This document shows, in pieces, positions 1 through 64,000 of a stretch of 64,000 bases of DNA. The notes under the pieces are model-generated. The model worked only from the letters and a program-made list of their open reading frames with translations, did no database searches and was not told the origin of the DNA. The position numbers and the translations under genes are program-made. Within the stretch, counting starts at the first letter, position 1, and each line of letters starts with the position of its first letter. Origin of the DNA: Aquiflexum gelatinilyticum (GTDB taxonomy: Bacteria > Bacteroidota > Bacteroidia > Cytophagales > Cyclobacteriaceae); NCBI RefSeq assembly GCF_024741135.1, contig NZ_JANSUY010000004.1:248001-312000 (forward strand), written 5' to 3'.

Positions 1-1151
1 CGGGCTCGACCCTTTTGAGCACACTTGGAGGCAAAAAAATCTTCTTGCCTTCTGCCTGTGGTGGTGGTGGTACTTGCGCCATGTGTAAGTGTGTCATCGA
101 AGAAGGCGGTGGTGAAGTTCTACCTACAGAAGAAGGACACTTAAGCCGTGCTGAAAAACAAGGCAATGTGAGACTCTCATGCCAAGTTAAGGTCAAACAA
201 GACATGAAGATCAGGATTCCAGAAGAAATCTTCGGAATCAAAAAGTGGGAATGTGAAGTTATGTCCAACTATAACGTCTCTACTTTCATCAAAGAATTTA
301 AAGTGAAATTACCAGAGGGTGAAACACTTCATTTCGAATCCGGTGGATATATTCAGATTGATGTGCCTGTAATTACAGTCAATTTCAAAGAAATGGACAT
401 CACTCCTCATCCGGATTTAGGACACCCTGCAGATGTATACAAAAGTGATTGGGATAAATTTGGTCTTTGGGATTTGGTGATGAAAAATGATGAAGAGCTC
501 TTCAGAGCCTATTCAATGGCCAACCACCCTGCTGAAGGAAACATCGTAATGCTAACCATTCGTATAGCAACCCCGCCTTGGGATAGAGCCAACAACAAAT
601 GGATGGATGTCAATCCCGGTGTGTGTTCTTCTTATGTATTCTCAAGAAAACCCGGTGATAAGGTAACTATTTCAGGTCCTTATGGTGAATTCCACATCAA
701 CCCAACACAAAGGGAAATGATTTATATTGGTGGTGGTGCAGGTATGGCTCCATTAAGATCTCATATCTTCCATTTGTTTCACACTGAAAAGACCGACAGA
801 AAAGTGTCTTATTGGTATGGAGGAAGGTCAAAAAAGGAATTGTTTTACACCCCCCAATTCCGTGCCATTGAAAAAGATTTCCCAAATTTCACCTTTAATA
901 TCGGTCTATCAGAGCCCTTACCGGAGGATAATTGGAAAATCAAAAAAAACCTCAATGATGTTGAAGCCGACGGATATGTAGGATTTATCCACCAAGTGCT
1001 TTATGACAACTATCTGAAAAACCATCCTGAACCAGATGAAATCGAATATTACCTTTGCGGTCCTCCATTAATGAATGCAGCAGTTCTTAAACTGTTGGAC
1101 GACATGGGGATTCCTAAAGAGAATATAAGGTTTGATGACTTTGGAGGTTAA
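1..1151 (+). CDS. nqrF: Na+-translocating NADH:quinone reductase subunit F, 5'-truncated by window edge
   Basis: NqrF is the NADH-oxidising subunit of the sodium-pumping NQR complex in the inner membrane. It passes electrons from NADH through FAD to a 2Fe-2S cluster. Visible are the ferredoxin cysteine motif [12 protein letters not shown] near the beginning, the FAD-binding motif RAYSMA, the NAD-binding loop [12 protein letters not shown] and the conserved end [10 protein letters not shown]...FDDFGG. The reading frame is open to base 1, and the TTG at 15 is an internal Leu codon, so the N-terminal membrane helix and true start lie outside the window. The missing part is about 30 residues compared with the usual length of about 407. 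The other nqr subunits should lie upstream. A strong terminator follows. Confidence 0.97.
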
Positions 1152-1164
1152 TCCAAAATGATAG

Positions 1165-1190
1165 AGTCCCGCAATAGCGGGACTTTTTTA
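1165..1190 (+). terminator. Rho-independent terminator after nqrF
   Basis: The perfect 8-bp stem AGTCCCGC/GCGGGACT has an AATA loop and is followed by six T. It lies 13 bases after the nqrF stop and closes the nqr operon. Confidence 0.93.
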
Positions 1191-1211
1191 TTTCTCTCTG
1201 GATTTTTTAAT

Positions 1212-1219
1212 TATTTTTG
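1212..1219 (+). promoter_or_regulatory. Candidate -7 box of the arginase-like/murQ operon
   Basis: TATTTTTG matches the Bacteroidota -7 consensus TAnnTTTG and lies 21 bases before the ATG at 1241. No clear -33 TTTG is visible at the usual distance. Because the in-frame TTG at 1217 is part of this box, it is unlikely to be a start codon. Confidence 0.5.
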
Positions 1220-1240
1220 GATAGCCTTTACATCAAGTCC

Positions 1241-2392
1241 ATGAATATTAGACAATACTTTGATCCAATACCTGAATTCATCACCACGCAGAAATACAGC
1301 TCCAATTCTTTTTTCAATTTTATTCACTTTCACGGAGAAACTTTCCCAGATTTGAAAGGCTTACAAATAGCCATAATAGGGCTTGTCGAAAATCGGGGCA
1401 TACCAAAAGGTGAAAGTATAGAAAGGAGTGCTTCTGAGGTTCGCGATAAACTCTTCCACTTAAAAAAAGGACACGGACTTTACAAAATAGCGGACTTGGG
1501 GGATTTGAAAATGGGGCAAACCAGAGAAGAATCCATACAAATCATGGCTGTTGTGGGTGAATATTTAATCAAAAAACAGATTTTGCCGGTGTTTATAGGA
1601 GGTACACACGACCTGGATATGGGCCAATATCTTTCCTATCAAAACTTGGAAAAGCTTGTTTCTATGGTGACTGTCGATGCAAAAGTAGACATGGAAGAGG
1701 AAGGAATGCCATCTGACAACCATTCACAGGAAATTATTTTGCACCAGCCTAACTTCCTTTTCAATTACAGCCACATAGGCTATCAGAGTTTTTTGGTTGA
1801 CAAAGACCTTACCGGAGTGATGGAGAAGCTATATTTTGACCATATCCGATTGGGACATCTGCGGAGTAATTTCAAGGAAATAGAACCCATTATCAGAAAT
1901 TCAGATTTGTTGAGCTTTGATGTTTGTGCCATTCAATCCTCGGATGCACCCGGTGCTGCAGATGCCCAGCCATTTGGGATTTCAGGAGAGGAAGCTTGTC
2001 AGATCTGTAAGTTTGCAGGTATGAATGAAAAACTTTCCTCTTTTGGGGTTTTTGGATACCAACCCTACTATGACGACAACAGAAATAAGACTGCCTCTGT
2101 CATTGCTACCATGGTTTGGTATTTCATTGAGGGATTCTATGACAGAAAAGACACCCTATCATTCAAAGGCAATGACTATGTTAAGTACACTGTATCTCTA
2201 GACCTAAAACCATCGACTTTGGTTTTTTACAAAAGCAAAAGAAGTGAAAAATGGTGGATGGAAATTCCACATCAAGATCAGGATAAATTTGATCGAAATA
2301 CAATCATTCCTTGTAGCTACCAAGACTACCAGTTGGCCCAATCGGGAGAAATCCCTGAAAGATGGATTAATGCCCAGTTAAAGCTTCTTTGA
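1241..2392 (+). CDS. Arginase/formimidoylglutamase-fold protein with degenerate metal site
   Basis: This is a 383-residue ureohydrolase-superfamily protein, often labelled formimidoylglutamase in Bacteroidota. The family normally binds two Mn2+ through GGDHS, DAHxD and SFDxD. Here the motifs read GGTHDL, DAKVD and SFDVC, so one His ligand is Lys and one Asp ligand is Cys. Hydrolase activity is therefore doubtful, and a structural or regulatory role is possible. ATG 1241 is chosen because the upstream TTG (1217) overlaps a promoter box. The stop overlaps the start of the next gene (TGATG), which puts it at the head of a four-gene operon ending in murQ. Family assignment is firm; function is not. 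Confidence 0.85.
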   Translation: MNIRQYFDPIPEFITTQKYSSNSFFNFIHFHGETFPDLKGLQIAIIGLVENRGIPKGESIERSASEVRDKLFHLKKGHGLYKIADLGDLKMGQTREESIQIMAVVGEYLIKKQILPVFIGGTHDLDMGQYLSYQNLEKLVSMVTVDAKVDMEEEGMPSDNHSQEIILHQPNFLFNYSHIGYQSFLVDKDLTGVMEKLYFDHIRLGHLRSNFKEIEPIIRNSDLLSFDVCAIQSSDAPGAADAQPFGISGEEACQICKFAGMNEKLSSFGVFGYQPYYDDNRNKTASVIATMVWYFIEGFYDRKDTLSFKGNDYVKYTVSLDLKPSTLVFYKSKRSEKWWMEIPHQDQDKFDRNTIIPCSYQDYQLAQSGEIPERWINAQLKLL

Positions 2393-2622
2393 TGAAAACT
2401 TATACAAGGCAACAATTGGCACTTCGCAATGGTCAGGACAAACCTGAAATTTGGGTGGCATACCGAGGGGAGATTTATGATGTATCAGATTCCAGACTTT
2501 GGAAAAACGGGAAGCATTATGAGCATTGGGCAGGCCAAGACCTTACCGATGAACTTCCGGATGCACCACATACAGCTGAGGTATTTAGAAAATTTAAAAC
2601 TATAGGGCTTTTGACAGAATGA
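2392..2622 (+). CDS. Cytochrome b5-like heme/steroid-binding domain protein
   Basis: A small protein of 76 residues that consists of one cytochrome-b5-like domain. It has the typical opening WVAYRGEIYDVSDSRLWKNG and a later HxxHxAGQDLT-like segment and PHTAEVF, which hold candidate heme-ligand histidines. There is no signal peptide or membrane helix, so it is probably cytoplasmic. ATG 2392 overlaps the previous stop by one base (a TTG codon just before it is not needed), which suggests translational coupling. The partner redox protein is not obvious in this operon. Heme binding is inferred from the family and was not tested; such short proteins may bind other ligands. Confidence 0.85.
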   Translation: MKTYTRQQLALRNGQDKPEIWVAYRGEIYDVSDSRLWKNGKHYEHWAGQDLTDELPDAPHTAEVFRKFKTIGLLTE

Positions 2623-2623
2623 T

Positions 2624-3466
2624 ATGATATTGATAGCGGATAGCGGAGCCAGTAAGACAGACTGGAGAGTCATAAACAAAAATGGTGAAATCAGTCAACA
2701 TCGGGGTATTGGATTCAATCCAAATTACCAAACGGCTGAAGAAATGGCGAATGAGCTACAAGACGATTATTTATTGAACCTAAGAGGTCAGATCGACACC
2801 ATTTATTACTACGGTGCCGGATGTACTTCTCAAAAAAACAGGCTTCAGGTAACGAATGCACTCCGGAGCATTTACAAAAAAGCTGAAATAAATGTGGACC
2901 ATGACCTTATGGCTGCTGCCAGAGCGACCTGTGGCAATCAACCTGGAATTGCCTGTATTTTGGGAACTGGATCCAATAGCTGCGATTATGATGGTGAAAT
3001 TATCATCAACAAAAGACCTGCACCGGGGTATATTCTGGGCGATGAAGGGGGAGGTGCATATATAGGAAGAAAATTCCTTCAAGATTTTATCCATGAAGAG
3101 ATGCCGAAAAAACTCAGAGAAAAAGTCTTGCAGAAATTTCAGCTTGATAACCAAACCATCATAGAAAATGTCTACCAAAGACCATTTCCCGGCAGATACA
3201 TGGCGAGTTTTTGCAGATTCATCACCGAGCATGCAGCAGATCCATATTGCTATATGCTTTATTATAATTCTTTTCAGGATTTTTTCAAAAAAACAGTCAT
3301 GAAATATGATGATTATAAAAAAAAACCTGTCAGCTTCGTCGGTTCAATTGCATTTTACAACAGTGACATTTTGAGAAATGCTGCTTATGATGCAGACATT
3401 CAAGTCAATTTAATTTTGGAAGGACCGATTGCAGGATTAACCCTATACCACAAAGAACTACTATGA
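2624..3466 (+). CDS. BadF/BadG-family sugar kinase, probable MurNAc/GlcNAc kinase
   Basis: This 280-residue protein belongs to the ASKHA fold family that includes N-acetylglucosamine kinase and clostridial MurK. The phosphate-1 motif ADSGASKTDW lies at residues 4-13. The phosphate-2 region GTGSNS lies near 116, followed by GDEGGGAYIG near 138. It starts one base after the previous stop and overlaps murQ by four bases (ATGA). Since MurQ acts on MurNAc 6-phosphate, a kinase producing that substrate from free MurNAc or GlcNAc is the natural reading. Family identity is seen directly; substrate is inferred from the murQ coupling and the known MurK/MurQ pairing. Confidence 0.88.
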   Translation: MILIADSGASKTDWRVINKNGEISQHRGIGFNPNYQTAEEMANELQDDYLLNLRGQIDTIYYYGAGCTSQKNRLQVTNALRSIYKKAEINVDHDLMAAARATCGNQPGIACILGTGSNSCDYDGEIIINKRPAPGYILGDEGGGAYIGRKFLQDFIHEEMPKKLREKVLQKFQLDNQTIIENVYQRPFPGRYMASFCRFITEHAADPYCYMLYYNSFQDFFKKTVMKYDDYKKKPVSFVGSIAFYNSDILRNAAYDADIQVNLILEGPIAGLTLYHKELL

Positions 3467-4284
3467 ACACTACCGAAAGCAGCTCTCTCTATGACAATCT
3501 TGAACAGATGGATATTTTTTCATTATTGGAAAAAATCAATGAGGAAGATAAAAAAGTCGCATTTGCTGTCGAAAAACAAATCAAAGAAATAGAAGCCTTG
3601 GTGGAACAGATCGTTCCAAGAATGAAAAAAGGCGGTAGACTTTTTTATATCGGGGCAGGTACAAGTGGAAGACTTGGAATCCTGGATGCTTCAGAATGCC
3701 CGCCAACTTATGGCGTACCCCATGATTGGGTTGTAGGTATCATTGCAGGCGGTGACACAGCCATCAGAAAGGCAGTCGAAAATGCGGAGGATGATTCCAA
3801 TCAAGCTTGGCCTGATATCCAAAAATTCGGTTTCAACAAAGAAGATACAGTCATCGGTATCGCAGCATCGGGAACAACACCCTATGTGTTAGGAGGAGTA
3901 AAAGCAGCAAGAGAAGCAGGCTTAATTACAGGATGCATCACCTGCAACGATAATTCACCACTTTCAAAAGCAGTTCAGTTTCCCATTCAAGTAGTAGTAG
4001 GACCAGAGTTTGTCACAGGTAGTACAAGAATGAAAGCAGGGACCGCCCAAAAACTGGTGTTGAATATGATCTCAACCTCGACGATGATCAAATTAGGAAG
4101 GGTGAAAGGCAACAAAATGGTGGATATGCAACTTTCCAACAAAAAGCTGGTTAACAGAGGAATCCGCATGATCATGGAATCAACAGGCAGCCCCGAGAAT
4201 GAAGCCAAGGATCTGCTTTTGAAATATGGATCCGTACGTGCCGCAGTAGAGGCCTTTTTCCAAAAGAGTGGAACCGGACTCTGA
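3463..4284 (+). CDS. murQ: N-acetylmuramic acid 6-phosphate etherase
   Basis: MurQ cleaves the lactyl ether of MurNAc 6-phosphate to give GlcNAc 6-phosphate and D-lactate in cytoplasmic peptidoglycan recycling. The 273-residue protein shows the SIS-domain signature GAGTSGRLGILDASECPPTYG (about 65-85), the segment EFVTGSTRMKAGTAQK (about 180) and a C-terminal helical region NRGIRMIMESTG. It is slightly shorter than E. coli MurQ (298). Its ATG overlaps the kinase stop by four bases, and no transport gene is attached. The operon ends here; a new promoter box for the next gene begins 18 bases later. Confidence 0.96.
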   Translation: MNTTESSSLYDNLEQMDIFSLLEKINEEDKKVAFAVEKQIKEIEALVEQIVPRMKKGGRLFYIGAGTSGRLGILDASECPPTYGVPHDWVVGIIAGGDTAIRKAVENAEDDSNQAWPDIQKFGFNKEDTVIGIAASGTTPYVLGGVKAAREAGLITGCITCNDNSPLSKAVQFPIQVVVGPEFVTGSTRMKAGTAQKLVLNMISTSTMIKLGRVKGNKMVDMQLSNKKLVNRGIRMIMESTGSPENEAKDLLLKYGSVRAAVEAFFQKSGTGL

Positions 4285-4302
4285 TTATAATCTAACTTTT
4301 CT

Positions 4303-4310
4303 TATCTTTG
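4303..4310 (+). promoter_or_regulatory. Candidate -7 box for the repeat/pseudouridine synthase gene
   Basis: TATCTTTG fits TAnnTTTG and is followed by C, as is common in Bacteroidota. It would give a leader of roughly 70 bases before ATG 4388. The -33 element is weak (only TG at the expected distance). Confidence 0.55.
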
Positions 4311-4387
4311 CATCCCTTTTAAATTCAGCGACTTAGTACCTGAATCAAAAAGATTACATCTTAATACAGCAGAGATGCTGCAACACA

Positions 4388-4684
4388 ATGAAAAAAGACA
4401 ATAACAGAAGTTCGGGCTCAAGAAACGATGGCAGCCCAAAGCCCTACAAGGGAGGAAACTCCGGAGGAAAAAAGAGCTATTCTGACAAAAAAGATTTCGG
4501 TGGTTCTAAGCCAACCGGAGAAAGAAAATTTGACAAAAAACTTGGTTATTCCAAAGGCGAAGGTTCACCCCACCCTTACGGAGACAAAGGTAAATTTGAA
4601 GGAAAAAAAGACTATTCCGACCAAAAGGAATACAGCGGACCAAACCCAGACGGAGCTAGAAATTTTGACAAGAAACCTAGTTAG
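4388..4684 (+). CDS. Repeat-rich N-terminal part of an RluB-type protein, ended by in-frame TAG
   Basis: A 98-residue Lys/Asp/Gly/Ser/Tyr-rich, presumably disordered segment with no recognised fold. It is in the same frame as the pseudouridine synthase that starts downstream (difference 708 bases). The TAG at 4682 stands exactly where the sister repeats carry TAT (4547, 4817, 4952), so the stop looks like a single T-to-G change of a Tyr codon. Read through, the gene would span 4388-6388 (about 666 residues). Bacteroidota RluB-type enzymes often carry long charged N-terminal extensions of this sort. It may be the remnant of a broken gene, a read-through product or a sequencing error. Confidence 0.6.
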   Translation: MKKDNNRSSGSRNDGSPKPYKGGNSGGKKSYSDKKDFGGSKPTGERKFDKKLGYSKGEGSPHPYGDKGKFEGKKDYSDQKEYSGPNPDGARNFDKKPS

Positions 4685-5032
4685 TCCAAAGGTAAAGGTA
4701 CTTCCCGTCCATATGGCGACACAGGAAGATTCGAAGGAAAAAAAGACTATTCCGACCAAAAGGAATTCAGAGGACCAAAACCAGACGGAGAAAGAAATTT
4801 TGACAAGAAACCTAGTTATTCCAAAGGTAAAGGTACTTCCCGTCCATATGGCGACAAAGGAAGATTCGAAGGAAAAAAAGACTATTCTGACAAAAAAGAA
4901 TTCAGAGTACCAAAACCTGACGGGGAAAGAAAATTTGACAAAAAACCGCGTTATTCCAAAGATGAAAGTTCATCACGTCCTTATGGTGACAAAGGGAGAT
5001 ACGAAGGAAAAAAAGATTATTCCGAGAAGAAG
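4547..5032 (+). repeat. 135-bp in-frame tandem repeat, about 3.6 copies
   Basis: Copies begin at 4547, 4682, 4817 and 4952 with an exact 135-base (45-codon) spacing; the last copy fades out after about 80 bases, and a degenerate half copy precedes the first. Each unit encodes Y/stop-SK-x-S-x-PYGDKG-FEGKKDYSDKKE-PDGE-FDKKP. Copies two and three are almost identical, which points to recent duplication. Unit length is a multiple of three, so copy-number change would keep the frame. Confidence 0.9.
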
Positions 5033-5095
5033 CCTTTTTCAAAATCACAAGGCGAAAAACCTGAAAAAAGGTTTGGAAGCAGAAACGATGCCCCA

Positions 5096-6388
5096 TTGGC
5101 TAAAAAGAGATCAGATGAATTTGATGAGTTCGAAGATTTCAATGAAACTTCAAATAAAAAAGGTCCCAGAAAACCTAGATTGGATGAGGAGAGGGCAGCA
5201 AAAAGGGCAGAAAGCAGAAACGAATATCCCAAATTAGAACGGAAGCCTTTTTTGGATAAAAATGAAGAGGAGTTTGAAGGGATAAGAGATCTCTCTGAAA
5301 AAAAAGGGCCAAAGAAGTCAAAATATGAAGGACGATTCCCTGATAGAAAAAAAGAAAGCTCATCAGATAGATCGGCCGAAAATACTGATTTCAAAAAACC
5401 AAACCGTTTTTCGAAAGAAGATAAACCTGCATTTGGAAAAAGAGACTCAGAGGGAAATTTTAACAAAAAACCTGCATCTGAAGAAGATTTCAAAAGTGTA
5501 TACAGGGGAAGAGGCAAGGATGAAAAACCCATTTATGAAAGGGTTTTAAAAGCAGATCTTCCAAAAGAAATAGGATTTCAAAAAAAAATAAGAAAGCCTT
5601 TTACTGACGATATCTCTGGGGAAAGGCCAAAATACAATTTTGAAAAACTGGAGAAAAATCATAATCCAAAAATTCAATCCGATTCACTCAGGTTGAATAA
5701 GTTTATCGCCAACTCCGGAATATGTTCCAGGAGAGAAGCGGATGTTTTAATCCAACACGGAGAAATCCAAGTCAATGGAGAGGTGGTAACAGAATTGGGT
5801 CATAAAGTAAACAGGACCGATAAAGTAATTTACAAAGGCAAAAACATCAATCCCGAAAAGCCGGTTTACCTGCTTTTGAACAAGCCTAAGGATTTTATTA
5901 CGACTACAGAAGACCCAATGGACAGGAAAACGGTCATGCACCTGATTTCCAATGCATGTGAAGAAAGAGTTTTCCCAGTAGGACGATTGGATAGAAATAC
6001 AACAGGTTTGTTGCTGTTTACAAATGATGGTGAACTCGCCGCCAAACTTTCGCATCCTTCCAATAATGTGAAGAAAATCTATCAGGTCACTTTAAACAGG
6101 CCGTTGACCGCAAATGACGAAAAAGAAATCCTCGAAGGAATAACTTTGGAAGATGGACCTGCAAAAGTGGATGACATGCAAGTGCTGTCCAAAGACAGGA
6201 CTATTCTAGGCTTGGAAATCCACCTTGGCAGAAACAGGATTGTAAGAAGGATTTTTGCCCATTTCGGATACCAAGTGGAAGCTTTGGATCGGGTTATTTT
6301 CGCAGGTCTGGACAAGAAAGACTTACCTAGAGGAAAATACAGGTTCCTTACTGAAAAAGAAGTCATTCAACTCAAATATTTCCTTTGA
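5096..6388 (+). CDS. rluB: RsuA/RluB-family 23S rRNA pseudouridine synthase (catalytic part after the TAG)
   Basis: The enzyme isomerises a uridine in 23S rRNA (U2605 in E. coli RluB). The S4 RNA-binding domain begins at LRLNKFIANSGICSRREAD (about residue 198). The catalytic motif is VGRLDRNTTGLLLFTNDGEL with the nucleophilic Asp, and IHLGRNRIVRR lies further on. Residues 1-195 are charged and low in complexity. No ATG occurs in frame between the TAG at 4682 and the S4 domain. The earliest starts are TTG codons, such as the one at 5096 given here, so this start is nominal. If the TAG is real, expression needs TTG initiation or read-through. Loss would be unexpected for a conserved rRNA modifier. 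Confidence 0.8.
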   Translation: MAKKRSDEFDEFEDFNETSNKKGPRKPRLDEERAAKRAESRNEYPKLERKPFLDKNEEEFEGIRDLSEKKGPKKSKYEGRFPDRKKESSSDRSAENTDFKKPNRFSKEDKPAFGKRDSEGNFNKKPASEEDFKSVYRGRGKDEKPIYERVLKADLPKEIGFQKKIRKPFTDDISGERPKYNFEKLEKNHNPKIQSDSLRLNKFIANSGICSRREADVLIQHGEIQVNGEVVTELGHKVNRTDKVIYKGKNINPEKPVYLLLNKPKDFITTTEDPMDRKTVMHLISNACEERVFPVGRLDRNTTGLLLFTNDGELAAKLSHPSNNVKKIYQVTLNRPLTANDEKEILEGITLEDGPAKVDDMQVLSKDRTILGLEIHLGRNRIVRRIFAHFGYQVEALDRVIFAGLDKKDLPRGKYRFLTEKEVIQLKYFL

Positions 6389-6409
6389 TCAGTAAAATAA
6401 GCAAAAAAT

Positions 6410-6440
6410 AAGGCCTTGGATCTCTCCAAGGCCTTTCTTT
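6410..6440. terminator. Bidirectional terminator between convergent genes
   Basis: The 11-bp stem AAGGCCTTGGA/TCCAAGGCCTT has a TCTC loop, an A-run on the left and a T-run on the right. It serves both the synthase gene (+) and the secreted protein gene (-). Confidence 0.93.
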
Positions 6441-6465
6441 TTTATAGTTGGTTTAGTAATCAAGA

Positions 6466-7059
6466 TTACTTCGCCGCCATCAATTGGGAAAAGCCATCGC
6501 TGCTTCTTACGTAGAATTCAACCCTTGCAGAAGGATTTACTCTCTCCATTCTGTATAGTTTTTGAAAACCAATGGAATTGTCAACTTTTTCTTCATGGAC
6601 TAATCTATCATTTTCAAAGATCAAAACTGACAAATCAGAAGGAAGAAGTGCATTTACAAGTAACTTGTAACTGTTATTCTCAAGTTTCTCAAGTTTGGTA
6701 TAGACCAAAGGAGAAGGCACTGCCACATTGAGGTCCACTTCCAATTTATCCATGACAACATTATCTTCATAAACTGCCATAGAATAAACTCCTGCTTTTA
6801 GTTTTGAAAAATCATAATACTTCGCAAAGGCATTATCGGACACAATTTTGTCTTTTTGGACAAGGAAATTGTTTTCGTCAAAAATCTTTACTGTTACTGT
6901 TTTCGCTTCGTTCAGTCCATAAATTAGCTGAACTTTGCTTTCATCCACTTTTCTAAGTGTTACCGGTGATTTTGCAGTTTTCTCAAAATCTGTCTCGTTT
7001 GCTATAGCGCTTACTGAAACGCTTGCAGCAAGAATCATTGTTGCAATGAATGCTTTCAT
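6466..7059 (-). CDS. Secreted protein of unknown function, two related beta-rich halves
   Basis: This 197-residue protein has an N-terminal signal peptide (MKAFIATMILAASVSVSAIA). The rest seems to hold two similar halves of about 85 residues: each has a KVQLIYGL or YKLLVNAL strand, a VKIFDEN or VLIFEND strand, an F-K-x-Y/L-Y region and a closing AVYEDN or YVRSSDG segment. This suggests a duplicated immunoglobulin-like or T9SS-sorting-like sandwich. I do not recognise a named family. Related proteins are common as hypotheticals in Cytophagales. It is monocistronic, with a good promoter about 130 bases upstream. Confidence 0.8.
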   Translation of the reverse strand: MKAFIATMILAASVSVSAIANETDFEKTAKSPVTLRKVDESKVQLIYGLNEAKTVTVKIFDENNFLVQKDKIVSDNAFAKYYDFSKLKAGVYSMAVYEDNVVMDKLEVDLNVAVPSPLVYTKLEKLENNSYKLLVNALLPSDLSVLIFENDRLVHEEKVDNSIGFQKLYRMERVNPSARVEFYVRSSDGFSQLMAAK

Positions 7060-7188
7060 GGTAATAAAATTTAGTTGGTTTAAGAAATTTTTTATGATGT
7101 TAACCTCGGTTGGATTTCTCCATTTTTAAACAATTTGAGGTCGGTTACTCGGGGGTGAGTTGAAGTCATTTTGTATTTGACTTCGATA

Positions 7189-7220
7189 CAAACTTAGACA
7201 ACATATTCGTTCATTGCAAA
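7189..7220 (-). promoter_or_regulatory. Bacteroidota promoter for the secreted-protein gene
   Basis: Read on the minus strand, TTTG (7220-7217), 20 bases, then TAAGTTTG (7196-7189). Both boxes match the primary sigma consensus. The predicted leader of about 120 bases runs to ATG 7059. The remaining part of the 429-base gap (7060-7488) is plain AT-rich sequence apart from the terminator at 7421-7457. Confidence 0.75.
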
Positions 7221-7420
7221 TATTTCAACAAAAAATATTTTTATTGAATATTTGGTAATAAAATAAAATAAATTTTAATGATTCAACAATTAACTTTTAT
7301 TTTCTCGGAATCGATGTCATTTAAAACCGATATGTTGTATTTCGGGAAAAAACCAAATAATATTTTTTTATGTATAGACATATAAAATCAAAAAGAAATA
7401 ATTCCAAATACCTTCAAAAT

Positions 7421-7457
7421 CAAAAAAAAGGAGCAAAGTACTGTTACTTTGCTCCTT
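7421..7457 (-). terminator. Terminator of the ECF sigma/DUF4252 operon
   Basis: The 13-bp stem AAGGAGCAAAGTA/TACTTTGCTCCTT has a CTGT loop. On the minus strand it is followed by eight T. It lies about 30 bases after the DUF4252 stop. Confidence 0.93.
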
Positions 7458-7488
7458 GTAGGTTAATGTATTTTTAACTTTTTCAGCT

Positions 7489-7968
7489 TTATTTTATCCC
7501 TTTTCCGGCTTCTGCCAAAGCCTTGGAATCAAAATTTCCAAGCAATTCTACCACCATCAGGTCACCCTCTTTGTCATTAAGAAGGACGACCACATCACTT
7601 ATCATCCTATCTCCTTTTGTAAAAATCAATAATCCATTTCCCTTATCTGAAGTTTCCATCATCAATTCATACTTTTCTCTTTCCAAAGCTTTATGCAAAG
7701 TTTTGAACTCTGCCTGACCTGTAGGGCTGTTTTCGGGAAGTTTGAAAAGTTTAACCCTTTCAAGGGATTTAACGATACCTTCTACTTTAGCTTCATCCAA
7801 TTTCACATTGAATCCTTCGGCAAAATTCATAAAGTTGCCTCCTATATCCATATGAAAGAAATCTTCATTGGCTTTGTACTTTTGATATAGTGCATCCACA
7901 CTTTTACTTTGGGCCATGGACAAGTGGGTAAACATGGCAAGAAAGATAATTAAGGGTAGTTTTTTCAT
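7489..7968 (-). CDS. DUF4252 secreted protein, last gene of the ECF operon
   Basis: A 159-residue exported protein with a signal peptide (MKKLPLIIFLAMFTHLSMA) and a DUF4252 domain. It is similar to its upstream neighbour: both share an opening DALYQKYKANEDF or KFFSKYMEDENFS, a central KLFKLP/RGIRILS strand, Y-x-x-M/L-M-x-x-x-DKG, and the ending ELLGNFD or SMLGNFT. The molecular function of DUF4252 is unknown. Its position behind a sigma/anti-sigma pair suggests an envelope protein made under, or sensed by, that system. The gap to the previous gene is 15 bases. Confidence 0.88.
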   Translation of the reverse strand: MKKLPLIIFLAMFTHLSMAQSKSVDALYQKYKANEDFFHMDIGGNFMNFAEGFNVKLDEAKVEGIVKSLERVKLFKLPENSPTGQAEFKTLHKALEREKYELMMETSDKGNGLLIFTKGDRMISDVVVLLNDKEGDLMVVELLGNFDSKALAEAGKGIK

Positions 7969-7983
7969 TGGTTTATAGTTTGT

Positions 7984-8520
7984 TTATTTCTTTTTATTTC
8001 CGTCTTGATACTCTTTTATGCCAGGCATGTTTGTTTTTTCTGCTAGCATATTGAGGTCTTGGTATGTAAAATTTCCTAACATACTCAGCAAAGTGAAACT
8101 TTCGCCTGAACCGGATATCATCAGAAATTCTTTGACCAAACCATTTTCCTCCCTGACCATAAATTTGACATTTGATCCTTTGTCAGCCACATCCATCAGG
8201 TCTTCATATTTGTTTTTGTTAAGGGTATTCATAGCCTCTTGGTAAAGGCTTTTCCCATTGGTTGTTTCAGTGGAAAGGATTCTTATCCCCCTTACTTTGG
8301 ATATCAATTCACCCAAATCTTCTGCTTCCTGATCTGAATCCTCGCTGGCAGATTTCAAAAATCCACCGGCCATCTGCATCATTTTTGGACTGATGTATAC
8401 CCTTGAAAAATTCTCGTCTTCCATATATTTAGAAAAAAACTTGGAGATGGCATCATCCTGTGCATTGACCCCTGTCACCAAGAGTGTCAGTACTATAATT
8501 GGGATTATTCTTTTCATCAT
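7984..8520 (-). CDS. DUF4252 secreted protein, first of two paralogues
   Basis: A 178-residue exported DUF4252 protein with a signal peptide (MMKRIIPIIVLTLLVTGVNA). Compared with its paralogue it has an acidic insertion (SEDSDQEAEDLGEL) and a Lys-rich tail. Its ATG overlaps the stop of the anti-sigma gene by four bases, indicating co-translation. Two adjacent, clearly diverged paralogues suggest an old tandem duplication. Localisation is probably periplasm or outer membrane. No catalytic motif is visible. Confidence 0.88.
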   Translation of the reverse strand: MMKRIIPIIVLTLLVTGVNAQDDAISKFFSKYMEDENFSRVYISPKMMQMAGGFLKSASEDSDQEAEDLGELISKVRGIRILSTETTNGKSLYQEAMNTLNKNKYEDLMDVADKGSNVKFMVREENGLVKEFLMISGSGESFTLLSMLGNFTYQDLNMLAEKTNMPGIKEYQDGNKKK

Positions 8521-8948
8521 TTTTCTATGTCATTTAAATTGAATATTTCTTGTGTCGTATTCAAGTGCTTCATCTCACCCATCACTCCAAGGCTTTGGGT
8601 TCCTTTTTGCATATTGGTTTGAATCATGTTGAAAGCCTGCATTACCTGTTCAAAAGCCTCTCTTTCAGCCTTTTTTTCTTGGTATCTGAAAATAGCAGCA
8701 CCTACAGCGAGGAAGATGATAAATATCGCTGCGATTTTTAACCACAACCCAAATCCCTTTTTACTCTTCTCCAATAATGCAAATTCCTCAGGTTTTTGAT
8801 TTGCAAAAATTTTAATCCCTTGGAAAAACCTTTTTTCAGATTCATAACCCTCAGTTTCTTGGAGAAGGGTTTTTATTTCTTTTTCCTCTTCAAGGGAAGT
8901 ATCTCCCTCCCAATATTTATCTAACAAACTATCTAGCCTATTTTTCAT
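8517..8948 (-). CDS. Single-pass membrane protein, probable anti-sigma factor
   Basis: A 143-residue protein with an acidic cytoplasmic N-terminal region (LDKYWEGDTSLEEEKEIKTLL), which is typical of Bacteroidota anti-sigma or zinc-finger-less sigma regulators. One membrane helix (LWLKIAAIFIIFLAVGAAIF, about 68-88) is followed by a short periplasmic coiled-coil tail. It overlaps the sigma gene by 11 bases and the DUF4252 gene by four. No HxxxCxxC motif is present. The anti-sigma role is inferred from position, topology and the N-terminal pattern. Confidence 0.8.
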   Translation of the reverse strand: MKNRLDSLLDKYWEGDTSLEEEKEIKTLLQETEGYESEKRFFQGIKIFANQKPEEFALLEKSKKGFGLWLKIAAIFIIFLAVGAAIFRYQEKKAEREAFEQVMQAFNMIQTNMQKGTQSLGVMGEMKHLNTTQEIFNLNDIEK

Positions 8949-9426
8949 TTCGCTGCTCTAACAAATATTCTTTCAAAGTCTTTCTCGCTCTATGTAAATT
9001 GACCTTCACCTGATCCATGGAAATTTCGAGGTACTCCGCGATTTCCTCATAAGTCAATCCTTCTACCTCTCTCAACTGAAATATTTCACGTTGTTTTTCA
9101 GGAATTGATTCCAAAAACCTGAAAACCATCTTCACTTCCTCACTTTTGTCAGGACTTTCGCCTTCATCCGACTGCATATCAAAATCCCCGATAACCTCAA
9201 ACTTCTTGGCATTCCTGAAATGTTGTAAACTCTCATTTTTAAGACTTGTCACCATCCAACCAACGGGATTTTCCATTTTTTGAAGCTCCTCTTTTCGAAG
9301 CCATGCTTTCTCAAAAACAACCTGCAACACGTCCTGAGCCACATCCCGGTCTTTGACCCATAGGAAAGCCATGCGATACAGTTTATTTTTTAGCGACCAG
9401 ATGTGTGCTTCAAAAAAAGTTTTCAT
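8938..9426 (-). CDS. ECF RNA polymerase sigma factor
   Basis: A 162-residue sigma-70 factor of the ECF type. Region 2 carries YRMAFLWVKDRDVAQDVLQVVFEKAW (core binding and -10 recognition). Region 4 carries IPEKQREIFQLREVEGLTYEEIAEYLEISMDQVKVNLHRARKTL, the -35-recognising helix-turn-helix. It heads a four-gene operon with its likely anti-sigma and two DUF4252 exported proteins. This organisation suggests an envelope-stress or surface-signal response. An inverted repeat about 90 bases upstream may be an operator. Confidence 0.93.
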   Translation of the reverse strand: MKTFFEAHIWSLKNKLYRMAFLWVKDRDVAQDVLQVVFEKAWLRKEELQKMENPVGWMVTSLKNESLQHFRNAKKFEVIGDFDMQSDEGESPDKSEEVKMVFRFLESIPEKQREIFQLREVEGLTYEEIAEYLEISMDQVKVNLHRARKTLKEYLLEQRNEK

Positions 9427-9513
9427 TCGGGTAGATAATGATCGGGAAATTGGAATGTTACAGCAAGTTGTAAAAAATATTCAAACTTTAGATTGAATTT
9501 AAATTAATCAAAA

Positions 9514-9535
9514 AATAGTATGCATGCCTACTATT
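9514..9535. promoter_or_regulatory. Inverted repeat upstream of the ECF sigma gene
   Basis: AATAGTA and TACTATT, 7 bp each, flank an 8-base centre containing GCATGC. It could be an operator or a small hairpin. Only symmetry and position support it. Confidence 0.3.
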
Positions 9536-9604
9536 TATTATTTTGCAATGCAAAGTTTCAATAAATGAAAACCAATCATGAGCATAAAAAATACCAATTG
9601 GGCA

Positions 9605-9633
9605 TAAAAAAAGCCCTGAAATATTCAGGGCTT
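9605..9633 (-). terminator. Terminator of tRNA-Phe
   Basis: The perfect 10-bp stem AAGCCCTGAA/TTCAGGGCTT has an ATA loop; on the minus strand a T-run follows. It begins directly after the tRNA 3' end. Confidence 0.93.
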
Positions 9634-9634
9634 G

Positions 9635-9707
9635 TGGTGATAAGTGGACTCGAACCACCGACTCACGGATTTTCAGTCCGATGCTCTACCAACTGAGCTA
9701 TATCACC
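9635..9707 (-). tRNA. tRNA-Phe (GAA)
   Basis: The cloverleaf has acceptor GGTGATA/TATCACC with discriminator A, a D-arm with AGCTCAGTTGGTAGAGC, an anticodon loop CTGAAAA giving GAA, and a T-loop GGTTCGAGTCC. The 3' CCA is not encoded. Confidence 0.97.
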
Positions 9708-9725
9708 GATTCCGTTAAAGTGATG

Positions 9726-9756
9726 CAAATGTAGGTATTTGAACCATTGATACAAA
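9726..9756 (-). promoter_or_regulatory. Promoter of tRNA-Phe
   Basis: On the minus strand, TTTG (9756-9753), 19 bases, then TACATTTG (9733-9726). Both Bacteroidota boxes have ideal spacing. Transcription would begin about 12 bases before the mature 5' end. Confidence 0.8.
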
Positions 9757-9812
9757 CCATTTGATTAAAAAATTTAGACTTATTCCAACCCAAAAACGCT
9801 AATACAAACAAT

Positions 9813-11153
9813 ATGAGCATTTTACCACAAGTAATTTTTCTCCTTGTTTTTGCGGTAGCAGGCTATATTCTTTTCAAAAGAATCAGCTTCCTCCGAAGAA
9901 ACATTTTCCTAGGAAAAAGAGAGACTAGAAATGACCTCCCAGATCAACGATGGAAAACCATGCTATTGGTAGCATTTGGACAACAGAAAATGTTCAAAAA
10001 GTTAACTCCGGCTATTTTGCACTTGATGATATATGTGGCTTTTGTCATCATTAATCTAGAAGTGTTGGAATTTGTAATTGACGGGATATTCGGAACGCAC
10101 AGGGTTTTTGCTCCTTTCCTAGGATCGGCCTATGGAGTGGCAATGAATATTTTTGAGTTTCTGGCCATCGCCGTGTTGGTTTCTTGTGTAGCTTTTTTAA
10201 TCAGGAGAAATGTCACGAAGGTAGAGCGCTTCACCAAACCTGAATTGAACGGTTGGCCTGCCATGGATGCCAATCTCATTCTGGTTATTGAAATCATTTT
10301 GATGTTTGCCATTCTCACCATGAATGCCACGGATCAAATCCTGGCTTCCCGCGGAATTCCGCATTATACGCTATTGAATGGATTGTTTTTCAGCAGTTTC
10401 CTTCAGCCGATATTTCAGGGAATGTCTGATGGATCATTGGTATTCATTGAGCGTTTTGCCTGGTGGTTTCATATCGTAGGAATCTTGGCTTTTGCGGTTT
10501 ATGTGACTTATTCCAAGCATTTGCATATTTTCCTGGCATTCCCCAACACTTGGTATTCCAACCTCAAGCCCAAAGGTGAAATGATCAACATGCCTGAGGT
10601 AACCAACGAAGTCAATATGATGTTGGGAATAGCTTCAGAAACGAATCAGGAACCCCCTACTGAAATAGGGAGATTTGGAGCCAAAGATATCAATGACCTC
10701 TCTTGGGTCAATATCATGAATGCCTACAGTTGCACTGAGTGTGGTCGCTGTACAGCAGAGTGTCCTGCCAATATCACCGGCAAAAAGCTTTCTCCAAGGA
10801 AAATCATGATGGACGTAAGGGACAGGGCTGAGGAAGTTGGGAAGAGCATGGACTCAGGTGGACCGGGATTGGCTGACGGCAAATCCCTGCTTGGGGATTA
10901 TATCAGCAAAGAAGAAATCAATGCCTGTACTTCCTGCAATGCCTGTGTGGAAGCCTGCCCGATCAATATTGATCCGCTGTCCATCATCCTTCAGATGAGA
11001 AGATATGTATCCATGGAAGAATCCGCAGCGCCTGCACAATGGAACTCTATGTTTCAGAATATGGAAACAGCCTTTTCCCCATGGAAATTTCCTCCTTCAG
11101 ACAGGTTCAATTGGGCAGAAAAAGTAAAAAATGAAGAAATAAAGGAGAATTGA
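9813..11153 (+). CDS. Membrane iron-sulfur protein, HdrC/GlpC-like with NarI/DsrM-like membrane part
   Basis: A 446-residue electron carrier. The N-terminal 260 residues hold about six hydrophobic helices, including the first segment LPQVIFLLVFAVAGYILF. Histidines in LHLMIYVAF and FAWWFHIVG are possible heme b ligands. The C-terminal part has two 4Fe-4S motifs, CTECGRCTAECP (about residue 309) and CTSCNACVEACP (about 371). It is thought to exchange electrons between a quinone pool and the HdrB-like partner encoded next. The substrate is unknown; in Bacteroidota such pairs often accompany electron-transfer flavoprotein or acyl-CoA oxidation. Confidence 0.88.
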   Translation: MSILPQVIFLLVFAVAGYILFKRISFLRRNIFLGKRETRNDLPDQRWKTMLLVAFGQQKMFKKLTPAILHLMIYVAFVIINLEVLEFVIDGIFGTHRVFAPFLGSAYGVAMNIFEFLAIAVLVSCVAFLIRRNVTKVERFTKPELNGWPAMDANLILVIEIILMFAILTMNATDQILASRGIPHYTLLNGLFFSSFLQPIFQGMSDGSLVFIERFAWWFHIVGILAFAVYVTYSKHLHIFLAFPNTWYSNLKPKGEMINMPEVTNEVNMMLGIASETNQEPPTEIGRFGAKDINDLSWVNIMNAYSCTECGRCTAECPANITGKKLSPRKIMMDVRDRAEEVGKSMDSGGPGLADGKSLLGDYISKEEINACTSCNACVEACPINIDPLSIILQMRRYVSMEESAAPAQWNSMFQNMETAFSPWKFPPSDRFNWAEKVKNEEIKEN

Positions 11154-11381
11154 GACTTGAGATTAGAGATTTGAGATTTTACGCCATTGAGGTTTAAAAT
11201 ATTCTTGAATCCCAAACCAATTGTTCAAATTTCCAGGACCCCATTTCACCACTTATCAATCAAAAATTCTAATTGAAATACGTTCCAATGATTCATTCTT
11301 GATTTCAATGTCTTGTTTCTCTGATCTCGTTTCTTGTTTCTAAGGTCTCATATCTCACATCTCAAGTCTCTTATCTATATC
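11154..11381. repeat. Intergenic 7-bp-period repeat tracts in opposite polarity
   Basis: Directly after the HdrC-like stop is a run of AGANNNN heptamers (11156-11183). From 11297 to the ATG at 11382 there are twelve consecutive units, almost all TCTNNNN (for example TCTCATA at 11346 and TCTCACA at 11353), each 7 bases long except the last of 8. The two tracts are complementary in character and could pair. The 110 bases between them hold no recognisable feature. Confidence 0.85.
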
Positions 11382-12173
11382 ATGACAACATATAAAGTAC
11401 CAACCATGGCCGAAATGGCCTCGTCCGGTCAAACTCCTGAAATTCTTTTTTGGGTAGGCTGTGCGGGTTCATTCGATGAACGTTACAAAGCTGTGACCCA
11501 GGCTTTCGTCAAAATACTAAACAAAGTCGGAGTAAGTTTCGCAGTATTGGGTCCTGAAGAAGCTTGTACCGGTGACCCTGCAAGAAGGGCAGGAAATGAA
11601 TTCCTGTTCCAGATGCAGGCAGTTTCCAATATTCAGGTGATGAATGCCTATGAAGTCAAAAAGGTGGTGACGGCTTGTCCCCATTGCTTCAATACTATTA
11701 AAAACGAATATCCTGCCCTTGGAGGCAACTATGAAGTGATCCACCATTCCCAATTTCTCCAACAACTGATCAATGAAGGGAAAATTGTCCTCCAAGGTGG
11801 CGGTGAATTCAAGGGCAAGAAAATCACCTTTCACGATTCCTGTTATCTCGGAAGAGCAAATGAGGTCTATGAAGCCCCAAGGGATGTCATCAGGGCATTG
11901 GATGTAGAACTTGTAGAAATGAAGCGCTGCAAGACCAAAGGGCTGTGCTGCGGAGCCGGCGGTGCACAAATGTTTAAAGAGCCTGAGCCAGGAAAGAAAG
12001 ATATCAATGTGGAAAGAGCAGAAGAGGCCTTGGCAACAGGAGCTACCACCATAGCCGTTGGCTGTCCTTTTTGCCTGACGATGATGTCTGACGGAGTCAA
12101 GAATAAAGAAAAAGAAAATGACGTAAAAGTCTATGACCTGGCAGAAATGTTGGCCAAGGACATGGGCATCTGA
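11382..12173 (+). CDS. HdrB-like CCG-domain iron-sulfur protein
   Basis: A 263-residue protein with two CCG domains of the heterodisulfide-reductase B/GlpC type. The first ends in VVTACPHCFNTIKNEYP. The second contains FHDSCYLGR, KGLCCGAGGAQMF and GCPFCLTMM, which probably bind a noncubane 4Fe-4S cluster. It is soluble and should act at the membrane with the upstream HdrC-like protein. ATG 11382 is chosen over an in-frame start at 11334 because the intervening codons come from the heptamer repeat tract. The two genes are separated by 228 bases, unusually far for partner subunits. Confidence 0.9.
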   Translation: MTTYKVPTMAEMASSGQTPEILFWVGCAGSFDERYKAVTQAFVKILNKVGVSFAVLGPEEACTGDPARRAGNEFLFQMQAVSNIQVMNAYEVKKVVTACPHCFNTIKNEYPALGGNYEVIHHSQFLQQLINEGKIVLQGGGEFKGKKITFHDSCYLGRANEVYEAPRDVIRALDVELVEMKRCKTKGLCCGAGGAQMFKEPEPGKKDINVERAEEALATGATTIAVGCPFCLTMMSDGVKNKEKENDVKVYDLAEMLAKDMGI

Positions 12174-12194
12174 AAACCTGAAAATTCCAAATCA

Positions 12195-12227
12195 AAACCC
12201 CAAGTTTAAAATTTGGGGTTTATTTTT
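12195..12227 (+). terminator. Terminator after the HdrB-like gene
   Basis: The 9-bp stem AAACCCCAA/TTGGGGTTT has an AT-rich loop and is followed by ATTTTTG. It lies about 20 bases after the stop. Confidence 0.85.
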
Positions 12228-12332
12228 GACTTTTGTTTGATTAAAAGAACCAATTCCTCAAAAATTACCGTTAGGTTAAAGAAATAAAAGTAGTCCGAAA
12301 TACTTTACTGTAAATACTATCCGACACAAATT

Positions 12333-12824
12333 ATGTACAAGCCATTTGATCAGATGCCTGCCCACTCCAGAATCTGGACATATACATCAAACAGGAAATT
12401 GAACGCAAGTGAAGTGGAGATTTTATCTTCGAGATTGTCTGCTTTTTGCGAGCAATGGAATACGCATGGTGCATTGATGCCCACATCATATGAAATCATG
12501 TTTGATCAGATAATCATATTAGCTGTAGATGAAAGCCAATTAGGCGCAAGTGGCTGCTCTATAGACTCTTCAGTCAGAGTTTTGAGGGACATAGAAAATG
12601 AAATGGACATCGACCTGCTCAATCAAGGGAAAGTTTCATTTATCAAAAGTGAAGGGGGCTTAGAAGTAAATTCTATCCTCGGGATCAAATCAAAAGTAAC
12701 AGAAGGAATCCTTCAGGCCGAAACAATCGTATTGAATCCTGTGGTCCAAAGTAAGTCGGATTTGGAAAAAAACTGGAAAATCAAAGCCAAAGAAAGTTGG
12801 TTGGGCAAATTCTTTGAAAATTAA
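12333..12824 (+). CDS. Conserved Bacteroidota protein (often mislabelled ABC transporter ATPase)
   Basis: A 163-residue cytoplasmic protein. It has the conserved opening FDQMPAHSRIWTYTSNRKL, a middle WNTHGALMPTSYEIMFDQIIILAVDE and GASGCSIDSSVRVLRDIE. It has no Walker A or B motif, so the database label ABC transporter ATPase carried by relatives is not supported. No fold is recognised. It precedes the PorE-like gene by 51 bases in the same direction and may share its transcript. Confidence 0.85.
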   Translation: MYKPFDQMPAHSRIWTYTSNRKLNASEVEILSSRLSAFCEQWNTHGALMPTSYEIMFDQIIILAVDESQLGASGCSIDSSVRVLRDIENEMDIDLLNQGKVSFIKSEGGLEVNSILGIKSKVTEGILQAETIVLNPVVQSKSDLEKNWKIKAKESWLGKFFEN

Positions 12825-12875
12825 TTTTATAAATCCCCTATATTTAAATCGTTTAGAAAACTATCCAAGATATCT

Positions 12876-14801
12876 ATGAAGCGAATTGCTTTATTTCTTG
12901 TTTTGATACCCATACTGCTAGGTGCATGTACAAGTATGTACCAAAAAGGCCAAAACCAGTTTGCTTCCGGCGAATACCAAGTGGCAATCAACACTTTTTC
13001 GAAGGTTCTTGAAAAAGAACCTGAAAACAAGCAAGCCAATTTTTATGTAGCAGAAAGCTATAGACTTACAAACAGAGTTGAGGAAGCCCAACAATACTAT
13101 GAAAAAGTCGTCGCTTCCGAAGAATCTTATGAAACCTTCTTTCGATTGGGTCAAAGTCTAAAAGGCCAAGGCGAATATGAAAAAGCAGCTGAAGTGTTTG
13201 AAAAAGCCAAAGGTCTGACATTAGATGACAAAAACCTTCAGATCGTAGACTTGGAAATTGCCAATCTCAAAAAAATCGGTGAAATCCAGAATTATTGGGA
13301 ATTCATGCAAGTGGAAAATTACAAGTTGTTGAATACACCGCTTGCTGAATATTCCCCTGTAGTAAACGATGGTTTGCTGTATTTTACAAGCAATAGACAA
13401 AGCAGCGGAATGTACCTTGCCACAGGCACACCGTACCTAAAAATGTTTAGGACGAGAGCAGAAGGGATCAAAGTAGATGTTCAAAGTGTACAACAATTGC
13501 CCGAATTCAGGAATGAAGAAAACCTCAACCAAGGTTCAATGGCGGTAAGCCCGGACGGAAATACCCTTGTCTATGCTAGGGGAAACTCCACTTCAACGAA
13601 AGACCTGCCTGATGTACAGCTATTTGTTTCCTACTTCCGAGGAGGAGGATATACCCAACCAATTTGGATGCCTGTAAACGAAGATGAATTTTATACCAAC
13701 ACTACTCCTGCGTTCAGTCCTGAAGGCAACGAGTTATATTTTTCTTCTTTGAGACCTGATGGCAAAGGAGGTTTGGATTTGTATAAAGCAACCAAACTCG
13801 CCAACGGAGATTTTGGAAATGCAGTGAACATGGGAAACCAAATCAATACTCCTGGCAATGAAATGTTTCCTTACCTCGCACCTGACGGAAAGCTATTTTT
13901 TGCTTCTGACGGGCATGCCGGTTTTGGAAAATTGGACCTTTTTGTAGCTGAAAAAACTGAAAAAGGATGGGAAGTGACTAACCTAGGTCCCAACATCAAT
14001 TCTGTGGCAGATGATTTTGGAATCTTTTTTTCAAAATATCCGACAGATGGATTCCTTTCTTCCAATAGGGAAGGCGGTTTGGGAGATGATGATATTTACT
14101 TCTTTGAAGACAAAACACCGAAACCAAAAATCGTCAACGTTTTCTTAAACGTGACCACCAAAGAGAAGAAAGACGACGGAACTGAGGTCATTTTGCCTCA
14201 GACTAGGGTAGTATTGTATGACGGCGCAAATAAAAATGTTGGGGGGGATTTCTCCAACCAAAACGGAAGGTTGAGATTTACGCTTGCTCCTAATGCAAAC
14301 TTCTCCATTATTGCTTCCAAAAGCGGTTATTTCAGCAAGAGTATCACTTACTCCACAGTCGGCAAAACCCCAAGAACTGAAGACCTGATCCAAGAGGTAA
14401 CCAATATTACACTTGACACCACAGTGGTATTGGATGCTTTGATTTTGGAAAGATCCATCGTGCTTGAAAATATTTATTATGACCTTGACAAAGCGGATAT
14501 CCGTGCCGATGCAGCATTGGAGTTGGATAAATTGGTCAAGATCCTAAAAGACAATCCAAGTATCCGAATAGAATTGAGTTCGCACGCTGATGCAAGGGCC
14601 ACAGATGAATATAACGATGCCCTGACACAAAGAAGGGCTGAATCTGCGGTGGCTTACCTTGTTTCTCAGGGAATAGATGCGAGCCGGTTAGTGGCTAAAG
14701 GTTATGGCAAGCGACAACTCATTATCGAAAATGCCCAAACCGAAGAAGAACATCAGACCAATAGAAGAACGGAATTCAAAGTAATTGAAATCAAAGAATG
14801 A
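12876..14801 (+). CDS. PorE-like OmpA-family lipoprotein (TPR, beta-propeller, CRD, OmpA)
   Basis: A 641-residue outer-membrane-associated lipoprotein with lipobox LLGAC (Cys about residue 14). Domains in order: TPR repeats (about 20-135); a PD40/WD40-like propeller with repeated SPDGN, SPEGNELYFSSLR, APDGKLFFASDG and SNREGG blades (about 150-420); a carboxypeptidase-regulatory-like sandwich (about 430-515); and a C-terminal OmpA domain (about 535-641) with YYDLDKADIRADA and the peptidoglycan-binding residues in SSHADARATDEYNDALTQRRAESA. This is the layout of PorE, the type IX secretion component that anchors the machine to peptidoglycan. No other T9SS gene is nearby, so orthology remains open. 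Confidence 0.85.
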   Translation: MKRIALFLVLIPILLGACTSMYQKGQNQFASGEYQVAINTFSKVLEKEPENKQANFYVAESYRLTNRVEEAQQYYEKVVASEESYETFFRLGQSLKGQGEYEKAAEVFEKAKGLTLDDKNLQIVDLEIANLKKIGEIQNYWEFMQVENYKLLNTPLAEYSPVVNDGLLYFTSNRQSSGMYLATGTPYLKMFRTRAEGIKVDVQSVQQLPEFRNEENLNQGSMAVSPDGNTLVYARGNSTSTKDLPDVQLFVSYFRGGGYTQPIWMPVNEDEFYTNTTPAFSPEGNELYFSSLRPDGKGGLDLYKATKLANGDFGNAVNMGNQINTPGNEMFPYLAPDGKLFFASDGHAGFGKLDLFVAEKTEKGWEVTNLGPNINSVADDFGIFFSKYPTDGFLSSNREGGLGDDDIYFFEDKTPKPKIVNVFLNVTTKEKKDDGTEVILPQTRVVLYDGANKNVGGDFSNQNGRLRFTLAPNANFSIIASKSGYFSKSITYSTVGKTPRTEDLIQEVTNITLDTTVVLDALILERSIVLENIYYDLDKADIRADAALELDKLVKILKDNPSIRIELSSHADARATDEYNDALTQRRAESAVAYLVSQGIDASRLVAKGYGKRQLIIENAQTEEEHQTNRRTEFKVIEIKE

Positions 14802-14825
14802 AATATTTAGCAATAAGATTAACAT

Positions 14826-14856
14826 AAAAAAGGAGAGGGATGACCTCTCCTTTTTT
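14826..14856. terminator. Bidirectional terminator
   Basis: GGAGAGG/CCTCTCC with a GATGA loop, flanked by A- and T-runs that extend the stem. It serves the PorE-like gene and the convergent NTF2-like gene. Confidence 0.92.
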
Positions 14857-14914
14857 CGTTTATGTAGGATTAATTATCATTCCAATTAGATGGATACTTA
14901 ATCAAAATTTGAAT

Positions 14915-15370
14915 TTATTTGCAACCTTCTTTCCTTCGTGTGTCGATGATATAAGTGATTTTCCAACCTTCCGTTGTTTTGATCAATTGGAATGAATTGA
15001 CCCCGCAATGGCTGAAATTGTCATTGACATAAAATTCATAAGGTGTCCAAGCAGCTGCCATGTCCCCATCGACTTTGATTTGATAGTCAAGAATCCGTTC
15101 GTCCAAGATCGTTGTGGCAGGAGAAGAACCAATCCTATTTACAAAATCCGCCACCGAGTTAGATCCCAATTCAGATCCGTTTTCTCCACTTTTCACAGTC
15201 TGCATAGTCGCATCGGGATGAAAAGCTGCTTTTATCAAATCAGTATTTTTTGACTTCATTCCCTCAAAAATCGAAGCAATCACTTGCCTTACCTCCTCAC
15301 TTTGCTGTGCAAAAAGGTTTGTTGAATAAAAAGAAAATACAATCAGCGAAGCTATAAAGATCCTTTTCAT
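14915..15370 (-). CDS. Exported NTF2-like (SnoaL/DUF4440-type) protein
   Basis: A 151-residue protein with a signal peptide (MKRIFIASLIVFSFYSTNLFA) and an NTF2-like fold. It has the typical helix IASIFEGMKSKNTDLIKAAFHPDATM and strands such as MAAAWTPYEFYVNDNFSHCGVNSFQLIKTTEGWKITYI. Similar Bacteroidota proteins are called putative lumazine-binding or nuclear transport factor 2 family. Ligand and activity are unknown. Its ATG overlaps the DUF2807 stop by four bases, and it ends the SDR-DUF2807-NTF2 operon. Confidence 0.85.
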   Translation of the reverse strand: MKRIFIASLIVFSFYSTNLFAQQSEEVRQVIASIFEGMKSKNTDLIKAAFHPDATMQTVKSGENGSELGSNSVADFVNRIGSSPATTILDERILDYQIKVDGDMAAAWTPYEFYVNDNFSHCGVNSFQLIKTTEGWKITYIIDTRRKEGCK

Positions 15371-16059
15371 TTTTTCTTGATGCTTCCTCCTGTGCCTGTT
15401 TTGACATTCACTTCTGATGGATTGCCATCATATACAATTTTGGCAGCAGTAGCCAAAGAACCATTGATGGAAGACGTTGCTGTAAAACTGATACTCGCCG
15501 TGGTATTGCCCAATACATTGACTTTTTGAGCCACGAGATTCATTCCGTCCACCTGTGCATTGGTGTAGGCGTTTACTTCAAGTTGTTTGACATTTCCTTT
15601 TATGAAAATCCTTGAATTGGTAGCTGCCTCTAGATTTAGCTTATCCGCTTCAACGTTAGCCTCCAGATAGGCATTATTAGAAGTAGCCAAATACGCTTCC
15701 AATGCTTCGATCTTACTTTTGGCCACTACCTGTGCACTTGATGTAGCTTCTACTCCCTGAATATCCACATAAGTCACTACGACTCTTACGGAATGATTTC
15801 TATAATTGCCCCTTGCCAACCTCACTTCCAATGCATCTCCTACCACTGAGGTTTCTACTTTCCCGACATCAATTCCACTCGCAGTGATTTCTACTTTATT
15901 AACATCTCCTTTGACCAATTCTGCCTTGATGGCATTGGAAACTTTTACAACATTAAAATCGCGCAATTGCCTGCTATCATTTTGAGTTTGGGCATTTGAA
16001 ATCCCTAAAGTTGCTAAAAAGGCAATCAGAATGAGTTTAATTTTCATATTCATATTCAT
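15367..16059 (-). CDS. Exported DUF2807 (head GIN domain) adhesin-like protein
   Basis: A 230-residue exported protein with a right-handed beta-helix-like DUF2807 domain. After the signal peptide it opens with RQLRDFNVVKVSNAIKAELVKGD, and then repeats strand-turn units such as NKVEITASGID, VEATSSAQVVAKSKIEALEAYL and KQLEVNAYTNAQVDGMNL. This family is predicted to sit at the surface or outer membrane. The start is a hexanucleotide repeat with ATG codons at 16059, 16053 and 16047 (MNMNMK), all in frame. The operon runs from the SDR gene 14 bases upstream. Confidence 0.88.
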   Translation of the reverse strand: MNMNMKIKLILIAFLATLGISNAQTQNDSRQLRDFNVVKVSNAIKAELVKGDVNKVEITASGIDVGKVETSVVGDALEVRLARGNYRNHSVRVVVTYVDIQGVEATSSAQVVAKSKIEALEAYLATSNNAYLEANVEADKLNLEAATNSRIFIKGNVKQLEVNAYTNAQVDGMNLVAQKVNVLGNTTASISFTATSSINGSLATAAKIVYDGNPSEVNVKTGTGGSIKKK

Positions 16060-16073
16060 ATTTAAAGTTTGGT

Positions 16074-16751
16074 TTAGATTCCACCATATAGTTTGAATGT
16101 CATATTCCTTAAAGAAGGATTATTGACCGCATAGTGCATCGCTTCTGCGATCTCAGCAGGACTTACCCACTTTGAAAAATCGGCATCAGGCATTGATTCC
16201 CTGTTTGCCTGCGTATCGATGATACTTGGAACAAAGACATGTGCCCTAACCTTTTTATTTTTCGCATCTTCGGCTACAAAATTGGCAAGTTCTACCACGA
16301 GTCTTTTACTCAATGCATATGCCACAACGTTTTTTGCATCTTCAGGTTGCAGGGCAGGACGGGCCCCAATGAATAAAAAATCTCCAAAATCCGCTTTCTT
16401 CATCAAAGGCAAAAAGTTTTTGACCATGTTGAATGCTGAATAAAAATTGAGTTTGATCATTTTATCCAAGTCTTCCAAACCGGTATGCTCGATATCTCCT
16501 CCTGCATATCCCCCAACCAATAATCCAATAGCATCAACCTCTCCATATTGCATGACATAATCATTTGCAAAATCCTTTACGGCCGTTTCATCCGTGACAT
16601 CCACCTCATAGACATCGTCGGCTTCCTCTACGGTCTCGCCCGAACCAGGCAAAACGGTCGCAATTACTCTATAACCTTCCCTCTTAAATTTTTCAACGAC
16701 TGCTTTACCCAGATTTCCTGCAGCACCCGTGATAATTAAATTCCTTTCCAT
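16074..16751 (-). CDS. SDR-family NAD(P)-dependent oxidoreductase
   Basis: A 225-residue Rossmann-fold short-chain dehydrogenase. It has the cofactor loop ITGAAGNLGKAVVEKF at residues 7-22, a VDVTD acid for the adenine, LVGGYAGG in place of NNAG, and the catalytic YALSK near residue 146. Substrate is unknown. It heads an operon with two exported proteins, an odd combination with no clear pathway. It is transcribed away from the mscS-like gene, with a 61-base shared upstream region. Confidence 0.9.
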   Translation of the reverse strand: MERNLIITGAAGNLGKAVVEKFKREGYRVIATVLPGSGETVEEADDVYEVDVTDETAVKDFANDYVMQYGEVDAIGLLVGGYAGGDIEHTGLEDLDKMIKLNFYSAFNMVKNFLPLMKKADFGDFLFIGARPALQPEDAKNVVAYALSKRLVVELANFVAEDAKNKKVRAHVFVPSIIDTQANRESMPDADFSKWVSPAEIAEAMHYAVNNPSLRNMTFKLYGGI

Positions 16752-16812
16752 AAATCAATCTTTTTTTTGTTTCTATTACTTTTACTAAAGTTAACCTATA
16801 CTTTTCTTTTCC

Positions 16813-17688
16813 ATGGAAATACAAAAATCCCTACTTCAAACCATCGAGTCCAAAAAGAAAAGGGTCTTTATTCTGAAATTGGTCATTTACCTGTTACTTC
16901 TTTTGGGTGCAAGGTTAATTCCCGAAATTCAGGATTACCTCAGCCGATATCCCAATCTGAACAGTATCCACCGAGCAATGCTTTTTTTACTGGGAGGCAA
17001 TATCCTCATTTCCTTGGCCAGACTGCTTACCGCCCGCATTTATTTAAGAAAAAGCATGGACGAAAAGATCCACAGCAACTTCCTCCTTGGAATAGCTTGG
17101 ATTTCGAATATACTCAATTCAGTGGTTTTTGTCATAGCATTGATGCTTGCTTTTGATATCAGACCCTTGGAATTTCTTACAAGCCTGACTATCGTGGCTG
17201 CAGCAATAGCCATCCTTACCAAAGATTACGTCAATAATATCATCAATGGTTTGATCATCATGTTTACCGATCAGTTTTCTCTGGGTGACACCATCAAAAT
17301 AGGTGAAAACACAGGGGTTATTGAAGACATCACCCTTCTAAATGTAGTGATCAAAAAAGACGACGGATACAAAACCATTATCCCAAACAACCTTGTTCTT
17401 GGCGTTCAGGTGACCAATTTAAGCAGATTGGACCACAGAAAAATTGATTTTCATATGGAATTGCCCTATCATCTAAAGTTTAATCTTGCCGGAATAGAAT
17501 CGAACTTATTGGCGGGTTTTGGAAAAAGAATAAAGGAAAAAGAAGTCGCTAATATCAAAGTTGAATTGGTGGCCATCCAAAAGGAAGTCTATACCATCAA
17601 AGTTTCATTAGAAGCCGCAATCCATCAGGAAAATGAAATAAAATCAGAACTCCATCAGCACCTTTTAGATCTAGTAAATGAAAACTGA
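16813..17688 (+). CDS. MscS-family small-conductance mechanosensitive channel
   Basis: A 291-residue inner-membrane channel that releases solutes on hypo-osmotic shock. Three hydrophobic segments are visible (about 20-38, 55-75 and 95-115). A pore-lining TM3-like stretch LEFLTSLTIVAAAIAILTKDYVNNIINGLIIMF follows, then the MscS beta domain with FSLGDTIKIGENTGVIEDITLLNVVIKKDDGYKTIIPNN. It is close in length to E. coli MscS (286). It overlaps the next gene by 11 bases. Confidence 0.92.
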   Translation: MEIQKSLLQTIESKKKRVFILKLVIYLLLLLGARLIPEIQDYLSRYPNLNSIHRAMLFLLGGNILISLARLLTARIYLRKSMDEKIHSNFLLGIAWISNILNSVVFVIALMLAFDIRPLEFLTSLTIVAAAIAILTKDYVNNIINGLIIMFTDQFSLGDTIKIGENTGVIEDITLLNVVIKKDDGYKTIIPNNLVLGVQVTNLSRLDHRKIDFHMELPYHLKFNLAGIESNLLAGFGKRIKEKEVANIKVELVAIQKEVYTIKVSLEAAIHQENEIKSELHQHLLDLVNEN

Positions 17689-18019
17689 CAAGGAAAATTA
17701 TTTTGATCTGGTATATCAGGTCGTCCGGTTGATTCCAAAAGGGAAGGTGACTTCGTATGGAACCATTGCCAATTATCTTGGATTGAAAAGCGGTGCAAGA
17801 ATGGTTGGATATGCCATGAACGCCTGTCACTCGCAACCTGATGTTCCTGCCCATAGGGTCGTTAACCGGGCAGGTCTTTTGACCGGAAAACACCACTTTT
17901 CTTCCCCTGAAAGGATGCAGCAGCTCTTAGAATCAGAAGGCATCACAGTAGTGAATGATAAAATCCAGGATTTTGAACTTCATTTTTGGAATCCTTCAGA
18001 AATAAAATTAGACGAATAA
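17678..18019 (+). CDS. Alkyltransferase-like protein (MGMT fold, catalytic Cys replaced by Ala)
   Basis: A 113-residue DNA-repair protein related to the C-terminal domain of O6-alkylguanine-DNA alkyltransferase. The helix-turn-helix and recognition features are present (PKGKVTSYGTIANYLGL, ARMVGYAMNAC). The active-site PCHRV is PAHRVV here, so it cannot accept alkyl groups. Such ATL proteins bind O6-alkylguanine and channel it to nucleotide excision repair. The gene overlaps the mscS-like gene by 11 bases and should be co-transcribed with it. Confidence 0.92.
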   Translation: MKTDKENYFDLVYQVVRLIPKGKVTSYGTIANYLGLKSGARMVGYAMNACHSQPDVPAHRVVNRAGLLTGKHHFSSPERMQQLLESEGITVVNDKIQDFELHFWNPSEIKLDE

Positions 18020-18130
18020 ATCATCTTTTTTAAGCCAATTAAGCAGGTTTTCTGTTTTTTTTACAAATTTTTATCCACTAAAACACAAAAGTGTATGCTT
18101 TTTGCAATATCCAATCAAAATTCATTGATT

Positions 18131-18496
18131 ATGGAAACAGCATTGAAAAGTCATATCGCAGAAAACCTAAGGAAGCACAGGGTGCTTAGAGGTTATACCC
18201 AGGAATACATCGCCGAATACCTTGGCAAAAAGGATTACACAGCTTATTCTCGCTATGAACAAGGCAGATCCAATCTCAAAATGGAAGATGCTATCCGACT
18301 TGCCGATTTGTATGAAGTAGATGTACAGGAATTGATTTCAAAAATTCCATCCGTCAATAATGGACATGAAACACAAAAAAAACAAAGCGGATTGGTTTCA
18401 ATATTGGTGGACTTGGATGGCAGTTCAGGGAAATTGGAAAGCAATATTCAAAGATTGAAGAAAATCAATGAACTGATCGCAAAACAAGAACTCTGA
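18131..18496 (+). CDS. XRE-family helix-turn-helix regulator
   Basis: A 121-residue protein (133 if the in-frame ATG at 18095 is used). The N-terminal HTH is IAENLRKHRVLRGYTQEYIAEYLGKKDYTAYSRYEQGRSNLKMEDAIRLADLYEVDVQELI. A short C-terminal coiled-coil (KLESNIQRLKKINELIAKQ) probably dimerises it. The METAL start at 18131 is preferred because the HTH family begins about here and the upstream codons look like leader sequence. The stop codon abuts the stop of the convergent symporter gene with no base between. Target genes are unknown. Confidence 0.82.
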   Translation: METALKSHIAENLRKHRVLRGYTQEYIAEYLGKKDYTAYSRYEQGRSNLKMEDAIRLADLYEVDVQELISKIPSVNNGHETQKKQSGLVSILVDLDGSSGKLESNIQRLKKINELIAKQEL

Positions 18497-19939
18497 TTAT
18501 TTTTTTCTGATCAAATAAAGACCTAAAAACATCAGAAGCCCATTGAGGATCAAAACTTCAAAACCAAACTTATAACCCCAAAGCAGCTGTTGTGAATTTT
18601 GGCTGATCGTAAAGGTCAAAAGGGGTGCTGCAACAGCAAGGTAAGGCACGAATTTATCCTTGAGTTTCCAATTGGTAAATAAGCCAAATGCATATAGGCC
18701 AAGTAACGGCCCATAGGTATACCCTGCAATGACAAAAACTGAATTAATGACACTTTGGTCATTGATCCACCTAAACATCAAAATCACAAAAAACATCAGG
18801 GCGGTAAAACCGATGTGAACCCTTTTTCTGACCTTAACCTGATCCTCTTTTTTATATTTTTTTTCGATTTCCAAAAAATCATAACAAAAAGAAGTTGTCA
18901 AGGCTGTAAGTGTGGAGTCTGCACTCGAATAGGCAGCCGCTGTAATACCCAAGATAAAAACAATTCCAACAAAAGAGCTGAAATAAGAAGTCGCCAGCAA
19001 AGGATATAAATCGTCTGATTTGGAAGGGATCGCTATCCCATTTGTTTCAGCATATAGATATAACAAAATTCCCAATGACAAAAAGAGTAAATTGACTACC
19101 ACCAGGATGATGGTAAACCAAAACATGTTTTTCTGGGCATCCCGAATATTGCGGCAGGTAAGGTTTTTTTGCATCATGTCCTGATCCAATCCTGTCATCA
19201 CGATGGTGATAAATGCACCTGAGGCAAACTGCTTGAAAAAATTGGTACCCGATTTCCAATCCCAATTGAAAATTTCGGACCGGGGATCATCGGCAATGGT
19301 TCCTATGTATTGTTTGATTGTCAAAATTCCCAAATCCTTTCCTATCAGGTAAATGCTGATGACCACTGCAAGCAACATAAACAGGGTCTGCAAGGTATCA
19401 GTCCAAACCACTGTTTTGATACCTCCACGGTGAGTATATAACCAAATCAAGGATACTGTAATCAATACAGAAACCCAAAACGGAATGCCCCAATTGTCAA
19501 ACAATACCAATTGCAGAACTCCTGCCACAAGAAAGACCCTGATAGAAGAACCCAATGTCCGGGAAAGGATAAAGAAAAAAGCTCCCGTCTTATATGACCA
19601 AAATCCGAACCTCTCATCCAAATAGGAATAAATGGAAACAAGGTTTAACCGATAGTACAATGGAAGCAGCACTTTTGCAATCACAAAATACCCCAAGGTA
19701 TACCCCAAGACGACCTGAAAATAATGAAAACTCGTATTGCCCACTTCTCCGGGTACGGATATGAATGTCACTCCTGAAAGCGAGGCACCTATCATCCCGA
19801 ATGCAACCAAAAACCAAGGTGATTGTCTGTCTCCTGTAAAAAAAGTGTCAGTGGAAACATTTCTTGAGGTAAACCAAGAAATCAAAAACAAGAGCGCAAA
19901 ATATGATGTTATGACGATTAAAACTAACTTTGGGTCCAT
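18497..19939 (-). CDS. Sodium:solute symporter (SSS family)
   Basis: A 480-residue integral membrane transporter with about 13 hydrophobic helices. SSS-family features include FTGDRQSPWFLVAFGMIGASLSGVTFISVPGEV near the start and GITAAAYSSADSTLTALTTSFCYDF in the middle, which carries the Ser/Thr residues of the sodium site. Substrate cannot be read from sequence; relatives move sugars, sialic acid, amino acids or proline. It is monocistronic and divergent from clpS. Confidence 0.92.
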   Translation of the reverse strand: MDPKLVLIVITSYFALLFLISWFTSRNVSTDTFFTGDRQSPWFLVAFGMIGASLSGVTFISVPGEVGNTSFHYFQVVLGYTLGYFVIAKVLLPLYYRLNLVSIYSYLDERFGFWSYKTGAFFFILSRTLGSSIRVFLVAGVLQLVLFDNWGIPFWVSVLITVSLIWLYTHRGGIKTVVWTDTLQTLFMLLAVVISIYLIGKDLGILTIKQYIGTIADDPRSEIFNWDWKSGTNFFKQFASGAFITIVMTGLDQDMMQKNLTCRNIRDAQKNMFWFTIILVVVNLLFLSLGILLYLYAETNGIAIPSKSDDLYPLLATSYFSSFVGIVFILGITAAAYSSADSTLTALTTSFCYDFLEIEKKYKKEDQVKVRKRVHIGFTALMFFVILMFRWINDQSVINSVFVIAGYTYGPLLGLYAFGLFTNWKLKDKFVPYLAVAAPLLTFTISQNSQQLLWGYKFGFEVLILNGLLMFLGLYLIRKK

Positions 19940-19980
19940 AGTGGCTTAAGGGTAGATTTCGCTAAATTGCCCATAATTAT

Positions 19981-19988
19981 TAAATTTG
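19981..19988 (+). promoter_or_regulatory. -7 box very close to the clpS start
   Basis: TAAATTTG matches TAnnTTTG and ends four bases before ATG 19993. If active, the transcript is leaderless or nearly so, or translation really begins at the in-frame ATG 20020. Confidence 0.5.
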
Positions 19989-19992
19989 CAAA

Positions 19993-20286
19993 ATGAATTA
20001 CCATACACAGGCATATCCAATGCAGGAAGAGGTTGAAGTCCTTTTGGAGGAATTGATCGACATTGAAGAGTGTGAGTTGGTAGTGTTCAATGATGATGTC
20101 AATACTTTTGAACATGTCGCCAAGATTCTCATCAAAGTATGTCAGCATACTCCCGAACAGGCAGAACAGTGCACTTTGATTATTCATTACAAAGGAAAAT
20201 GTACCGTCAAAAAAGGAAGCCGTTCCAAATTAAAACCCATGTGCGAGGCAATTTTGGATGCCGGCATCCAAGCAGCCATCGTCTAA
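19993..20286 (+). CDS. clpS: ATP-dependent Clp protease adaptor ClpS
   Basis: ClpS is the N-recognin that delivers N-degron substrates to ClpA/ClpC-ClpP. The 97-residue protein shows [47 protein letters not shown], the N-end-residue pocket and Clp-binding face. The N-terminal 20 residues are variable, and ATG 20020 (88 residues) is a possible alternative because of the promoter box at 19981. Its 3' end overlaps recR if the latter begins at 20258. Confidence 0.93.
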
Positions 20287-20920
20287 CCCATCCGGAAAAG
20301 TGAATTTCCCCTCCAAACTGATTGAAGAAGCAGTCAATGAAATCAGCCGTCTGCCGGGAATAGGCAAAAAGACGGCGCTTAGGCTTGCACTTCACCTCCT
20401 CAAGCAAAAAGAAAATGTCACCGAAGAGTTGACAAAATCTTTGCTTTCCCTCAGAAAAGACATCAAATATTGTGGCATTTGTCATAACATCTCCGACTCC
20501 GATGTATGCAGCATCTGTGCAGGTAAGCGGAGAGAAAGAGGCATTATCTGTGTGGTAGAGGACATTCCGGATGTCCTTGCCATCGAAAACACCTCCCAAT
20601 ACAATGGCTTATACCATGTTCTCGGAGGGGTAATTTCTCCCATACAGGGCATTGGGCCCGATGACTTAAAGATCGAAAGCCTGATCAACAGAATCGCCCA
20701 AAGTCCGGAAAATGAAAAAGTTAAAGAAGTCATCCTTGCCCTTCCCGCTACCATGGAAGGTGACACCACCTCATTTTTCATAACCAGAAGACTTAAGGAG
20801 TTTGGCATCAAAGTCAGTACCATAGCGAGGGGAATCCCTGTAGGCGGAGAATTGGAATATACCGATGAAGTGACCTTAGGAAGGAGTATTCTGACACGTG
20901 TAAATTATTCGGCCGAATAG
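20258..20920 (+). CDS. recR: Recombination protein RecR
   Basis: RecR works with RecF and RecO to load RecA at gaps. The protein has the helix-hairpin-helix [19 protein letters not shown], the C4 zinc finger [16 protein letters not shown], a Toprim domain starting [15 protein letters not shown], and the ending [22 protein letters not shown]. Start choice is open: ATG 20258 overlaps clpS by 29 bases and gives 220 residues. GTG 20300 gives 206 residues, the usual RecR length, and begins directly at the conserved [12 protein letters not shown] consider 20300 slightly more likely. Confidence 0.93.
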
Positions 20921-20928
20921 CGATTTTC

Positions 20929-20960
20929 TTTTGTCTGATCCAAAAGCATTTCTATATTTG
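20929..20960 (+). promoter_or_regulatory. Promoter of tRNA-Ala
   Basis: TTTTG ending at 20933, a 19-base spacer, then TATATTTG (20953-20960). Both boxes match the Bacteroidota consensus, and the mature tRNA starts 17 bases later. Confidence 0.8.
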
Positions 20961-20976
20961 CAGACCAATTAAAAAC

Positions 20977-21050
20977 GGGGGATTAGCTCAGCTGGCTAGA
21001 GCACTACGCTGGCAGTGTAGGGGTCATCGGTTCGAATCCGTTATCCTCCA
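20977..21050 (+). tRNA. tRNA-Ala (GGC)
   Basis: Acceptor GGGGGAT/ATCCTCC with a G3:U70 pair, the alanine identity element, and discriminator A. The D-arm is AGCTCAGCTGGCTAGAGC, the anticodon loop CTGGCAG gives GGC, and the T-loop is GGTTCGAATCC. CCA is not encoded. Confidence 0.97.
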
Positions 21051-21052
21051 CT

Positions 21053-21083
21053 AAAAGACTCACAGAAATGTGGGTCTTTTTTT
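21053..21083 (+). terminator. Terminator of tRNA-Ala
   Basis: AAGACTCAC pairs with GTGGGTCTT (one G:T pair) across an AGAAAT loop; a T-run follows. Confidence 0.88.
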
Positions 21084-21122
21084 AATTTACTGCTTGAGAA
21101 AAGCACAAATTGAAATCCAAAA

Positions 21123-21155
21123 AAAAGCCTGATACCCTTGCGGCATCAGGCTTTT
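21123..21155 (-). terminator. Terminator of the DUF805 gene
   Basis: The 11-bp stem AAAAGCCTGAT/ATCAGGCTTTT is followed by T-rich sequence on the minus strand. It lies 20 bases after the DUF805 stop. Confidence 0.88.
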
Positions 21156-21174
21156 CTGATTTTTTGAGAAGATT

Positions 21175-21561
21175 CTACGAAAGTGCCACTTCATTCCCAA
21201 TTCCTTTGGGGTTTTTGCCATATTTATTTCGGCCGGGCTGACCGTCTGTCACCATCAATACCAATAACCAAACGCTCCCAATAATCGGAATGAGAACAAT
21301 GAAATAAAACCATCCGCTTTTCCCCACATCGTGAAGCCTTCTCACTGTTACCGCCAAGCCCGGAATGATCATGGCCAATATCGATACAAAGTAAAGAGGC
21401 CCGATTCCGGTGTCCTCGATGGTAATGCCAAGCAAATTGTCAAGTATTACAGCCAAAACAAGGAAAATAAAATAAAACAAATAAAAAAACCAATACTCGC
21501 TCCTTCTTGCTCTTCCGGTAAAAGTCGCATAATTTTTCATTGCACTGATGAAATAATCCAT
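21175..21561 (-). CDS. DUF805 membrane protein
   Basis: A 128-residue inner-membrane protein of the DUF805 family. It has the characteristic start MKNYATFTGRARRSEYWFFYLF, three to four hydrophobic helices, the conserved AVTVRRLHDVGKSGWF and a final helix before DGQPGRNKYG. Function is unknown. ATG 21561 is chosen: the longer frame to 21729 adds a Ser/Arg-rich stretch unlike the family and crosses a hairpin (21699-21723). Confidence 0.9.
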   Translation of the reverse strand: MDYFISAMKNYATFTGRARRSEYWFFYLFYFIFLVLAVILDNLLGITIEDTGIGPLYFVSILAMIIPGLAVTVRRLHDVGKSGWFYFIVLIPIIGSVWLLVLMVTDGQPGRNKYGKNPKGIGNEVALS

Positions 21562-21899
21562 AACACTAGTTGGGTAAAATCTTTTCCTACTCGTATGGCT
21601 TTTCGGATACGCCCCGTTTGTTATGGTCTCTGGACTCCATCTTAGATTAAGGTATCGGGGCAGCGGGCAATGTTGGCTTGACAAAGTCCAAAAAACAGAC
21701 TTCCTATTCCTAAAGTAGGAAGTATTCAATAACCAAACAATAGTTATTCTGCTTTTACAGTAAAGTTTTCCTAAAATTCTTTTATAAGATGAATTGAAAA
21801 AAATACATTGATTCTATTCGGGATTTTTTAATCAAAAGCCCTTTTGCATAAAGGCAAAACAAGCCATCGTGGAAAGGAAGATGAATGGAGTCAGATGGT
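21562..21899. other. Intergenic region with a perfect hairpin
   Basis: This is the 338-base gap upstream of the DUF805 gene. ACTTCCTA (21699-21706) pairs with TAGGAAGT (21716-21723) in a perfect 8-bp stem with a 9-base loop. No T-run follows on either side, so it is more likely an operator or mRNA leader hairpin than a terminator. No consensus promoter was found in the rest. Confidence 0.4.
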
Positions 21900-22991
21900 T
21901 TATTTCCTACAATTGGAATAAATATTGTCCCTGAATTTTTTGTCGTCTTTGAGGATATCAAAATAGGCAGTCAGGAATTTTTTGGTGGCTTCCTGTTCAT
22001 TCGTACTCAATAATGAAGCTATTTTCCCATAGGAATCCCAGATATTTGGCTCTATGGACAGGTAATATTCTCTGGTGTTTTTAAATAACTCCTCCTCTCT
22101 GCAGACCCCCCAATAGTAGCGTTCGGTCACGGAATTGATCGGAATCAACGGATTGACCACGGCATAGGGGGCATTTACCAATCCCGACATGTCAAAGTCG
22201 TAGCATAAGGGAATGTAATCTTTGTTGGCGAGCTGCATGACAGCAATGTTATGTTGGACTACAGTGGACCAATCTGTATTTCCGATCATGTATTGGAAAA
22301 AATCCTGTCTGATCGAAACCGTGTCCTTGAATCTGTAGGGATTCAGTTGAACGTCTTTTTTCATGGTGGCCTCAAACCTATCCGCAATTTCAGAATCATC
22401 TTCAATCAAAAATGCTTTGATTTCAAATGACTTTTCTTGCTTTCCGCTTCTGTCAGTAATAGTGAGGTTCACCAATCGGGTATGGAAATGATAGGGCGAG
22501 ACCTCCTCATACATTTTGTAGATCATGTATTCTTTTAAAGTCAGGTCATCTGCTGCTTTGTTGTTTTGACATGGCATTACCAATTTCAATGTTTTGTTTC
22601 CTTTAAAAACAGTCCCTTCCCTTTCCTTTTTGTCTATCTTGATTTTGAGGGGTGTGAAAAAGCAATGGTCTTTGCGGAAGTTTCCTCTGGCAAACAATTC
22701 AACCTGGAGTGAATCCCACTCACCGGAATTGTCTTTGTAATACAGCCATTCTTGGGAAACGGAAGTTTCTTTATCGGATTTTTTCACATCCTTAAAAGAA
22801 AAACCCAACCTGATATCCAATATCTCTTCTGTCCTGAAAAGTTTTGATACGTCATCTTCCTGAGAATTGGATTCTGAAATTGATCCCAAAAAGGCAAAAA
22901 TTAAGAAAGCGGGAAAAATCCATGTAGGTACTTTCAGGATTTTGGTTGGTTTAGAAATCGAAAATGCCGGTACTAAAAATGATTTTTCCAT
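21900..22991 (-). CDS. Exported CotH-kinase-like protein of unknown function
   Basis: A 363-residue protein with an N-terminal hydrophobic segment (TWIFPAFLIFAFLGSISESNS), so exported or membrane-anchored. The family is not firmly recognised. The segment FFQYMIGNTDWSTVVQHNIAVM followed by PLCYDFDMSGLVNAPYA resembles the CotH/secreted-kinase pattern, in which Asp and Asn of the catalytic loop are followed by a D-x-D metal-binding motif. The N-terminal half has beta-rich segments with RGNFRKDHCFFTPLKIKI. It lies 59 bases downstream of the Pycsar-type TM gene on the same strand, so they probably form an operon. Kinase activity is an inference from motif spacing only. Confidence 0.7.
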   Translation of the reverse strand: MEKSFLVPAFSISKPTKILKVPTWIFPAFLIFAFLGSISESNSQEDDVSKLFRTEEILDIRLGFSFKDVKKSDKETSVSQEWLYYKDNSGEWDSLQVELFARGNFRKDHCFFTPLKIKIDKKEREGTVFKGNKTLKLVMPCQNNKAADDLTLKEYMIYKMYEEVSPYHFHTRLVNLTITDRSGKQEKSFEIKAFLIEDDSEIADRFEATMKKDVQLNPYRFKDTVSIRQDFFQYMIGNTDWSTVVQHNIAVMQLANKDYIPLCYDFDMSGLVNAPYAVVNPLIPINSVTERYYWGVCREEELFKNTREYYLSIEPNIWDSYGKIASLLSTNEQEATKKFLTAYFDILKDDKKFRDNIYSNCRK

Positions 22992-23050
22992 AAGTCATTC
23001 ATATATTAAATACTGTGAAAATCTGAATTCATTACCAAAGTCCCATCCAA

Positions 23051-23626
23051 TCATGAAGCCACGATCAGATGGACCAAAAATGTAACCACACCTACTCCCA
23101 ATCCTAGGATGAAAACGTTGTAGGCATGTCCTAGGAGGTTATATTTTCTGTTCAAAACTTTGCCTTGATAAAAAAGTGCAATTGACATTTGTTGGTTTAT
23201 TTCCTCCTTCGATGGTAAAATCCTATCGATTTCTTTGAGGTATTCGTCAAGGTTATAGGTAGCACTCTCTCCAAAAAACAGCATACTTGATTTTCCTTTT
23301 TCTTGGGTCTTTTGGTTTTTGCCTAAGATTTTTGGTTTTGCAGCACGGACAGCGAGAATGGTTGAGGCAAGGCAAGTGGAAAGCAATAACAAAATGGGGA
23401 TAAGCGTCATGGGTCCCCGTACATCCAATTGGTGGGAAATCGTACCGTATCCTGTGATGGCAATAATCGAGGAAATGACGAGCGCATTGATGCTGATGAT
23501 CATATTGGCTTTGTTATCCGCGATCTGGAGGAGGTTACAGTTGTTTTTGAAAGTTACCCGATAGAAAGTCTGTCTTTCTCTTTCGGTTTTATCCTTTTCT
23601 TTCTTTACAGGTATTATTTCTTCCAT
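23051..23626 (-). CDS. Pycsar-type transmembrane effector (PycTM/DUF5706-like), orphan
   Basis: A 191-residue membrane protein. Its cytoplasmic N-terminal segment FYRVTFKNNCNLLQIADNKANMIISINALVISSIIA resembles the nucleotide-responsive PycTM family, with the AD-x-KA core. Helices lie at about 45-65, 78-98 and 165-190; a SMLFFGESATYNLDEYLKEI loop and DRILPSKEEINQQM...YQGKVLNRKYNLL helix lie between. In Pycsar defence, such effectors are triggered by cCMP or cUMP made by a cyclase and damage the membrane. No cyclase gene is present here, so this may be an unrelated housekeeping use of the fold or a split system. Confidence 0.72.
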   Translation of the reverse strand: MEEIIPVKKEKDKTERERQTFYRVTFKNNCNLLQIADNKANMIISINALVISSIIAITGYGTISHQLDVRGPMTLIPILLLLSTCLASTILAVRAAKPKILGKNQKTQEKGKSSMLFFGESATYNLDEYLKEIDRILPSKEEINQQMSIALFYQGKVLNRKYNLLGHAYNVFILGLGVGVVTFLVHLIVAS

Positions 23627-23701
23627 TGTTTATTGTTTTGTCAATCCTGAATTTACAAAATAATTATTCAACAAATCCAGCGTTGGCTTCATTTTCATTT
23701 T

Positions 23702-24274
23702 TTAAGGGGCAATCCAAGAAATATCCCAATTTCCTTCTTTTGAATTCATGACAATGCGGAGATGCTCCATGCCATTCAGCTGCAATGCTTCTATTTCTGT
23801 TGGTGTGATTTTGATAAGGGTAAAATTGGAATCTGTTAATGGTTCATTCCATGTAAATGCTTCTCTAGGATCCTGAATCGCAGTCCCAGGGGCAAGGACT
23901 TGGTTATATGCTTTTCGCGCATCACCCTGGATTTTGGACCAAAAGGTAGCTGTCAGCTCATCGTTTCTTTTGATTTCAGCCTTGCCGGTAACCTTTACCT
24001 GAATCCTTTTGGCAGGATGGTAAAACAACAAGACCGCGTCAGGAAAAACGGTCAACTGCTGTACTTTTGAGGTTCGGGCATCAGTAAAAAGATAAAAATT
24101 CAACGCTTCATCCACTGATCTCAAAACAAGATACCTGGCATCAATACCATTTTCAGATTTGGTGGCAAGTGTAACAAAACGAAACGGATGCTTTGGATCC
24201 AAAGCTCCCCTGTTTAATTCATGTTTTATTGATTGGAATATTTCTTCCAATGAATTCTCTTGGGTGAAAAGCAT
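23702..24274 (-). CDS. Pyridoxamine 5'-phosphate oxidase-family FMN-binding protein
   Basis: A 190-residue split-barrel flavoprotein. Features are PFRFVTLATKSENGIDARYLVLRSVD, FYLFTDARTSKVQQLTVFPDAVLLFYHPAKRIQVKVTGKAEI (FMN phosphate and dimer contacts), and a C-terminal strand MEHLRIVMN. It resembles the general stress or PNPOx-like subgroup rather than PdxH, since the PdxH C-terminal RRLSP-like end is missing. ATG 24274 is chosen; the longer frame to 24349 runs through the promoter box and a terminator. Confidence 0.86.
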   Translation of the reverse strand: MLFTQENSLEEIFQSIKHELNRGALDPKHPFRFVTLATKSENGIDARYLVLRSVDEALNFYLFTDARTSKVQQLTVFPDAVLLFYHPAKRIQVKVTGKAEIKRNDELTATFWSKIQGDARKAYNQVLAPGTAIQDPREAFTWNEPLTDSNFTLIKITPTEIEALQLNGMEHLRIVMNSKEGNWDISWIAP

Positions 24275-24310
24275 AATATTTGTAGGACGACGTAAAATCA
24301 AAACTCCAAC

Positions 24311-24318
24311 CAAAGGTA
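24311..24318 (-). promoter_or_regulatory. -7 box of the PNPOx-family gene
   Basis: On the minus strand TACCTTTG, 37 bases before ATG 24274. A TTTTG-like -33 lies at a short 17-base spacing. Confidence 0.5.
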
Positions 24319-24334
24319 TTGGTTTGAATGCCAA

Positions 24335-24374
24335 ACAAAAAACCTGCACTGAATCAGATTCCGTGCAGGTTTTT
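24335..24374. terminator. Strong hairpin between clpB and the PNPOx-family gene
   Basis: AAAAACCTGCAC (24338-24349) pairs with GTGCAGGTTTTT (24363-24374). It lies within the 131-base gap downstream of clpB, whose stop is at 24406. On the minus strand the poly-T lies at the 3' side of the stem, as expected for a clpB terminator. Confidence 0.85.
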
Positions 24375-24405
24375 GCATCAAATTTACCTTTACCGCTTTA
24401 GTCGA

Positions 24406-27021
24406 TTAGACTACTTCGACATTTTCTACATTTTTGAAATAGACCTGATGGTCAGCATCCAAATCCACCAAGACAGCCGAGTCATTTTTAATATATCCTG
24501 AAAGAATCTGTTTGGATAGTTCATTCAAGATCAGTTTTTGGATAGTCCTCTTCAATGGCCTTGCACCAAAATTTGGATCAAAACCAACTTCTCCCAAATA
24601 ATCCAAAACTTCTTTGGTTGCCTCTATCTCAATATTGGACTCAGCCAAGCGTTTTTGGATCTCTCGCCATTGGATATCGACGATTTTTCGAATTACCTTT
24701 TTATTCAAAGGTTCAAACATGATCGTCTCGTCAATCCTGTTGAGGAATTCAGGCCTTACGGATTTTTTGAGCAAATCATAGACTTCTGATTTGGTTTTTT
24801 CCATAATCTCTTCTTTATTCCATTCTTCCATTTCGGCAAATCGCTCCTGAATCAGGTGTGACCCGATATTGGTGGTCAAGATGATAATCGTATTCTTGAA
24901 GTTGGCGATTCTACCTTTGTTGTCAGTCAATCGCCCATCATCCAATACCTGAAGCAGAATGTTGAAAACATCGGGATGGGCTTTTTCGATTTCGTCCAAA
25001 AGCACCACAGAATAAGGTTTTCTTCTCACGGCCTCAGTCAATTGCCCCCCTTCATCATACCCCACATATCCCGGAGGTGCTCCTACCAATCTACTTACGG
25101 AATGCCTTTCCTGATACTCAGACATGTCTATTCTCACCATGGCATTGTCGTCATTAAAGAGATATTCAGCCAGGGCTTTGGCCAATTCTGTCTTTCCGAC
25201 ACCCGTTGTACCCATGAAGATGAATGATCCAATTGGTCTTCTTGGATCTTGCAATCCTGCCCTGCTTCTCCTGACAGCATCCGACAAAGCAACGATGGCT
25301 TCCTGCTGTCCTGCCACTCTTTTTCCAAGCTCATCCTCCAAGTGAAGGAGTTTTTCTCTTTCACTTTGGATCATTTTGGAAAGCGGGATTCCCGTCCATT
25401 TGGAAACAACTGCTGCGATATCCTCATTGTCGACTTCTTCTTTCAATAACGGAGATCCTTGCTGCATTTCCTCCAGTTGGAATTTGAAACCTTCCAATCT
25501 TTTTTCAGACTCTACAATTTTTCCATACCTGATTTCTGCAACTTTACCGAAATCTCCTGCTCTTTCAGCCTGTTCGGCTTCAAGTTTGAGTTTGTCGATA
25601 TTTTCTTTTTCATTCCTGATGCCGACGATCACGGCTTTTTCACTTTCCCATTTTGCTTTGACATTCTGTCTTTTTTCAGAAAGTTCAGCGATTTCTTTAC
25701 TCAGGACAGTTTCTTTGTCCTTGTTGTTCTCTCTTCGGATGGCTTCCCTTTCGATTTCAAGCTGCATGATTCTCCTGTTGAGTTCATCCAATTCCTGTGG
25801 AAGTGAGTCAATTTCCATTCTCAGTTTTGCGGCAGCTTCATCCATCAAGTCAATTGCCTTGTCAGGAAGAAACCTGTCTGAGATATACCTTTGAGAAAGC
25901 TCCACGGCTGCAATAACCGCATCGTCTTTGATTCTGACACCATGATGGAGTTCATACTTGTCTTTGATTCCTCTCAAAATTGAGATCGCATCAGCGGCAT
26001 CCGGTTCATCGACCATGACAGCCTGAAATCTCCTTTCGAGGGCTTTATCTTTTTCAATATATTTTTGATACTCCTTTAAAGTGGTAGCACCGATGGCATG
26101 CAATTCGCCTCTTGCCAAAGCCGGTTTCAGTAAGTTGGCAGCATCCATCGCACCTTCTCCTCCTCCGCCCGCGCCTATCAAGGTGTGGATTTCATCGATA
26201 AACAGGATGATCTCACCTTCTGAGTCCGTCACTTCCTTGATGACCGCTTTTAATCTTTCCTCAAATTCACCTTTGTACTTGGCACCTGCCACAAGTAAAC
26301 CCATGTCAAGTGAAATCAAAGTTTTTGTTTTGAGGTTTTCGGGCACGTCTCCACTTACGATACGTTGGGCCAAGCCTTCCACAATGGCAGTTTTACCCAC
26401 ACCCGGCTCACCGAGGAGAATGGGGTTGTTTTTGGTCCTTCTTGCCAAAATCTGTAAAACTCGTCTGATCTCTTCATCCCGGCCAATAACAGGGTCAATC
26501 TTTCCTTTCTTTGCCAGTTCATTCAGGTTTTTAGAATATTTTTCCAGAGCCCTATACTTTGATTCTGCGTTTGGATCGGTCACTTTATTTCCTTTTCTAA
26601 GTTCTTTTATTGCTTCAATTAGCGGTTTTTCGGATAGACCATTTTCTTTTAGGACCTGGGCGGTCTTATCCGATCCTCCCAATATAGACAAAAGCAGGTG
26701 CTCAATGGCCACAAACTCATCCCCGAATGTCTTTAGAAAATCCTTTGCCTTAGACAAAACCTGGTTGGAGGCATTGGAAAGATAAGGCTGTTGCCCGCTT
26801 ACCTTTGGAAATGACTTGATAATGTCATCCGTTTTTTGAGCAATTAATCCTTTATTGACATTCAGCTTTTTAAACAAAAAATCAGTGACATTCTCATCTT
26901 CCGAGAATATTCCTTTAAGCATATGCGCTGGCTCAATCGCCTGTTGCTGTTCGGCTGAAGCCAGTTCAGCAGCCTTTTGGATGGCCTCCTGTGATTTTAT
27001 TGTGAATTGTTTAAAGTCCAT
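24406..27021 (-). CDS. clpB: ATP-dependent chaperone ClpB
   Basis: A disaggregase of 871 residues that works with DnaK to resolve protein aggregates. The N-terminal Clp_N repeats (1-145) are followed by NBD1 with Walker A GEPGVGKT (about 205), and a long middle coiled coil (about 400-540) rich in Glu/Lys/Arg (ClpB-specific). NBD2 has Walker A GTTGVGKT (about 607) and sensor/C-terminal parts with GARPLKRTIQK. The length matches the family. It is monocistronic with its own terminator. A -7 box lies about 80 bases upstream; no CIRCE element is visible. Confidence 0.97.
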   Translation of the reverse strand: MDFKQFTIKSQEAIQKAAELASAEQQQAIEPAHMLKGIFSEDENVTDFLFKKLNVNKGLIAQKTDDIIKSFPKVSGQQPYLSNASNQVLSKAKDFLKTFGDEFVAIEHLLLSILGGSDKTAQVLKENGLSEKPLIEAIKELRKGNKVTDPNAESKYRALEKYSKNLNELAKKGKIDPVIGRDEEIRRVLQILARRTKNNPILLGEPGVGKTAIVEGLAQRIVSGDVPENLKTKTLISLDMGLLVAGAKYKGEFEERLKAVIKEVTDSEGEIILFIDEIHTLIGAGGGGEGAMDAANLLKPALARGELHAIGATTLKEYQKYIEKDKALERRFQAVMVDEPDAADAISILRGIKDKYELHHGVRIKDDAVIAAVELSQRYISDRFLPDKAIDLMDEAAAKLRMEIDSLPQELDELNRRIMQLEIEREAIRRENNKDKETVLSKEIAELSEKRQNVKAKWESEKAVIVGIRNEKENIDKLKLEAEQAERAGDFGKVAEIRYGKIVESEKRLEGFKFQLEEMQQGSPLLKEEVDNEDIAAVVSKWTGIPLSKMIQSEREKLLHLEDELGKRVAGQQEAIVALSDAVRRSRAGLQDPRRPIGSFIFMGTTGVGKTELAKALAEYLFNDDNAMVRIDMSEYQERHSVSRLVGAPPGYVGYDEGGQLTEAVRRKPYSVVLLDEIEKAHPDVFNILLQVLDDGRLTDNKGRIANFKNTIIILTTNIGSHLIQERFAEMEEWNKEEIMEKTKSEVYDLLKKSVRPEFLNRIDETIMFEPLNKKVIRKIVDIQWREIQKRLAESNIEIEATKEVLDYLGEVGFDPNFGARPLKRTIQKLILNELSKQILSGYIKNDSAVLVDLDADHQVYFKNVENVEVV

Positions 27022-27101
27022 ATTATAGTTGGTTAGGTTGGTTAATTAGCTGATTATTTCTTGCATTTAGGTTACAATTGCCCATCAATCAAAATGTTAA
27101 C

Positions 27102-27109
27102 CAAAGGTA
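27102..27109 (-). promoter_or_regulatory. -7 box of clpB
   Basis: On the minus strand TACCTTTG, about 80 bases before the clpB ATG. No convincing -33 box is seen, which might reflect use of an alternative sigma factor. Confidence 0.45.
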
Positions 27110-27508
27110 AAAAAAGCCCGAAATCGGAAATTATGTCTTAAAATCTCTTGGAAAATTGCAAAAAATAGACTTTTTGACATATAAAGTTTCTTGAAAGAAG
27201 AATTAAGGGGAGGAATCACTTGAGAAGAAATGAATAAAGAATTTGGCACTAGTCAATTGTTAAAATATATTTATGTTTGATATTAAAACAACTAATACAT
27301 AAGAAATCAAAGCAAAATTAACAGTACTATTAAATTCATTTTACTTAAATTTTATAATCAAAAATTAAGTTGTACGGTAGGTTTATTTTAAAAATTTTAA
27401 TTTTACCTTATATTGTTTTTTTAAGATGGTAAAAGAATTATTTTTACTAAGTTTAATCTACAAAATCCCAATAGTTAAATTCCTTCTTCTTTTGAATTTT
27501 AGCGATTT
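27110..27508. other. AT-rich divergent intergenic region (clpB / hybrid kinase)
   Basis: About 400 bases with long A/T stretches and no ORF, hairpin or repeat tract. It should contain the promoter of the histidine kinase gene, but I see no exact TAnnTTTG near ATG 27509. Confidence 0.5.
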
Positions 27509-30500
27509 ATGAACCTCGAATTTTCTTATAATCCCTTTGCCACTCCGATATTTCTGACAAGTTTGCTATTTGTGACTTTGGCATTTTTTTCCTTCAGTAA
27601 AGACAACCAACACGGAGAACGATATTTTTCATTCTTCATGTTAAGTTGCTTTTTTTATTCTTTCTTTTACGGTATCGAGTTAATTTCCACTACCCCCGAA
27701 GGGATCAAGTTATTTTACATTCTTGAGTTTATCGGAGGCACATTTGTCACTCCCTTTTTATTTCTCTTTGTATTAAAATATACTGACCGCGCGAAGTTCA
27801 TCAGCAATAATTGGTTGGTTTTGATTTTTGGGATTTCAGCATTTTTTCTTTTAATGGTATTTACAAATGACTATCACAACCTTTTTTACAAGGAAATATC
27901 TGCCGCACATAATTCCTACTTTTTGTCAGTTTATTTGGATCGGGGTCTTTTGCATTGGATGTACGCCAGTTACAATTCGATACTAATCATATTCTCTAAC
28001 CTTCTGCTTTTCAGAATGCTTTTTTCAATTCCTGAAATTTACAGAGGCCAGGTGTTGATCATGCTTTTTGGAACTTTGATACCATGGATTGCTTATTTAT
28101 TTGTCGTTTTTGGTTTTTATCCTTTCGGCTTGGATCCTGTTCCTTTCTGTCTTGCCATCAGCGGGGTAACTTTATTTTGGGCGTTGTTTCAATACCAACT
28201 GTTCAGAGCCAATCCAATTGCCTTTAAAACTATCTTCGAAAACATCTCTGACGGAATTTTGATTTTGGACAGACTAGGTGATGTAGTAGCATTGAATTAT
28301 GCGGCTAGAAAATTTTTCTCAAAGCTAAGCCCTCAGAAAATCTACAAAAAAGACCAATTGATCTCAATTTCTTCAGATTTTGAGGGCCTGTTTACTGCCA
28401 ATTCCCCTAATTATAAAATTGAAATTGCTATTCCCGAAGAGAAGAAAATCTTTGAAGTTTACCTTAAAAATATTGAAAAAGATTCTTTTGATCTGGAAAC
28501 ACCCAATTTTCAATACTTATTCTTGAGGGATATTTCCGAGCAAAAATCAACAGAAGAACTGATTAAGGCTAATGAACTGACTTTACAGAATGTAAACAGC
28601 AACCTGATCAGGAATGAAAAAATGCTGACCTCGATTGCATTTGCAACGAAGGAACTACTCTCGAACCACGATTTTGCGACAGCGACCCAAAAAGCCATTA
28701 CTTTGCTAGGGGACGGGGCAGGAGTAGACAGGGCGTATCTTTTTGAGAACAGCCTCGATGAAAACGGAAACTTACTCAGTTCACAAAGATTTGAGTGGAG
28801 CGCTTTGGGAGTACCTGCAGAAATCGACAATCCTAACCTGCAGGGTCTTCCCATAGGTTTGTTTGGTGAAGGATCGCGGGTAATGGCTCAAAACAAACTG
28901 TACCAAGCCATAGTAGACCAAATGGAGACAGACCCTGAACTTAAAGAACTTCTTCAAAGTCAGGATATCAAATCCATTCTTTTGATTCCAATTTATGTGG
29001 AAGATTACTTTTGGGGATTTGTCGGATTCGATGATTGTACCAATGAAAGAAAATGGAGTGAAGCAGAAACAGCCTTATTAATAAGCTTTGCGGACAGTAT
29101 TTCCAATGCCATAGAGAGGAAAAACATGGAAAGAAACCTCGTACAATCTATGGAAGCGGCAAATGAGGCAAGTATTGCAAAATCAGAGTTCCTGGCAAAC
29201 ATGAGTCACGAAATCAGAACTCCGCTCAACGGAGTCATTGGCTTTTCGGATTTATTGATGAAAACCAATCTGGATGAAAACCAGAGGGGTTTCCTTCAAT
29301 CTATCTTACAGTCAGGCACATTGCTCTTGGACCTGATCAATGACATTCTTGATTTTTCAAAAATAGAAGCCGGCAAACTGGAATTGAGCCCAGAATGGGT
29401 CAATATTAAGGACTTGGTTTCAGATACCCTGAAAATCATTCAGCCGATCGCTACCGAAAAGAATCTGAAACTCAACCTGAATCTGGATGAAAAACTTCCC
29501 AAATCTGTTTTTGTAGATTCTACAAGGGTCAAACAAGTACTGATAAACCTGCTCAGTAATGCCGGAAAGTTTACCCATCAAGGTTACATAGAGTTGGGGG
29601 TTACCCTTGATGGTACCGAAACTGAGGATGGAGTCATGCCGATTGTCTTTTACGTGGAGGACACGGGAATCGGGATCTCAAAAGAAAAAGAACGGACAAT
29701 TTTTGAAGCATTCGCACAGGAAGATAATTCAACCACAAGAAAATACGGAGGTACAGGTTTGGGCCTTACCATTTGCAGCAAGTTGCTGGAATTGATGGAT
29801 AGTAAACTTGAACTTCAAACCAGCCTTGGTAAAGGAAGTAAATTCTATTTCAAGCTTGAACTTTCTGTCTCTGAAGAAACGGTACAACCAAAATTTGAAG
29901 AGAAAATGAATGGCAGTAGTATGCCTATCACTTCTAAAAAAGAAAAAGTATCTTCTTCTATCTTCAAAGTTTTGTTGGTAGATGACAATCCGGTCAATAT
30001 GCTATTGGCCAAAGCGATTGTAAAAAAACTCCTTCCTACCTCAGTTATCTTTGAGGCATACAATGGTCTGGAAGCTTTGGAAGAATATAAAAAAGAAAAA
30101 CCTGATCTGATTTTTATGGACATTCAAATGCCGGAAATGAGCGGCTATGAAGCTACAAAAGAAATCAGAAAGATTGAGACTGAGGTCAGGACTCCTATTG
30201 TTGCCTTGACTGCAGGTACAGTGAAAGGGGAATATCAAAGGTGTCTAGAGGCAGGCATGGACGATTACCTCAGCAAGCCTGTTTTGGTTTCAGATATTTC
30301 CGGAATGATTGAAAAACACCTCGGATCTGCTCCTAGCGCAACACAGGTTATCGCCTCGTCCAAATTTGAAGAATACAGATTATCTGATCCTGAATTTTTT
30401 AAAGAATTATTAGAGGTAAGCATTTCAAATATCGAAAAGCTTCAAAAAACCTTGATATCTAATCTGGAAGAAAACCACCTCCACGGGGTCAAGCAAACTG

Positions 30501-30682
30501 GGCACGCGCTCAAAGGAGTGGGATTGAACTTAGATTTCAAGGAACTGGTAGCTACTTCCTCGGCTGTGGAATTGTTGATCGATTTGGAGGAAGAAAGTAA
30601 ATCGGTGGTGACCACCACCATCATGGAAGTATCCAAAATCCTAGACAGTCTTAAATCTGAATGGGAATCTATCAAAGACTAA
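27509..30682 (+). CDS. Hybrid sensor histidine kinase (7TM-PAS-GAF-HisKA-HATPase-REC-HPt)
   Basis: A 1057-residue inner-membrane phosphorelay protein. The N-terminal 7TM sensor (about 1-235) is of the His_kinase_N type and is followed by a PAS-like domain (about 240-345, IFENISDGILILDRLGDVVALN). A GAF domain follows (about 370-545). HisKA has MSHEIRTPLNGV with phospho-acceptor His567, and HATPase has NLLSNAGKFT, EDTGIG and GGTGLGLTI. The REC domain (VLLVDDNPVN, acceptor Asp871 in FMDIQMPEMSG, Lys in LSKPV) is followed by a C-terminal HPt with His999 in GHALKGVG. All relay steps except the final output regulator are in one chain. No partner regulator is adjacent; target and ligand are unknown. 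Confidence 0.95.
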   Translation: MNLEFSYNPFATPIFLTSLLFVTLAFFSFSKDNQHGERYFSFFMLSCFFYSFFYGIELISTTPEGIKLFYILEFIGGTFVTPFLFLFVLKYTDRAKFISNNWLVLIFGISAFFLLMVFTNDYHNLFYKEISAAHNSYFLSVYLDRGLLHWMYASYNSILIIFSNLLLFRMLFSIPEIYRGQVLIMLFGTLIPWIAYLFVVFGFYPFGLDPVPFCLAISGVTLFWALFQYQLFRANPIAFKTIFENISDGILILDRLGDVVALNYAARKFFSKLSPQKIYKKDQLISISSDFEGLFTANSPNYKIEIAIPEEKKIFEVYLKNIEKDSFDLETPNFQYLFLRDISEQKSTEELIKANELTLQNVNSNLIRNEKMLTSIAFATKELLSNHDFATATQKAITLLGDGAGVDRAYLFENSLDENGNLLSSQRFEWSALGVPAEIDNPNLQGLPIGLFGEGSRVMAQNKLYQAIVDQMETDPELKELLQSQDIKSILLIPIYVEDYFWGFVGFDDCTNERKWSEAETALLISFADSISNAIERKNMERNLVQSMEAANEASIAKSEFLANMSHEIRTPLNGVIGFSDLLMKTNLDENQRGFLQSILQSGTLLLDLINDILDFSKIEAGKLELSPEWVNIKDLVSDTLKIIQPIATEKNLKLNLNLDEKLPKSVFVDSTRVKQVLINLLSNAGKFTHQGYIELGVTLDGTETEDGVMPIVFYVEDTGIGISKEKERTIFEAFAQEDNSTTRKYGGTGLGLTICSKLLELMDSKLELQTSLGKGSKFYFKLELSVSEETVQPKFEEKMNGSSMPITSKKEKVSSSIFKVLLVDDNPVNMLLAKAIVKKLLPTSVIFEAYNGLEALEEYKKEKPDLIFMDIQMPEMSGYEATKEIRKIETEVRTPIVALTAGTVKGEYQRCLEAGMDDYLSKPVLVSDISGMIEKHLGSAPSATQVIASSKFEEYRLSDPEFFKELLEVSISNIEKLQKTLISNLEENHLHGVKQTGHALKGVGLNLDFKELVATSSAVELLIDLEEESKSVVTTTIMEVSKILDSLKSEWESIKD

Positions 30683-30689
30683 AGGATTA

Positions 30690-30720
30690 TAAAAAAAAGT
30701 GAAGGATTATTCCTTCACTT
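30690..30720 (-). terminator. Terminator of the DUF4834 gene, overlapping its 3' end
   Basis: AAGTGAAGGA (30697-30706) pairs with TCCTTCACTT (30711-30720), and the loop contains the stop codon. On the minus strand eight T follow. The stem thus includes the last coding bases. Confidence 0.85.
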
Positions 30721-30964
30721 CCTCATAATCGATATAATCACCGCCTTTGATTTCCATTGACCTTTTTTGTTCGTATTCCTTTGGAATATGGTCCACATTT
30801 ACATTTGCTCCTGGCGGTTTTCTCCTCCTATCATCCTCCCGCTTTAGGTCATTGGCATGGTCTACAAACTGCTTGAGTTTACTTTTTACAAAGAACTGTA
30901 GCAACTTGGAGAAGATCCAGGAAAGGGCAATCGCTATAAGAAGAAATTTGAAAATAAATCCCAT
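30707..30964 (-). CDS. DUF4834 small membrane protein
   Basis: An 85-residue protein with one N-terminal membrane helix (GFIFKFLLIAIALSWIFSKLLQFFV), a basic cytoplasmic stretch (KLKQFVDHANDLKREDDRRRKPPG) and the conserved acidic end KGGDYIDYEEVKE that defines DUF4834. Function is unknown; the family is limited to Bacteroidota. It follows carB in the same direction, and the gap between them is entirely made of 7-bp repeats that can form a hairpin. Confidence 0.88.
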   Translation of the reverse strand: MGFIFKFLLIAIALSWIFSKLLQFFVKSKLKQFVDHANDLKREDDRRRKPPGANVNVDHIPKEYEQKRSMEIKGGDYIDYEEVKE

Positions 30965-30969
30965 TTTTT

Positions 30970-31036
30970 AGACTTTTAGATTTTAGAAGCGAGAATCGAG
31001 AAAAATCCCGGTTCTCGCTTCTCGGTTCTTGGCTCT
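30970..31036. repeat. 7-bp-period tract filling the carB/DUF4834 gap, polarity switches at centre
   Basis: On the plus strand: AGACTTTT (30970), then AGANNNN units at 30978, 30985, 30992 and 30999, then TCCCGGT at 31006 and TCTNNNN units at 31013, 31020, 31027 and 31034. AGAAGCGAGAA can pair with TTCTCGCTTCT, forming an 11-bp stem. The tract ends at the carB stop on one side and five bases from the DUF4834 ATG on the other. Confidence 0.88.
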
Positions 31037-33856
31037 TTATCTACTCAGGTAAAGGTTTCTCTCAGAATAAATCTTCAAGAAATAATCATCCATCAAATCG
31101 TCGATGAAGTATATCGCTTCACCGGTTGACTTCATTTCAGGACCCAATTCTTTGTTGACATTGGGGAATTTGTGGAAGGAGAAAATCGGTTCTTTGATAG
31201 CATAACCCTTTTTGACCGGATTGAATTCAAAGTCAGTTACTTTTTTCTCACCCAACATCACCTTTACGGCATAATTGACATAAGGTTCCTGATATGCCTT
31301 ACAGATAAAAGGAACTGTCCTTGAGGCCCTTGGATTGGCTTCGATGACGTAGACCTTGTCGTTTTTGATCGCAAATTGGATATTGATCAAACCGACTGTG
31401 CGGAGTGCCAAGGCAATTTTTTTGGTATAGGTTTCAATCTGTCGCATGACAAAATCTCCAAGATTGTATGGAGGCAGCACCGCATAAGAATCTCCCGAAT
31501 GAATTCCGGCAGGCTCTATATGTTGCATGATCCCAATGATATAGACATTCTCCCCATCACAAATGGCATCAGCTTCTGCTTCAATTGCATTCTCCAAGAA
31601 ATGGTCCAAAAGGATTTCATTGTTTGGAATATCTCTGAGCACTTTTACCACATGCTCTTCAAGCTCTTTTTCATTGATGACAATCTTCATTCCCTGACCT
31701 CCCAATACATAGGAAGGTCTCACCAAAAGCGGGAACCCGATGGTCTTACACAATTCCAAGGCTTCGTCAGTATTGTGGATAGTTCCGAATTCAGGATAGT
31801 GAACCTCATTTTCCTTCAGCAAGGTGGAAAATCTTCCCCTATCTTCTGCCAAATCCAATGCTTCGAAGCTTGTACCGATGATCTTGATTCCGTATTTATC
31901 CAACTTCTCTGCAAGCTTCAAAGCAGTCTGCCCACCCAACTGTACGATCACACCCAAGGGCTTTTCGTGCAGGATGATTTCATAGATATGTTCCCAAAAG
32001 ACCGGCTCAAAATACAGCTTGTCAGAGATATCAAAATCCGTGGAAACAGTTTCAGGGTTACAGTTGATCATGATGGTTTCGTAGCCGCATTCCTTGGCTG
32101 CCAACACACCATGGACACAGGAGTAATCAAACTCAATCCCCTGTCCTACCCTATTGGGGCCTGAACCTAAAACAACCACTTTCTTTTTGTTGGAAACCGG
32201 AGATTCATTTTCCTCCCCGAAGGTAGAATAGTAGTAAGGTGTCTGTGCATCAAATTCAGCGGCGCAGGTATCTACGAGTTTGTAAACCCGCTTGATGCCC
32301 ATTTCATCGTAGCGTTTGGTAAAGACTTCACTTTCCAAACAACCCAATAGATGAGCCAATTGACGGTCAGCATACCCTTTTTTCTTGGCTGTATCCATCA
32401 ATTCCCTAGGGATGGTATTGATATTGAATTTCTCTATCTGGTCTTCGACATGGATCAATTCCTCAATCTGTCTTAAGAACCACTTGTCTATTTTGGTAAG
32501 GTCGTGGATGGTTCTGAATGAAATGCCCAATTTGAAGGCATCGTAAATATGGAAAAGCCTGTCCCAACTTGGGTTGGCAAGACTATATAAAATCTTCTGT
32601 TGGTCACGGAGTTCTTTGCCATCGGCTCCCAATCCGTTTCTTTTGATTTCGAGTGATTGACATGCTTTTTGCAAAGCCTCCTGAAAATTGCGCCCTATGC
32701 CCATCACTTCTCCGACGGCTTTCATAGACAGTCCCAATCTCCTGTCCGAACCTTTGAATTTGTCAAAGTTCCATCTTGGGATTTTGACAATCACATAGTC
32801 AATCGCAGGCTCAAAAAACGCAGAGGTATTTCCAGTAATGGAATTCGTCAATTCATCAAGATTGTATCCAACTGCTAATTTTGCTGCTACTTTGGCAATT
32901 GGATATCCGGTGGCTTTGGAGGCTAATGCAGACGATCGGGAAACCCTAGGGTTGATTTCGATACCGATAATCTGGGTATTGTCAGGACTGACAGAGAACT
33001 GTACGTTACAGCCTCCGGCAAAATTCCCGATGCTGTTCATCATCGTGATGGCGTAATTCCTCATCCTTTGGTAAACCGTATCTGGTAAAGTCATCGCAGG
33101 TGCTACAGTGATGGAATCACCGGTATGCACGCCCATGGGATCGAAGTTTTCGATGGAACAGATGACAATCATGTTGCCGATATTGTCCCTCATGACTTCA
33201 AGTTCGTACTCCTTCCAGCCCATGATACTTTGCTCGATGAGCACCTCATGAACAGGTGAAGCCTGAAGTCCGGCGACAAGAGCTTTTTCAAAATCTTCTT
33301 CTTTTTCAACAAATGCACCGCCTGCACCACCGAGTGTATAAGAAGCCCGGATGATCAATGGAAACCCGATTTCTTGGGCGATTTCTTTTCCCTGAAGAAA
33401 AGAAGTAGCGGTATCTCCTTTGCAGACACCTACACCGATTTTTTCCATCAGTGCTTTGAATTTTTCTCTGTTCTCGGCTGTATCGATCGCATCGATATCC
33501 ACGCCGATCATCCTGACACCGTATTTTTTCCAAATGCCTGACTTGTCGCAATCAATGGCAAGGTTCAACGCTGTCTGTCCACCCATAGTCGGCAAAACAG
33601 AATCAATATCCGGATGCTCTTGCAGGATTTTGATGATGGATTTTTTGTCGAGAGGCAACAAATACACATTGTCTGCAGTCACCGGATCCGTCATGATCGT
33701 CGCAGGATTGGAATTGATCAAAGTGACTTTGATGCCTTCCTCCCTGAGTGACCTTGAAGCCTGCGAACCGGCATAATCAAATTCGCAAGCCTGACCGATG
33801 ACAATGGGGCCTGAACCGATGATGAGTGTGTGCTTGATGCTTGTTTCCTTAGGCAT
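31037..33856 (-). CDS. carB: Carbamoyl-phosphate synthase large subunit, without allosteric domain
   Basis: The large subunit makes carbamoyl phosphate from bicarbonate, ammonia and 2 ATP for pyrimidine and arginine synthesis. The 939-residue chain has two homologous ATP-grasp halves: half one starts HTLIIGSGPIVIGQACEFDYAGSQA, half two KKVVVLGSGPNRVGQGIEFDYSCVH (about 555). Both have the GGQTALNLA/GGQTALKLA loop. It stops right after the second half; the about 130-residue MGS-like regulatory domain of E. coli CarB (1073 residues) is absent, so classical UMP/ornithine control is not expected in this subunit. Short CarB is common in Bacteroidota. carA is not in the window. Confidence 0.96.
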   Translation of the reverse strand: MPKETSIKHTLIIGSGPIVIGQACEFDYAGSQASRSLREEGIKVTLINSNPATIMTDPVTADNVYLLPLDKKSIIKILQEHPDIDSVLPTMGGQTALNLAIDCDKSGIWKKYGVRMIGVDIDAIDTAENREKFKALMEKIGVGVCKGDTATSFLQGKEIAQEIGFPLIIRASYTLGGAGGAFVEKEEDFEKALVAGLQASPVHEVLIEQSIMGWKEYELEVMRDNIGNMIVICSIENFDPMGVHTGDSITVAPAMTLPDTVYQRMRNYAITMMNSIGNFAGGCNVQFSVSPDNTQIIGIEINPRVSRSSALASKATGYPIAKVAAKLAVGYNLDELTNSITGNTSAFFEPAIDYVIVKIPRWNFDKFKGSDRRLGLSMKAVGEVMGIGRNFQEALQKACQSLEIKRNGLGADGKELRDQQKILYSLANPSWDRLFHIYDAFKLGISFRTIHDLTKIDKWFLRQIEELIHVEDQIEKFNINTIPRELMDTAKKKGYADRQLAHLLGCLESEVFTKRYDEMGIKRVYKLVDTCAAEFDAQTPYYYSTFGEENESPVSNKKKVVVLGSGPNRVGQGIEFDYSCVHGVLAAKECGYETIMINCNPETVSTDFDISDKLYFEPVFWEHIYEIILHEKPLGVIVQLGGQTALKLAEKLDKYGIKIIGTSFEALDLAEDRGRFSTLLKENEVHYPEFGTIHNTDEALELCKTIGFPLLVRPSYVLGGQGMKIVINEKELEEHVVKVLRDIPNNEILLDHFLENAIEAEADAICDGENVYIIGIMQHIEPAGIHSGDSYAVLPPYNLGDFVMRQIETYTKKIALALRTVGLINIQFAIKNDKVYVIEANPRASRTVPFICKAYQEPYVNYAVKVMLGEKKVTDFEFNPVKKGYAIKEPIFSFHKFPNVNKELGPEMKSTGEAIYFIDDLMDDYFLKIYSERNLYLSR

Positions 33857-34138
33857 TCCAAAAGAGGTTTTAAGAGGTTTAATTACTTACGGCTAAATTG
33901 GTCCAAAATTAGGGAAATAATTTAAAGTAGCCCGACCATATCCAAAAAAAGGGCAGAAAGATTATGTGAATGGAGACGATTTGTAAATCGGAATATTTGG
34001 AACTATCTTTTGTTGGAGGAGAGGATTTCCCTATTGATTGGGATAGGCGATTTAATTCCAATTGCATCCCGATGGCTATCGCATAATATTTCAGCCCACT
34101 TCCGGGCTGTTGGTCAAAGAGCCAAAACCTGAAAAACT

Positions 34139-34624
34139 TCACTCCTTCCACTTAAACGACTTATCATCAATAGCCCGCATGGTACAGAGTACGCCGTTTA
34201 GGTGATCGTATTCATGTTGGATAAGTTCTGAGATGGCACCTTCTACGGTCCAAGATTGCTTTTTCCAGTTTTCATCCAAGTATTCCAAGGTCAGGGATTG
34301 GTGTCTTTTGACTTTGACGAGCAGATTGGGAAAACTCATGCAGTCATCCCAAAGCTCAAACATGTCCTTGCTTGGATCGGTGATTTCGGGATTGATGATG
34401 ATGTAGGGTTTGTCAAGATTGAGGTAAAAAAGCCGTTTCATAATTCCCAATTGCGGTGCAGCAATCCCTCTCCCAAACCCATATTTCCTCCGGATATCTT
34501 GCATGGCTTCGTGCAGGTCTTTCACCCAATTTTCTACCAAAGGAAGTTCGTCATGGGTCAGTGGCGCACAATTTTCATAGAGGCGGGGATCACCGAGTTT
34601 GAGGATATTATCAACTGTTATCAT
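34139..34624 (-). CDS. def: Peptide deformylase
   Basis: Removes the N-formyl group from nascent proteins. The 161-residue enzyme has all three motifs: GRGIAAPQLG (about 52), DDCMSFP with the metal-ligand Cys (about 93), and QHEYDHLNG with the two His ligands and catalytic Glu (about 138). In motif 2 the usual EGCLS is DDCMS, as in a subgroup of divergent deformylases, which may be a second copy beside a canonical one elsewhere. It is monocistronic. The 282-base gap to carB holds only a short AGCCC/GGGCT hairpin (34092-34109). Confidence 0.92.
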   Translation of the reverse strand: MITVDNILKLGDPRLYENCAPLTHDELPLVENWVKDLHEAMQDIRRKYGFGRGIAAPQLGIMKRLFYLNLDKPYIIINPEITDPSKDMFELWDDCMSFPNLLVKVKRHQSLTLEYLDENWKKQSWTVEGAISELIQHEYDHLNGVLCTMRAIDDKSFKWKE

Positions 34625-34761
34625 GGATTCGAAGATAATTGGATTTTCAATCTTTTATCCTTGAATGAACCTTAAAAATGGATATTCATGGATATTGGAT
34701 ATTGATTGATATTTCCCAGCAGGTGATGTAAATGAGGATATGGTGAATAGAAAAAAAATAT

Positions 34762-34846
34762 GAGTATCCGCAATATTGCACGTTCGGTTTTAAGAGGCTT
34801 TATCGAATACGGATACTCGTCCACGGACAACAGTCCACTGTCCATA
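34762..34846. repeat. Inverted repeat joined to a GTCCANN heptamer tract
   Basis: GAGTATCCG (34762-34770) is inverted at CGGATACTC (34810-34818). Immediately after it, four 7-base units begin at 34819 (GTCCACG), 34826, 34833 (GTCCACT) and 34840 (GTCCATA). The rest of the 426-base gap between def and lpdA is AT-rich with a TGGATAT-like short repeat near 34677-34712 and the lpdA terminators. Confidence 0.7.
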
Positions 34847-34934
34847 GTACCACCAAATCGTTCTCCAACGACTATTTGTTTGGCGACTTGCATACATACG
34901 GATACACATAAAAAAAATACTTTAAATAGATTCC

Positions 34935-34968
34935 AAAAAAACCTGTCAGAATTGAATGCTGACAGGTT
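34935..34968 (-). terminator. Second hairpin downstream of lpdA
   Basis: AACCTGTCAG/CTGACAGGTT with a 9-base loop; T-run on the minus strand. A backup terminator for lpdA. Confidence 0.75.
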
Positions 34969-35010
34969 AAGATGCCCTCCATTTAAAATTGAAGGTTTTT
35001 TATTTTTTAA

Positions 35011-35045
35011 AAACCTTCGAGGTCAAAAAAAGACCTCAAAGGTTT
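35011..35045 (-). terminator. Terminator of lpdA
   Basis: AAACCTT-x-GAGGTC pairs with GACCTC-x-AAGGTTT across a 7-base A/T loop. On the minus strand T-rich sequence follows. It lies directly after the lpdA stop. Confidence 0.85.
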
Positions 35046-35050
35046 AGGTT

Positions 35051-36448
35051 CTATATATGCAAAGCCCTGTTGTCCGTTGCGGCCAGGCAGGCTTCTTTGA
35101 AAGCTTCTGTATAAGTGGGGTGCGCATGGGACATTCTTGCAATGTCCTCAGCCGATGCCCGGAATTCCATCGCAACGACCGCCTCGGCTATCATGTCGGC
35201 AGTCCTTGGTCCGATCATGTGTACACCAAGGATCTCATCTGTATTGGCATCAGCCAAAACTTTGACTACGCCATCCGTATCCATGGAAGCCCGTGCACGG
35301 CCTGAGGCCATAAAAGGGAATTTCCCGGTTTTGTATTTGACTCCCTGTTCTTTGAGTTGCTCCTCGGTATATCCTACGGAAGCCACTTCCGGCCAAGTGT
35401 AAACTACCCCAGGAATCAAAAGGTAATTGATATGTGGCTTTTGTCCGGCGATAGTTTCTGCTACAAAGACGCCTTCCTCCTCTGCCTTGTGTGCCAACAT
35501 CGCGCCTTTGACCACGTCTCCGATGGCGTAGATATTTGGCACATTTGTTCTCAGATGTGCATCCACCTCGACCAATCCCCTTTCGGTGATCTTCACTCCT
35601 GCCGCCTCGGCATTCAGTCCTTCAGTATAGGCTTTTCTTCCAATGGAAACCAAGACATAATCTCCTACGATTTCGATGGTTTCTCCTTTGCTGTTTTCTG
35701 CTTTGACGATTACTTCTTTACCGGTGTTTTCTACAGCAGTTACCTTGTGCTTCAGATAAAAGTCAAAATTCAATTTTTTCAGTGACTTCTGAAGTTCCTT
35801 GCCCATAGTACGGTCCATGGAAGGAATGATGGCATCGAGGTATTCTACCACCGATACTTTTGCTCCGAGTCTGCCATAGACAGAACCCAATTCCATACCG
35901 ATCACTCCACCGCCGATGACGATCATGTGCTTGGGAATTTCTTTCAGTTTCAACGCTTCGGTAGAGGTGATGACCCTGTCCTTGTCGATATTGATAAAAG
36001 GCAAAGAAGCAGGCTTAGAACCTGTTGCAATGATGATGTTTTTTCCTTTGATCTCTTCAGATGAACCATCGTCTTTGGTCACCTTGACAGTGTTGGCATC
36101 TACAAATGAACCCAAACCATGGTACACTTCGATTTTGTTTTTCTTCATCAAAAACTGGATGCCATCCACGTTTTGCTTGACCACTTCGGATTTGCGGGCA
36201 ATCATCTGCTCGAGGTTTACCTCCAAGTTGTCAAGGTTGATACCGTGGGTTTTAAAAGTATGGGCGGCATTGTGGTAATGCTCCGATGAGTCCAAAAGCG
36301 CTTTGGAAGGGATACAGCCTACATTGAGGCAGGTTCCTCCGAGCGTAGGGTATTTCTCAATGATGGCGGTTTTCATACCCAATTGTGCTGCCCTGATGGC
36401 TGCTACATATCCTCCCGGGCCTGAACCGATTACTATGACGTCGTACAT
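35051..36448 (-). CDS. lpdA: Dihydrolipoyl dehydrogenase (E3)
   Basis: A flavoprotein that re-oxidises the lipoyl groups of 2-oxo acid dehydrogenases using NAD+. The 465-residue chain has the FAD site VIGSGPGGYVAAIRAAQLG, the redox disulfide GGTCLNVGCIPSKALL, the NAD site VIGGGVIGMELGSVYGRLG, and the catalytic HAHPTYTEA near the C-terminus. It lies close to odhB and sucA and presumably serves that complex. A heptamer tract precedes its start (36457-36498). Confidence 0.97.
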   Translation of the reverse strand: MYDVIVIGSGPGGYVAAIRAAQLGMKTAIIEKYPTLGGTCLNVGCIPSKALLDSSEHYHNAAHTFKTHGINLDNLEVNLEQMIARKSEVVKQNVDGIQFLMKKNKIEVYHGLGSFVDANTVKVTKDDGSSEEIKGKNIIIATGSKPASLPFINIDKDRVITSTEALKLKEIPKHMIVIGGGVIGMELGSVYGRLGAKVSVVEYLDAIIPSMDRTMGKELQKSLKKLNFDFYLKHKVTAVENTGKEVIVKAENSKGETIEIVGDYVLVSIGRKAYTEGLNAEAAGVKITERGLVEVDAHLRTNVPNIYAIGDVVKGAMLAHKAEEEGVFVAETIAGQKPHINYLLIPGVVYTWPEVASVGYTEEQLKEQGVKYKTGKFPFMASGRARASMDTDGVVKVLADANTDEILGVHMIGPRTADMIAEAVVAMEFRASAEDIARMSHAHPTYTEAFKEACLAATDNRALHI

Positions 36449-36456
36449 TTTTTAAT

Positions 36457-36569
36457 AGATTTTAGACATGAGACACAAGACGTGAAACTTGATATCACTG
36501 AAGATTGAATTTTGTTGATGGATTTGGTACCAAGTACTAAGTACTAAGTACCAAGTATATAGAATCTTG
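36457..36569. repeat. Two 7-bp-period tracts upstream of lpdA
   Basis: AGATTTT at 36457 is followed by AGACATG at 36464 and AGACACA and AGACGTG (on the coding strand these are TCT-type units leading to the lpdA ATG). A second family then begins at 36528: TACCAAG, TACTAAG, TACTAAG and TACCAAG at exact 7-base steps, decaying after 36556. Confidence 0.85.
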
Positions 36570-36596
36570 CTGACGTATTCCGGATCAAGAATCGAA

Positions 36597-36956
36597 TTAA
36601 GTATCAATGTTCAAACTCATTTTGAGCTTGACAATCATATTTTGCACATACTCCAATTCTTTTTCAACATTTTTGAAATCTTCGTCATTCAGATAATTCA
36701 GATGGTTTGAGATTACCAATTAGGTATCCAATTGGAAAGGCGATCCAAGTGCAACCCTTAAGAAATTGTTGAACTCTTTTTTTCCGTTTCTTCCTGCACC
36801 CTCTGCGATGTTGGAAGGAATAGAGACTACTGCCATGTTCATTTGGCTAATCAAACCAAATCTTTCATCTTTTGGTAATTTCTCGGTTATCTTATAAACT
36901 TCAACTGCTAAGTCTATGGCCTTTTGCCAAACTTTTAATTCCTTATATCTGTGCAT
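36597..36956 (-). pseudogene. Four-helix-bundle (S23/23S rRNA intervening-sequence type) protein, broken by one TAA
   Basis: The first 78 codons give the family opening YKELKVWQKAIDLAVEVYKITE and the signature VSIPSNIAEGAGRNGKKEFNNFLRVALGS. At 36722-36720 a TAA interrupts FQLDT-stop-LVISNHLNYL. The same frame then continues for 40 codons to a natural TAA at 36597, with the expected final helix NDEDFKNVEKELEYVQNMIVKLK. Restored length is 119 residues, normal for the family. CAA (Gln) to TAA is a one-base change. Function of the family is unknown. It may be dead, truncated, or a sequencing error. Confidence 0.85.
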
Positions 36957-37053
36957 TTTCCTTGGAATTTTAGTGAAGTGATAATTTAACTGAATTTTAA
37001 ATATCCGTCACTCCTAAACTTTGTCAAGGCGCCAATTTATTCGACTATTTAAA

Positions 37054-37120
37054 TACTTGGTTCTTGGTACATAATACTTTGTACTTTTTGATCACCTTTT
37101 ACTTCCTACTTCCAACTTTA
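37054..37120. repeat. 7-bp-period tract between odhB and the broken four-helix gene
   Basis: TACTTGG at 37054, then TTCTTGG, TACATAA, TACTTTG and TACTTTT at 7-base steps to 37088. After an 11-base break, TACTTCC at 37100 and 37107, and AACTTTA at 37114, end exactly at the odhB stop codon. It is the inverted counterpart of the TACCAAG tract at 36528. Confidence 0.85.
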
Positions 37121-38653
37121 TCAAACTCCAAAAAGCAGTCTTGTCGGATCTTCGAGCAATTGTTTGACACGCACCAAGAAACTGACTGACTCTCTACCAT
37201 CGATGATTCTGTGATCATAAGAAAGGGCAAGATACATCATTGGCAAGATTTTGACTTCACCGTTTACAGCCATTGGTCTTTCCACGATATTGTGCATTCC
37301 AAGGATTGCAGACTGAGGTGCATTGATGATCGGGGTAGACATCATGGAACCAAAAACACCGCCATTGGTGATGGTAAAAGTACCTCCGGTCATCTCTTCT
37401 ATCGACAATTTGTTGTCTCTAGCCTTGCCTGCCAATCTTACTACTTCTTTTTCAATCTGATCAAAGCTCATAGCTTCAGCATTTCTTATCACCGGTACCA
37501 CCAATCCTTTTGGAGCAGAAACTGCGATGGAGATGTCGCAGAAATCATTGTAGATGATTTCGTTGCCATCGATCATGGCATTGACAGCTGGCCATTCCTG
37601 AAGTGCCACACAAACAGCTTTGGTAAAGAAAGACATAAAGCCAAGGTTGACACCATGCTTTTCTTTGAACTGGTCTTTGTATTTCTTACGGATATCCATG
37701 ATGGGTCCCATGTTGACTTCGTTAAAAGTGGTCAACATTGCAGTTTCATTCTTCACTGCTACCAATCTTCTGGATACAGTTCTTCTCAAAGAAGTCATTT
37801 TTTCTCTCCTGCTTTCCCTGGATCCTGCAACTTTTGGAGCTGAAGGGGCTTCTACTTTCGGAGCTGAAGGTTTTGCCTCAGCAGCTTTTGGAGCTTCTTT
37901 GGCTTGGGCACTGATGGCATCCTCCTTGGTGATGCGGCCATCTTTGCCTGTTCCTTTTACATCTTCAGCGTTTATCCCTTTTTCAGCGATAATTTTGGCG
38001 GCAGCCGGAGAAGCATGTCCGGTAGCATAGGTTTCATTTCCTGAAGCAGCAGGTTTGATTGTTTCTCCTGCAGCAGGACTGGCAGCAGTTGCAGCCTGTG
38101 CACCTCCCTCAACCACTTCGATTTTACAGATCAAGCCGCCAATTTCCAAAATGTCTCCTTCTTTGGCAACGTGCCGAAGAATTCCATTGGCTTCAGCAGG
38201 CAATTCAAAAGTAGCCTTATCGGAATCAACTTCAGCGATGATTTCATCCAAAGTCACATAATCACCGTCTTCTTTTAACCAAGAAGCCAAAGTCACTTCA
38301 GTGATTGATTCTCCGACGGTAGGGACAATCATGTCTTTAATTTCCCCTGTTTTGCCTCCTTGGCTTGATTTTGCTGCTTCCATAACAATTGTTTTTTCTT
38401 CTTTGCTTTCTGAATTTGATGCTGAATCAATCACACAAATAACTGCCCCGATTTCTAAAGTGTCCCCTTCTTGGGCTTTGATTTTCAATGTACCTGCAGC
38501 TTCCGCTGTCAGCTCAAAAGTGGCTTTGTCGGATTCCAACTCACAGATCACCTCGTCCATTTGGACTTGGTCACCGTCTTTTTTAAACCACTGACCAATG
38601 GTAACTTCGGTTATTGACTCCCCTACGGTAGGGACTTTCATTTCTAGGTTCAT
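37121..38653 (-). CDS. odhB: Dihydrolipoyllysine succinyltransferase (E2 of 2-oxoglutarate dehydrogenase), two lipoyl domains
   Basis: The E2 core transfers the succinyl group to CoA. The 510-residue chain has two lipoyl domains with modified Lys in [12 protein letters not shown] (about 43) and [12 protein letters not shown] (about 150). An E3-binding domain ([31 protein letters not shown]) and the acyltransferase domain ending in [19 protein letters not shown] follow. Ala/Pro linkers separate the domains. Classical SucB has one lipoyl domain; the duplication is seen in some other phyla. ATG 38653 ([13 protein letters not shown]) is chosen over an upstream in-frame start. It forms an operon with sucA, 55 bases apart. 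Confidence 0.95.
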
Positions 38654-38708
38654 TATTTTGTTTTTTTTTATGCCAAGAATGGCCAAAGTTTTCTTAATAC
38701 CACTCAGG

Positions 38709-41507
38709 TTATGAAAGTTTCAAAGCCTTCCTGACAATCTTGCCCTGTTCTTCGACATGGACTTTATTGTAACCTGTGGCAGGTGAGGCAGATGGTTTTC
38801 TGGAAATAATGTCCATTGGAAGTTCCTTGTACATCATTCTCAACATGTAGTTCCAATACCCCATATTTTCAGGTTCTTCCTGCACCCATAAGATTTCTGC
38901 ATCTTTATATGCCTTAAGGGCATCCAATATCTGTTTTTTCGGAAAAGGATGTAATTGCTCAATTCTGATAATTGCCACATCAGTCACCTTTTCTTTTTCT
39001 CTTACCTCATCCAGGTCATAAAAAATCTTTCCTGAACACAGTAGGACTCTTTTTACATCATTGGCCTTAACAGACTGATCCAACAAAATCTCTCTAAATT
39101 CACCTTTTGTAAACTCTTCCAAAGGAGAAACCACTTTTGGATGTCTCAACAAGGATTTGGGAGACATGACCACACATGGTTTTCTGAAATCCCAAGCTTG
39201 CTGCCTTCTCAAAAGATGGAAAAAGTTAGATGGCTCAGTAATATTGGCCACCACCATATTGTATTCTGCTGATAGTTGAAGGAATCTTTCGGGTCGGGCG
39301 TTGGAATGCTCAGGTCCCTGACCTTCATAACCGTGAGGCAATAGCATGACAATACCGTTCATCTTACCCCATTTTGATTCTCCTGAAGAAATAAACTGGT
39401 CTATCATTGTCTGCGCACCGTTGGCAAAATCCCCGAATTGAGCTTCCCATATTGTAAGAGAATGTGGACTAGCCATTCCGTATCCATATTCAAACCCGAG
39501 TACTGCATATTCTGACAGCAGGGAGTTATAAATGTGAAACTGACCTTTGCTGTCTTTCAGTTCTTTTAGGAAATTGTAGGGCTTATTGGTATTTGCATCG
39601 TGGACCACAGCATGTCGGTGGGAGAATGTTCCTCTCTGACAATCCTGACCGGTGATTCTTACTGTTTTGCCTTCGAGAAGAAGAGAACCATATGCTAACA
39701 ATTCGGCAGCTGCCCAGTTGAGGGATTTGGCCGTAAAGAACATGTCCTTCCTTTGTTTGAGCTGCACTTCAATTTGTTTGATAGGCTTGAATCCTTTTGG
39801 GATTGTAGTCAAAGCCTCTGCTACTTTCTCTATTTTATCAATAGAAATACCAGTTTCAGGAGATTGGTCAAAATCCTCAGGAGTGGATCTTCTCAATGAC
39901 TGCCATTCCCTTTCGAATTTGGTGAATTGGTAAGGCAAAGGTTTTTCTTTGACCAGATTCAGTCTGTCCTGAAGCAATTGCCTGAATTCTTCATCCATGA
40001 CCTTGGCTATCTCTGCATCGATATCTCCTCTTTCAGTCAATCTCTTGACATAGATTTCTCGTGGGTTTGGGTGCTTAGAGATGATATTATAAAGTTCCGG
40101 TTGGGTAAATTTAGGTTCGTCTGACTCATTGTGTCCATGCCTTCTATAGCATACCATATCGACAAAAATGTCTTTCTTGAATTTCTGTCTGAACTCAGCT
40201 GCGATATTAGCGGCAAATACCACCGCTTCGGCATTGTCCCCATTTACGTGGATAACCGGAGCATCGATGATTTTGGCTACATCTGTACAATAAATAGAAG
40301 TTCTAGCATCATCAAAATCTGTGGTAAACCCAACTTGGTTATTGATGACAAAATGAATGGTACCTCCAGTATTATATCCTTTCAATCCTGCCATCTGAGT
40401 CACTTCATAAACTATCCCTTGTCCGGCAACTGCGGCATCGCCATGGATGAGAATCGGAAGCGCCTTATTTGAATCGTTTTTATGCTGGGAATCAATCTTA
40501 GCCCTCATAAACCCAACAACGACCGGGTTCACTGCTTCAAGGTGTGAAGGGTTGGGAGCAAGCTTGAGGTTCACTTTCTTATCCCCTGTGGTAATGATGT
40601 CGGAAGAATAGCCCATATGGTATTTCACATCACCATCTCCCATAGTTAGATCCGGCTTGGCAGTACCTTCAAATTCAGAAAAAATCTGCTCGTAGGTTTT
40701 TCCCATGATATTGGAAAGCACATTGAGCCTGCCTCTGTGCGCCATGCCTATCATTACTTCTTCAACTCCAAATTCTGCAGCTGTATTGATGACTGCATCC
40801 AAAAATGGGATGGTGCTTTCGCCTCCTTCCAAAGAAAATCTTTTTTGACCAAGGTATTTGGTGTGAAGAAAATTCTCGAAAACTACAGCTTGGTTCAATT
40901 TGAAAAGGATTCTTTTTTTAGCTTCTACACTAGGATTAAAAGACAAAGCTTCTTTTTCGAATTTGGTTTTCAACCAATCCAACATTTCAGGATCTCTGAT
41001 ATAAGTATATTCGAAACCGATAGCCCCTTCATAGATTATTTTTAAGGATTCAATCAGTTTTGAAAGCTTCACTGTCCCAATACCGATTTCTTTTCCGGCC
41101 TGAAATTCTGTATTGAGGTCATTTTGGTCCAAACCAAAATCCTCAATATCCAACAAAGCTTTCCTGTCTCTCCTTTCTCTAACGGGATTGGTTTTGGACC
41201 GAAGGTGCGCGCGGGAACGATAAGCATGTATCAAAGCCCTGACTTTGATTTCCTTGGGCAATTGTTCCATATCCATGATTGTTCCAGGTGTCAACAAAGA
41301 ACCGTTTACACCTTCATTGGGCCCTTCAGGACTTTTTGAAGCAGGAAGAGTTCCCTGATCTTCCCCATATTTGGCAATGGCAAAATCAAAGCCATCAAAA
41401 AATACCTTCCAACTTGGGTCTATTGAATCAGGGTTATTTTTATAATCAGAATAGAGCTCATCGATATAAGCTACATGTGCATTTGAGATGTAGGAGAATT
41501 TATCCAT
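38709..41507 (-). CDS. sucA: 2-oxoglutarate dehydrogenase E1 component
   Basis: The thiamine-diphosphate decarboxylase of the TCA cycle. The 932-residue chain begins [33 protein letters not shown], the E2-binding N-terminal helix. It contains [46 protein letters not shown] and [24 protein letters not shown] 41507 is chosen because the 15 extra residues of the longer frame overlap the promoter box at 41528. It is followed by odhB in the same direction, with no terminator between them. Confidence 0.97.
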
Positions 41508-41527
41508 TGGTTTTATTGTCAACAAGA

Positions 41528-41535
41528 CAAATGTA
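41528..41535 (-). promoter_or_regulatory. -7 box of sucA-odhB
   Basis: TACATTTG on the minus strand, 20 bases before ATG 41507. The -33 box is not evident. Confidence 0.5.
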
Positions 41536-41622
41536 AACCCAAAAAAAGACATTTAAAAACCGTTAAAACGGTTATACAAATTAAAAAAACAAAACAAGAA
41601 TGTGACACAAATCGCGATTGAC

Positions 41623-41657
41623 AAAAAAAAAGCAGCACCCTAAGATGCTGCTTTTTT
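41623..41657. terminator. Terminator downstream of the Sus-like operon
   Basis: AGCAGCA/TGCTGCT with an 8-base loop, flanked by long A- and T-runs. It closes the minus-strand SusC-SusD-lipoprotein operon and separates it from sucA. Confidence 0.9.
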
Positions 41658-41679
41658 CAATTATTTTTATTAGCGGAAA

Positions 41680-42639
41680 TTATCTTAATCCCGGAGGCCA
41701 TGGCTTACCAGCATTGGATTTCAATACTACTCTACCTGTTTCAGCAGAAGTGTTTACCCATGTGAATACCAATTCAGCAGGTGAAACACTGATGAAGTTA
41801 AAGGTGTAAGTATCTCCATACTTATCAGAACCTGAGAAAGACAAAGAACCACAGGCATCATTCAACCTGACGTTGCCACCAAAGGTATCACCATAACAAT
41901 CCCAGAATCCAAAAGTTGCATCAGAAACACCATAGGAAGTAGTACCTGCAATAGCAGTAAATGTTACAGTTCCTGTGATAGTACCGGGGCAAGATCCAAA
42001 TGGAGAACTCATTTCAGAAGAAGTGAATTCATAAGTTCCTGCCAAAGCAGTAGGACAAACAACAGAAACGTTGTATAAGAAAGGGGATGCATAGAAAGCA
42101 CCACCTTTGATATCCGCACTTGCATTGACATCATTGAATACACGTCCAGACTTGTCAGTCATTTTAAGACGGAATTCAAACACATCACCACCATTTATCT
42201 GCGATTGGGTCAATCCCAAAGCTGACAATGTTTCTGCAGAAGTAACAACAATACCGGCTCTCAAAAATTTGCTCTCGGTAGTGGAAGCAAAGTCTGAAGC
42301 AGAAAGCGTTTTGACAAGTACATCATTTACAGTAGTACCTGTTCCAACAGGAATATATTCCAAACCTACTCCAGGGATCAGTCTTCTACGTCTAACCCTT
42401 ACTTCTACAGATTCGACAGTAGCACCATTTTCAGCATCAACAGCTTCAACGGTAATGTCAAACTTGGAGTTACCCAAATCAAAGAAGTTAAAGGTATCAC
42501 TTGTACGGGCCACAGTCCTAAGATAAGCACCTGTATCAAATGTAGAATAAGGAATCCTTGGGTCAACGAAGTCAGTACATGAGGTTATGAAAACCAACAT
42601 GGTAACTAACATTCCTAAACTATATTTTATCAATTTCAT
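41680..42639 (-). CDS. Surface lipoprotein of the Sus-like operon (SusE-position)
   Basis: A 319-residue lipoprotein with lipobox VFITSC (Cys about 21). The middle is beta-rich, with DTFNFFDLGNSKFDITVEAVDAENGATVESVEVRVRRRR. The C-terminal domain (about 190-319) has paired cysteines: CPTALAGTYEF, FGSCPGTITG, FGFWDCYGDTF and LNDACGSLSF. It sits 19 bases after the SusD-like gene, the usual place for SusE/SusF or a ligand-binding surface lipoprotein. I recognise no exact family; glycan binding is inferred from context only. Confidence 0.8.
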   Translation of the reverse strand: MKLIKYSLGMLVTMLVFITSCTDFVDPRIPYSTFDTGAYLRTVARTSDTFNFFDLGNSKFDITVEAVDAENGATVESVEVRVRRRRLIPGVGLEYIPVGTGTTVNDVLVKTLSASDFASTTESKFLRAGIVVTSAETLSALGLTQSQINGGDVFEFRLKMTDKSGRVFNDVNASADIKGGAFYASPFLYNVSVVCPTALAGTYEFTSSEMSSPFGSCPGTITGTVTFTAIAGTTSYGVSDATFGFWDCYGDTFGGNVRLNDACGSLSFSGSDKYGDTYTFNFISVSPAELVFTWVNTSAETGRVVLKSNAGKPWPPGLR

Positions 42640-42658
42640 ATTTTAGCAATTTTAGAGG

Positions 42659-44314
42659 TTAGTTAATCCAGCCGTTACCTTCAGGATTTGTATCCCAGAA
42701 CACTCTTTGACCAAGATTGGCTTTCTGTGCCGGAGCATTTTTGTTTGTTACAGTAAATACTGTAGGATACAAGAAAGATCTTGGGAATAACCCTGGGTCA
42801 ACAGCAAGACCAGGTTGCATGCCATCAGGCTGGCCTGTTCTTCTGTAAAGGTTATAAGATTCTACCCCATTACCGAAAAGAGACAGCCAATATTCCCTTG
42901 CAATCAAGGTCATTTTTCTGTTGGCAGGAGCCGCATCCCATTCAGTGTTGACAGCAGCAACATAAGAATCAACGAGTGATGTCCAAGTAGCGTTAGGTTG
43001 AAACGCAGTCACAACACCACCCTGAGAAGAAGCGAGTGCAAATGCCCTTACAAAGTTCATGTGCTTACGAATACCACTTTCAACCCTTGCTTTCGCATCA
43101 CCTGGTACACCAAGAGTTTGGATAGCTTCTGCTACCATAAAGTCAACATAAGCAGACAACATAATCGGCTGCAGACCTGCACCACCTGCACCTAAAGTTG
43201 GTGAATTGACAGGAGAAGCAGAGTTCTCATCAAATCTACCACCTGCAGGATACAAGCCATACATGGTTCTTCTAAAACCATCCGGTGGAATACCCTCATT
43301 GTTCAAGTGGTCTCTTCCCCAATAACCTCTTCCTGTAGGACTGAAATCAGGTAAGCAGAAAGGGAAATTGTTTGCCAAATAGTGGCCTGGAGCAATTTCA
43401 CCCAAGCATCTCAATTCATCAGGATCAGTTGGATTTGTCAAAGTCTGACGATACAAGTAATACCTTACTCTTGGGTCATCAAAACCTTTGGCTTCAGTCA
43501 AGTGGTACATGTACCAAGTACTTTGATAGTCACCACCGCCACCACCGTACTGACCGAATTTTGGCGCTCTTGAATCAGGGTTAGTTTGACTTGTGCCATA
43601 TCTGAAAACGAAATCATCACCATCCTTCAACAAGTTATCCTCTGCAACCAATGCTGCAATTCTTGCTGCTGAACCACTGTTGACCAATTTGGTATTGAGG
43701 TAATACTTCAATTCTAAAGTATTTACCAAACGCTGCCATCTTGTAACGTTGTTGTTGTAATACAAATCAGTTGGAAGCGCTGCTGTAGCAATTGCAAAAG
43801 CTGCTCTTGCTGCTACCAATTCATCCAAAGCCACTTTGTACACATCTTCAGCACTGTCAACAGTTGGAGCGAAATCAGATGGATTGAGTGCCTTTGAATA
43901 AGGAACGTCTCCAAGGTGATCCACCAAATGCATCAAAACCATAGCCTTGATCACTTTTGCAATTGCAACGTGTCTTGGAATAGGTCTTTCCTCAGTATTA
44001 AGCTCATTTTCAATAAATTGAATATCACTCAAAATAGTTGCATAAGAAGTACTCCAAACACCGTTCAACGCGGTAGCATTGTAGGCATTTTGGTAGTTTA
44101 CGTTTGGCTGGGCCAAAATTCTAGTTAGTTGTGCACCGGTATTACTGATTCCTTCAAACATACCTGCATAAGATAACTGCACTTGATTGAGAACCCAACT
44201 TGGATCCGCAGTAGCGGCCGTTACCTCGTTTGGTGAATCCAATAAATCAAGATCACATGATGAAGCAAATACCATTGTAAATGCAACAATCAGACTATAT
44301 ATTTTTCTTTTCAT
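42659..44314 (-). CDS. SusD/RagB-family nutrient-binding lipoprotein (SusD-like_2 type)
   Basis: A 551-residue outer-membrane lipoprotein that forms the lid of a SusC transporter. The signal peptide ends in VFASSC. TPR-like helices include LSDIQFIENELN, VAIAKVIKAMVLMHLVDHLGDVPYSKAL and RWQRLVNTLELKYYLNTKL, which is the SusD-like_2 signature. The end ARE YWLSLFGNGVESYNLYRRTG is conserved. It is co-transcribed with SusC (20-base gap). Confidence 0.93.
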   Translation of the reverse strand: MKRKIYSLIVAFTMVFASSCDLDLLDSPNEVTAATADPSWVLNQVQLSYAGMFEGISNTGAQLTRILAQPNVNYQNAYNATALNGVWSTSYATILSDIQFIENELNTEERPIPRHVAIAKVIKAMVLMHLVDHLGDVPYSKALNPSDFAPTVDSAEDVYKVALDELVAARAAFAIATAALPTDLYYNNNVTRWQRLVNTLELKYYLNTKLVNSGSAARIAALVAEDNLLKDGDDFVFRYGTSQTNPDSRAPKFGQYGGGGGDYQSTWYMYHLTEAKGFDDPRVRYYLYRQTLTNPTDPDELRCLGEIAPGHYLANNFPFCLPDFSPTGRGYWGRDHLNNEGIPPDGFRRTMYGLYPAGGRFDENSASPVNSPTLGAGGAGLQPIMLSAYVDFMVAEAIQTLGVPGDAKARVESGIRKHMNFVRAFALASSQGGVVTAFQPNATWTSLVDSYVAAVNTEWDAAPANRKMTLIAREYWLSLFGNGVESYNLYRRTGQPDGMQPGLAVDPGLFPRSFLYPTVFTVTNKNAPAQKANLGQRVFWDTNPEGNGWIN

Positions 44315-44333
44315 TGTCGTAAAATTTAGTGGT

Positions 44334-47300
44334 TTAGAATGCCAATGTTAAAGTACCACCGAATCTTCTTGAACTTGGACCTGTTACAAAGTCAAAGCCC
44401 AAACCGTTACCAACACCTACACCCAAAACGTCCACATCGTAATTCATGTTTGGAGGGAAGTTAAGTGCTCTAAACCAAAGGTTAGTACCGCTAAGTGCGA
44501 TAGAGGCACGCTTGAAAGGAGTCTTGGAAAGAAGTGAAGATGGAAGGTCATATCCGAATGACAATTCTCTCAATTTCACAGCTGAACCATCAAATACGTT
44601 TGATTCATCAGCACCTACGTGGTATCCATCAAAGAAATAGTTAGAAGCAGTGATCTGAATATCGTTTGGAGTACCGTCTCTCTTCACACCCGGAAGGATG
44701 AAACTCATCTCTCTGTCCACCACTGGATCTTTGGTCACACCTCTAGCAAGTGTAGCAGTAACTGTGTTAGAGAAGATGATACCACCTCTTCTGTATTCCA
44801 ACATGAAGTTCATGAAGAAACCTTTGTATCTCAAGGTGTTGATCCATGATCCAGTCCATTTAGGGTTTGGATCACCCAAGATTCCGATTTCAGTATCTTC
44901 AAGGTAAGTACCTACGTTATCAACAATAGGCTGACCTGTCTGCTCATCACGGGCAAAAACAGTTCCTTTGATGATACCGAAAGGCTGTCCCGGGATTGCA
45001 AAGTTACCCAAGTTGGTAAAACCTGCATAAACAACTTCTTCAAGACCTTCACCCAACTCCATGGTAACCGTTCTGTAAGCAGTCCAGTTTACGATAGTCT
45101 CCCAGCTAAATCCACTTGCAGTAGTCACTGGAGTGGCAGTACCTTGGAATTCTATACCTCTGTTTCTGATTTTACCGATGTTGATGGTTGTGTTGGTAAA
45201 ACCTGTTGAAGGATCAATAGGTGAAGAAGTGATCAAATTGTTGGTGTTCTTCTGGTACAAAGAGATGTCAAATCTCACTTTGTTATTGAACATGGCTGTT
45301 TCGATACCAAATTCCAATTCCTCATGCAATTCAGGCTTCAAGTTTGGATTACCTAAAGTGTTGCTCAAAGATTGTGTTTGGAATAAAGTTCCACCAGAAT
45401 TTTGGAAGGCTCTTGAAGACTGACCCAAAATATTTCTTGTCTGATATGGTCTTGGGAAACCTGCTGAGGTTCCATAACCCAATCTCAATTTCAAGTCATT
45501 CACAGTGGATGAATTCCAATTGAAAGCATCAGAAGGAATAAATGAAACTGAAGCTCCTGGATAAAGGATTCTTCTGTTTTCAGGCTCTACGGTTGAAGTC
45601 CAGTCATTTCTAGCAGAAACGTTCAAGAACAAATAGTTGCTGTAATCAAAAGTAAAGTTGGCATAAACACCCATCCTTCTTTCTTCTACCAAATAATCCA
45701 TACGGCCTGCGCCAAGTGGGTCAATGTTTGCAGAAGTCAGGAAGTTAGTATGTCTGAAAAGGTCAAAAGCCAATTGGCCTGTTGAAGAGATACCGTTCTG
45801 CTGGTAGTTGTCATATCTTGAGTTACCACCCAAAAGTGCACTTACTCCCACTTTTTCAGAAATTGTTTTTCTCCAGTTCAAAATCAAATCCTGGTTCCAA
45901 ATGGTATTTTGGATATTGATAGTTCTGTAATAACCTTGTCTTGCTTCCAAAGCTACACCTGCACCTCCACCTTTGTTATATTTAGCTTCCTGTACTTCAG
46001 TATAAGTATCCAAACCTAAGCGGTAAGTTACTGAGAAGTTGTCGTTGAAGTCATAGTTCAAAGAAGTAGAGTTGAAGAAACGGTTTACTTCAGATGTATT
46101 CTTGTAATTCTTCACTACCCAAAGTGGGTTAGGGATATCATTACCCGCTCTATAATAAACAGAGCTTCTATCCACAGGGTTTTCGAAAGGCAAGCCTCCC
46201 AAGTCATGGGATCTTGGAGAAAACAAAATGTGGGCATACGCAGAAGGGATACCACCATTAGGACCTGAACCAAACGCCGCGTTTACAGGAGGAGAATCTA
46301 CACCTGTTCTAGCAAAAGTAAAGGAAGAGTTGATGGTGAATTTCTCGCTGATAGCAGAGTTGATACCCAAACCAAAGTTGTACTTGGTCAACTTGTTACC
46401 AGGAAGGAAACCTTCGTCTGAAGTGTAACCAAAAGATGCACTGTAACCTGTGCTTTCAGAACCGCCTTGGATTTGTACGGAAGTATTACTTACCAATCCA
46501 GTTTGGAAGAAAGTTTTGCTAGGATCATCATACGCCTTGTAATCATACTTAATAGGCGTAGTTGTAGGATTTCCATTGGCATCTTTCTCAAAAAACTCAG
46601 GGAAAGCACTTCTGATACTTGATAATGAAGAGTTGGCGACAGGGTGATTGATCTGCAAACCAATGTCCAATCTAGGACCGAAGTTAGAGAAGAACAAACC
46701 AGGCTGCTGCTGGAAACCATTACCATATACCTGACCAAAAGTAGGAAGTGAAGCAGCGTTGTTTGAGAACAAAGACTGGTTAACAGTTACTTCAGCTTGC
46801 TTTCTTTTTCTGGAACCTGATTTGGTGGTTACCAAAATAACACCGTTTCTACCTTGGTCACCATACAATACTGTAGCAGAAAGACCTTTCAACACGGAGA
46901 TGTTTTCAATGTTGTTTGGATCGATATCCAAGAAACGGCTTGAAGTAGTAGCACCACCTGAACCAAATCCTGATTGAGCGTTGGTATTTGTGTTGAATGG
47001 AACACCATCTACAACAAACAAAGGCTGGTTAGAACCTGTGGCTGAAGAATAACCCCTGATGATGATGTTTGTACCAGCACCTGAGTTACCGTTAGTAGCA
47101 GTGATATTCACACCTGCCACTTTACCTTGAAGAACCCTTGCAACGTCAGCTTCCGGTCTGTTTTGGATTTGCTCATCCCCTACAGTGGTTACCGCGTAGC
47201 CCAAGGCTTTCTTTTCTTTCTCAATACCGATTGCCGTAACTACCACTTCGGATAGTTGGGACGCATCAGTAGTGAGCGTTACGTTGATAACGGATCTGTT

Positions 47301-47564
47301 ACCGATCGCTTCTTCAAGGGTTTTCAAACCCACAAAAGAGTAAATCAATACATTAGATCCTTCCGGTACATTAATAGAGTAATTACCATCCAAATCGGTG
47401 GTAGTACCTACTGTTGTACCCTTCACGAGGACGGTAGCGCCTGGGAGGCCCTGACCATCTTCATCGGAAATTACCTTTCCGGTAATTACCCGTTGTTGCG
47501 CCGACACCTCGATACTGAGTGTCATGGTGAAAAGCGCAATAACAAAGAGTAAAGCTTTTCTCAT
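44334..47564 (-). CDS. SusC/RagA-family TonB-linked outer-membrane transporter
   Basis: A 1076-residue TonB-dependent channel. After the signal peptide (MRKALLFVIALFTMTLSIEVSA) comes a CarboxypepD_reg-like domain (QQRVITGKVISDEDGQGLPGATVLVKGT). The plug domain follows (EVVVTAIGIEKEKKALGYAV, VDGVPFN, ILVTTKSG), and then a 22-strand barrel ending GGTLTLAF. ATG 47564 is chosen; the longer in-frame start lacks a signal peptide. It forms an operon with the SusD-like and lipoprotein genes. No glycosidase or regulator is nearby, so the substrate may be a peptide or other oligomer. Confidence 0.96.
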   Translation of the reverse strand: MRKALLFVIALFTMTLSIEVSAQQRVITGKVISDEDGQGLPGATVLVKGTTVGTTTDLDGNYSINVPEGSNVLIYSFVGLKTLEEAIGNRSVINVTLTTDASQLSEVVVTAIGIEKEKKALGYAVTTVGDEQIQNRPEADVARVLQGKVAGVNITATNGNSGAGTNIIIRGYSSATGSNQPLFVVDGVPFNTNTNAQSGFGSGGATTSSRFLDIDPNNIENISVLKGLSATVLYGDQGRNGVILVTTKSGSRKRKQAEVTVNQSLFSNNAASLPTFGQVYGNGFQQQPGLFFSNFGPRLDIGLQINHPVANSSLSSIRSAFPEFFEKDANGNPTTTPIKYDYKAYDDPSKTFFQTGLVSNTSVQIQGGSESTGYSASFGYTSDEGFLPGNKLTKYNFGLGINSAISEKFTINSSFTFARTGVDSPPVNAAFGSGPNGGIPSAYAHILFSPRSHDLGGLPFENPVDRSSVYYRAGNDIPNPLWVVKNYKNTSEVNRFFNSTSLNYDFNDNFSVTYRLGLDTYTEVQEAKYNKGGGAGVALEARQGYYRTINIQNTIWNQDLILNWRKTISEKVGVSALLGGNSRYDNYQQNGISSTGQLAFDLFRHTNFLTSANIDPLGAGRMDYLVEERRMGVYANFTFDYSNYLFLNVSARNDWTSTVEPENRRILYPGASVSFIPSDAFNWNSSTVNDLKLRLGYGTSAGFPRPYQTRNILGQSSRAFQNSGGTLFQTQSLSNTLGNPNLKPELHEELEFGIETAMFNNKVRFDISLYQKNTNNLITSSPIDPSTGFTNTTINIGKIRNRGIEFQGTATPVTTASGFSWETIVNWTAYRTVTMELGEGLEEVVYAGFTNLGNFAIPGQPFGIIKGTVFARDEQTGQPIVDNVGTYLEDTEIGILGDPNPKWTGSWINTLRYKGFFMNFMLEYRRGGIIFSNTVTATLARGVTKDPVVDREMSFILPGVKRDGTPNDIQITASNYFFDGYHVGADESNVFDGSAVKLRELSFGYDLPSSLLSKTPFKRASIALSGTNLWFRALNFPPNMNYDVDVLGVGVGNGLGFDFVTGPSSRRFGGTLTLAF

Positions 47565-48289
47565 AAGGTATTTTAGTTTAGTTGATGTGTAAAGAAAATT
47601 TATTTCCTCCACATTTCAAAATGAGTCAAATCCATAAATTTATATTTGTTTTGTATATCTTTTTATTGTTTATTTAATATTTTAACATATTTTAAGTCCA
47701 TATCATCAATGTTAATTATTGTTAAAGTTAAATTAATGAATTTAAAATGATCCCTTAGGTTAAATACTTACAAAAGCAGTCAAAAAAGTGGAAAATTTGG
47801 AAATCAAATTTATTTCGAACGATCAGTTTTATTAAAATAGATTCAAGGATCAATACGCAAAATTTTATTCTGAATAAGTTTGAAAAAATTATTTTGCTTT
47901 TTTTAAAAAAAAATTACTTTAAATACATATTTGTTATTGTATAAGGCTAAAATTTAACTAATTGATAATTTTTTAGGGATATTTCTTATTTTCCATAAAA
48001 TCAGAACCAATAGAATAAAAAAGAATCATTCTTTGATTTACATATTGCAAAAAATTTTTTATCCCCTGATGAATTATGGCGTTTTCCATCATGTTTTTTA
48101 GAATAATCCACAGAAAAATGTATTTCGGGGTAATATTTTTACCTCAGATTGATTTTTTTTAAAATTCAGGAAAATGAAGGTTCAATTTTGAATCTAGAAT
48201 CAGAAGATAAGTCAAAAAATAACCCACAAAACGACAAAATAAAATTTGGAAATACATTCATCGAAAAATGAACCTGTTTGTACACTTTA
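47565..48289. other. Long AT-rich intergenic region upstream of the SusC operon
   Basis: About 725 bases with very low GC content, no ORF and no repeat tract. A TAAATTTG box on the minus strand (47812-47805) is a possible -7 element for susC, but no -33 TTTG is at the right distance and the leader would be about 240 bases. Such long leaders are common for susC genes and may carry post-transcriptional control. No clear stem-loop is seen. Confidence 0.5.
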
Positions 48290-48292
48290 GAA

Positions 48293-48330
48293 CAAAAAAA
48301 TAAAGTACAAGCAATACGGCTTATACTTTA
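48293..48330 (-). terminator. Terminator of the beta-barrel protein gene
   Basis: TAAAGTA-x-AAGC pairs with GCTT-x-TACTTTA; on the minus strand a T-run follows. It lies about 45 bases after the gene at 48377. Confidence 0.8.
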
Positions 48331-48376
48331 TCCTTATTAATTTCAGAAAGTGTAATTCCTATAATTTCTACTTCAA

Positions 48377-48856
48377 TTAAAAAGCAAACCTCACTGATAA
48401 TGCCACTTCATCCCACCAAAGTCCTCCATTGTCGCTGATATTGAATGCAGGCTTCCAATCTAGTGAAAGGTTAATGGGTGCATTATCAAATTTATAATCC
48501 AAACCAATGATGCCATCTAATCCTACTACTGTTGAACTTGTGCCATTGTCACCCCAAGGTGTATTGCGCTTGGTTGAATTCCAAGAACCGATATGTGCAC
48601 CACCACCATAAAACCACTGCAAACCTTTTGCTCCATCTATATCCTTATGTACTTCATACAAGCCGGTGATGATAAAACCCTGCCACCTCGTATAGAGTAT
48701 GCCTTCGATGGCAGCTCCATTTTGGATAAAATGCTTTACAGTGATACCGTTACCTGAACCGAGTCTAAGCCCTATACCAGTATTATACTGTGCCATGGAT
48801 TCATTGACAAAAGCCAAGGAAATCAAAACTGCGAGAAATAGAATGGACTTTTTCAT
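48377..48856 (-). CDS. Small outer-membrane beta-barrel protein
   Basis: A 159-residue exported protein with a signal peptide (MKKSILFLAVLISLAFVNESMA). The alternating strands (GIGLRLGSGNGITVKHFI, IEGILYTRWQGFIITGLYEVH, LQWFYGGGAHIG, GIIGLDYKFDNAPINLSLDWKPAF) and final aromatic EVALSVRFAF mark an eight-stranded barrel inserted by BAM. Function is unknown. It is monocistronic. Confidence 0.87.
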   Translation of the reverse strand: MKKSILFLAVLISLAFVNESMAQYNTGIGLRLGSGNGITVKHFIQNGAAIEGILYTRWQGFIITGLYEVHKDIDGAKGLQWFYGGGAHIGSWNSTKRNTPWGDNGTSSTVVGLDGIIGLDYKFDNAPINLSLDWKPAFNISDNGGLWWDEVALSVRFAF

Positions 48857-48920
48857 AAATTTTCAAATGGATTTAAGTTTAAGAATGGGCGAATTAAATT
48901 AATTCTTTAAATAATTTCCA

Positions 48921-49496
48921 TCAAAGATGGTTAAAATAGTATGTCTTTTCGGGTGTAATGCAAATATCAAGCCCAATATCATGTGCTTCAGTTGGGATTT
49001 CTTTAACCGGAAGGAAAAACGACAAACCTGCCTTAATTATTTTATGATGAAAGGTGGCTAAAAATTTGTCATAGTAAGCTTTGCCATAACCCAATCTGTT
49101 GCCTTTCACGTCAAATGCCAAAAGGGGAATTAGGACCAATTGAATGTTTGCATTTTGTCCTTTTTTAAAATCTGATGGAAGTGGAATACCAAAAGCATCT
49201 GATTTAAATTCTTTGGAATGAGTGATATCCAATGTGTCCAAAACGCCCGTTTCTGGATTGACATAAGAGGTATACAAAAAGTATCCCAAATCTTTTAGCT
49301 TTTTTACTAATGGGAAAGTGTTGATTTCGTTCAGTCTCGAAATGGTAAGAAAAATATGGATATGCCTGATGGAGGAATTCGCTTTGAGATAATCCAGTAC
49401 CTTGTTGGAAATCTTTTCAGAAAAATCCTCTCTTTTTTCAATTGAAATTGCCTTTCTCAGTTCGTGGTGTTCTTTTCTGATGGCTGATTTATCCAT
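48921..49496 (-). CDS. 5-formyltetrahydrofolate cyclo-ligase
   Basis: Converts 5-formyl-THF to 5,10-methenyl-THF using ATP, salvaging a folate storage form. The 191-residue protein has the N-terminal KEHHELRKAISIEKREDFSEKI, the substrate loop TVN-like YTSYVNPETGVLDTLDI, and the ATP site DVKGNRLGYGKAYYDKFL near residue 140. It overlaps bshC by 8 bases, so the two are translated from one message. Confidence 0.93.
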   Translation of the reverse strand: MDKSAIRKEHHELRKAISIEKREDFSEKISNKVLDYLKANSSIRHIHIFLTISRLNEINTFPLVKKLKDLGYFLYTSYVNPETGVLDTLDITHSKEFKSDAFGIPLPSDFKKGQNANIQLVLIPLLAFDVKGNRLGYGKAYYDKFLATFHHKIIKAGLSFFLPVKEIPTEAHDIGLDICITPEKTYYFNHL

Positions 49497-51060
49497 GATC
49501 CGGCTTTAAAATCATATATGAAAAATCAAAAGGATCAAAAAGTTCATGGAGTTTTGGGATGAAATCCTGATCCTCAAGATAAAATCTCATGAAATTTTCC
49601 ACCCTTTCCTGCGGACTTCCACCCGGATTCATGTAAGCGAAGATTGCTTCTCTCTGTTTGATTTTAATGTCCCACTTTCTTTCTTCTGCTTTTCTTACTT
49701 TTTGGCCAAGTTGATCCAAAATCTTAAGGGCCCTTACTTCAGCAGCTTCAAATGCACTTCCAAGACTTTTCTCTAGTACTGAGGCTGTTTTTCCTGCTTC
49801 CCCAAAAACCAAGCTCAACGCTTCTTTTTCATGTTTCAGTTTGATATCCATGGAAGCGTATGCTGAAATGAAATTCTTTTTCCATTCTTCTACAGTCTGA
49901 AAAAGCATTTCATCTGACAGCCCAAGTTTTTGGATTTTCCTATCAATAGCCCCATCTAAAACAACAGCAAAATTCCTTGGCATCAAAGCAGGAAATGGAA
50001 CTTCAAAATGGTCAAAGATCCCTTTCAACTGAAGCCAATACACCACTTCTGCAGGACCGCCCAAATACGCAAGGTTTGGAAGGATCATTTCCTGGTAAAT
50101 GGGACGAAGAACCACATTTGGACTGAACCTTTCCGGATTTGTCTCCACGAGTTCCATCAACTCTTTTTCAGTGAAGGAAATCTCTGAATTCAACACCTTA
50201 TATATAGTGCCTGATTTTTCTATTCTTTCCCTAATACCCTGATCCATGTAGAAAAGGTTGATTTCCCTGGGAAATATCTGGCTTTTATATCCAAGTTCTT
50301 CCAGTTTTTTTGTTTGGGTATCTGCGAGTACCTGTGGCGTATGCTGGAATAAATCTTCCTGTATCACGGGTACAAAAATCTTTTTCAATGCAGCATCATT
50401 GCCATCTACAATCAAGAGACCCTTTTCCCCAAATAAATGATGGACATATTTCCTGACAGCCTCCGATAATTTCTCAGAGCTTTGATAAGCCTCTTTAAAA
50501 AAATCAGGAACAAACCCGACAACATTCTTGAAAAACGCTTTAAAACTTTCATCCAATTCAAAATCACCTACAGCTCCGTTTTGGTTGGTTTTCCATTGGT
50601 ATTTTTTACCATCAAGTTTAAAATAGCAGATTTCATCAAAATCATGGTCTTCAGTTGCCATCCAATAAACAGGCACAAAATGCTTTTCAGGATACGCCTG
50701 ATTCAATTGATCAGCGAGGTTGATCGTCGATACAATTTTATATATAAAGTAAAGCGGGCCCGTGAACAGGTTGAGCTGATGTCCTGTTGTTACTGTAAAA
50801 GTGGTAGAATCTGCCAACGATTGAATTTGTCGATGTGTAACCTCAGAAAGCTTAATTCCTTGGTATTGAAAGTTGAGGCGCTCCAACAAAACTTTCCTGT
50901 GAGAATCTTTGAATTTCTTCCCATCCATCAGTTTTTTGAAATTTCCGATTGTTGGATACTGATTAAAAAATGGGGAAACCTCAGGCTTTTGATGGATATA
51001 ATCTAAAAATAAGGCCGAAAATTGTCCGGTACAATCCGGATCAACTGTGCTTTTTATCAT
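49489..51060 (-). CDS. bshC: Bacillithiol biosynthesis cysteine-adding enzyme BshC
   Basis: Adds cysteine to GlcN-malate in the last step of bacillithiol synthesis, a low-molecular-weight thiol used by Bacteroidota. The 523-residue protein has the conserved segments TVTTGHQLNLFTGPLYFIYKI and VPVYWMATEDHDFDEICYFK (nucleotidyltransferase-like core), VLRPIYQEMILPNLAYLGGPAEVVYWLQLK, and a long helix pair near 400-490. ATG 51060 is preferred to an upstream TTG at 51075. bshA and bshB are not in the window. The 5' region (51076-51229) is plain. Confidence 0.95.
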   Translation of the reverse strand: MIKSTVDPDCTGQFSALFLDYIHQKPEVSPFFNQYPTIGNFKKLMDGKKFKDSHRKVLLERLNFQYQGIKLSEVTHRQIQSLADSTTFTVTTGHQLNLFTGPLYFIYKIVSTINLADQLNQAYPEKHFVPVYWMATEDHDFDEICYFKLDGKKYQWKTNQNGAVGDFELDESFKAFFKNVVGFVPDFFKEAYQSSEKLSEAVRKYVHHLFGEKGLLIVDGNDAALKKIFVPVIQEDLFQHTPQVLADTQTKKLEELGYKSQIFPREINLFYMDQGIRERIEKSGTIYKVLNSEISFTEKELMELVETNPERFSPNVVLRPIYQEMILPNLAYLGGPAEVVYWLQLKGIFDHFEVPFPALMPRNFAVVLDGAIDRKIQKLGLSDEMLFQTVEEWKKNFISAYASMDIKLKHEKEALSLVFGEAGKTASVLEKSLGSAFEAAEVRALKILDQLGQKVRKAEERKWDIKIKQREAIFAYMNPGGSPQERVENFMRFYLEDQDFIPKLHELFDPFDFSYMILKPDHG

Positions 51061-51229
51061 GGATTTGGGGTTCAACGTTCTCTTTGGCGATACAAGTCAG
51101 TGTAACTTCGCAACAAATGATAAAGTTCGCATTTTTTTTCTTAATACAAGAACGGCAGATTTACTGTTTAATTTTTTCAAAAATTATATGAGATCCCTGC
51201 AGGTTTGATAGGCTAAATTTGTGAGAATA

Positions 51230-51341
51230 AAGGGTGAAGGGTAAAGGAAGGAAGTGAATTATGAAGTACGAGTTACGAGTTAATGAAGTAGGAAGGTGAA
51301 AGTATGAAGTACTAGTTAGGAAGTGGGAAGTTGAGGATTTG
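51230..51341. repeat. 7-bp-period tract (AAGTNNN type) upstream of copA
   Basis: AAGGGTG at 51230, AAGGGTA at 51237 and AAGGAAG at 51244 open the tract. From 51264 units follow at 7-base steps with one 8-base unit: AAGTACG, AGTTACG, then AAGTAGG (51286), AAGTATG (51300), AAGTACT (51307) and AAGTGGG (51321). About 15 units in all. It ends 25 bases before the copA ATG. Confidence 0.87.
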
Positions 51342-51366
51342 GGACTGTTTGTAAAATTTAAAGAAA

Positions 51367-53556
51367 ATGAAAAAGAAAGAAATACCGGTTACGGGAATGA
51401 GTTGTGCGGCTTGTGCACTTTCTGTAGAAAAAACGCTTTCCAATAGTCCTGGAGTCAAATCAGCCTCTGTGAATTATGCCAACCATGTAGCATTGCTGGA
51501 ATGGGAAGAAGACGTAGTGTCTTTGGAAAAACTTCAAAAAGAAATCCAATCCACAGGATATGGCTTGATGATCGAAGACGTATTGCGTGAAGACCTGGAA
51601 AAAATGCAGCTCGAAGCCTACCAAAAGCTTAAGAAAAAAACAACCTATGCAGGAATACTTGCATTGCCTGTTTTTCTGATCGGCATGTTTTGGATGGAAA
51701 TGCCTTATGGCAATTACATCATGTGGACCTTGACTACACCGGTCTTACTGGTCATGGGAAGGCAATTTTTTATCCAAGCCTGGAAATTGGCAAAAAACAG
51801 ACAAGCCAATATGGATACACTCGTGGCCCTGAGTACGGGAATAGCTTATATATACAGTAGTTTCAACACCTTTTTCCCTGAATTCCTTGCTTCAAAAGGA
51901 CTAGAGGTACATGTGTATTTTGAAGCAGCCTCAGTGATCATTTTTTTTATTCTTTTGGGAAAAACCCTTGAATCCGGCGCAAAAGCCGGAACAGGAGCAG
52001 CACTCAAAAAGCTGATGGACCTTCAGCCAAGCGACCTCATAGTTTTGGAAGAAGGAAAAGAAATCCCTAAAAAGACGGCAGAAGTCCGAACCGGTGAAGT
52101 TGTTCTGATCAAACCAGGTCAAAAAATTCCCTTGGATGGCAAAGTCTTAGAGGGCTCTTCCTATGTCAATGAAAGTATGCTTACCGGTGAACCACTTCCA
52201 GTTCTCAAAGAAAAAGATGCCAAGGTTTTTGCCGGAACCATTAACAGTACCGGTAGTTTCACTTTTGTTGCTGAGCAAATTGGAAGCGAAACTTTTCTTG
52301 CCCAAATCATCCAAAGGGTAAAGTCAGCACAGGGATCCAAAGCTCCTATTCAAAAAACGGTAGATAAAGTCGCTGGAATTTTCATTCCTGTAGTCTTGGC
52401 AATCGGGCTCCTGACATTTTTTGTTTGGGGATTCAGCGGAGTACAAGATTCCTGGCTGCGAGGAATGCTGGCTCTGATTACTGTTTGGGTAATTGCCTGT
52501 CCATGCGCTTTGGGTTTGGCTACTCCTACCGCAATAATGGCCGCAATGGGCAAAGGAGCGGAAATGGGGATTTTGATCAAAGATGCCGAAAGTTTGGAAA
52601 AAGGAAAATCCATAAATACCCTAATCCTGGACAAGACAGGGACGATTACCGAAGGAAATCCAAAAGTCATCGGCACTAATTTCAGTGAAAACTGGAATGA
52701 AAAAGATGCTTCCGCTATCAAAGCCATAGAATCCAAAAGCGAGCACCCTTTGGCTATTGCCATTTCGGATTATTTTGAGAAAACAATCCCCGAAAACAAT
52801 TTGTCAGAATTCAGGAGTGAAACAGGTAAAGGAGTCAGTGCCAAGAGCGGTGAAGACACCTTCCATATCGGAACTTCAAAGTGGTTGTCATCATTGCAAG
52901 TGGAGATGACCGGGCCTTTGGTGAAAGAATCTTCCCAAGCTTTGGAAGAGGGTGCTATTGTGGTTTTTGCTGCAAAAAACAGGGAATTGGTTGCAGTATT
53001 CAAAATCGCTGATCCGATCAAACAAACATCGATTCAGGCCATTCAAGAATTGAAACAAATGGGAATAAACATCCACATGCTCACCGGAGACCAAACCAAA
53101 ACAGCTTCTTGGGTAGCAAAAGAAACAGGAATAGAACATTTCAAAGCAGAAATGTTACCTCAGGATAAAGCCTCCTACCTCAAAGCATTACAAAGTAAAG
53201 GTCTTCACGTGGCCATGGCAGGGGACGGGATTAATGACAGCGAGGCATTGAGTCTAGCGGACTTAAGCATTGCGATGGGGAAGGGAACCGATATTGCGAT
53301 GGAAGTTGCAGAGGTTACTTTGGTCCATTCAGACCTTTCTCAAATTCCAAAAACCCTTCAACTCACGAAAAAAACAGTCAAAATAATCCGTCAAAATCTC
53401 TTTTGGGCTTTTATTTACAATATTATTGGAATTCCGATTGCGGCGGGAATCTTGTATCCCACATTCGGATTCCTGCTCAATCCCATGATTGCAGGGGCAG
53501 CAATGGCACTCAGTTCGGTCTCGGTAGTCAGCAATAGTCTTCGGCTTAGAAAATGA
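51367..53556 (+). CDS. copA: Cu+-exporting P1B-type ATPase
   Basis: A 729-residue copper pump of the inner membrane. It has one N-terminal HMA domain with GMSCAAC (about 10-16). The pump core has the phosphatase loop MLTGEP, membrane motif ACPCAL (about 377), phosphorylation site DKTG (about 423), HP in SEHPL and GDGIND. The last helices carry YN (FIYNIIG) and MxxSS (AMALSSVSVVSNS), the Cu+-specific IB-1 signature. It is followed by a small HMA protein that may act as its chaperone. Confidence 0.96.
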   Translation: MKKKEIPVTGMSCAACALSVEKTLSNSPGVKSASVNYANHVALLEWEEDVVSLEKLQKEIQSTGYGLMIEDVLREDLEKMQLEAYQKLKKKTTYAGILALPVFLIGMFWMEMPYGNYIMWTLTTPVLLVMGRQFFIQAWKLAKNRQANMDTLVALSTGIAYIYSSFNTFFPEFLASKGLEVHVYFEAASVIIFFILLGKTLESGAKAGTGAALKKLMDLQPSDLIVLEEGKEIPKKTAEVRTGEVVLIKPGQKIPLDGKVLEGSSYVNESMLTGEPLPVLKEKDAKVFAGTINSTGSFTFVAEQIGSETFLAQIIQRVKSAQGSKAPIQKTVDKVAGIFIPVVLAIGLLTFFVWGFSGVQDSWLRGMLALITVWVIACPCALGLATPTAIMAAMGKGAEMGILIKDAESLEKGKSINTLILDKTGTITEGNPKVIGTNFSENWNEKDASAIKAIESKSEHPLAIAISDYFEKTIPENNLSEFRSETGKGVSAKSGEDTFHIGTSKWLSSLQVEMTGPLVKESSQALEEGAIVVFAAKNRELVAVFKIADPIKQTSIQAIQELKQMGINIHMLTGDQTKTASWVAKETGIEHFKAEMLPQDKASYLKALQSKGLHVAMAGDGINDSEALSLADLSIAMGKGTDIAMEVAEVTLVHSDLSQIPKTLQLTKKTVKIIRQNLFWAFIYNIIGIPIAAGILYPTFGFLLNPMIAGAAMALSSVSVVSNSLRLRK

Positions 53557-53609
53557 CAATTACATTCAACAAGCAAACCGAATTACACCGGTTGTTGTTT
53601 TAGGGAGGC

Positions 53610-53682
53610 GTCACCCTGAGTGAAGCGAAGGGTCTCTCTTAAAGTAATTGAGATCCATCAGTCGTACCTCCTTCAGGATGAC
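53610..53682. repeat. REP-like palindromic intergenic element
   Basis: GTCACCCTGAG at the left end and TCAGGATGAC at the right end form imperfect inverted termini about 70 bases apart. Inside are GTGAAGCGAAGGGTCTC and GAGATCC, of the GTCATCCTGAGCGAAGC type that recurs in intergenic regions of many bacteria. No transposase is inside. It is located after copA. The surrounding gap (53557-53877) otherwise has a heptamer tract. Confidence 0.75.
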
Positions 53683-53768
53683 GGAGAAAACGGTGTCCTT
53701 TTCATGTCTGTACATTATATTTAATGTTTACTCGAAATGAAAGGGTGAAGTCTTTTCAAAAGCTTGCG

Positions 53769-53877
53769 TCTTCTGCTTCTTCGTCTTTATTCATTCTTCA
53801 TTATTAATTCAGAAATTTAACCCTTGCTTTCTGATTTTAATCTCATGTCTCTCGTCTCACATCTTATGTCTTAAAAT
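53769..53877 (+). repeat. 7-bp-period tracts leading into the HMA-protein start codon
   Basis: TCT/TCA-type units lie from 53769 to 53111-equivalent 53811 with near 7-base steps. After a 29-base break, TCTCATG (53841), TCTCTCG (53848), TCTCACA (53855), TCTTATG (53862) and a final TCTTAAAAT run directly into ATG 53878. Confidence 0.83.
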
Positions 53878-54081
53878 ATGAAAAAGCAATTCAAAACAAA
53901 CGTAAAATGCGGTGCCTGTGTGGCTACCATCACTCCGGAAATGGAAAAAATCGCAGCCGGATCTTGGCAGGTGGACTTGACCCATCCAGACAGAATCCTC
54001 ACGGTAGAAAGTGAAAAAGGTGCTACTGAAATCATTCATGCACTTGAAACCGCAGGATACAAAGGAGAACTGCTTTCCTAA
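53878..54081 (+). CDS. Small heavy-metal-associated (HMA) domain protein, CopZ-like
   Basis: A 67-residue protein consisting of one HMA ferredoxin-like domain. The metal loop is KTNVKCGACVATI (CxxC at about 11-14), followed by the strand WQVDLTHPDRILTVESE and a C-terminal helix. It lacks the Met before the first Cys of canonical MxCxxC sites. Its place after copA suggests a copper chaperone or buffer. The 321-base gap between the two holds the REP-like element and repeat tracts, so they may not share a transcript. Confidence 0.88.
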   Translation: MKKQFKTNVKCGACVATITPEMEKIAAGSWQVDLTHPDRILTVESEKGATEIIHALETAGYKGELLS

Positions 54082-54133
54082 AACAATTGACCTCCAAATT
54101 GCTTTTATTTCTTAGCTTTGCCCAAAATTTGAA

Positions 54134-55381
54134 ATGATCAACTACCAACAATTTGTACTGGATAATGGCCTTCAAGTGCTCGTCCATGAGGACAGGAGTA
54201 CAAAAATCGCCGTGCTAAACATTCTGTACAAAGTAGGGTCAAGGAATGAAGTTGCAGGAAAAACAGGGCTTGCGCATTATTTTGAACACCTGATGTTTGG
54301 TAGTTCAAAGAATGTCCCAGTATTTGACACAGAACTGGAAAAGGTGGGCGGTTCCTGTAATGCATTTACCAATACAGACATTACCAACTTTTATATCACC
54401 CTGCCTGCGTCCAATATCGAAACCGCCTTTTGGCTGGAATCTGACAGGATGCTCCAACTCAATCTCTCTGAAAAAACCATTGAAGCACAACGGAAAGTGG
54501 TCATAGAGGAGTTTAAGCAGCGGTATATCAACCAACCTTATGGAGATGTCCACCACCATATACGTAGCTTGGCATACGAAAAGCATCCTTATCAATGGCC
54601 AACGATCGGCAAAAATTTAGAGGATATCATTAATTATCAAAAAGAAGACGTTGAAGATTTCTACTACACGCATTATCGGCCTGATAATGCAGTCATGGTG
54701 GTGGCAGGTGATGTGACTTTGGAACAGGTGAGAATTTTGTCTGAAAAATGGTTTGGGGATATTCCCTCAGGAAAAATCCAAAAAAATATTGTTGTTCAGG
54801 AACCTCCACAGATAAAAAAGAAAGTGAATTACGTGGAAGCTGATGTTCCCACAGATGCCCTATACAAAGTGTATCACATGCCGGGAAAATTACAGGATGG
54901 GTTTCTTGAGTCCGATCTGATTACAGATATTCTTGGGTTTGGCAGATCTTCCATTCTTGAACAGAAATTGGTCAAAAACGGGAATCTGTTTGCCTCCATC
55001 GGGGCTTATATCTTCGGAACGGTGGACCCGGGATTGTTGGTTTTTTCAGGCAAAATGGAAAAAGGCCAGCCTGCGGAACTTGCCGAAAAGGCTTTGGATG
55101 AAGTCGTGGCTACATTTCTCGGTTCGACAGTTTCTGAAAACACCCTGATCAAAATCAAAAATCAGGCAGAGGCCATGAAAACCTATGAATCTGTGCAACT
55201 TTTGAACAGGGCCATGAGTCTGGCGTATAATGCCCACCTCGGCAACCCTGATTACCAACAATTGGAATACGAAAAGAAAATCAAGATTCCTTCGGAGGAA
55301 ATTATTAATCAGGCGAATAAAATCCTTGTAGAAGAAAACTCTTCCGTAGTTTATTACAAAGCCAAAAAAGAAAGTAACTAG
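54134..55381 (+). CDS. M16-family zinc peptidase (pitrilysin type)
   Basis: A 415-residue single-chain M16 peptidase. The inverted zinc site HYFEHLMF (about 48-55) has the catalytic Glu and two His, and the distal Glu lies about 75 residues later in KVVIEEFKQR. The C-terminal inactive-like domain has ADVPTDALYKVYHMPGKLQDGFLESDLITDILGFGRSS. No signal peptide is visible, so it is probably cytoplasmic, unlike periplasmic relatives of about 440 residues. Substrate is unknown. Confidence 0.92.
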   Translation: MINYQQFVLDNGLQVLVHEDRSTKIAVLNILYKVGSRNEVAGKTGLAHYFEHLMFGSSKNVPVFDTELEKVGGSCNAFTNTDITNFYITLPASNIETAFWLESDRMLQLNLSEKTIEAQRKVVIEEFKQRYINQPYGDVHHHIRSLAYEKHPYQWPTIGKNLEDIINYQKEDVEDFYYTHYRPDNAVMVVAGDVTLEQVRILSEKWFGDIPSGKIQKNIVVQEPPQIKKKVNYVEADVPTDALYKVYHMPGKLQDGFLESDLITDILGFGRSSILEQKLVKNGNLFASIGAYIFGTVDPGLLVFSGKMEKGQPAELAEKALDEVVATFLGSTVSENTLIKIKNQAEAMKTYESVQLLNRAMSLAYNAHLGNPDYQQLEYEKKIKIPSEEIINQANKILVEENSSVVYYKAKKESN

Positions 55382-55387
55382 GTTTTA

Positions 55388-55423
55388 TCTTGTGTCTCAA
55401 GTCTAACATCTAAAGTCTATTTT
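55388..55423 (+). repeat. 7-bp-period tract abutting the ispF start codon
   Basis: Five units: TCTTGTG (55388), TCTCAAG (55395), TCTAACA (55402), TCTAAAG (55409) and an 8-base TCTATTTT, then ATG 55424. It fills nearly the whole gap after the M16 stop. Confidence 0.87.
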
Positions 55424-55906
55424 ATGACAAACTTCAGAATCGGCTTCGGCTATGACGTGCATCAACTCCGGGAAGGCTACGAGTTTTGGCTGGGAGGTAT
55501 CAAATTGGAACACGAAAAAGGCGCTGTAGGGCACTCAGATGCAGATGTACTCATCCATGTAATTTGTGATGCACTTTTGGGTGCGGCGAATTTGAGGGAC
55601 ATTGGATACCATTTTTCAGACAAAGACCCCAAATACAAAGGGATCGACAGCAAAATTCTCCTCAGAGAGGTCATGCAGCTGGTCAGAAATGAAGGATTCG
55701 AAGTGGGTAACATAGATTCCACTGTCTGTCTTCAGGTTCCAAAACTGAACCCGCATATTCCCGAAATGAAAGCCTGCCTTGCTGAAGTGATGGGAACACC
55801 CATTTCAAATATTTCTATCAAAGCCACTACCACTGAACAGTTGGGATTTGTAGGAAGGCAAGAGGGAATTTCCGCTTATTGTGTGGTACTTATCCATAAA
55901 GTCTAA
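55424..55906 (+). CDS. ispF: 2-C-methyl-D-erythritol 2,4-cyclodiphosphate synthase
   Basis: Fifth step of the MEP isoprenoid pathway: cyclises CDP-ME 2-phosphate with release of CMP. The 160-residue protein has GFGYDVHQL (metal-binding Asp and His), GHSDADVLIHVICDALLGAA (third ligand His), and the C-terminal STVCLQVPKLNPHIPEM and ISIKATTTEQLGFVGRQEGISAYCVVLI. The length is typical. Other MEP genes are not in the window. No Shine-Dalgarno sequence is visible, because the repeat tract occupies its place. Confidence 0.96.
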   Translation: MTNFRIGFGYDVHQLREGYEFWLGGIKLEHEKGAVGHSDADVLIHVICDALLGAANLRDIGYHFSDKDPKYKGIDSKILLREVMQLVRNEGFEVGNIDSTVCLQVPKLNPHIPEMKACLAEVMGTPISNISIKATTTEQLGFVGRQEGISAYCVVLIHKV

Positions 55907-55909
55907 TAC

Positions 55910-56593
55910 ATGGGAAGAGAGGTCAAAATCATCACTACCGAGGACGGTTCGCACTCACTCTATCTACCTGAACTGAAGGAATCCTACCATTCTTTTCATG
56001 GAGCATACAGGGAATCCATCCATGTTTTTATGCTCTATGGACTCGAGGCTTGGTTTATGCGCAATCCTGACAGATTTCCAATCCGGATTTTTGAGGTAGG
56101 GTTTGGAACAGGTCTCAATGCCTGGCTGACACTTGTTTGGGCCGAGCAATACAAAGTCCCTGTTTTGTACCATTCCATAGAGCCATTTCCTTTGGAAAAA
56201 GAGATTTTTGAGCAACTGAATTATACCGAGGTAGATACTACTATTTACCATTATGCCCATTTTTTCAAGAAACTGCACCTTTCACCTTGGGACCAGGGTT
56301 TGGTATACTCAGAATATTTCAACATGAAAAAGGACCAGACTACCTTAGAAAAAGCAGTTCTTTATCCTTCTGATTTGGTCTTCTACGATGCCTTTGCACC
56401 CAAAAAGCAACCTGAGCTTTGGACGAAAGAAATTTTGGATAAGGTAGTTGACGCGATGAATCCGGGTGGAATTTTTGTCACTTACAGTGCGACAGGAAAA
56501 CTCAAACGGGATCTTCAAGAATTGGGACTGACTGTCGAAACCCTTCCCGGCCCTCCGGGAAAAAACGAGATGGTGAGAGGGACTAAGGGTTGA
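55910..56593 (+). CDS. mnmD: tRNA 5-methylaminomethyl-2-thiouridine methyltransferase, MnmD type
   Basis: A 227-residue SAM-dependent enzyme that would methylate nm5s2U34 to mnm5s2U34 in tRNA anticodons. It corresponds to the MnmC methyltransferase domain without the FAD oxidase part. The SAM site is RIFEVGFGTGLNAWLTLVWA (about 60) and the catalytic region DLVFYDAFAPKKQPELWTKEIL. The C-terminal TYSATGKLKRDL is conserved. It starts three bases after the ispF stop, indicating an operon. Confidence 0.93.
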   Translation: MGREVKIITTEDGSHSLYLPELKESYHSFHGAYRESIHVFMLYGLEAWFMRNPDRFPIRIFEVGFGTGLNAWLTLVWAEQYKVPVLYHSIEPFPLEKEIFEQLNYTEVDTTIYHYAHFFKKLHLSPWDQGLVYSEYFNMKKDQTTLEKAVLYPSDLVFYDAFAPKKQPELWTKEILDKVVDAMNPGGIFVTYSATGKLKRDLQELGLTVETLPGPPGKNEMVRGTKG

Positions 56594-56707
56594 AAGTTGG
56601 GAAAGTTGGAAGGTTTTAAAGTTAAAAAGTTAGGTCCTTCACCACCACTGTATTTTGGATTTGAAAACTGCAAACTGACCACTGCGACCGAATACTGTCA
56701 ACTGACT
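56590..56707. repeat. GTT-type and ACTG-type short-period tracts between convergent genes
   Basis: Units beginning GTTGGGAAA and GTTGGAAG, each of 7-9 bases, run from 56590 to 56632. From 56667, ACTGCAA, ACTGACC and ACTGCGA follow at exact 7-base steps; one 6-base unit CCGAAT comes next, then ACTGTCA and ACTGACT to 56707. The tract ends five bases before the AsmA-like gene stop. Confidence 0.8.
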
Positions 56708-56711
56708 CGGA

Positions 56712-59700
56712 TCACTCCTCCTCCTTTATCCCTTCATTTTTCTTTTTTCCTTTAGGTTCCTTTTTCGGCTTTTCAGGTTTTGCCTGCCCAAGACCTAGAC
56801 TTCCTTTGAGGCCACTAAAAGTTGTTTTCCACCAATAATTGAAAATGAATTTTTCTTTATCCCGTTCTTGATAAATCTTCCCATCTATCGGATTTCTGAG
56901 GTATCTTCTTGGGTTGTTTGACCTTACGGCAAATGAATTCAAAACAAAAGTCAGGATCGCATCTCTGCCTTTTGCTTTTTCAAGAGTCCTGTGATTCAAT
57001 AAAATCAGGTGCAAATCCGAGTATAAAAACTCCATCTGACCCACAGCTTTGTCATTATCAGCGACAAATGACCAATCCGCACCTTTTACTGTGCCTCTTT
57101 TGATGGTAACAAAAGCATTGGTTTCTAAAATTGAATTTAATGTCCTCATGTCAAATTCCCCAAGCTGTGCATTGATTCTCATCGGATATGGCTCTTGGAA
57201 AAACAAATGGCCTTGAAGGTTCAATTCAGCCACACCATTTAATTTCGTAGTAGCTAGCAAGAAAGATTCCTCCAAAGGATAGGCATTTTCACCTTTGGAC
57301 AAATGAAATGGATACAAGCCGGCGTTGATGTCTGTAAAATAAAGTTCTCCAGGTACCATTCCCTTTTCAAAAAACTCTGAATACCTGATGGTGGCATTTT
57401 CAATCACAAAAGTATCAAGCCTTAATTCGATATCTGCTTTGCTCATCAACTCCTGTGGCATGGGACGGAAAATACCTTCCTCCCGCGGATATCTTTTATC
57501 CCTAAACATGGTAGCAGCGACATCGGTTATTTTTAGGGATTTGGCAGCCAAAATCTCTTCTTCTAGAAACCTGTTATAATCAGGTTTGTCCAAAACCAAT
57601 AAAGGGACATGGATATTCATGACATCAGTCTGTTTTCCAACTGCCCGTCCATATTGGTACCTACCTACCCTTGGAGAGAAAACCAGGTCATTTATTTTTA
57701 TTTGATTGTTATCAACTGATATCAGTCCTATGTTAAGTTTGTTTAGACTGTCTTTCAACAGGATTTCGTAATTGGGAAGGGAAAATTTGAAGTCTTGTTT
57801 TATCAGGGAGGCTTTATCGAGCTTATCCAGATTTTGTAAATCTATCTTGGTTCCGAATACCTCAAAATTGGCGGCAGCGAATTTTGTGGGTTTTTTCGAA
57901 CCGTCTTTATCAAAAACCGAAAAATTTCCTTCCACTATTTCAAAGTCATCTACCATAAAAAACTCAAACAATCCCTTATTGTCTTCCTTTTGTTGTTTTT
58001 CCTTCTTGGGCATTTTTACTTCATCAAGAAACACTTCCATATCGGGCTTGTATAACCTGAGTTGTTTGAGCCAAAGATCTTTGCTTCCCTGTATTTCTGA
58101 TAGTGATTTTGCTTTAATCAGGATTGTTGGAATATGGCCTGAAAAAACCGGAAATCCCGGAACTCCACCCAAGTCCCTTGGAATCACCCTGAAGTTATTT
58201 ACCAAAATCCCATCATATTTGGTGTCCAGTTCAACTTTCGAAAAAGTCACCTGATGGACACTGTCGTTCAGTGTCAACCAAAATTCATCCAATTCCAATG
58301 TAATTCCGTCAAAAAATCCGGCAATTTCTCCTTTTTGGATGTTTGCTGAATCCAGCAAAAAATCAAACACATTCAGGTTAATTTGGGTATTTATAAGTTC
58401 GCTTTGTGTGCCTTGTTCCTTAAATCCCAAACTGAATTTGGCGTCGATAGTCTCAATGGTATCAATAGCAACATTTCCAATGTTTTTTGGAAGGTTTCTT
58501 TCTTTTCTAACTCTGTTTTTAATGGCTTGATTTTCCTCTTCTTTCCAATCATTGTCAATAAGCAATTCCACCGAAGACCCAAGCAATCCAAGTTTTTGAA
58601 GTCTTAGTGAATTGTCAAAAAGAAAGGCCTCCAAGTCCACTCCTTTGAAAGAAAGTACAGGGATTTTAGCTGTCACTTTGGTTTTATCAGAGAAGTTACT
58701 GCTTGGACTTAACCTCACATTCCTCGTAATGATCTCTTCCCTTGCTGTGTTAAAATTGATCCCATCAGCCTGAATGGTATATTTCCCATTTCCTACGGTG
58801 AAAACATAATTGCTCAAATTCAGATCAAATTCTTCAGAAAAAAAGGAGTTAATTTTGTTAGATACGGTTGACTCATCTATAAAAAAATTCTTGACAGAAA
58901 CCGTTAATTCATCCTCTGAAAAGCTTCTTGTCTTATCAGCGGTATAGTTTTGGTAATTCAATTTTGCTTTTTTGACATTGATCGAGTCCACTTTGATCTC
59001 AGAAAAATAATTTGTCAACAACTCTAAAATTTCTCCTCTCCTTAGCTCATTTCCGTCCCCATCCTGAATTTTTTGTTTGTATCGATAGAGTTTAATGTCA
59101 GGAGAAGGAATCAAAATCTCATTGATCCTCAAAATTCCATCAAAATACGCTTGGGGAATATTCACTCCTTTGGCCATAAATTTTGGAACATAAATATCCA
59201 AAGTCGCACTTTTGCCATATCTATCCAAAGTCTTTTGAATCTGTGTCTGATAAAGTGGCCGGATTGCAAAACCGTCGATTTCGATCAAATATCCTTTGGT
59301 ATCCAAAAAAATCCTGTCTGCTTTGAAGATATGTAGGTTATCAGCAAGTTTGAGGGCATAATCCTCAATTTCAAGCTGTAGGTTTTCTGCCAAAAACACG
59401 CCTTTGGATTCAGCATTTTCAGTCTTTTCGTCCAGTGCAAAATTTTCCAAGACCAGGTTTATTTTTCCAAAAGAAAGACTGTCCTGTCTCAATCTGACCC
59501 TGTTGTCGAGAACGAGAGATCCTTGCCGAATTTCAAATCTTTCTACATAAATCCCGTCAAGGTATTCTTTATAAATCTCATTGAGATCCAATTTTGATTC
59601 ATTCTCTTTTCCGCCTTTTATGTTCCTAAGAAATATTTCCGGTTCGTCTAATATCACTTCTTCCAAATCTACAATGCCAAGATTGTAGACTTTCTTAAGA

Positions 59701-61085
59701 TTGGCATCTGAAATAGCCAAGCTAGATACGCTGATATCCAAATGTGCCTTTTTACCATCAAATTCAAGTCCTTCTTTTGGGTAAAGTTTAAATCCATCAA
59801 TCTCTATCCTGTCATCGAAAGAGGAAAGTCTGACAAAATCTCCCACCAACAGGTGGATGCTGTCATTGAGAGCAAATTCAACCTGATGTAATTCTACAGA
59901 AGCATTGTCAGCGTAAAAAAACTGATCCTGTTTTTTAGAGATATCGGGACCGACATAGAAGTCCTCCATTTTGAAGTCAATCCGGTCTGTCTTTATCATG
60001 TAGGTATCCCTGTCCTCAGCCAATCTCTTACCAAACTTCCCTTCTTCAATCTCTAAATCTTGGATCTGAATAGAAGCCAAAAAACCATCAATCAAAGCGT
60101 ATAAATCAAAGGGTTCCGTACCCCGGTCCTGTTTTAAGACCTCTCGGGTGAAAAGGTTAAATTCAGGATTTTCGATTTTCAATTGCCCCACGGCAACCTC
60201 TGAAGTATAAAAAACCCTATTGATATCCGCATCTTTCAACAGCAGTTCATCGAGATCAAGTTGAAAATAAGTTTTTGTTGTTTTGCTGAAATCAGGAATA
60301 ATTTTGACCTCCTTCGCATTGATGAACTGTTCTAGGGAAGATACATTGACCGTTTTGGCCTGGATAGTATGGATGCTGTCAGCCAACAAAACTTCAAAAT
60401 TATCAAAGCCAAAAGAAAAACCCTTGGCATTGAAAGGTGTGGCCGGTACTCTCTCCTGCAAAAGTTGGATATCCTCCATCAAAAGCCTTGTGTTCTCAGC
60501 TTTGATGGCCTTTTGGGAAATGAAATTTTTTAAAAGTAAGTCTGCCTCGTCTATTTTTAGCCTGTTGATCCTTATTTCCTTGACTTGAGAACTCAAAAAT
60601 GACTTCCTGATTTCCTCCTGAAGTATGGAAATAGGTGACACGGTAGGCTTTGAAACATCGGAAGTATCTTTTTTAACCAACTTAAAATCCACATCAGGAT
60701 TGACCAATTCTATGGTCCCAATGATAAATTCCTTTTTAAAAAAACGGTAATTGAGTCCTGTAATGTCTATTTCAGGAATTGAAATCCGATAATATGGGAT
60801 ATCGTCTAAGTCTTGAAACTGACCTTCGACCGGATTCAACTTCAATCCTTTGAAGGTAATTCCCCTTTGCAAAAACAAAATATGAAACTCCTCAAAGTCA
60901 ATCTCATATTTATTTCCGGAGGCAACGTTGACTTTTTCTTTTAGGAAATTGCGAAGTAAAAGATCAGAACCGAAGTAAAAAACTACCTGAAGTGAAAACA
61001 AAACCAAAAGGGTTATTCCTGCCAAGCGCAAGTACTTTTTTTTCCTTTTTGGAGGCAGAGATTCTTGATTTTGATTTTCTTCCAT
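56712..61085 (-). CDS. Very large AsmA-like inner-membrane/periplasmic protein
   Basis: A 1457-residue protein with one N-terminal membrane helix (LRLAGITLLVLFSLQVVFYF) and a huge periplasmic part. It is made of beta-strand units of about 60-120 residues that repeat phrases such as EVDLDELLLKDADINRVFY, VAVGQLKIENPEFNLF and GIEIDGFKLYPKEG. This is the pattern of AsmA/TamB-like bridge proteins thought to carry lipids between membranes. The C-terminus has a Lys/Pro/Glu-rich tail (KPEKPKKEPKGKKKN). No exact family is recognised; AsmA-likeness is inferred from topology and repeats. Confidence 0.8.
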   Translation of the reverse strand: MEENQNQESLPPKRKKKYLRLAGITLLVLFSLQVVFYFGSDLLLRNFLKEKVNVASGNKYEIDFEEFHILFLQRGITFKGLKLNPVEGQFQDLDDIPYYRISIPEIDITGLNYRFFKKEFIIGTIELVNPDVDFKLVKKDTSDVSKPTVSPISILQEEIRKSFLSSQVKEIRINRLKIDEADLLLKNFISQKAIKAENTRLLMEDIQLLQERVPATPFNAKGFSFGFDNFEVLLADSIHTIQAKTVNVSSLEQFINAKEVKIIPDFSKTTKTYFQLDLDELLLKDADINRVFYTSEVAVGQLKIENPEFNLFTREVLKQDRGTEPFDLYALIDGFLASIQIQDLEIEEGKFGKRLAEDRDTYMIKTDRIDFKMEDFYVGPDISKKQDQFFYADNASVELHQVEFALNDSIHLLVGDFVRLSSFDDRIEIDGFKLYPKEGLEFDGKKAHLDISVSSLAISDANLKKVYNLGIVDLEEVILDEPEIFLRNIKGGKENESKLDLNEIYKEYLDGIYVERFEIRQGSLVLDNRVRLRQDSLSFGKINLVLENFALDEKTENAESKGVFLAENLQLEIEDYALKLADNLHIFKADRIFLDTKGYLIEIDGFAIRPLYQTQIQKTLDRYGKSATLDIYVPKFMAKGVNIPQAYFDGILRINEILIPSPDIKLYRYKQKIQDGDGNELRRGEILELLTNYFSEIKVDSINVKKAKLNYQNYTADKTRSFSEDELTVSVKNFFIDESTVSNKINSFFSEEFDLNLSNYVFTVGNGKYTIQADGINFNTAREEIITRNVRLSPSSNFSDKTKVTAKIPVLSFKGVDLEAFLFDNSLRLQKLGLLGSSVELLIDNDWKEEENQAIKNRVRKERNLPKNIGNVAIDTIETIDAKFSLGFKEQGTQSELINTQINLNVFDFLLDSANIQKGEIAGFFDGITLELDEFWLTLNDSVHQVTFSKVELDTKYDGILVNNFRVIPRDLGGVPGFPVFSGHIPTILIKAKSLSEIQGSKDLWLKQLRLYKPDMEVFLDEVKMPKKEKQQKEDNKGLFEFFMVDDFEIVEGNFSVFDKDGSKKPTKFAAANFEVFGTKIDLQNLDKLDKASLIKQDFKFSLPNYEILLKDSLNKLNIGLISVDNNQIKINDLVFSPRVGRYQYGRAVGKQTDVMNIHVPLLVLDKPDYNRFLEEEILAAKSLKITDVAATMFRDKRYPREEGIFRPMPQELMSKADIELRLDTFVIENATIRYSEFFEKGMVPGELYFTDINAGLYPFHLSKGENAYPLEESFLLATTKLNGVAELNLQGHLFFQEPYPMRINAQLGEFDMRTLNSILETNAFVTIKRGTVKGADWSFVADNDKAVGQMEFLYSDLHLILLNHRTLEKAKGRDAILTFVLNSFAVRSNNPRRYLRNPIDGKIYQERDKEKFIFNYWWKTTFSGLKGSLGLGQAKPEKPKKEPKGKKKNEGIKEEE

Positions 61086-61288
61086 AAACCTAAAACAGTT
61101 ACTAAAAGTAATACAAAAGGATCAGAAAATAATCCGACTCTAGGAGAGATTTTGATATCCCCGATAATTAGAAAGCGATAAAGTGAAATGCAATTCTGAT
61201 TTAAAAAAAAATGATTTCGAAGTCAAAAATGCGAAAAAAAGCACCTATTGATAAATTTTTTAAATGAAAGGATACACTTCCTAAAGGA

Positions 61289-61335
61289 CAAAAAAAGAGA
61301 CAATCCGATATTTGCTGACTAATCGCGAGTGTCTC
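61289..61335 (-). terminator. Terminator downstream of tRNA-like RNA 1
   Basis: GAGACA (61297-61302) pairs with TGTCTC (61330-61335), with an inner CGAT/ATCG pairing. On the minus strand seven T follow. It lies 31 bases after the tRNA-like element. Confidence 0.65.
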
Positions 61336-61366
61336 AATAATTAAATAGCCCAAATATAAATGATGC

Positions 61367-61504
61367 TGTAGGAGAAGGATTCGAACCTCCACGGAGAAGT
61401 TAGGCAACAAAAGAGCTCTTTGTGTGCTTTGTCCAATCCTGATAAGAATCAGGTACTCCACCCCCGAGACAGGAGGGCATGTCTGCCAGTTTCAACATCC
61501 TACA
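61367..61504 (-). ncRNA. tRNA-like RNA 1 with oversized variable region (138 nt)
   Basis: Read on the minus strand: acceptor TGTAGGA/TCCTACA (7 perfect pairs), a Leu-like D-arm (GAAACTGGCAGAC), and an anticodon-like arm CCCTC/GGGGG with loop CTGTCTC. In that loop U33 is present, the anticodon would be GUC, and position 37 is U instead of a purine. A 65-75-base variable region follows, with hairpins CCTGAT/ATCAGG and AAAGAG/CTCTTT, then T-arm GGAGG-TTCGAAT-CCTTC. A terminator and an upstream box shared with RNA 2 suggest a transcribed gene. It may be a degenerate tRNA or a tRNA-like regulatory RNA. Confidence 0.6.
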
Positions 61505-61542
61505 AGATGTAATTTTTCAAAGCCCTTTGCTTTGTAGCGGGT

Positions 61543-61550
61543 CAAAATTA
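61543..61550 (-). promoter_or_regulatory. Shared upstream box of tRNA-like RNA 1
   Basis: TAATTTTG on the minus strand, within TGTTAATTTTG, 39 bases from the RNA 5' end. The same 11 bases precede RNA 2 at a similar distance. It fits TAnnTTTG. Confidence 0.55.
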
Positions 61551-61689
61551 ACAAACCGATCCATTTATTAAAATTAATTTAAATAAATATACGTTTTTTT
61601 ATATTTTATTTAAAATTAAATATAAATAATTACCAATTGAACAATCTTGAAGCGATTTATTCGATTTTATTGAAGAATCTTTAACGGCC

Positions 61690-61729
61690 TAAAAATCAAA
61701 AAAGCTGTGAAACAAAATCTCACAGCTTT
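61690..61729 (-). terminator. Terminator downstream of tRNA-like RNA 2
   Basis: AAAGCTGTGA (61701-61710) pairs with TCACAGCTTT (61720-61729). On the minus strand six T follow. It lies 33 bases after RNA 2. Confidence 0.88.
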
Positions 61730-61761
61730 AGTCAATTAACAATAAACCCAAAATAACCAGA

Positions 61762-61817
61762 TGTAGGAGAAGGATTCGAACCTCCGGGGAAATCCCCACC
61801 ACTCTTTCAATCCTACA
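61762..61817 (-). ncRNA. tRNA-like RNA 2, acceptor and T-arm only (56 nt)
   Basis: Read on the minus strand: acceptor TGTAGGA/TCCTACA, a linker TTGAAAGAGTGG, a short hairpin GGGGATTTCCCC in place of the D- and anticodon arms, and the T-arm GGAGG-TTCGAAT-CCTTC. Acceptor and T-arm are identical to those of RNA 1. It is followed by a strong terminator. No anticodon exists, so it cannot decode; it recalls a minimal substrate for RNase P, tRNA-modifying enzymes or EF-Tu. Confidence 0.62.
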
Positions 61818-61851
61818 ATACAACTGGACTTTTTTCCAATTGATTACATGA

Positions 61852-61859
61852 CAAAATTA
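61852..61859 (-). promoter_or_regulatory. Shared upstream box of tRNA-like RNA 2
   Basis: TAATTTTG on the minus strand within TGTTAATTTTG, 35 bases from the RNA 5' end, the same string as before RNA 1. Confidence 0.55.
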
Positions 61860-62200
61860 ACACCTAATCTGATTCTTTAATAATAATATAAATATTTAGC
61901 TAAAAATTTACAGTATATTTATTTTAAGATACATTTTTTAATCATTCATTAATCTACATCGATTGCGGAAACCAGTTTTTTGAATACTTGATAATGGGTT
62001 TTGGGTTTCCAACCAACCAATTATTAAATTTTCATGTAATTACCGTCCACTTTTATAATTTTTTTACCCAACCTCTTCCACTTCAAACATAATGACTCCA
62101 TATTTTTCTTCCGGATTTTAGTCAAATCGTCAAGCTTAAAATCAAATTATGCAAGGAAAAGGCAAATTAAGTCCCTCCAAAACAGGACAATAGTGAAAAA
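61860..62200. other. AT-rich intergenic region upstream of tRNA-like RNA 2 / downstream of rluD
   Basis: About 340 bases without ORF, clear hairpin or heptamer tract. No terminator for the rluD-type gene was found in it. Confidence 0.5.
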
Positions 62201-63247
62201 TTACTCTTCATATTTGACATAGTTCTCCCATTTTTCAAGAACAGCCGAAAAATCTGCAGGAAGCGGGGTTTCGAAGTAAATCCTGTTTTTGGTCACGGGA
62301 TGGATAAATCCCAAGGACATCGCATGCAAAGCCTGCCTTGGCATGAGGTCAAAGCAATTTTGGATAAACATTTTGTATTTCGAAAACTGCGTCCCTTTTC
62401 GGATTTTGTCTCCACCATACATGGCATCATTGAATAAAGGGTGACCCAAATATTTCATATGGGCGCGGATTTGATGGGTACGGCCTGTTTCCAGGTTACA
62501 TTGCACCAAGGTCACATAGCGCAGCCTTTTGATCACTTTCCAATGGGTTACCGCATGCTTTCCCTGAGAACCATCAGGAAAAGTGTCCATCACTTTTCGG
62601 TCCTTGGCACTCCTACCCACATTGGCGATGATAGTCCCTTGGTCCTCCTCAGGTTCTCCCCATACCAAAGCCAAGTAGGTCCTGTCTATATCATGGTTAA
62701 AAAACTGCTTGGCAAGATCTGTCATGGTAGTTTCAGATTTTGCAATCACAAGCAATCCGGAAGTGTCTTTATCTATCCGGTGGACCAATCCAGGCCTACC
62801 AGAATTACCAGGCATGGTAGGTAGTTGGTTAAAATGGTAAACCAAAGCATTGACCAAAGTTCCTGTCCAATTGCCATGAGCAGGATGGACGACCATCCCA
62901 GGAGGTTTGTTGATAATCATCAGGTACTCATCTTCGAATACAATGTCCAAAGGAATATCCTCCGGAATGACCTCAGTGTCCCGAGGCGGTTTTTCAAGAA
63001 AAACCTTGATTTCATCCAAAGGCTTAACCTTATAATTTGCCTTGGTTGGATTCCCATTGATCTGAACAAAACCTGCGTCTATTGCATTCTGAACCCTGTT
63101 TCGGGTGGCATTTGACAACCTGTCAGTTAAAAATTTATCTACCCTAGTCGGGGTCTGGCCTTTGTCAATCGTAAAACTAAAGTGCTCAAAGAGTTCTACT
63201 TCCAACTCTTCCTCATCAAAATTATCCTGATCCATCATGTCTGCCAT
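62201..63247 (-). CDS. rluD: RluA-family 23S rRNA pseudouridine synthase (RluD type)
   Basis: Isomerises uridines in helix 69 of 23S rRNA if orthologous to RluD. The 348-residue enzyme has an acidic N-terminal tail, an S4 domain (TRVDKFLTDRLSNATRNRVQNAIDAGFVQINGN), and the catalytic core LVHRIDKDTSGLLVIAKSE with the nucleophilic Asp. The RluA-family ending HQIRAHMKYLGHPLFND and RQALHAMSLGF is present. Starts at 63247, 63238 and 63235 are all in frame (MADMMDQD). It is divergent from the partial ACC-deaminase-family gene. Confidence 0.94.
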   Translation of the reverse strand: MADMMDQDNFDEEELEVELFEHFSFTIDKGQTPTRVDKFLTDRLSNATRNRVQNAIDAGFVQINGNPTKANYKVKPLDEIKVFLEKPPRDTEVIPEDIPLDIVFEDEYLMIINKPPGMVVHPAHGNWTGTLVNALVYHFNQLPTMPGNSGRPGLVHRIDKDTSGLLVIAKSETTMTDLAKQFFNHDIDRTYLALVWGEPEEDQGTIIANVGRSAKDRKVMDTFPDGSQGKHAVTHWKVIKRLRYVTLVQCNLETGRTHQIRAHMKYLGHPLFNDAMYGGDKIRKGTQFSKYKMFIQNCFDLMPRQALHAMSLGFIHPVTKNRIYFETPLPADFSAVLEKWENYVKYEE

Positions 63248-63307
63248 CCTGCAAAAATAAGGGCATTTGCCAAAGATTTGGTTATTTGCAGGAATATTGA
63301 AAAAACA

Positions 63308-64000
63308 TTGCTTCTCCCAAATCCCATATCAACCCAAGAAATTCATCTACCTCTCCTTGAGGAAAATGGAATCAGGCTTTCAATCAAGAGGTTGGATCAG
63401 GTCCATAACCTCGTATCCGGGAACAAATTCTATAAACTGAAATACAACCTTGAAGAAGCCCAAAAGTCGGGATTTTCCACCGTGTTGACTTTTGGAGGGG
63501 CATTTTCCAACCACATCCATGCAACAGCCGCAGCAGCAAGAGTTGAAGGATTCAAATCAATTGGAATCATCCGAGGCGAAGAAACAATCCCTTCGAACCC
63601 AACCCTATCTTTTGCAAAGTCGGAAGGCATGCAACTCGACTTTATAAACAGGGAGGATTATAGAAAAAAGGCAGAAGATTCATTTATTGAAAAACTGAAA
63701 GAAAAATTCGGGTTTTTTTATCTGATCCCCGAGGGAGGAACAAATTCCTTGGCGATAAAAGGAACAAAGGAAATCTTGGGAAAGGAAGATGCAGAATTTA
63801 CCCACATTGGCTGTTCTATCGGAACAGGAGGAACTTTCGCAGGTTTGGCAGAAAGTATACTGTCTCACCAACATTTGTTGGGATTTTCTTCCTTGAAAGG
63901 GGATTTTATCCATTCGGAAACAAATCACCTGCTAGAGGAAAACCTCATCAATCCTTTAGGGAAATACAGCATTTTTGACGCATACCATTTTGGGGGATAT
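63308..64000 (+). CDS. ACC deaminase/D-cysteine desulfhydrase-family PLP enzyme, 3'-truncated
   Basis: A PLP-dependent enzyme of the tryptophan-synthase-beta fold that deaminates ACC or D-cysteine. The frame reads LLLPNPISTQEIHLPLLEENG, then SGNKFYKLKYNL with the PLP-binding Lys candidate and LTFGGAFSNHIHATAAAA. IIRGEE, IPEGGTNSLAIKGTKEIL, IGCSIGTGGTFAGLA and the last visible YHFGGY follow. No ATG occurs before the conserved part, so the TTG at 63308 is the likely start; this is uncertain. The window ends in frame after 231 codons of an expected about 300. Confidence 0.88.
   Translation, partial: MLLPNPISTQEIHLPLLEENGIRLSIKRLDQVHNLVSGNKFYKLKYNLEEAQKSGFSTVLTFGGAFSNHIHATAAAARVEGFKSIGIIRGEETIPSNPTLSFAKSEGMQLDFINREDYRKKAEDSFIEKLKEKFGFFYLIPEGGTNSLAIKGTKEILGKEDAEFTHIGCSIGTGGTFAGLAESILSHQHLLGFSSLKGDFIHSETNHLLEENLINPLGKYSIFDAYHFGGY

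Follow-up and report, generated by a model that had tools for sequence, protein, structure and literature searches.

The window analysed here, a stretch of 64,000 nucleotides from Aquiflexum gelatinilyticum (NZ_JANSUY010000004.1), carries two neighbouring tRNA-like RNA genes on its minus strand: RNA 1 (138 nt, 61504-61367) and RNA 2 (56 nt, 61817-61762). Both genes had been proposed in a preliminary description, together with the identity of their acceptor strands and T arms, and the sequence confirms this: the 7-nt acceptor strands TGTAGGA/TCCTACA and the T arm GGAGGTTCGAATCCTTC are the same in the two RNAs. On the minus strand RNA 2 comes first and RNA 1 second, at a spacing of ∼260 nt. The pair is flanked by an RluD-type pseudouridine synthase gene (62201-63247; the RluD domains were checked in the relative of this gene at locus L136, not in the window gene) and, on the other side, by a large gene (56712-61085) that we take to be AsmA-like and whose relative in L136 had no Pfam match.

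RNA 1 can be read as a complete cloverleaf (all positions on the minus strand). Between the acceptor strands (61504-61498 and 61373-61367) lie a D arm, TTG-AAACTGGCAGA-CAT, with a Leu-like loop containing GG and a T-T outermost pair in this copy (61479-61495); an anticodon arm, CCCTC-CTGTCTC-GGGGG, with GUCUC at loop positions 34-38 (61461-61477); an enlarged variable region with a GGAG...CTCC stem and an inner hairpin between GGACAAA and CUAAC (61391-61460); and a T arm, GGAGG-TTCGAAT-CCTTC (61374-61390). G73-C74 is encoded (61365-61366) and the remainder of the CCA end is not. The anticodon-like arm and the extra hairpin region noted earlier are thus both present, but the extra bases are the variable region of a cloverleaf, so the earlier statement that a normal tRNA body is missing holds for RNA 2 only. 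In RNA 2, as had been described, a hairpin (GGGG-ATTT-CCCC, GGGGATTTCCCC, 61786-61797) replaces the D and anticodon arms and leaves an acceptor/T minihelix, followed by encoded T73-C74 (61760-61761), a 28-nt trailer, GGTTATTTTGGGTTTATTGTTAATTGAC (61731-61758), and a terminator found by the terminator scan (61701-61729) with a T run behind it. A leader hairpin, CAATTGGA/TCCAGTTG (61821-61842), was recognized by eye, as were different hairpins at this position in some homologues.

The reported upstream box is indeed common to both genes: TGTTAATTTTG ends 38 nt (RNA 1) and 34 nt (RNA 2) before the acceptor and includes TAATTTTG (61543-61550 for RNA 1 and 61852-61859 for RNA 2), an instance of TAnnTTTG, which we take to be the Bacteroidota -7 promoter consensus. 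This consensus lies upstream of 90 out of 144 bacterial RNA 1 copies (7.7 expected from mononucleotide shuffles). Downstream of RNA 1 we found a diverged trailer with the core TTTGGGCTA (61331-61360) and a terminator-like hairpin, GAGACA...TGTCTC plus a T run (61289-61335), which has a long loop, was identified by eye and is not among the matches of the terminator consensus scan; of the two terminators in the preliminary description, the scan therefore recovers that of RNA 2 only. These promoter and terminator signals suggest that both RNAs are transcribed.

Standard annotation tools did not recognize the pair. ARAGORN made no call for RNA 1 or RNA 2 in the window, nor at 28 loci of relatives; neither RNA reached an Rfam gathering cut-off (RNA 2 scores 16.8 bits to RF00005, with a cut-off of 29), and nine loci likewise gave neither a match at the RF00005 cut-off nor an ARAGORN call. 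The weak Rfam matches of the window RNAs are at chance level. The suggested comparison with tmRNA leads nowhere: RF00023 matches only 11 nt of the T loop (5.8 bits), and the genome has its own tmRNA elsewhere (G000:C17:62118-62524, 123 bits). Folding energy alone is insufficient to tell the RNAs from chance (z is -0.66 for RNA 1, which is unremarkable, and -1.35 for RNA 2); what places them beyond chance is the presence of further copies in the same genome and of structured, covarying relatives elsewhere. A different contig of the own genome carries a tandem of two additional RNA 1 copies (G000:C12:497137-497261 and 497320-497444).

A BLAST search of 59 genomes with RNA 2 found RNA 2 in all five sampled genomes of the window's genus and retrieved many RNA 1 copies through the common 3' end. 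The preliminary description had proposed a covariance-model search of related genomes as a check; such a model of RNA 1 (R1), applied to 395 genomes of the phylum, found structured, covarying homologues in 40 of them at 84-140 bits: nine out of nine genomes of the window's family, five out of six from the rest of the order, 23 out of 83 from the rest of the class and three out of 297 outside the class. The line for RNA 1 was drawn at 80 bits, our own choice; the remaining matches are set apart by a gap, at or below ∼62 bits except for one at 66.8 bits (L297 in genome G048, outside the 40), and the short ones were taken as ordinary tRNAs. RNA 1 was not found in the other 355 genomes under filters strict enough to lose weak matches. 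A pattern scan of named genomes gave at least 118 contig stretches with RNA 1, the taxa among the matches listed including Hymenobacter, Pontibacter, Dyadobacter, Emticicia, Cyclobacterium, Algoriphagus, Belliella and Fulvivirga, as well as Saprospiraceae and Flavobacteriales. One RNA 1 (L246) is in a MAG labelled Thermoanaerobaculia, which belongs to another phylum and may reflect a binning error.

We parsed 93 distinct RNA 1 homologues: 36 from an alignment (A1), 31 more and 26 new ones. A1 holds 36 of 43 sequences, after five near-copies, the longer L023 paralogue and L020, with its degenerate variable arm, were dropped. The 93 span all 63 matches of at least 80 bits (two of which repeat others) plus L297; L351 and L352 were left unparsed, their stretches starting inside the acceptor (loops by eye TCGTCTC and TTGTCTC). 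The searches that retrieved the 93 relied on T-arm and 3'-end similarity or on a model built from such sequences, loop included, and close relatives were entered as separate sequences. Every one is a complete cloverleaf and 92 have an enlarged variable region: a 7-bp acceptor stem, U8 G9, a 3-bp D stem with a Leu-like GG loop, a 5-bp anticodon stem with a 7-nt loop, a variable region of 7-106 nt and a 5-bp T stem, with a TTCGANY T loop and G73 C74 in 93 out of 93. Paired cells number 651 out of 651 in the acceptor, 270 out of 279 in the D stem, 453 out of 465 in the anticodon stem and 462 out of 465 in the T stem, and the pairing of each stem exceeds all of 300 shuffles. In A1, 95.3% of cells are paired and both partners changed in 12 pairs, compared with 88.3% and 8.0 in shuffled alignments; none of 500 shuffles matches either value (a weaker measure, the number of further pair types, is matched by 24 out of 500). 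Sliding the pair partners drops the pairing to 53-61%.

The D stems ATG/CAT, TTG/CAA, GTG/CAC, ACG/CGT and GCG/CGC alternate among the homologues, and seven have TTG/CAT with one mismatch. The anticodon stem has been rebuilt in some lineages (CCGTC/GACGG, CCCGC/GCGGG and CTAGC/GCTAG) while U35, C36 and C38 stayed unchanged; in one lineage a CCTCC/GGTGG stem retains a T-T mismatch. In the typical variable region, a 4-bp stem accompanies an inner stem between GGAUAAA and CUAAC, and both stems covary. The 77-nt relative L297 lacks the variable arm and keeps the loop UAUCUC, so the loop is not there solely to contact that arm. We also observed a common GGGTTGACCAC-type motif in long variable regions (L105, L119, L125, L300 and viral copies), which was not seen in the short GAGCTC-loop variable regions usual in Cyclobacteriaceae. 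Genus g75 (L343-L350, L353-L354) has tandem RNA 1 pairs, one genome combining the acceptors TGTTGGG and TGTAGGA; base 37 is C or G in these copies, a lineage with a looser loop.

The RNA 2-type sequences are 13 in number (five from the window's genus, putative Mariniradius and Aquiflexum, Echinicola, two MAGs and three other genomes), and only the acceptor and T stems are common to all of them, the T loop being altered in several. The middle part, 16-75 nt long, is unrelated between genera, and the shortest form, in one genome, has 47 nt before base 73. Pair counts were taken from a hand table of 13 rows: 90 out of 91 acceptor cells are paired, which none of 2000 shuffles reaches, and both partners have changed at pairs 1, 4, 5 and 6, whereas the T stem varies too little to be informative (162 out of 2000 shuffles reach the observed pairing). 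Such compensatory changes argue against decayed tRNA copies, in line with the preliminary description. In L157 the RNA 2 acceptor differs from the RNA 1 acceptor of the same locus, so the identity of the two acceptors in the window reflects ancestry and is not a requirement.

What follows RNA 2 is also conserved: the invariant trailer and a terminator-like hairpin stand behind 13 out of 13 RNA 2-type sequences. In a search of 39 genomes, the 28-mer trailer was matched 18 times, in eight genomes; every match is identical and stands behind an RNA 1 or an RNA 2. A reversed control pattern gave no match in the 39 genomes. In the tandem RNA 1 pairs of L031, L037, L038 and L040 the trailer stands behind the last copy only. 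Among 146 RNA 1 trailers, 23 have the exact trailer, ten (from other Cytophagales or MAGs) have a related one, TTTGGGTTAATGTTGTTT, and 34 have the core TTTGGGYTW (0.67 expected from mononucleotide shuffles), which leaves 112 without the core. A search of the own genome for targets of an 18-mer of the trailer, with up to two mismatches, gave seven matches against six for the reversed control, and we infer no target; two of the matches are the trailers themselves and a third exact match has, by eye, no tRNA-like part upstream. The 75 nt directly downstream of RNA 1 hardly differ between the genera Dyadobacter (L144 and others) and Persicitalea (L133), a trailer-like, conserved stretch of a different sequence. 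RNase P and RNase Z require little more than an acceptor/T minihelix, and this suggests that RNA 2, a derivative reduced to such a minihelix with the promoter box and the invariant trailer still in place, has been retained as a cleavage signal for the sake of that trailer. The 13 sequences form a natural series of tRNA stripping, with the acceptor pairing and the downstream RNA under selection.

The anticodon loop of RNA 1 is more constrained at some positions than at others. U35, C36, C38, G73 and G2-C71 are invariant (93 out of 93 each); G34 is found in 85 out of 93 (A, C or U in the other eight) and U33 in 74, being missing in 19. Base 37 is a pyrimidine in 89 sequences (U in 81, C in eight) and G in four, all from one genus; a purine at 37 was absent from a first count of 67 sequences. 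The commonest loop is CUGUCUC, with a GUC anticodon. Loop bases 35, 36 and 38 were prescribed by the pattern of the bacterial and viral scans, which also required a pyrimidine at 37. Loop counts from scan matches are therefore not independent, and our statements on the loop use the 93-sequence count; among Hymenobacter copies, for example, A34 or C34 occurs in 11 out of 11, a count from such a loop-constrained scan. By eye, the loop could pair with GAGACA of its own trailer in the window's genus; we rejected this pairing, which is missing from the invariant trailer.

According to PMC9976931, G73, G34, U35, C36 and C38 are strong aspartate determinants, and G1-C72 and G2-C71 are crucial. RNA 1 meets most, not all, of this set: it has U1-A72 in 93 out of 93 and G10 in only 15 out of 93, so the bacterial AspRS elements G1-C72 and G10 are unmatched. 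The full count shows base 37 to be freer than 35, 36 and 38, and the pattern thus fits AspRS better; together with G34 in 26 out of 26 added sequences, this raised our estimate for aspartylation slightly, from a still more guarded value. The preference for U37 (81 out of 93) is unexplained by AspRS. The Leu-like body should not be leucylated, since leucine identity in E. coli requires A73 (PMC9976931). We saw no dedicated AspRS for RNA 1: the own genome has only three genes of the Pfam family tRNA-synt_2, presumably the family of AspRS, AsnRS and LysRS, which led us to reject a dedicated paralogue; the ordinary AspRS would have to charge RNA 1. Class II synthetases may be impeded by a long variable arm. 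The own genome has ordinary tRNA-Asp genes. Among 43 listed rows of its ordinary tRNAs, 39 end in N73-C74 without CCA, three have an encoded CCA and one is irregular; with this ending, RNA 1 and RNA 2 likewise fit CCA addition after processing.

RNA 1 is also found in 32 stretches of viral contigs (pattern scan), 31 of them scoring at least 90 bits. ARAGORN, run on 12 of these loci, found ordinary tRNAs in 11, and at several RNA 1 sits inside a tRNA array: some copies are 4-8 nt from ordinary tRNAs, and in L253 the distances to the two neighbours are 8 and 4 nt. The loop is CUGUCUC in 32 out of 32 (one incomplete), under a scan pattern that fixed most positions. Three loci (L254, L266 and L278) have an ordinary tRNA-Asp besides RNA 1. 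Out of nine viral records tested, five (164-326 kb) encode a terminase of the family searched for, which is missing in four shorter ones (5-62 kb), one of which, L252, has a PHROG terminase. RNA 1 had no match in named phage or plasmid records. The arrays of L253, L254, L273, L274, L276 and L277 hold a second tRNA-like set (19 matches at the six loci) with near-identical Leu-like ends, AGTCAGGTGGCG.. and ACAGGTTCGAATCCTGTCCTGACTAC, and A73, in which differing inserts of ∼40-110 nt replace the anticodon and variable arms; the minus strand of L253 has seven copies, and several are common to related contigs.

At 52 out of 118 bacterial loci (among the matches listed), RNA 1 is accompanied by a divergently oriented Lrp/AsnC-family gene whose start lies 112-245 nt away. 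Neighbouring ORFs were taken from a simple ORF caller and clustered by single linkage; Lrp/AsnC domains were seen in the one regulator, of the 52, that was examined with Pfam. SUF and AMP-ligase genes, which are neighbours at the other regulator loci, were not seen in 28 of the 52, so the pair of RNA 1 and regulator may outlast its surroundings; these loci are at most 8 kb long, and neighbours may be cut off. The adjacency could reflect a functional linkage or old synteny.

Selection has clearly maintained the RNA 1 cloverleaf in several Bacteroidota lineages, and it is present in viral contigs. We consider it very probable that RNA 1 and RNA 2 form one non-decoding, tRNA-like family, whose structure and spread are well supported and whose function is a testable prediction. 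In the explanation that we propose as a whole, to which we give slightly less than an even chance, this is a tRNA-derived noncoding family in which RNA 1 is aspartylated for non-ribosomal use and RNA 2 frees its trailer. Maturation by RNase P, RNase Z and the CCA-adding enzyme, as for tRNAs, is probable for both. The ordinary AspRS would then load matured RNA 1 with aspartate for a role outside the ribosome, a step that we regard as plausible but somewhat doubtful. The main role of RNA 2 would be to direct the cleavage that sets free the 3' trailer and terminator as a small RNA, and in Cyclobacteriaceae the final RNA 1 copy of an array would free its trailer likewise; release of the trailer as an active small RNA is a more tentative suggestion. 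More specific, and rather unlikely as a complete picture, is a non-ribosomal aspartyl carrier RNA that serves an aspartate-dependent reaction or an Lrp/AsnC-linked sensor, with RNA 2 releasing a small RNA.

RNA 1 is unlikely to decode, judging by its loop, and a role as a decoding tRNA whose anticodon loop happens to be unusual seems very improbable: the complete cloverleaf, the GUC anticodon of the commonest loop and the position within viral tRNA arrays would suit such a role, and G37 in four out of 93 means that this sign of non-decoding is not universal, but a pyrimidine at 37 in 89, the loss of U33 in 19, the variable base 34, a variable region of up to 106 nt and the ordinary tRNA-Asp genes in the genome and at three viral loci speak against it. 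Charging with serine by SerRS, instead of aspartate, is a small but real possibility. SerRS is not known to read the anticodon. Its preferred features, G73, G2-C71 and a long variable arm, occur in 93, 93 and 92 of the 93 RNA 1 sequences, respectively. A change from A73 to G73 can switch leucine to serine identity (PMC9976931). Serine would, however, leave the invariant U35, C36 and C38 unexplained, and L297 without a long variable arm, the Leu-like D arm and A72 in place of the bacterial serine C72 do not fit it.

RNA 1 may instead be an uncharged structural or protein-binding RNA, such as a partner, decoy or target of the Lrp/AsnC protein, with its loop read by another factor. The divergent regulator gene at 52 out of 118 listed loci, 28 of them without SUF and AMP-ligase neighbours, points in this direction, as does a loop that is kept independently of the anticodon stem and the variable arm while G34 varies. 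We nevertheless find this reading somewhat unlikely: the linkage could be a matter of old synteny, the neighbours of the window copy are different (the RluD-type and AsmA-like genes), no viral locus is in the regulator neighbour group, and the invariant G73-C74 and the acceptor argue for a tRNA-type use. An origin as relic tRNAs, or as debris left by mobile elements at attachment sites, is extremely improbable. Integration into tRNA genes is common and tandem copies have identical 3' ends, but the covariation of RNA 1 and RNA 2 led us to reject relics, and the promoter boxes, the trailer and the depth across families also oppose this origin; no integrase group was seen among the 30 largest neighbour clusters (by eye, one partial sequence each). 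With the proposed aspartylated, non-decoding RNA, concrete predictions for RNA 1 are aspartylation, a CCA ending and absence from polysomes. If true, an aspartyl carrier RNA loaded by the AspRS of the cell would be common to several Bacteroidota lineages and their phages. A conserved family in these lineages and in viral tRNA arrays points to a hitherto unrecognized non-decoding use of tRNA-type RNA.

We found no description of the RNA 1/RNA 2 family in the open-licence papers searched, and as far as our searches reach it is undescribed. The nearest functional analogue is tRNA-Other of Bacillus cereus, a tRNA-like RNA outside translation that is expressed with 5' and 3' extensions and was proposed to be a tRNA-like element within a larger regulatory RNA (PMC3399842). 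Both are tRNA-like and, for RNA 1 by prediction, non-translational: RNA 1 has the fold asked of a pseudo-tRNA, and bases 33, 34 and 37 suggest that it does not decode. tRNA-Other, however, belongs to another phylum, flanks a pathogenicity island and has a Trp anticodon (PMC3399842), whereas the family here is spread over several Bacteroidota lineages, combines G73 and an aspartate-like loop with an enlarged variable region, and has copies in viral contigs. YrlA, a bacterial noncoding Y RNA, also has a tRNA-like domain but is described as encoded with Rsr/Ro60 in rsr-yrlBA-rtcBA operons (PMC7790460). We rejected a Ro/Y RNA system here: TROVE was found in 27 out of 395 genomes, in four out of 40 with RNA 1 and in none of nine from the window's family, and the window RNAs had no Rfam match at gathering cut-offs.

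Among tRNAs proper, RNA 1 resembles tRNA-Asp in its loop and discriminator and tRNA-Leu in its D arm and variable-arm base, but differs from both in the mostly U37, the inconsistent U33, U1-A72, a variable region of up to 106 nt and the missing ARAGORN call. The allo-tRNAs, selC* tRNA-Cys and tRNA-Sec are non-canonical and have long variable arms like RNA 1, but are described with longer acceptor and anticodon stems (PMC7609411); RNA 1 has an acceptor/T arrangement of 7/5 and a 5-bp anticodon stem. The putative release of the trailer follows the same idea as the E. coli leuZ tRNA transcript, whose 3' external transcribed spacer reportedly acts as an RNA; here both release and pairing of the trailer are putative.

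Two further RNA features were observed. In the own genome (G000:C6:52030-52879, L092), five tRNA-Cys-like copies 195 bp apart lie beside a true tRNA-Cys, and a sixth was recognized by eye; the copies score 38-40 bits to RF00005 and have similar ends and an anticodon arm without the normal 7-nt GCA loop. The window itself has a DUF805 RNA (RF03081) at 21580-21645, with a score of 74 bits.
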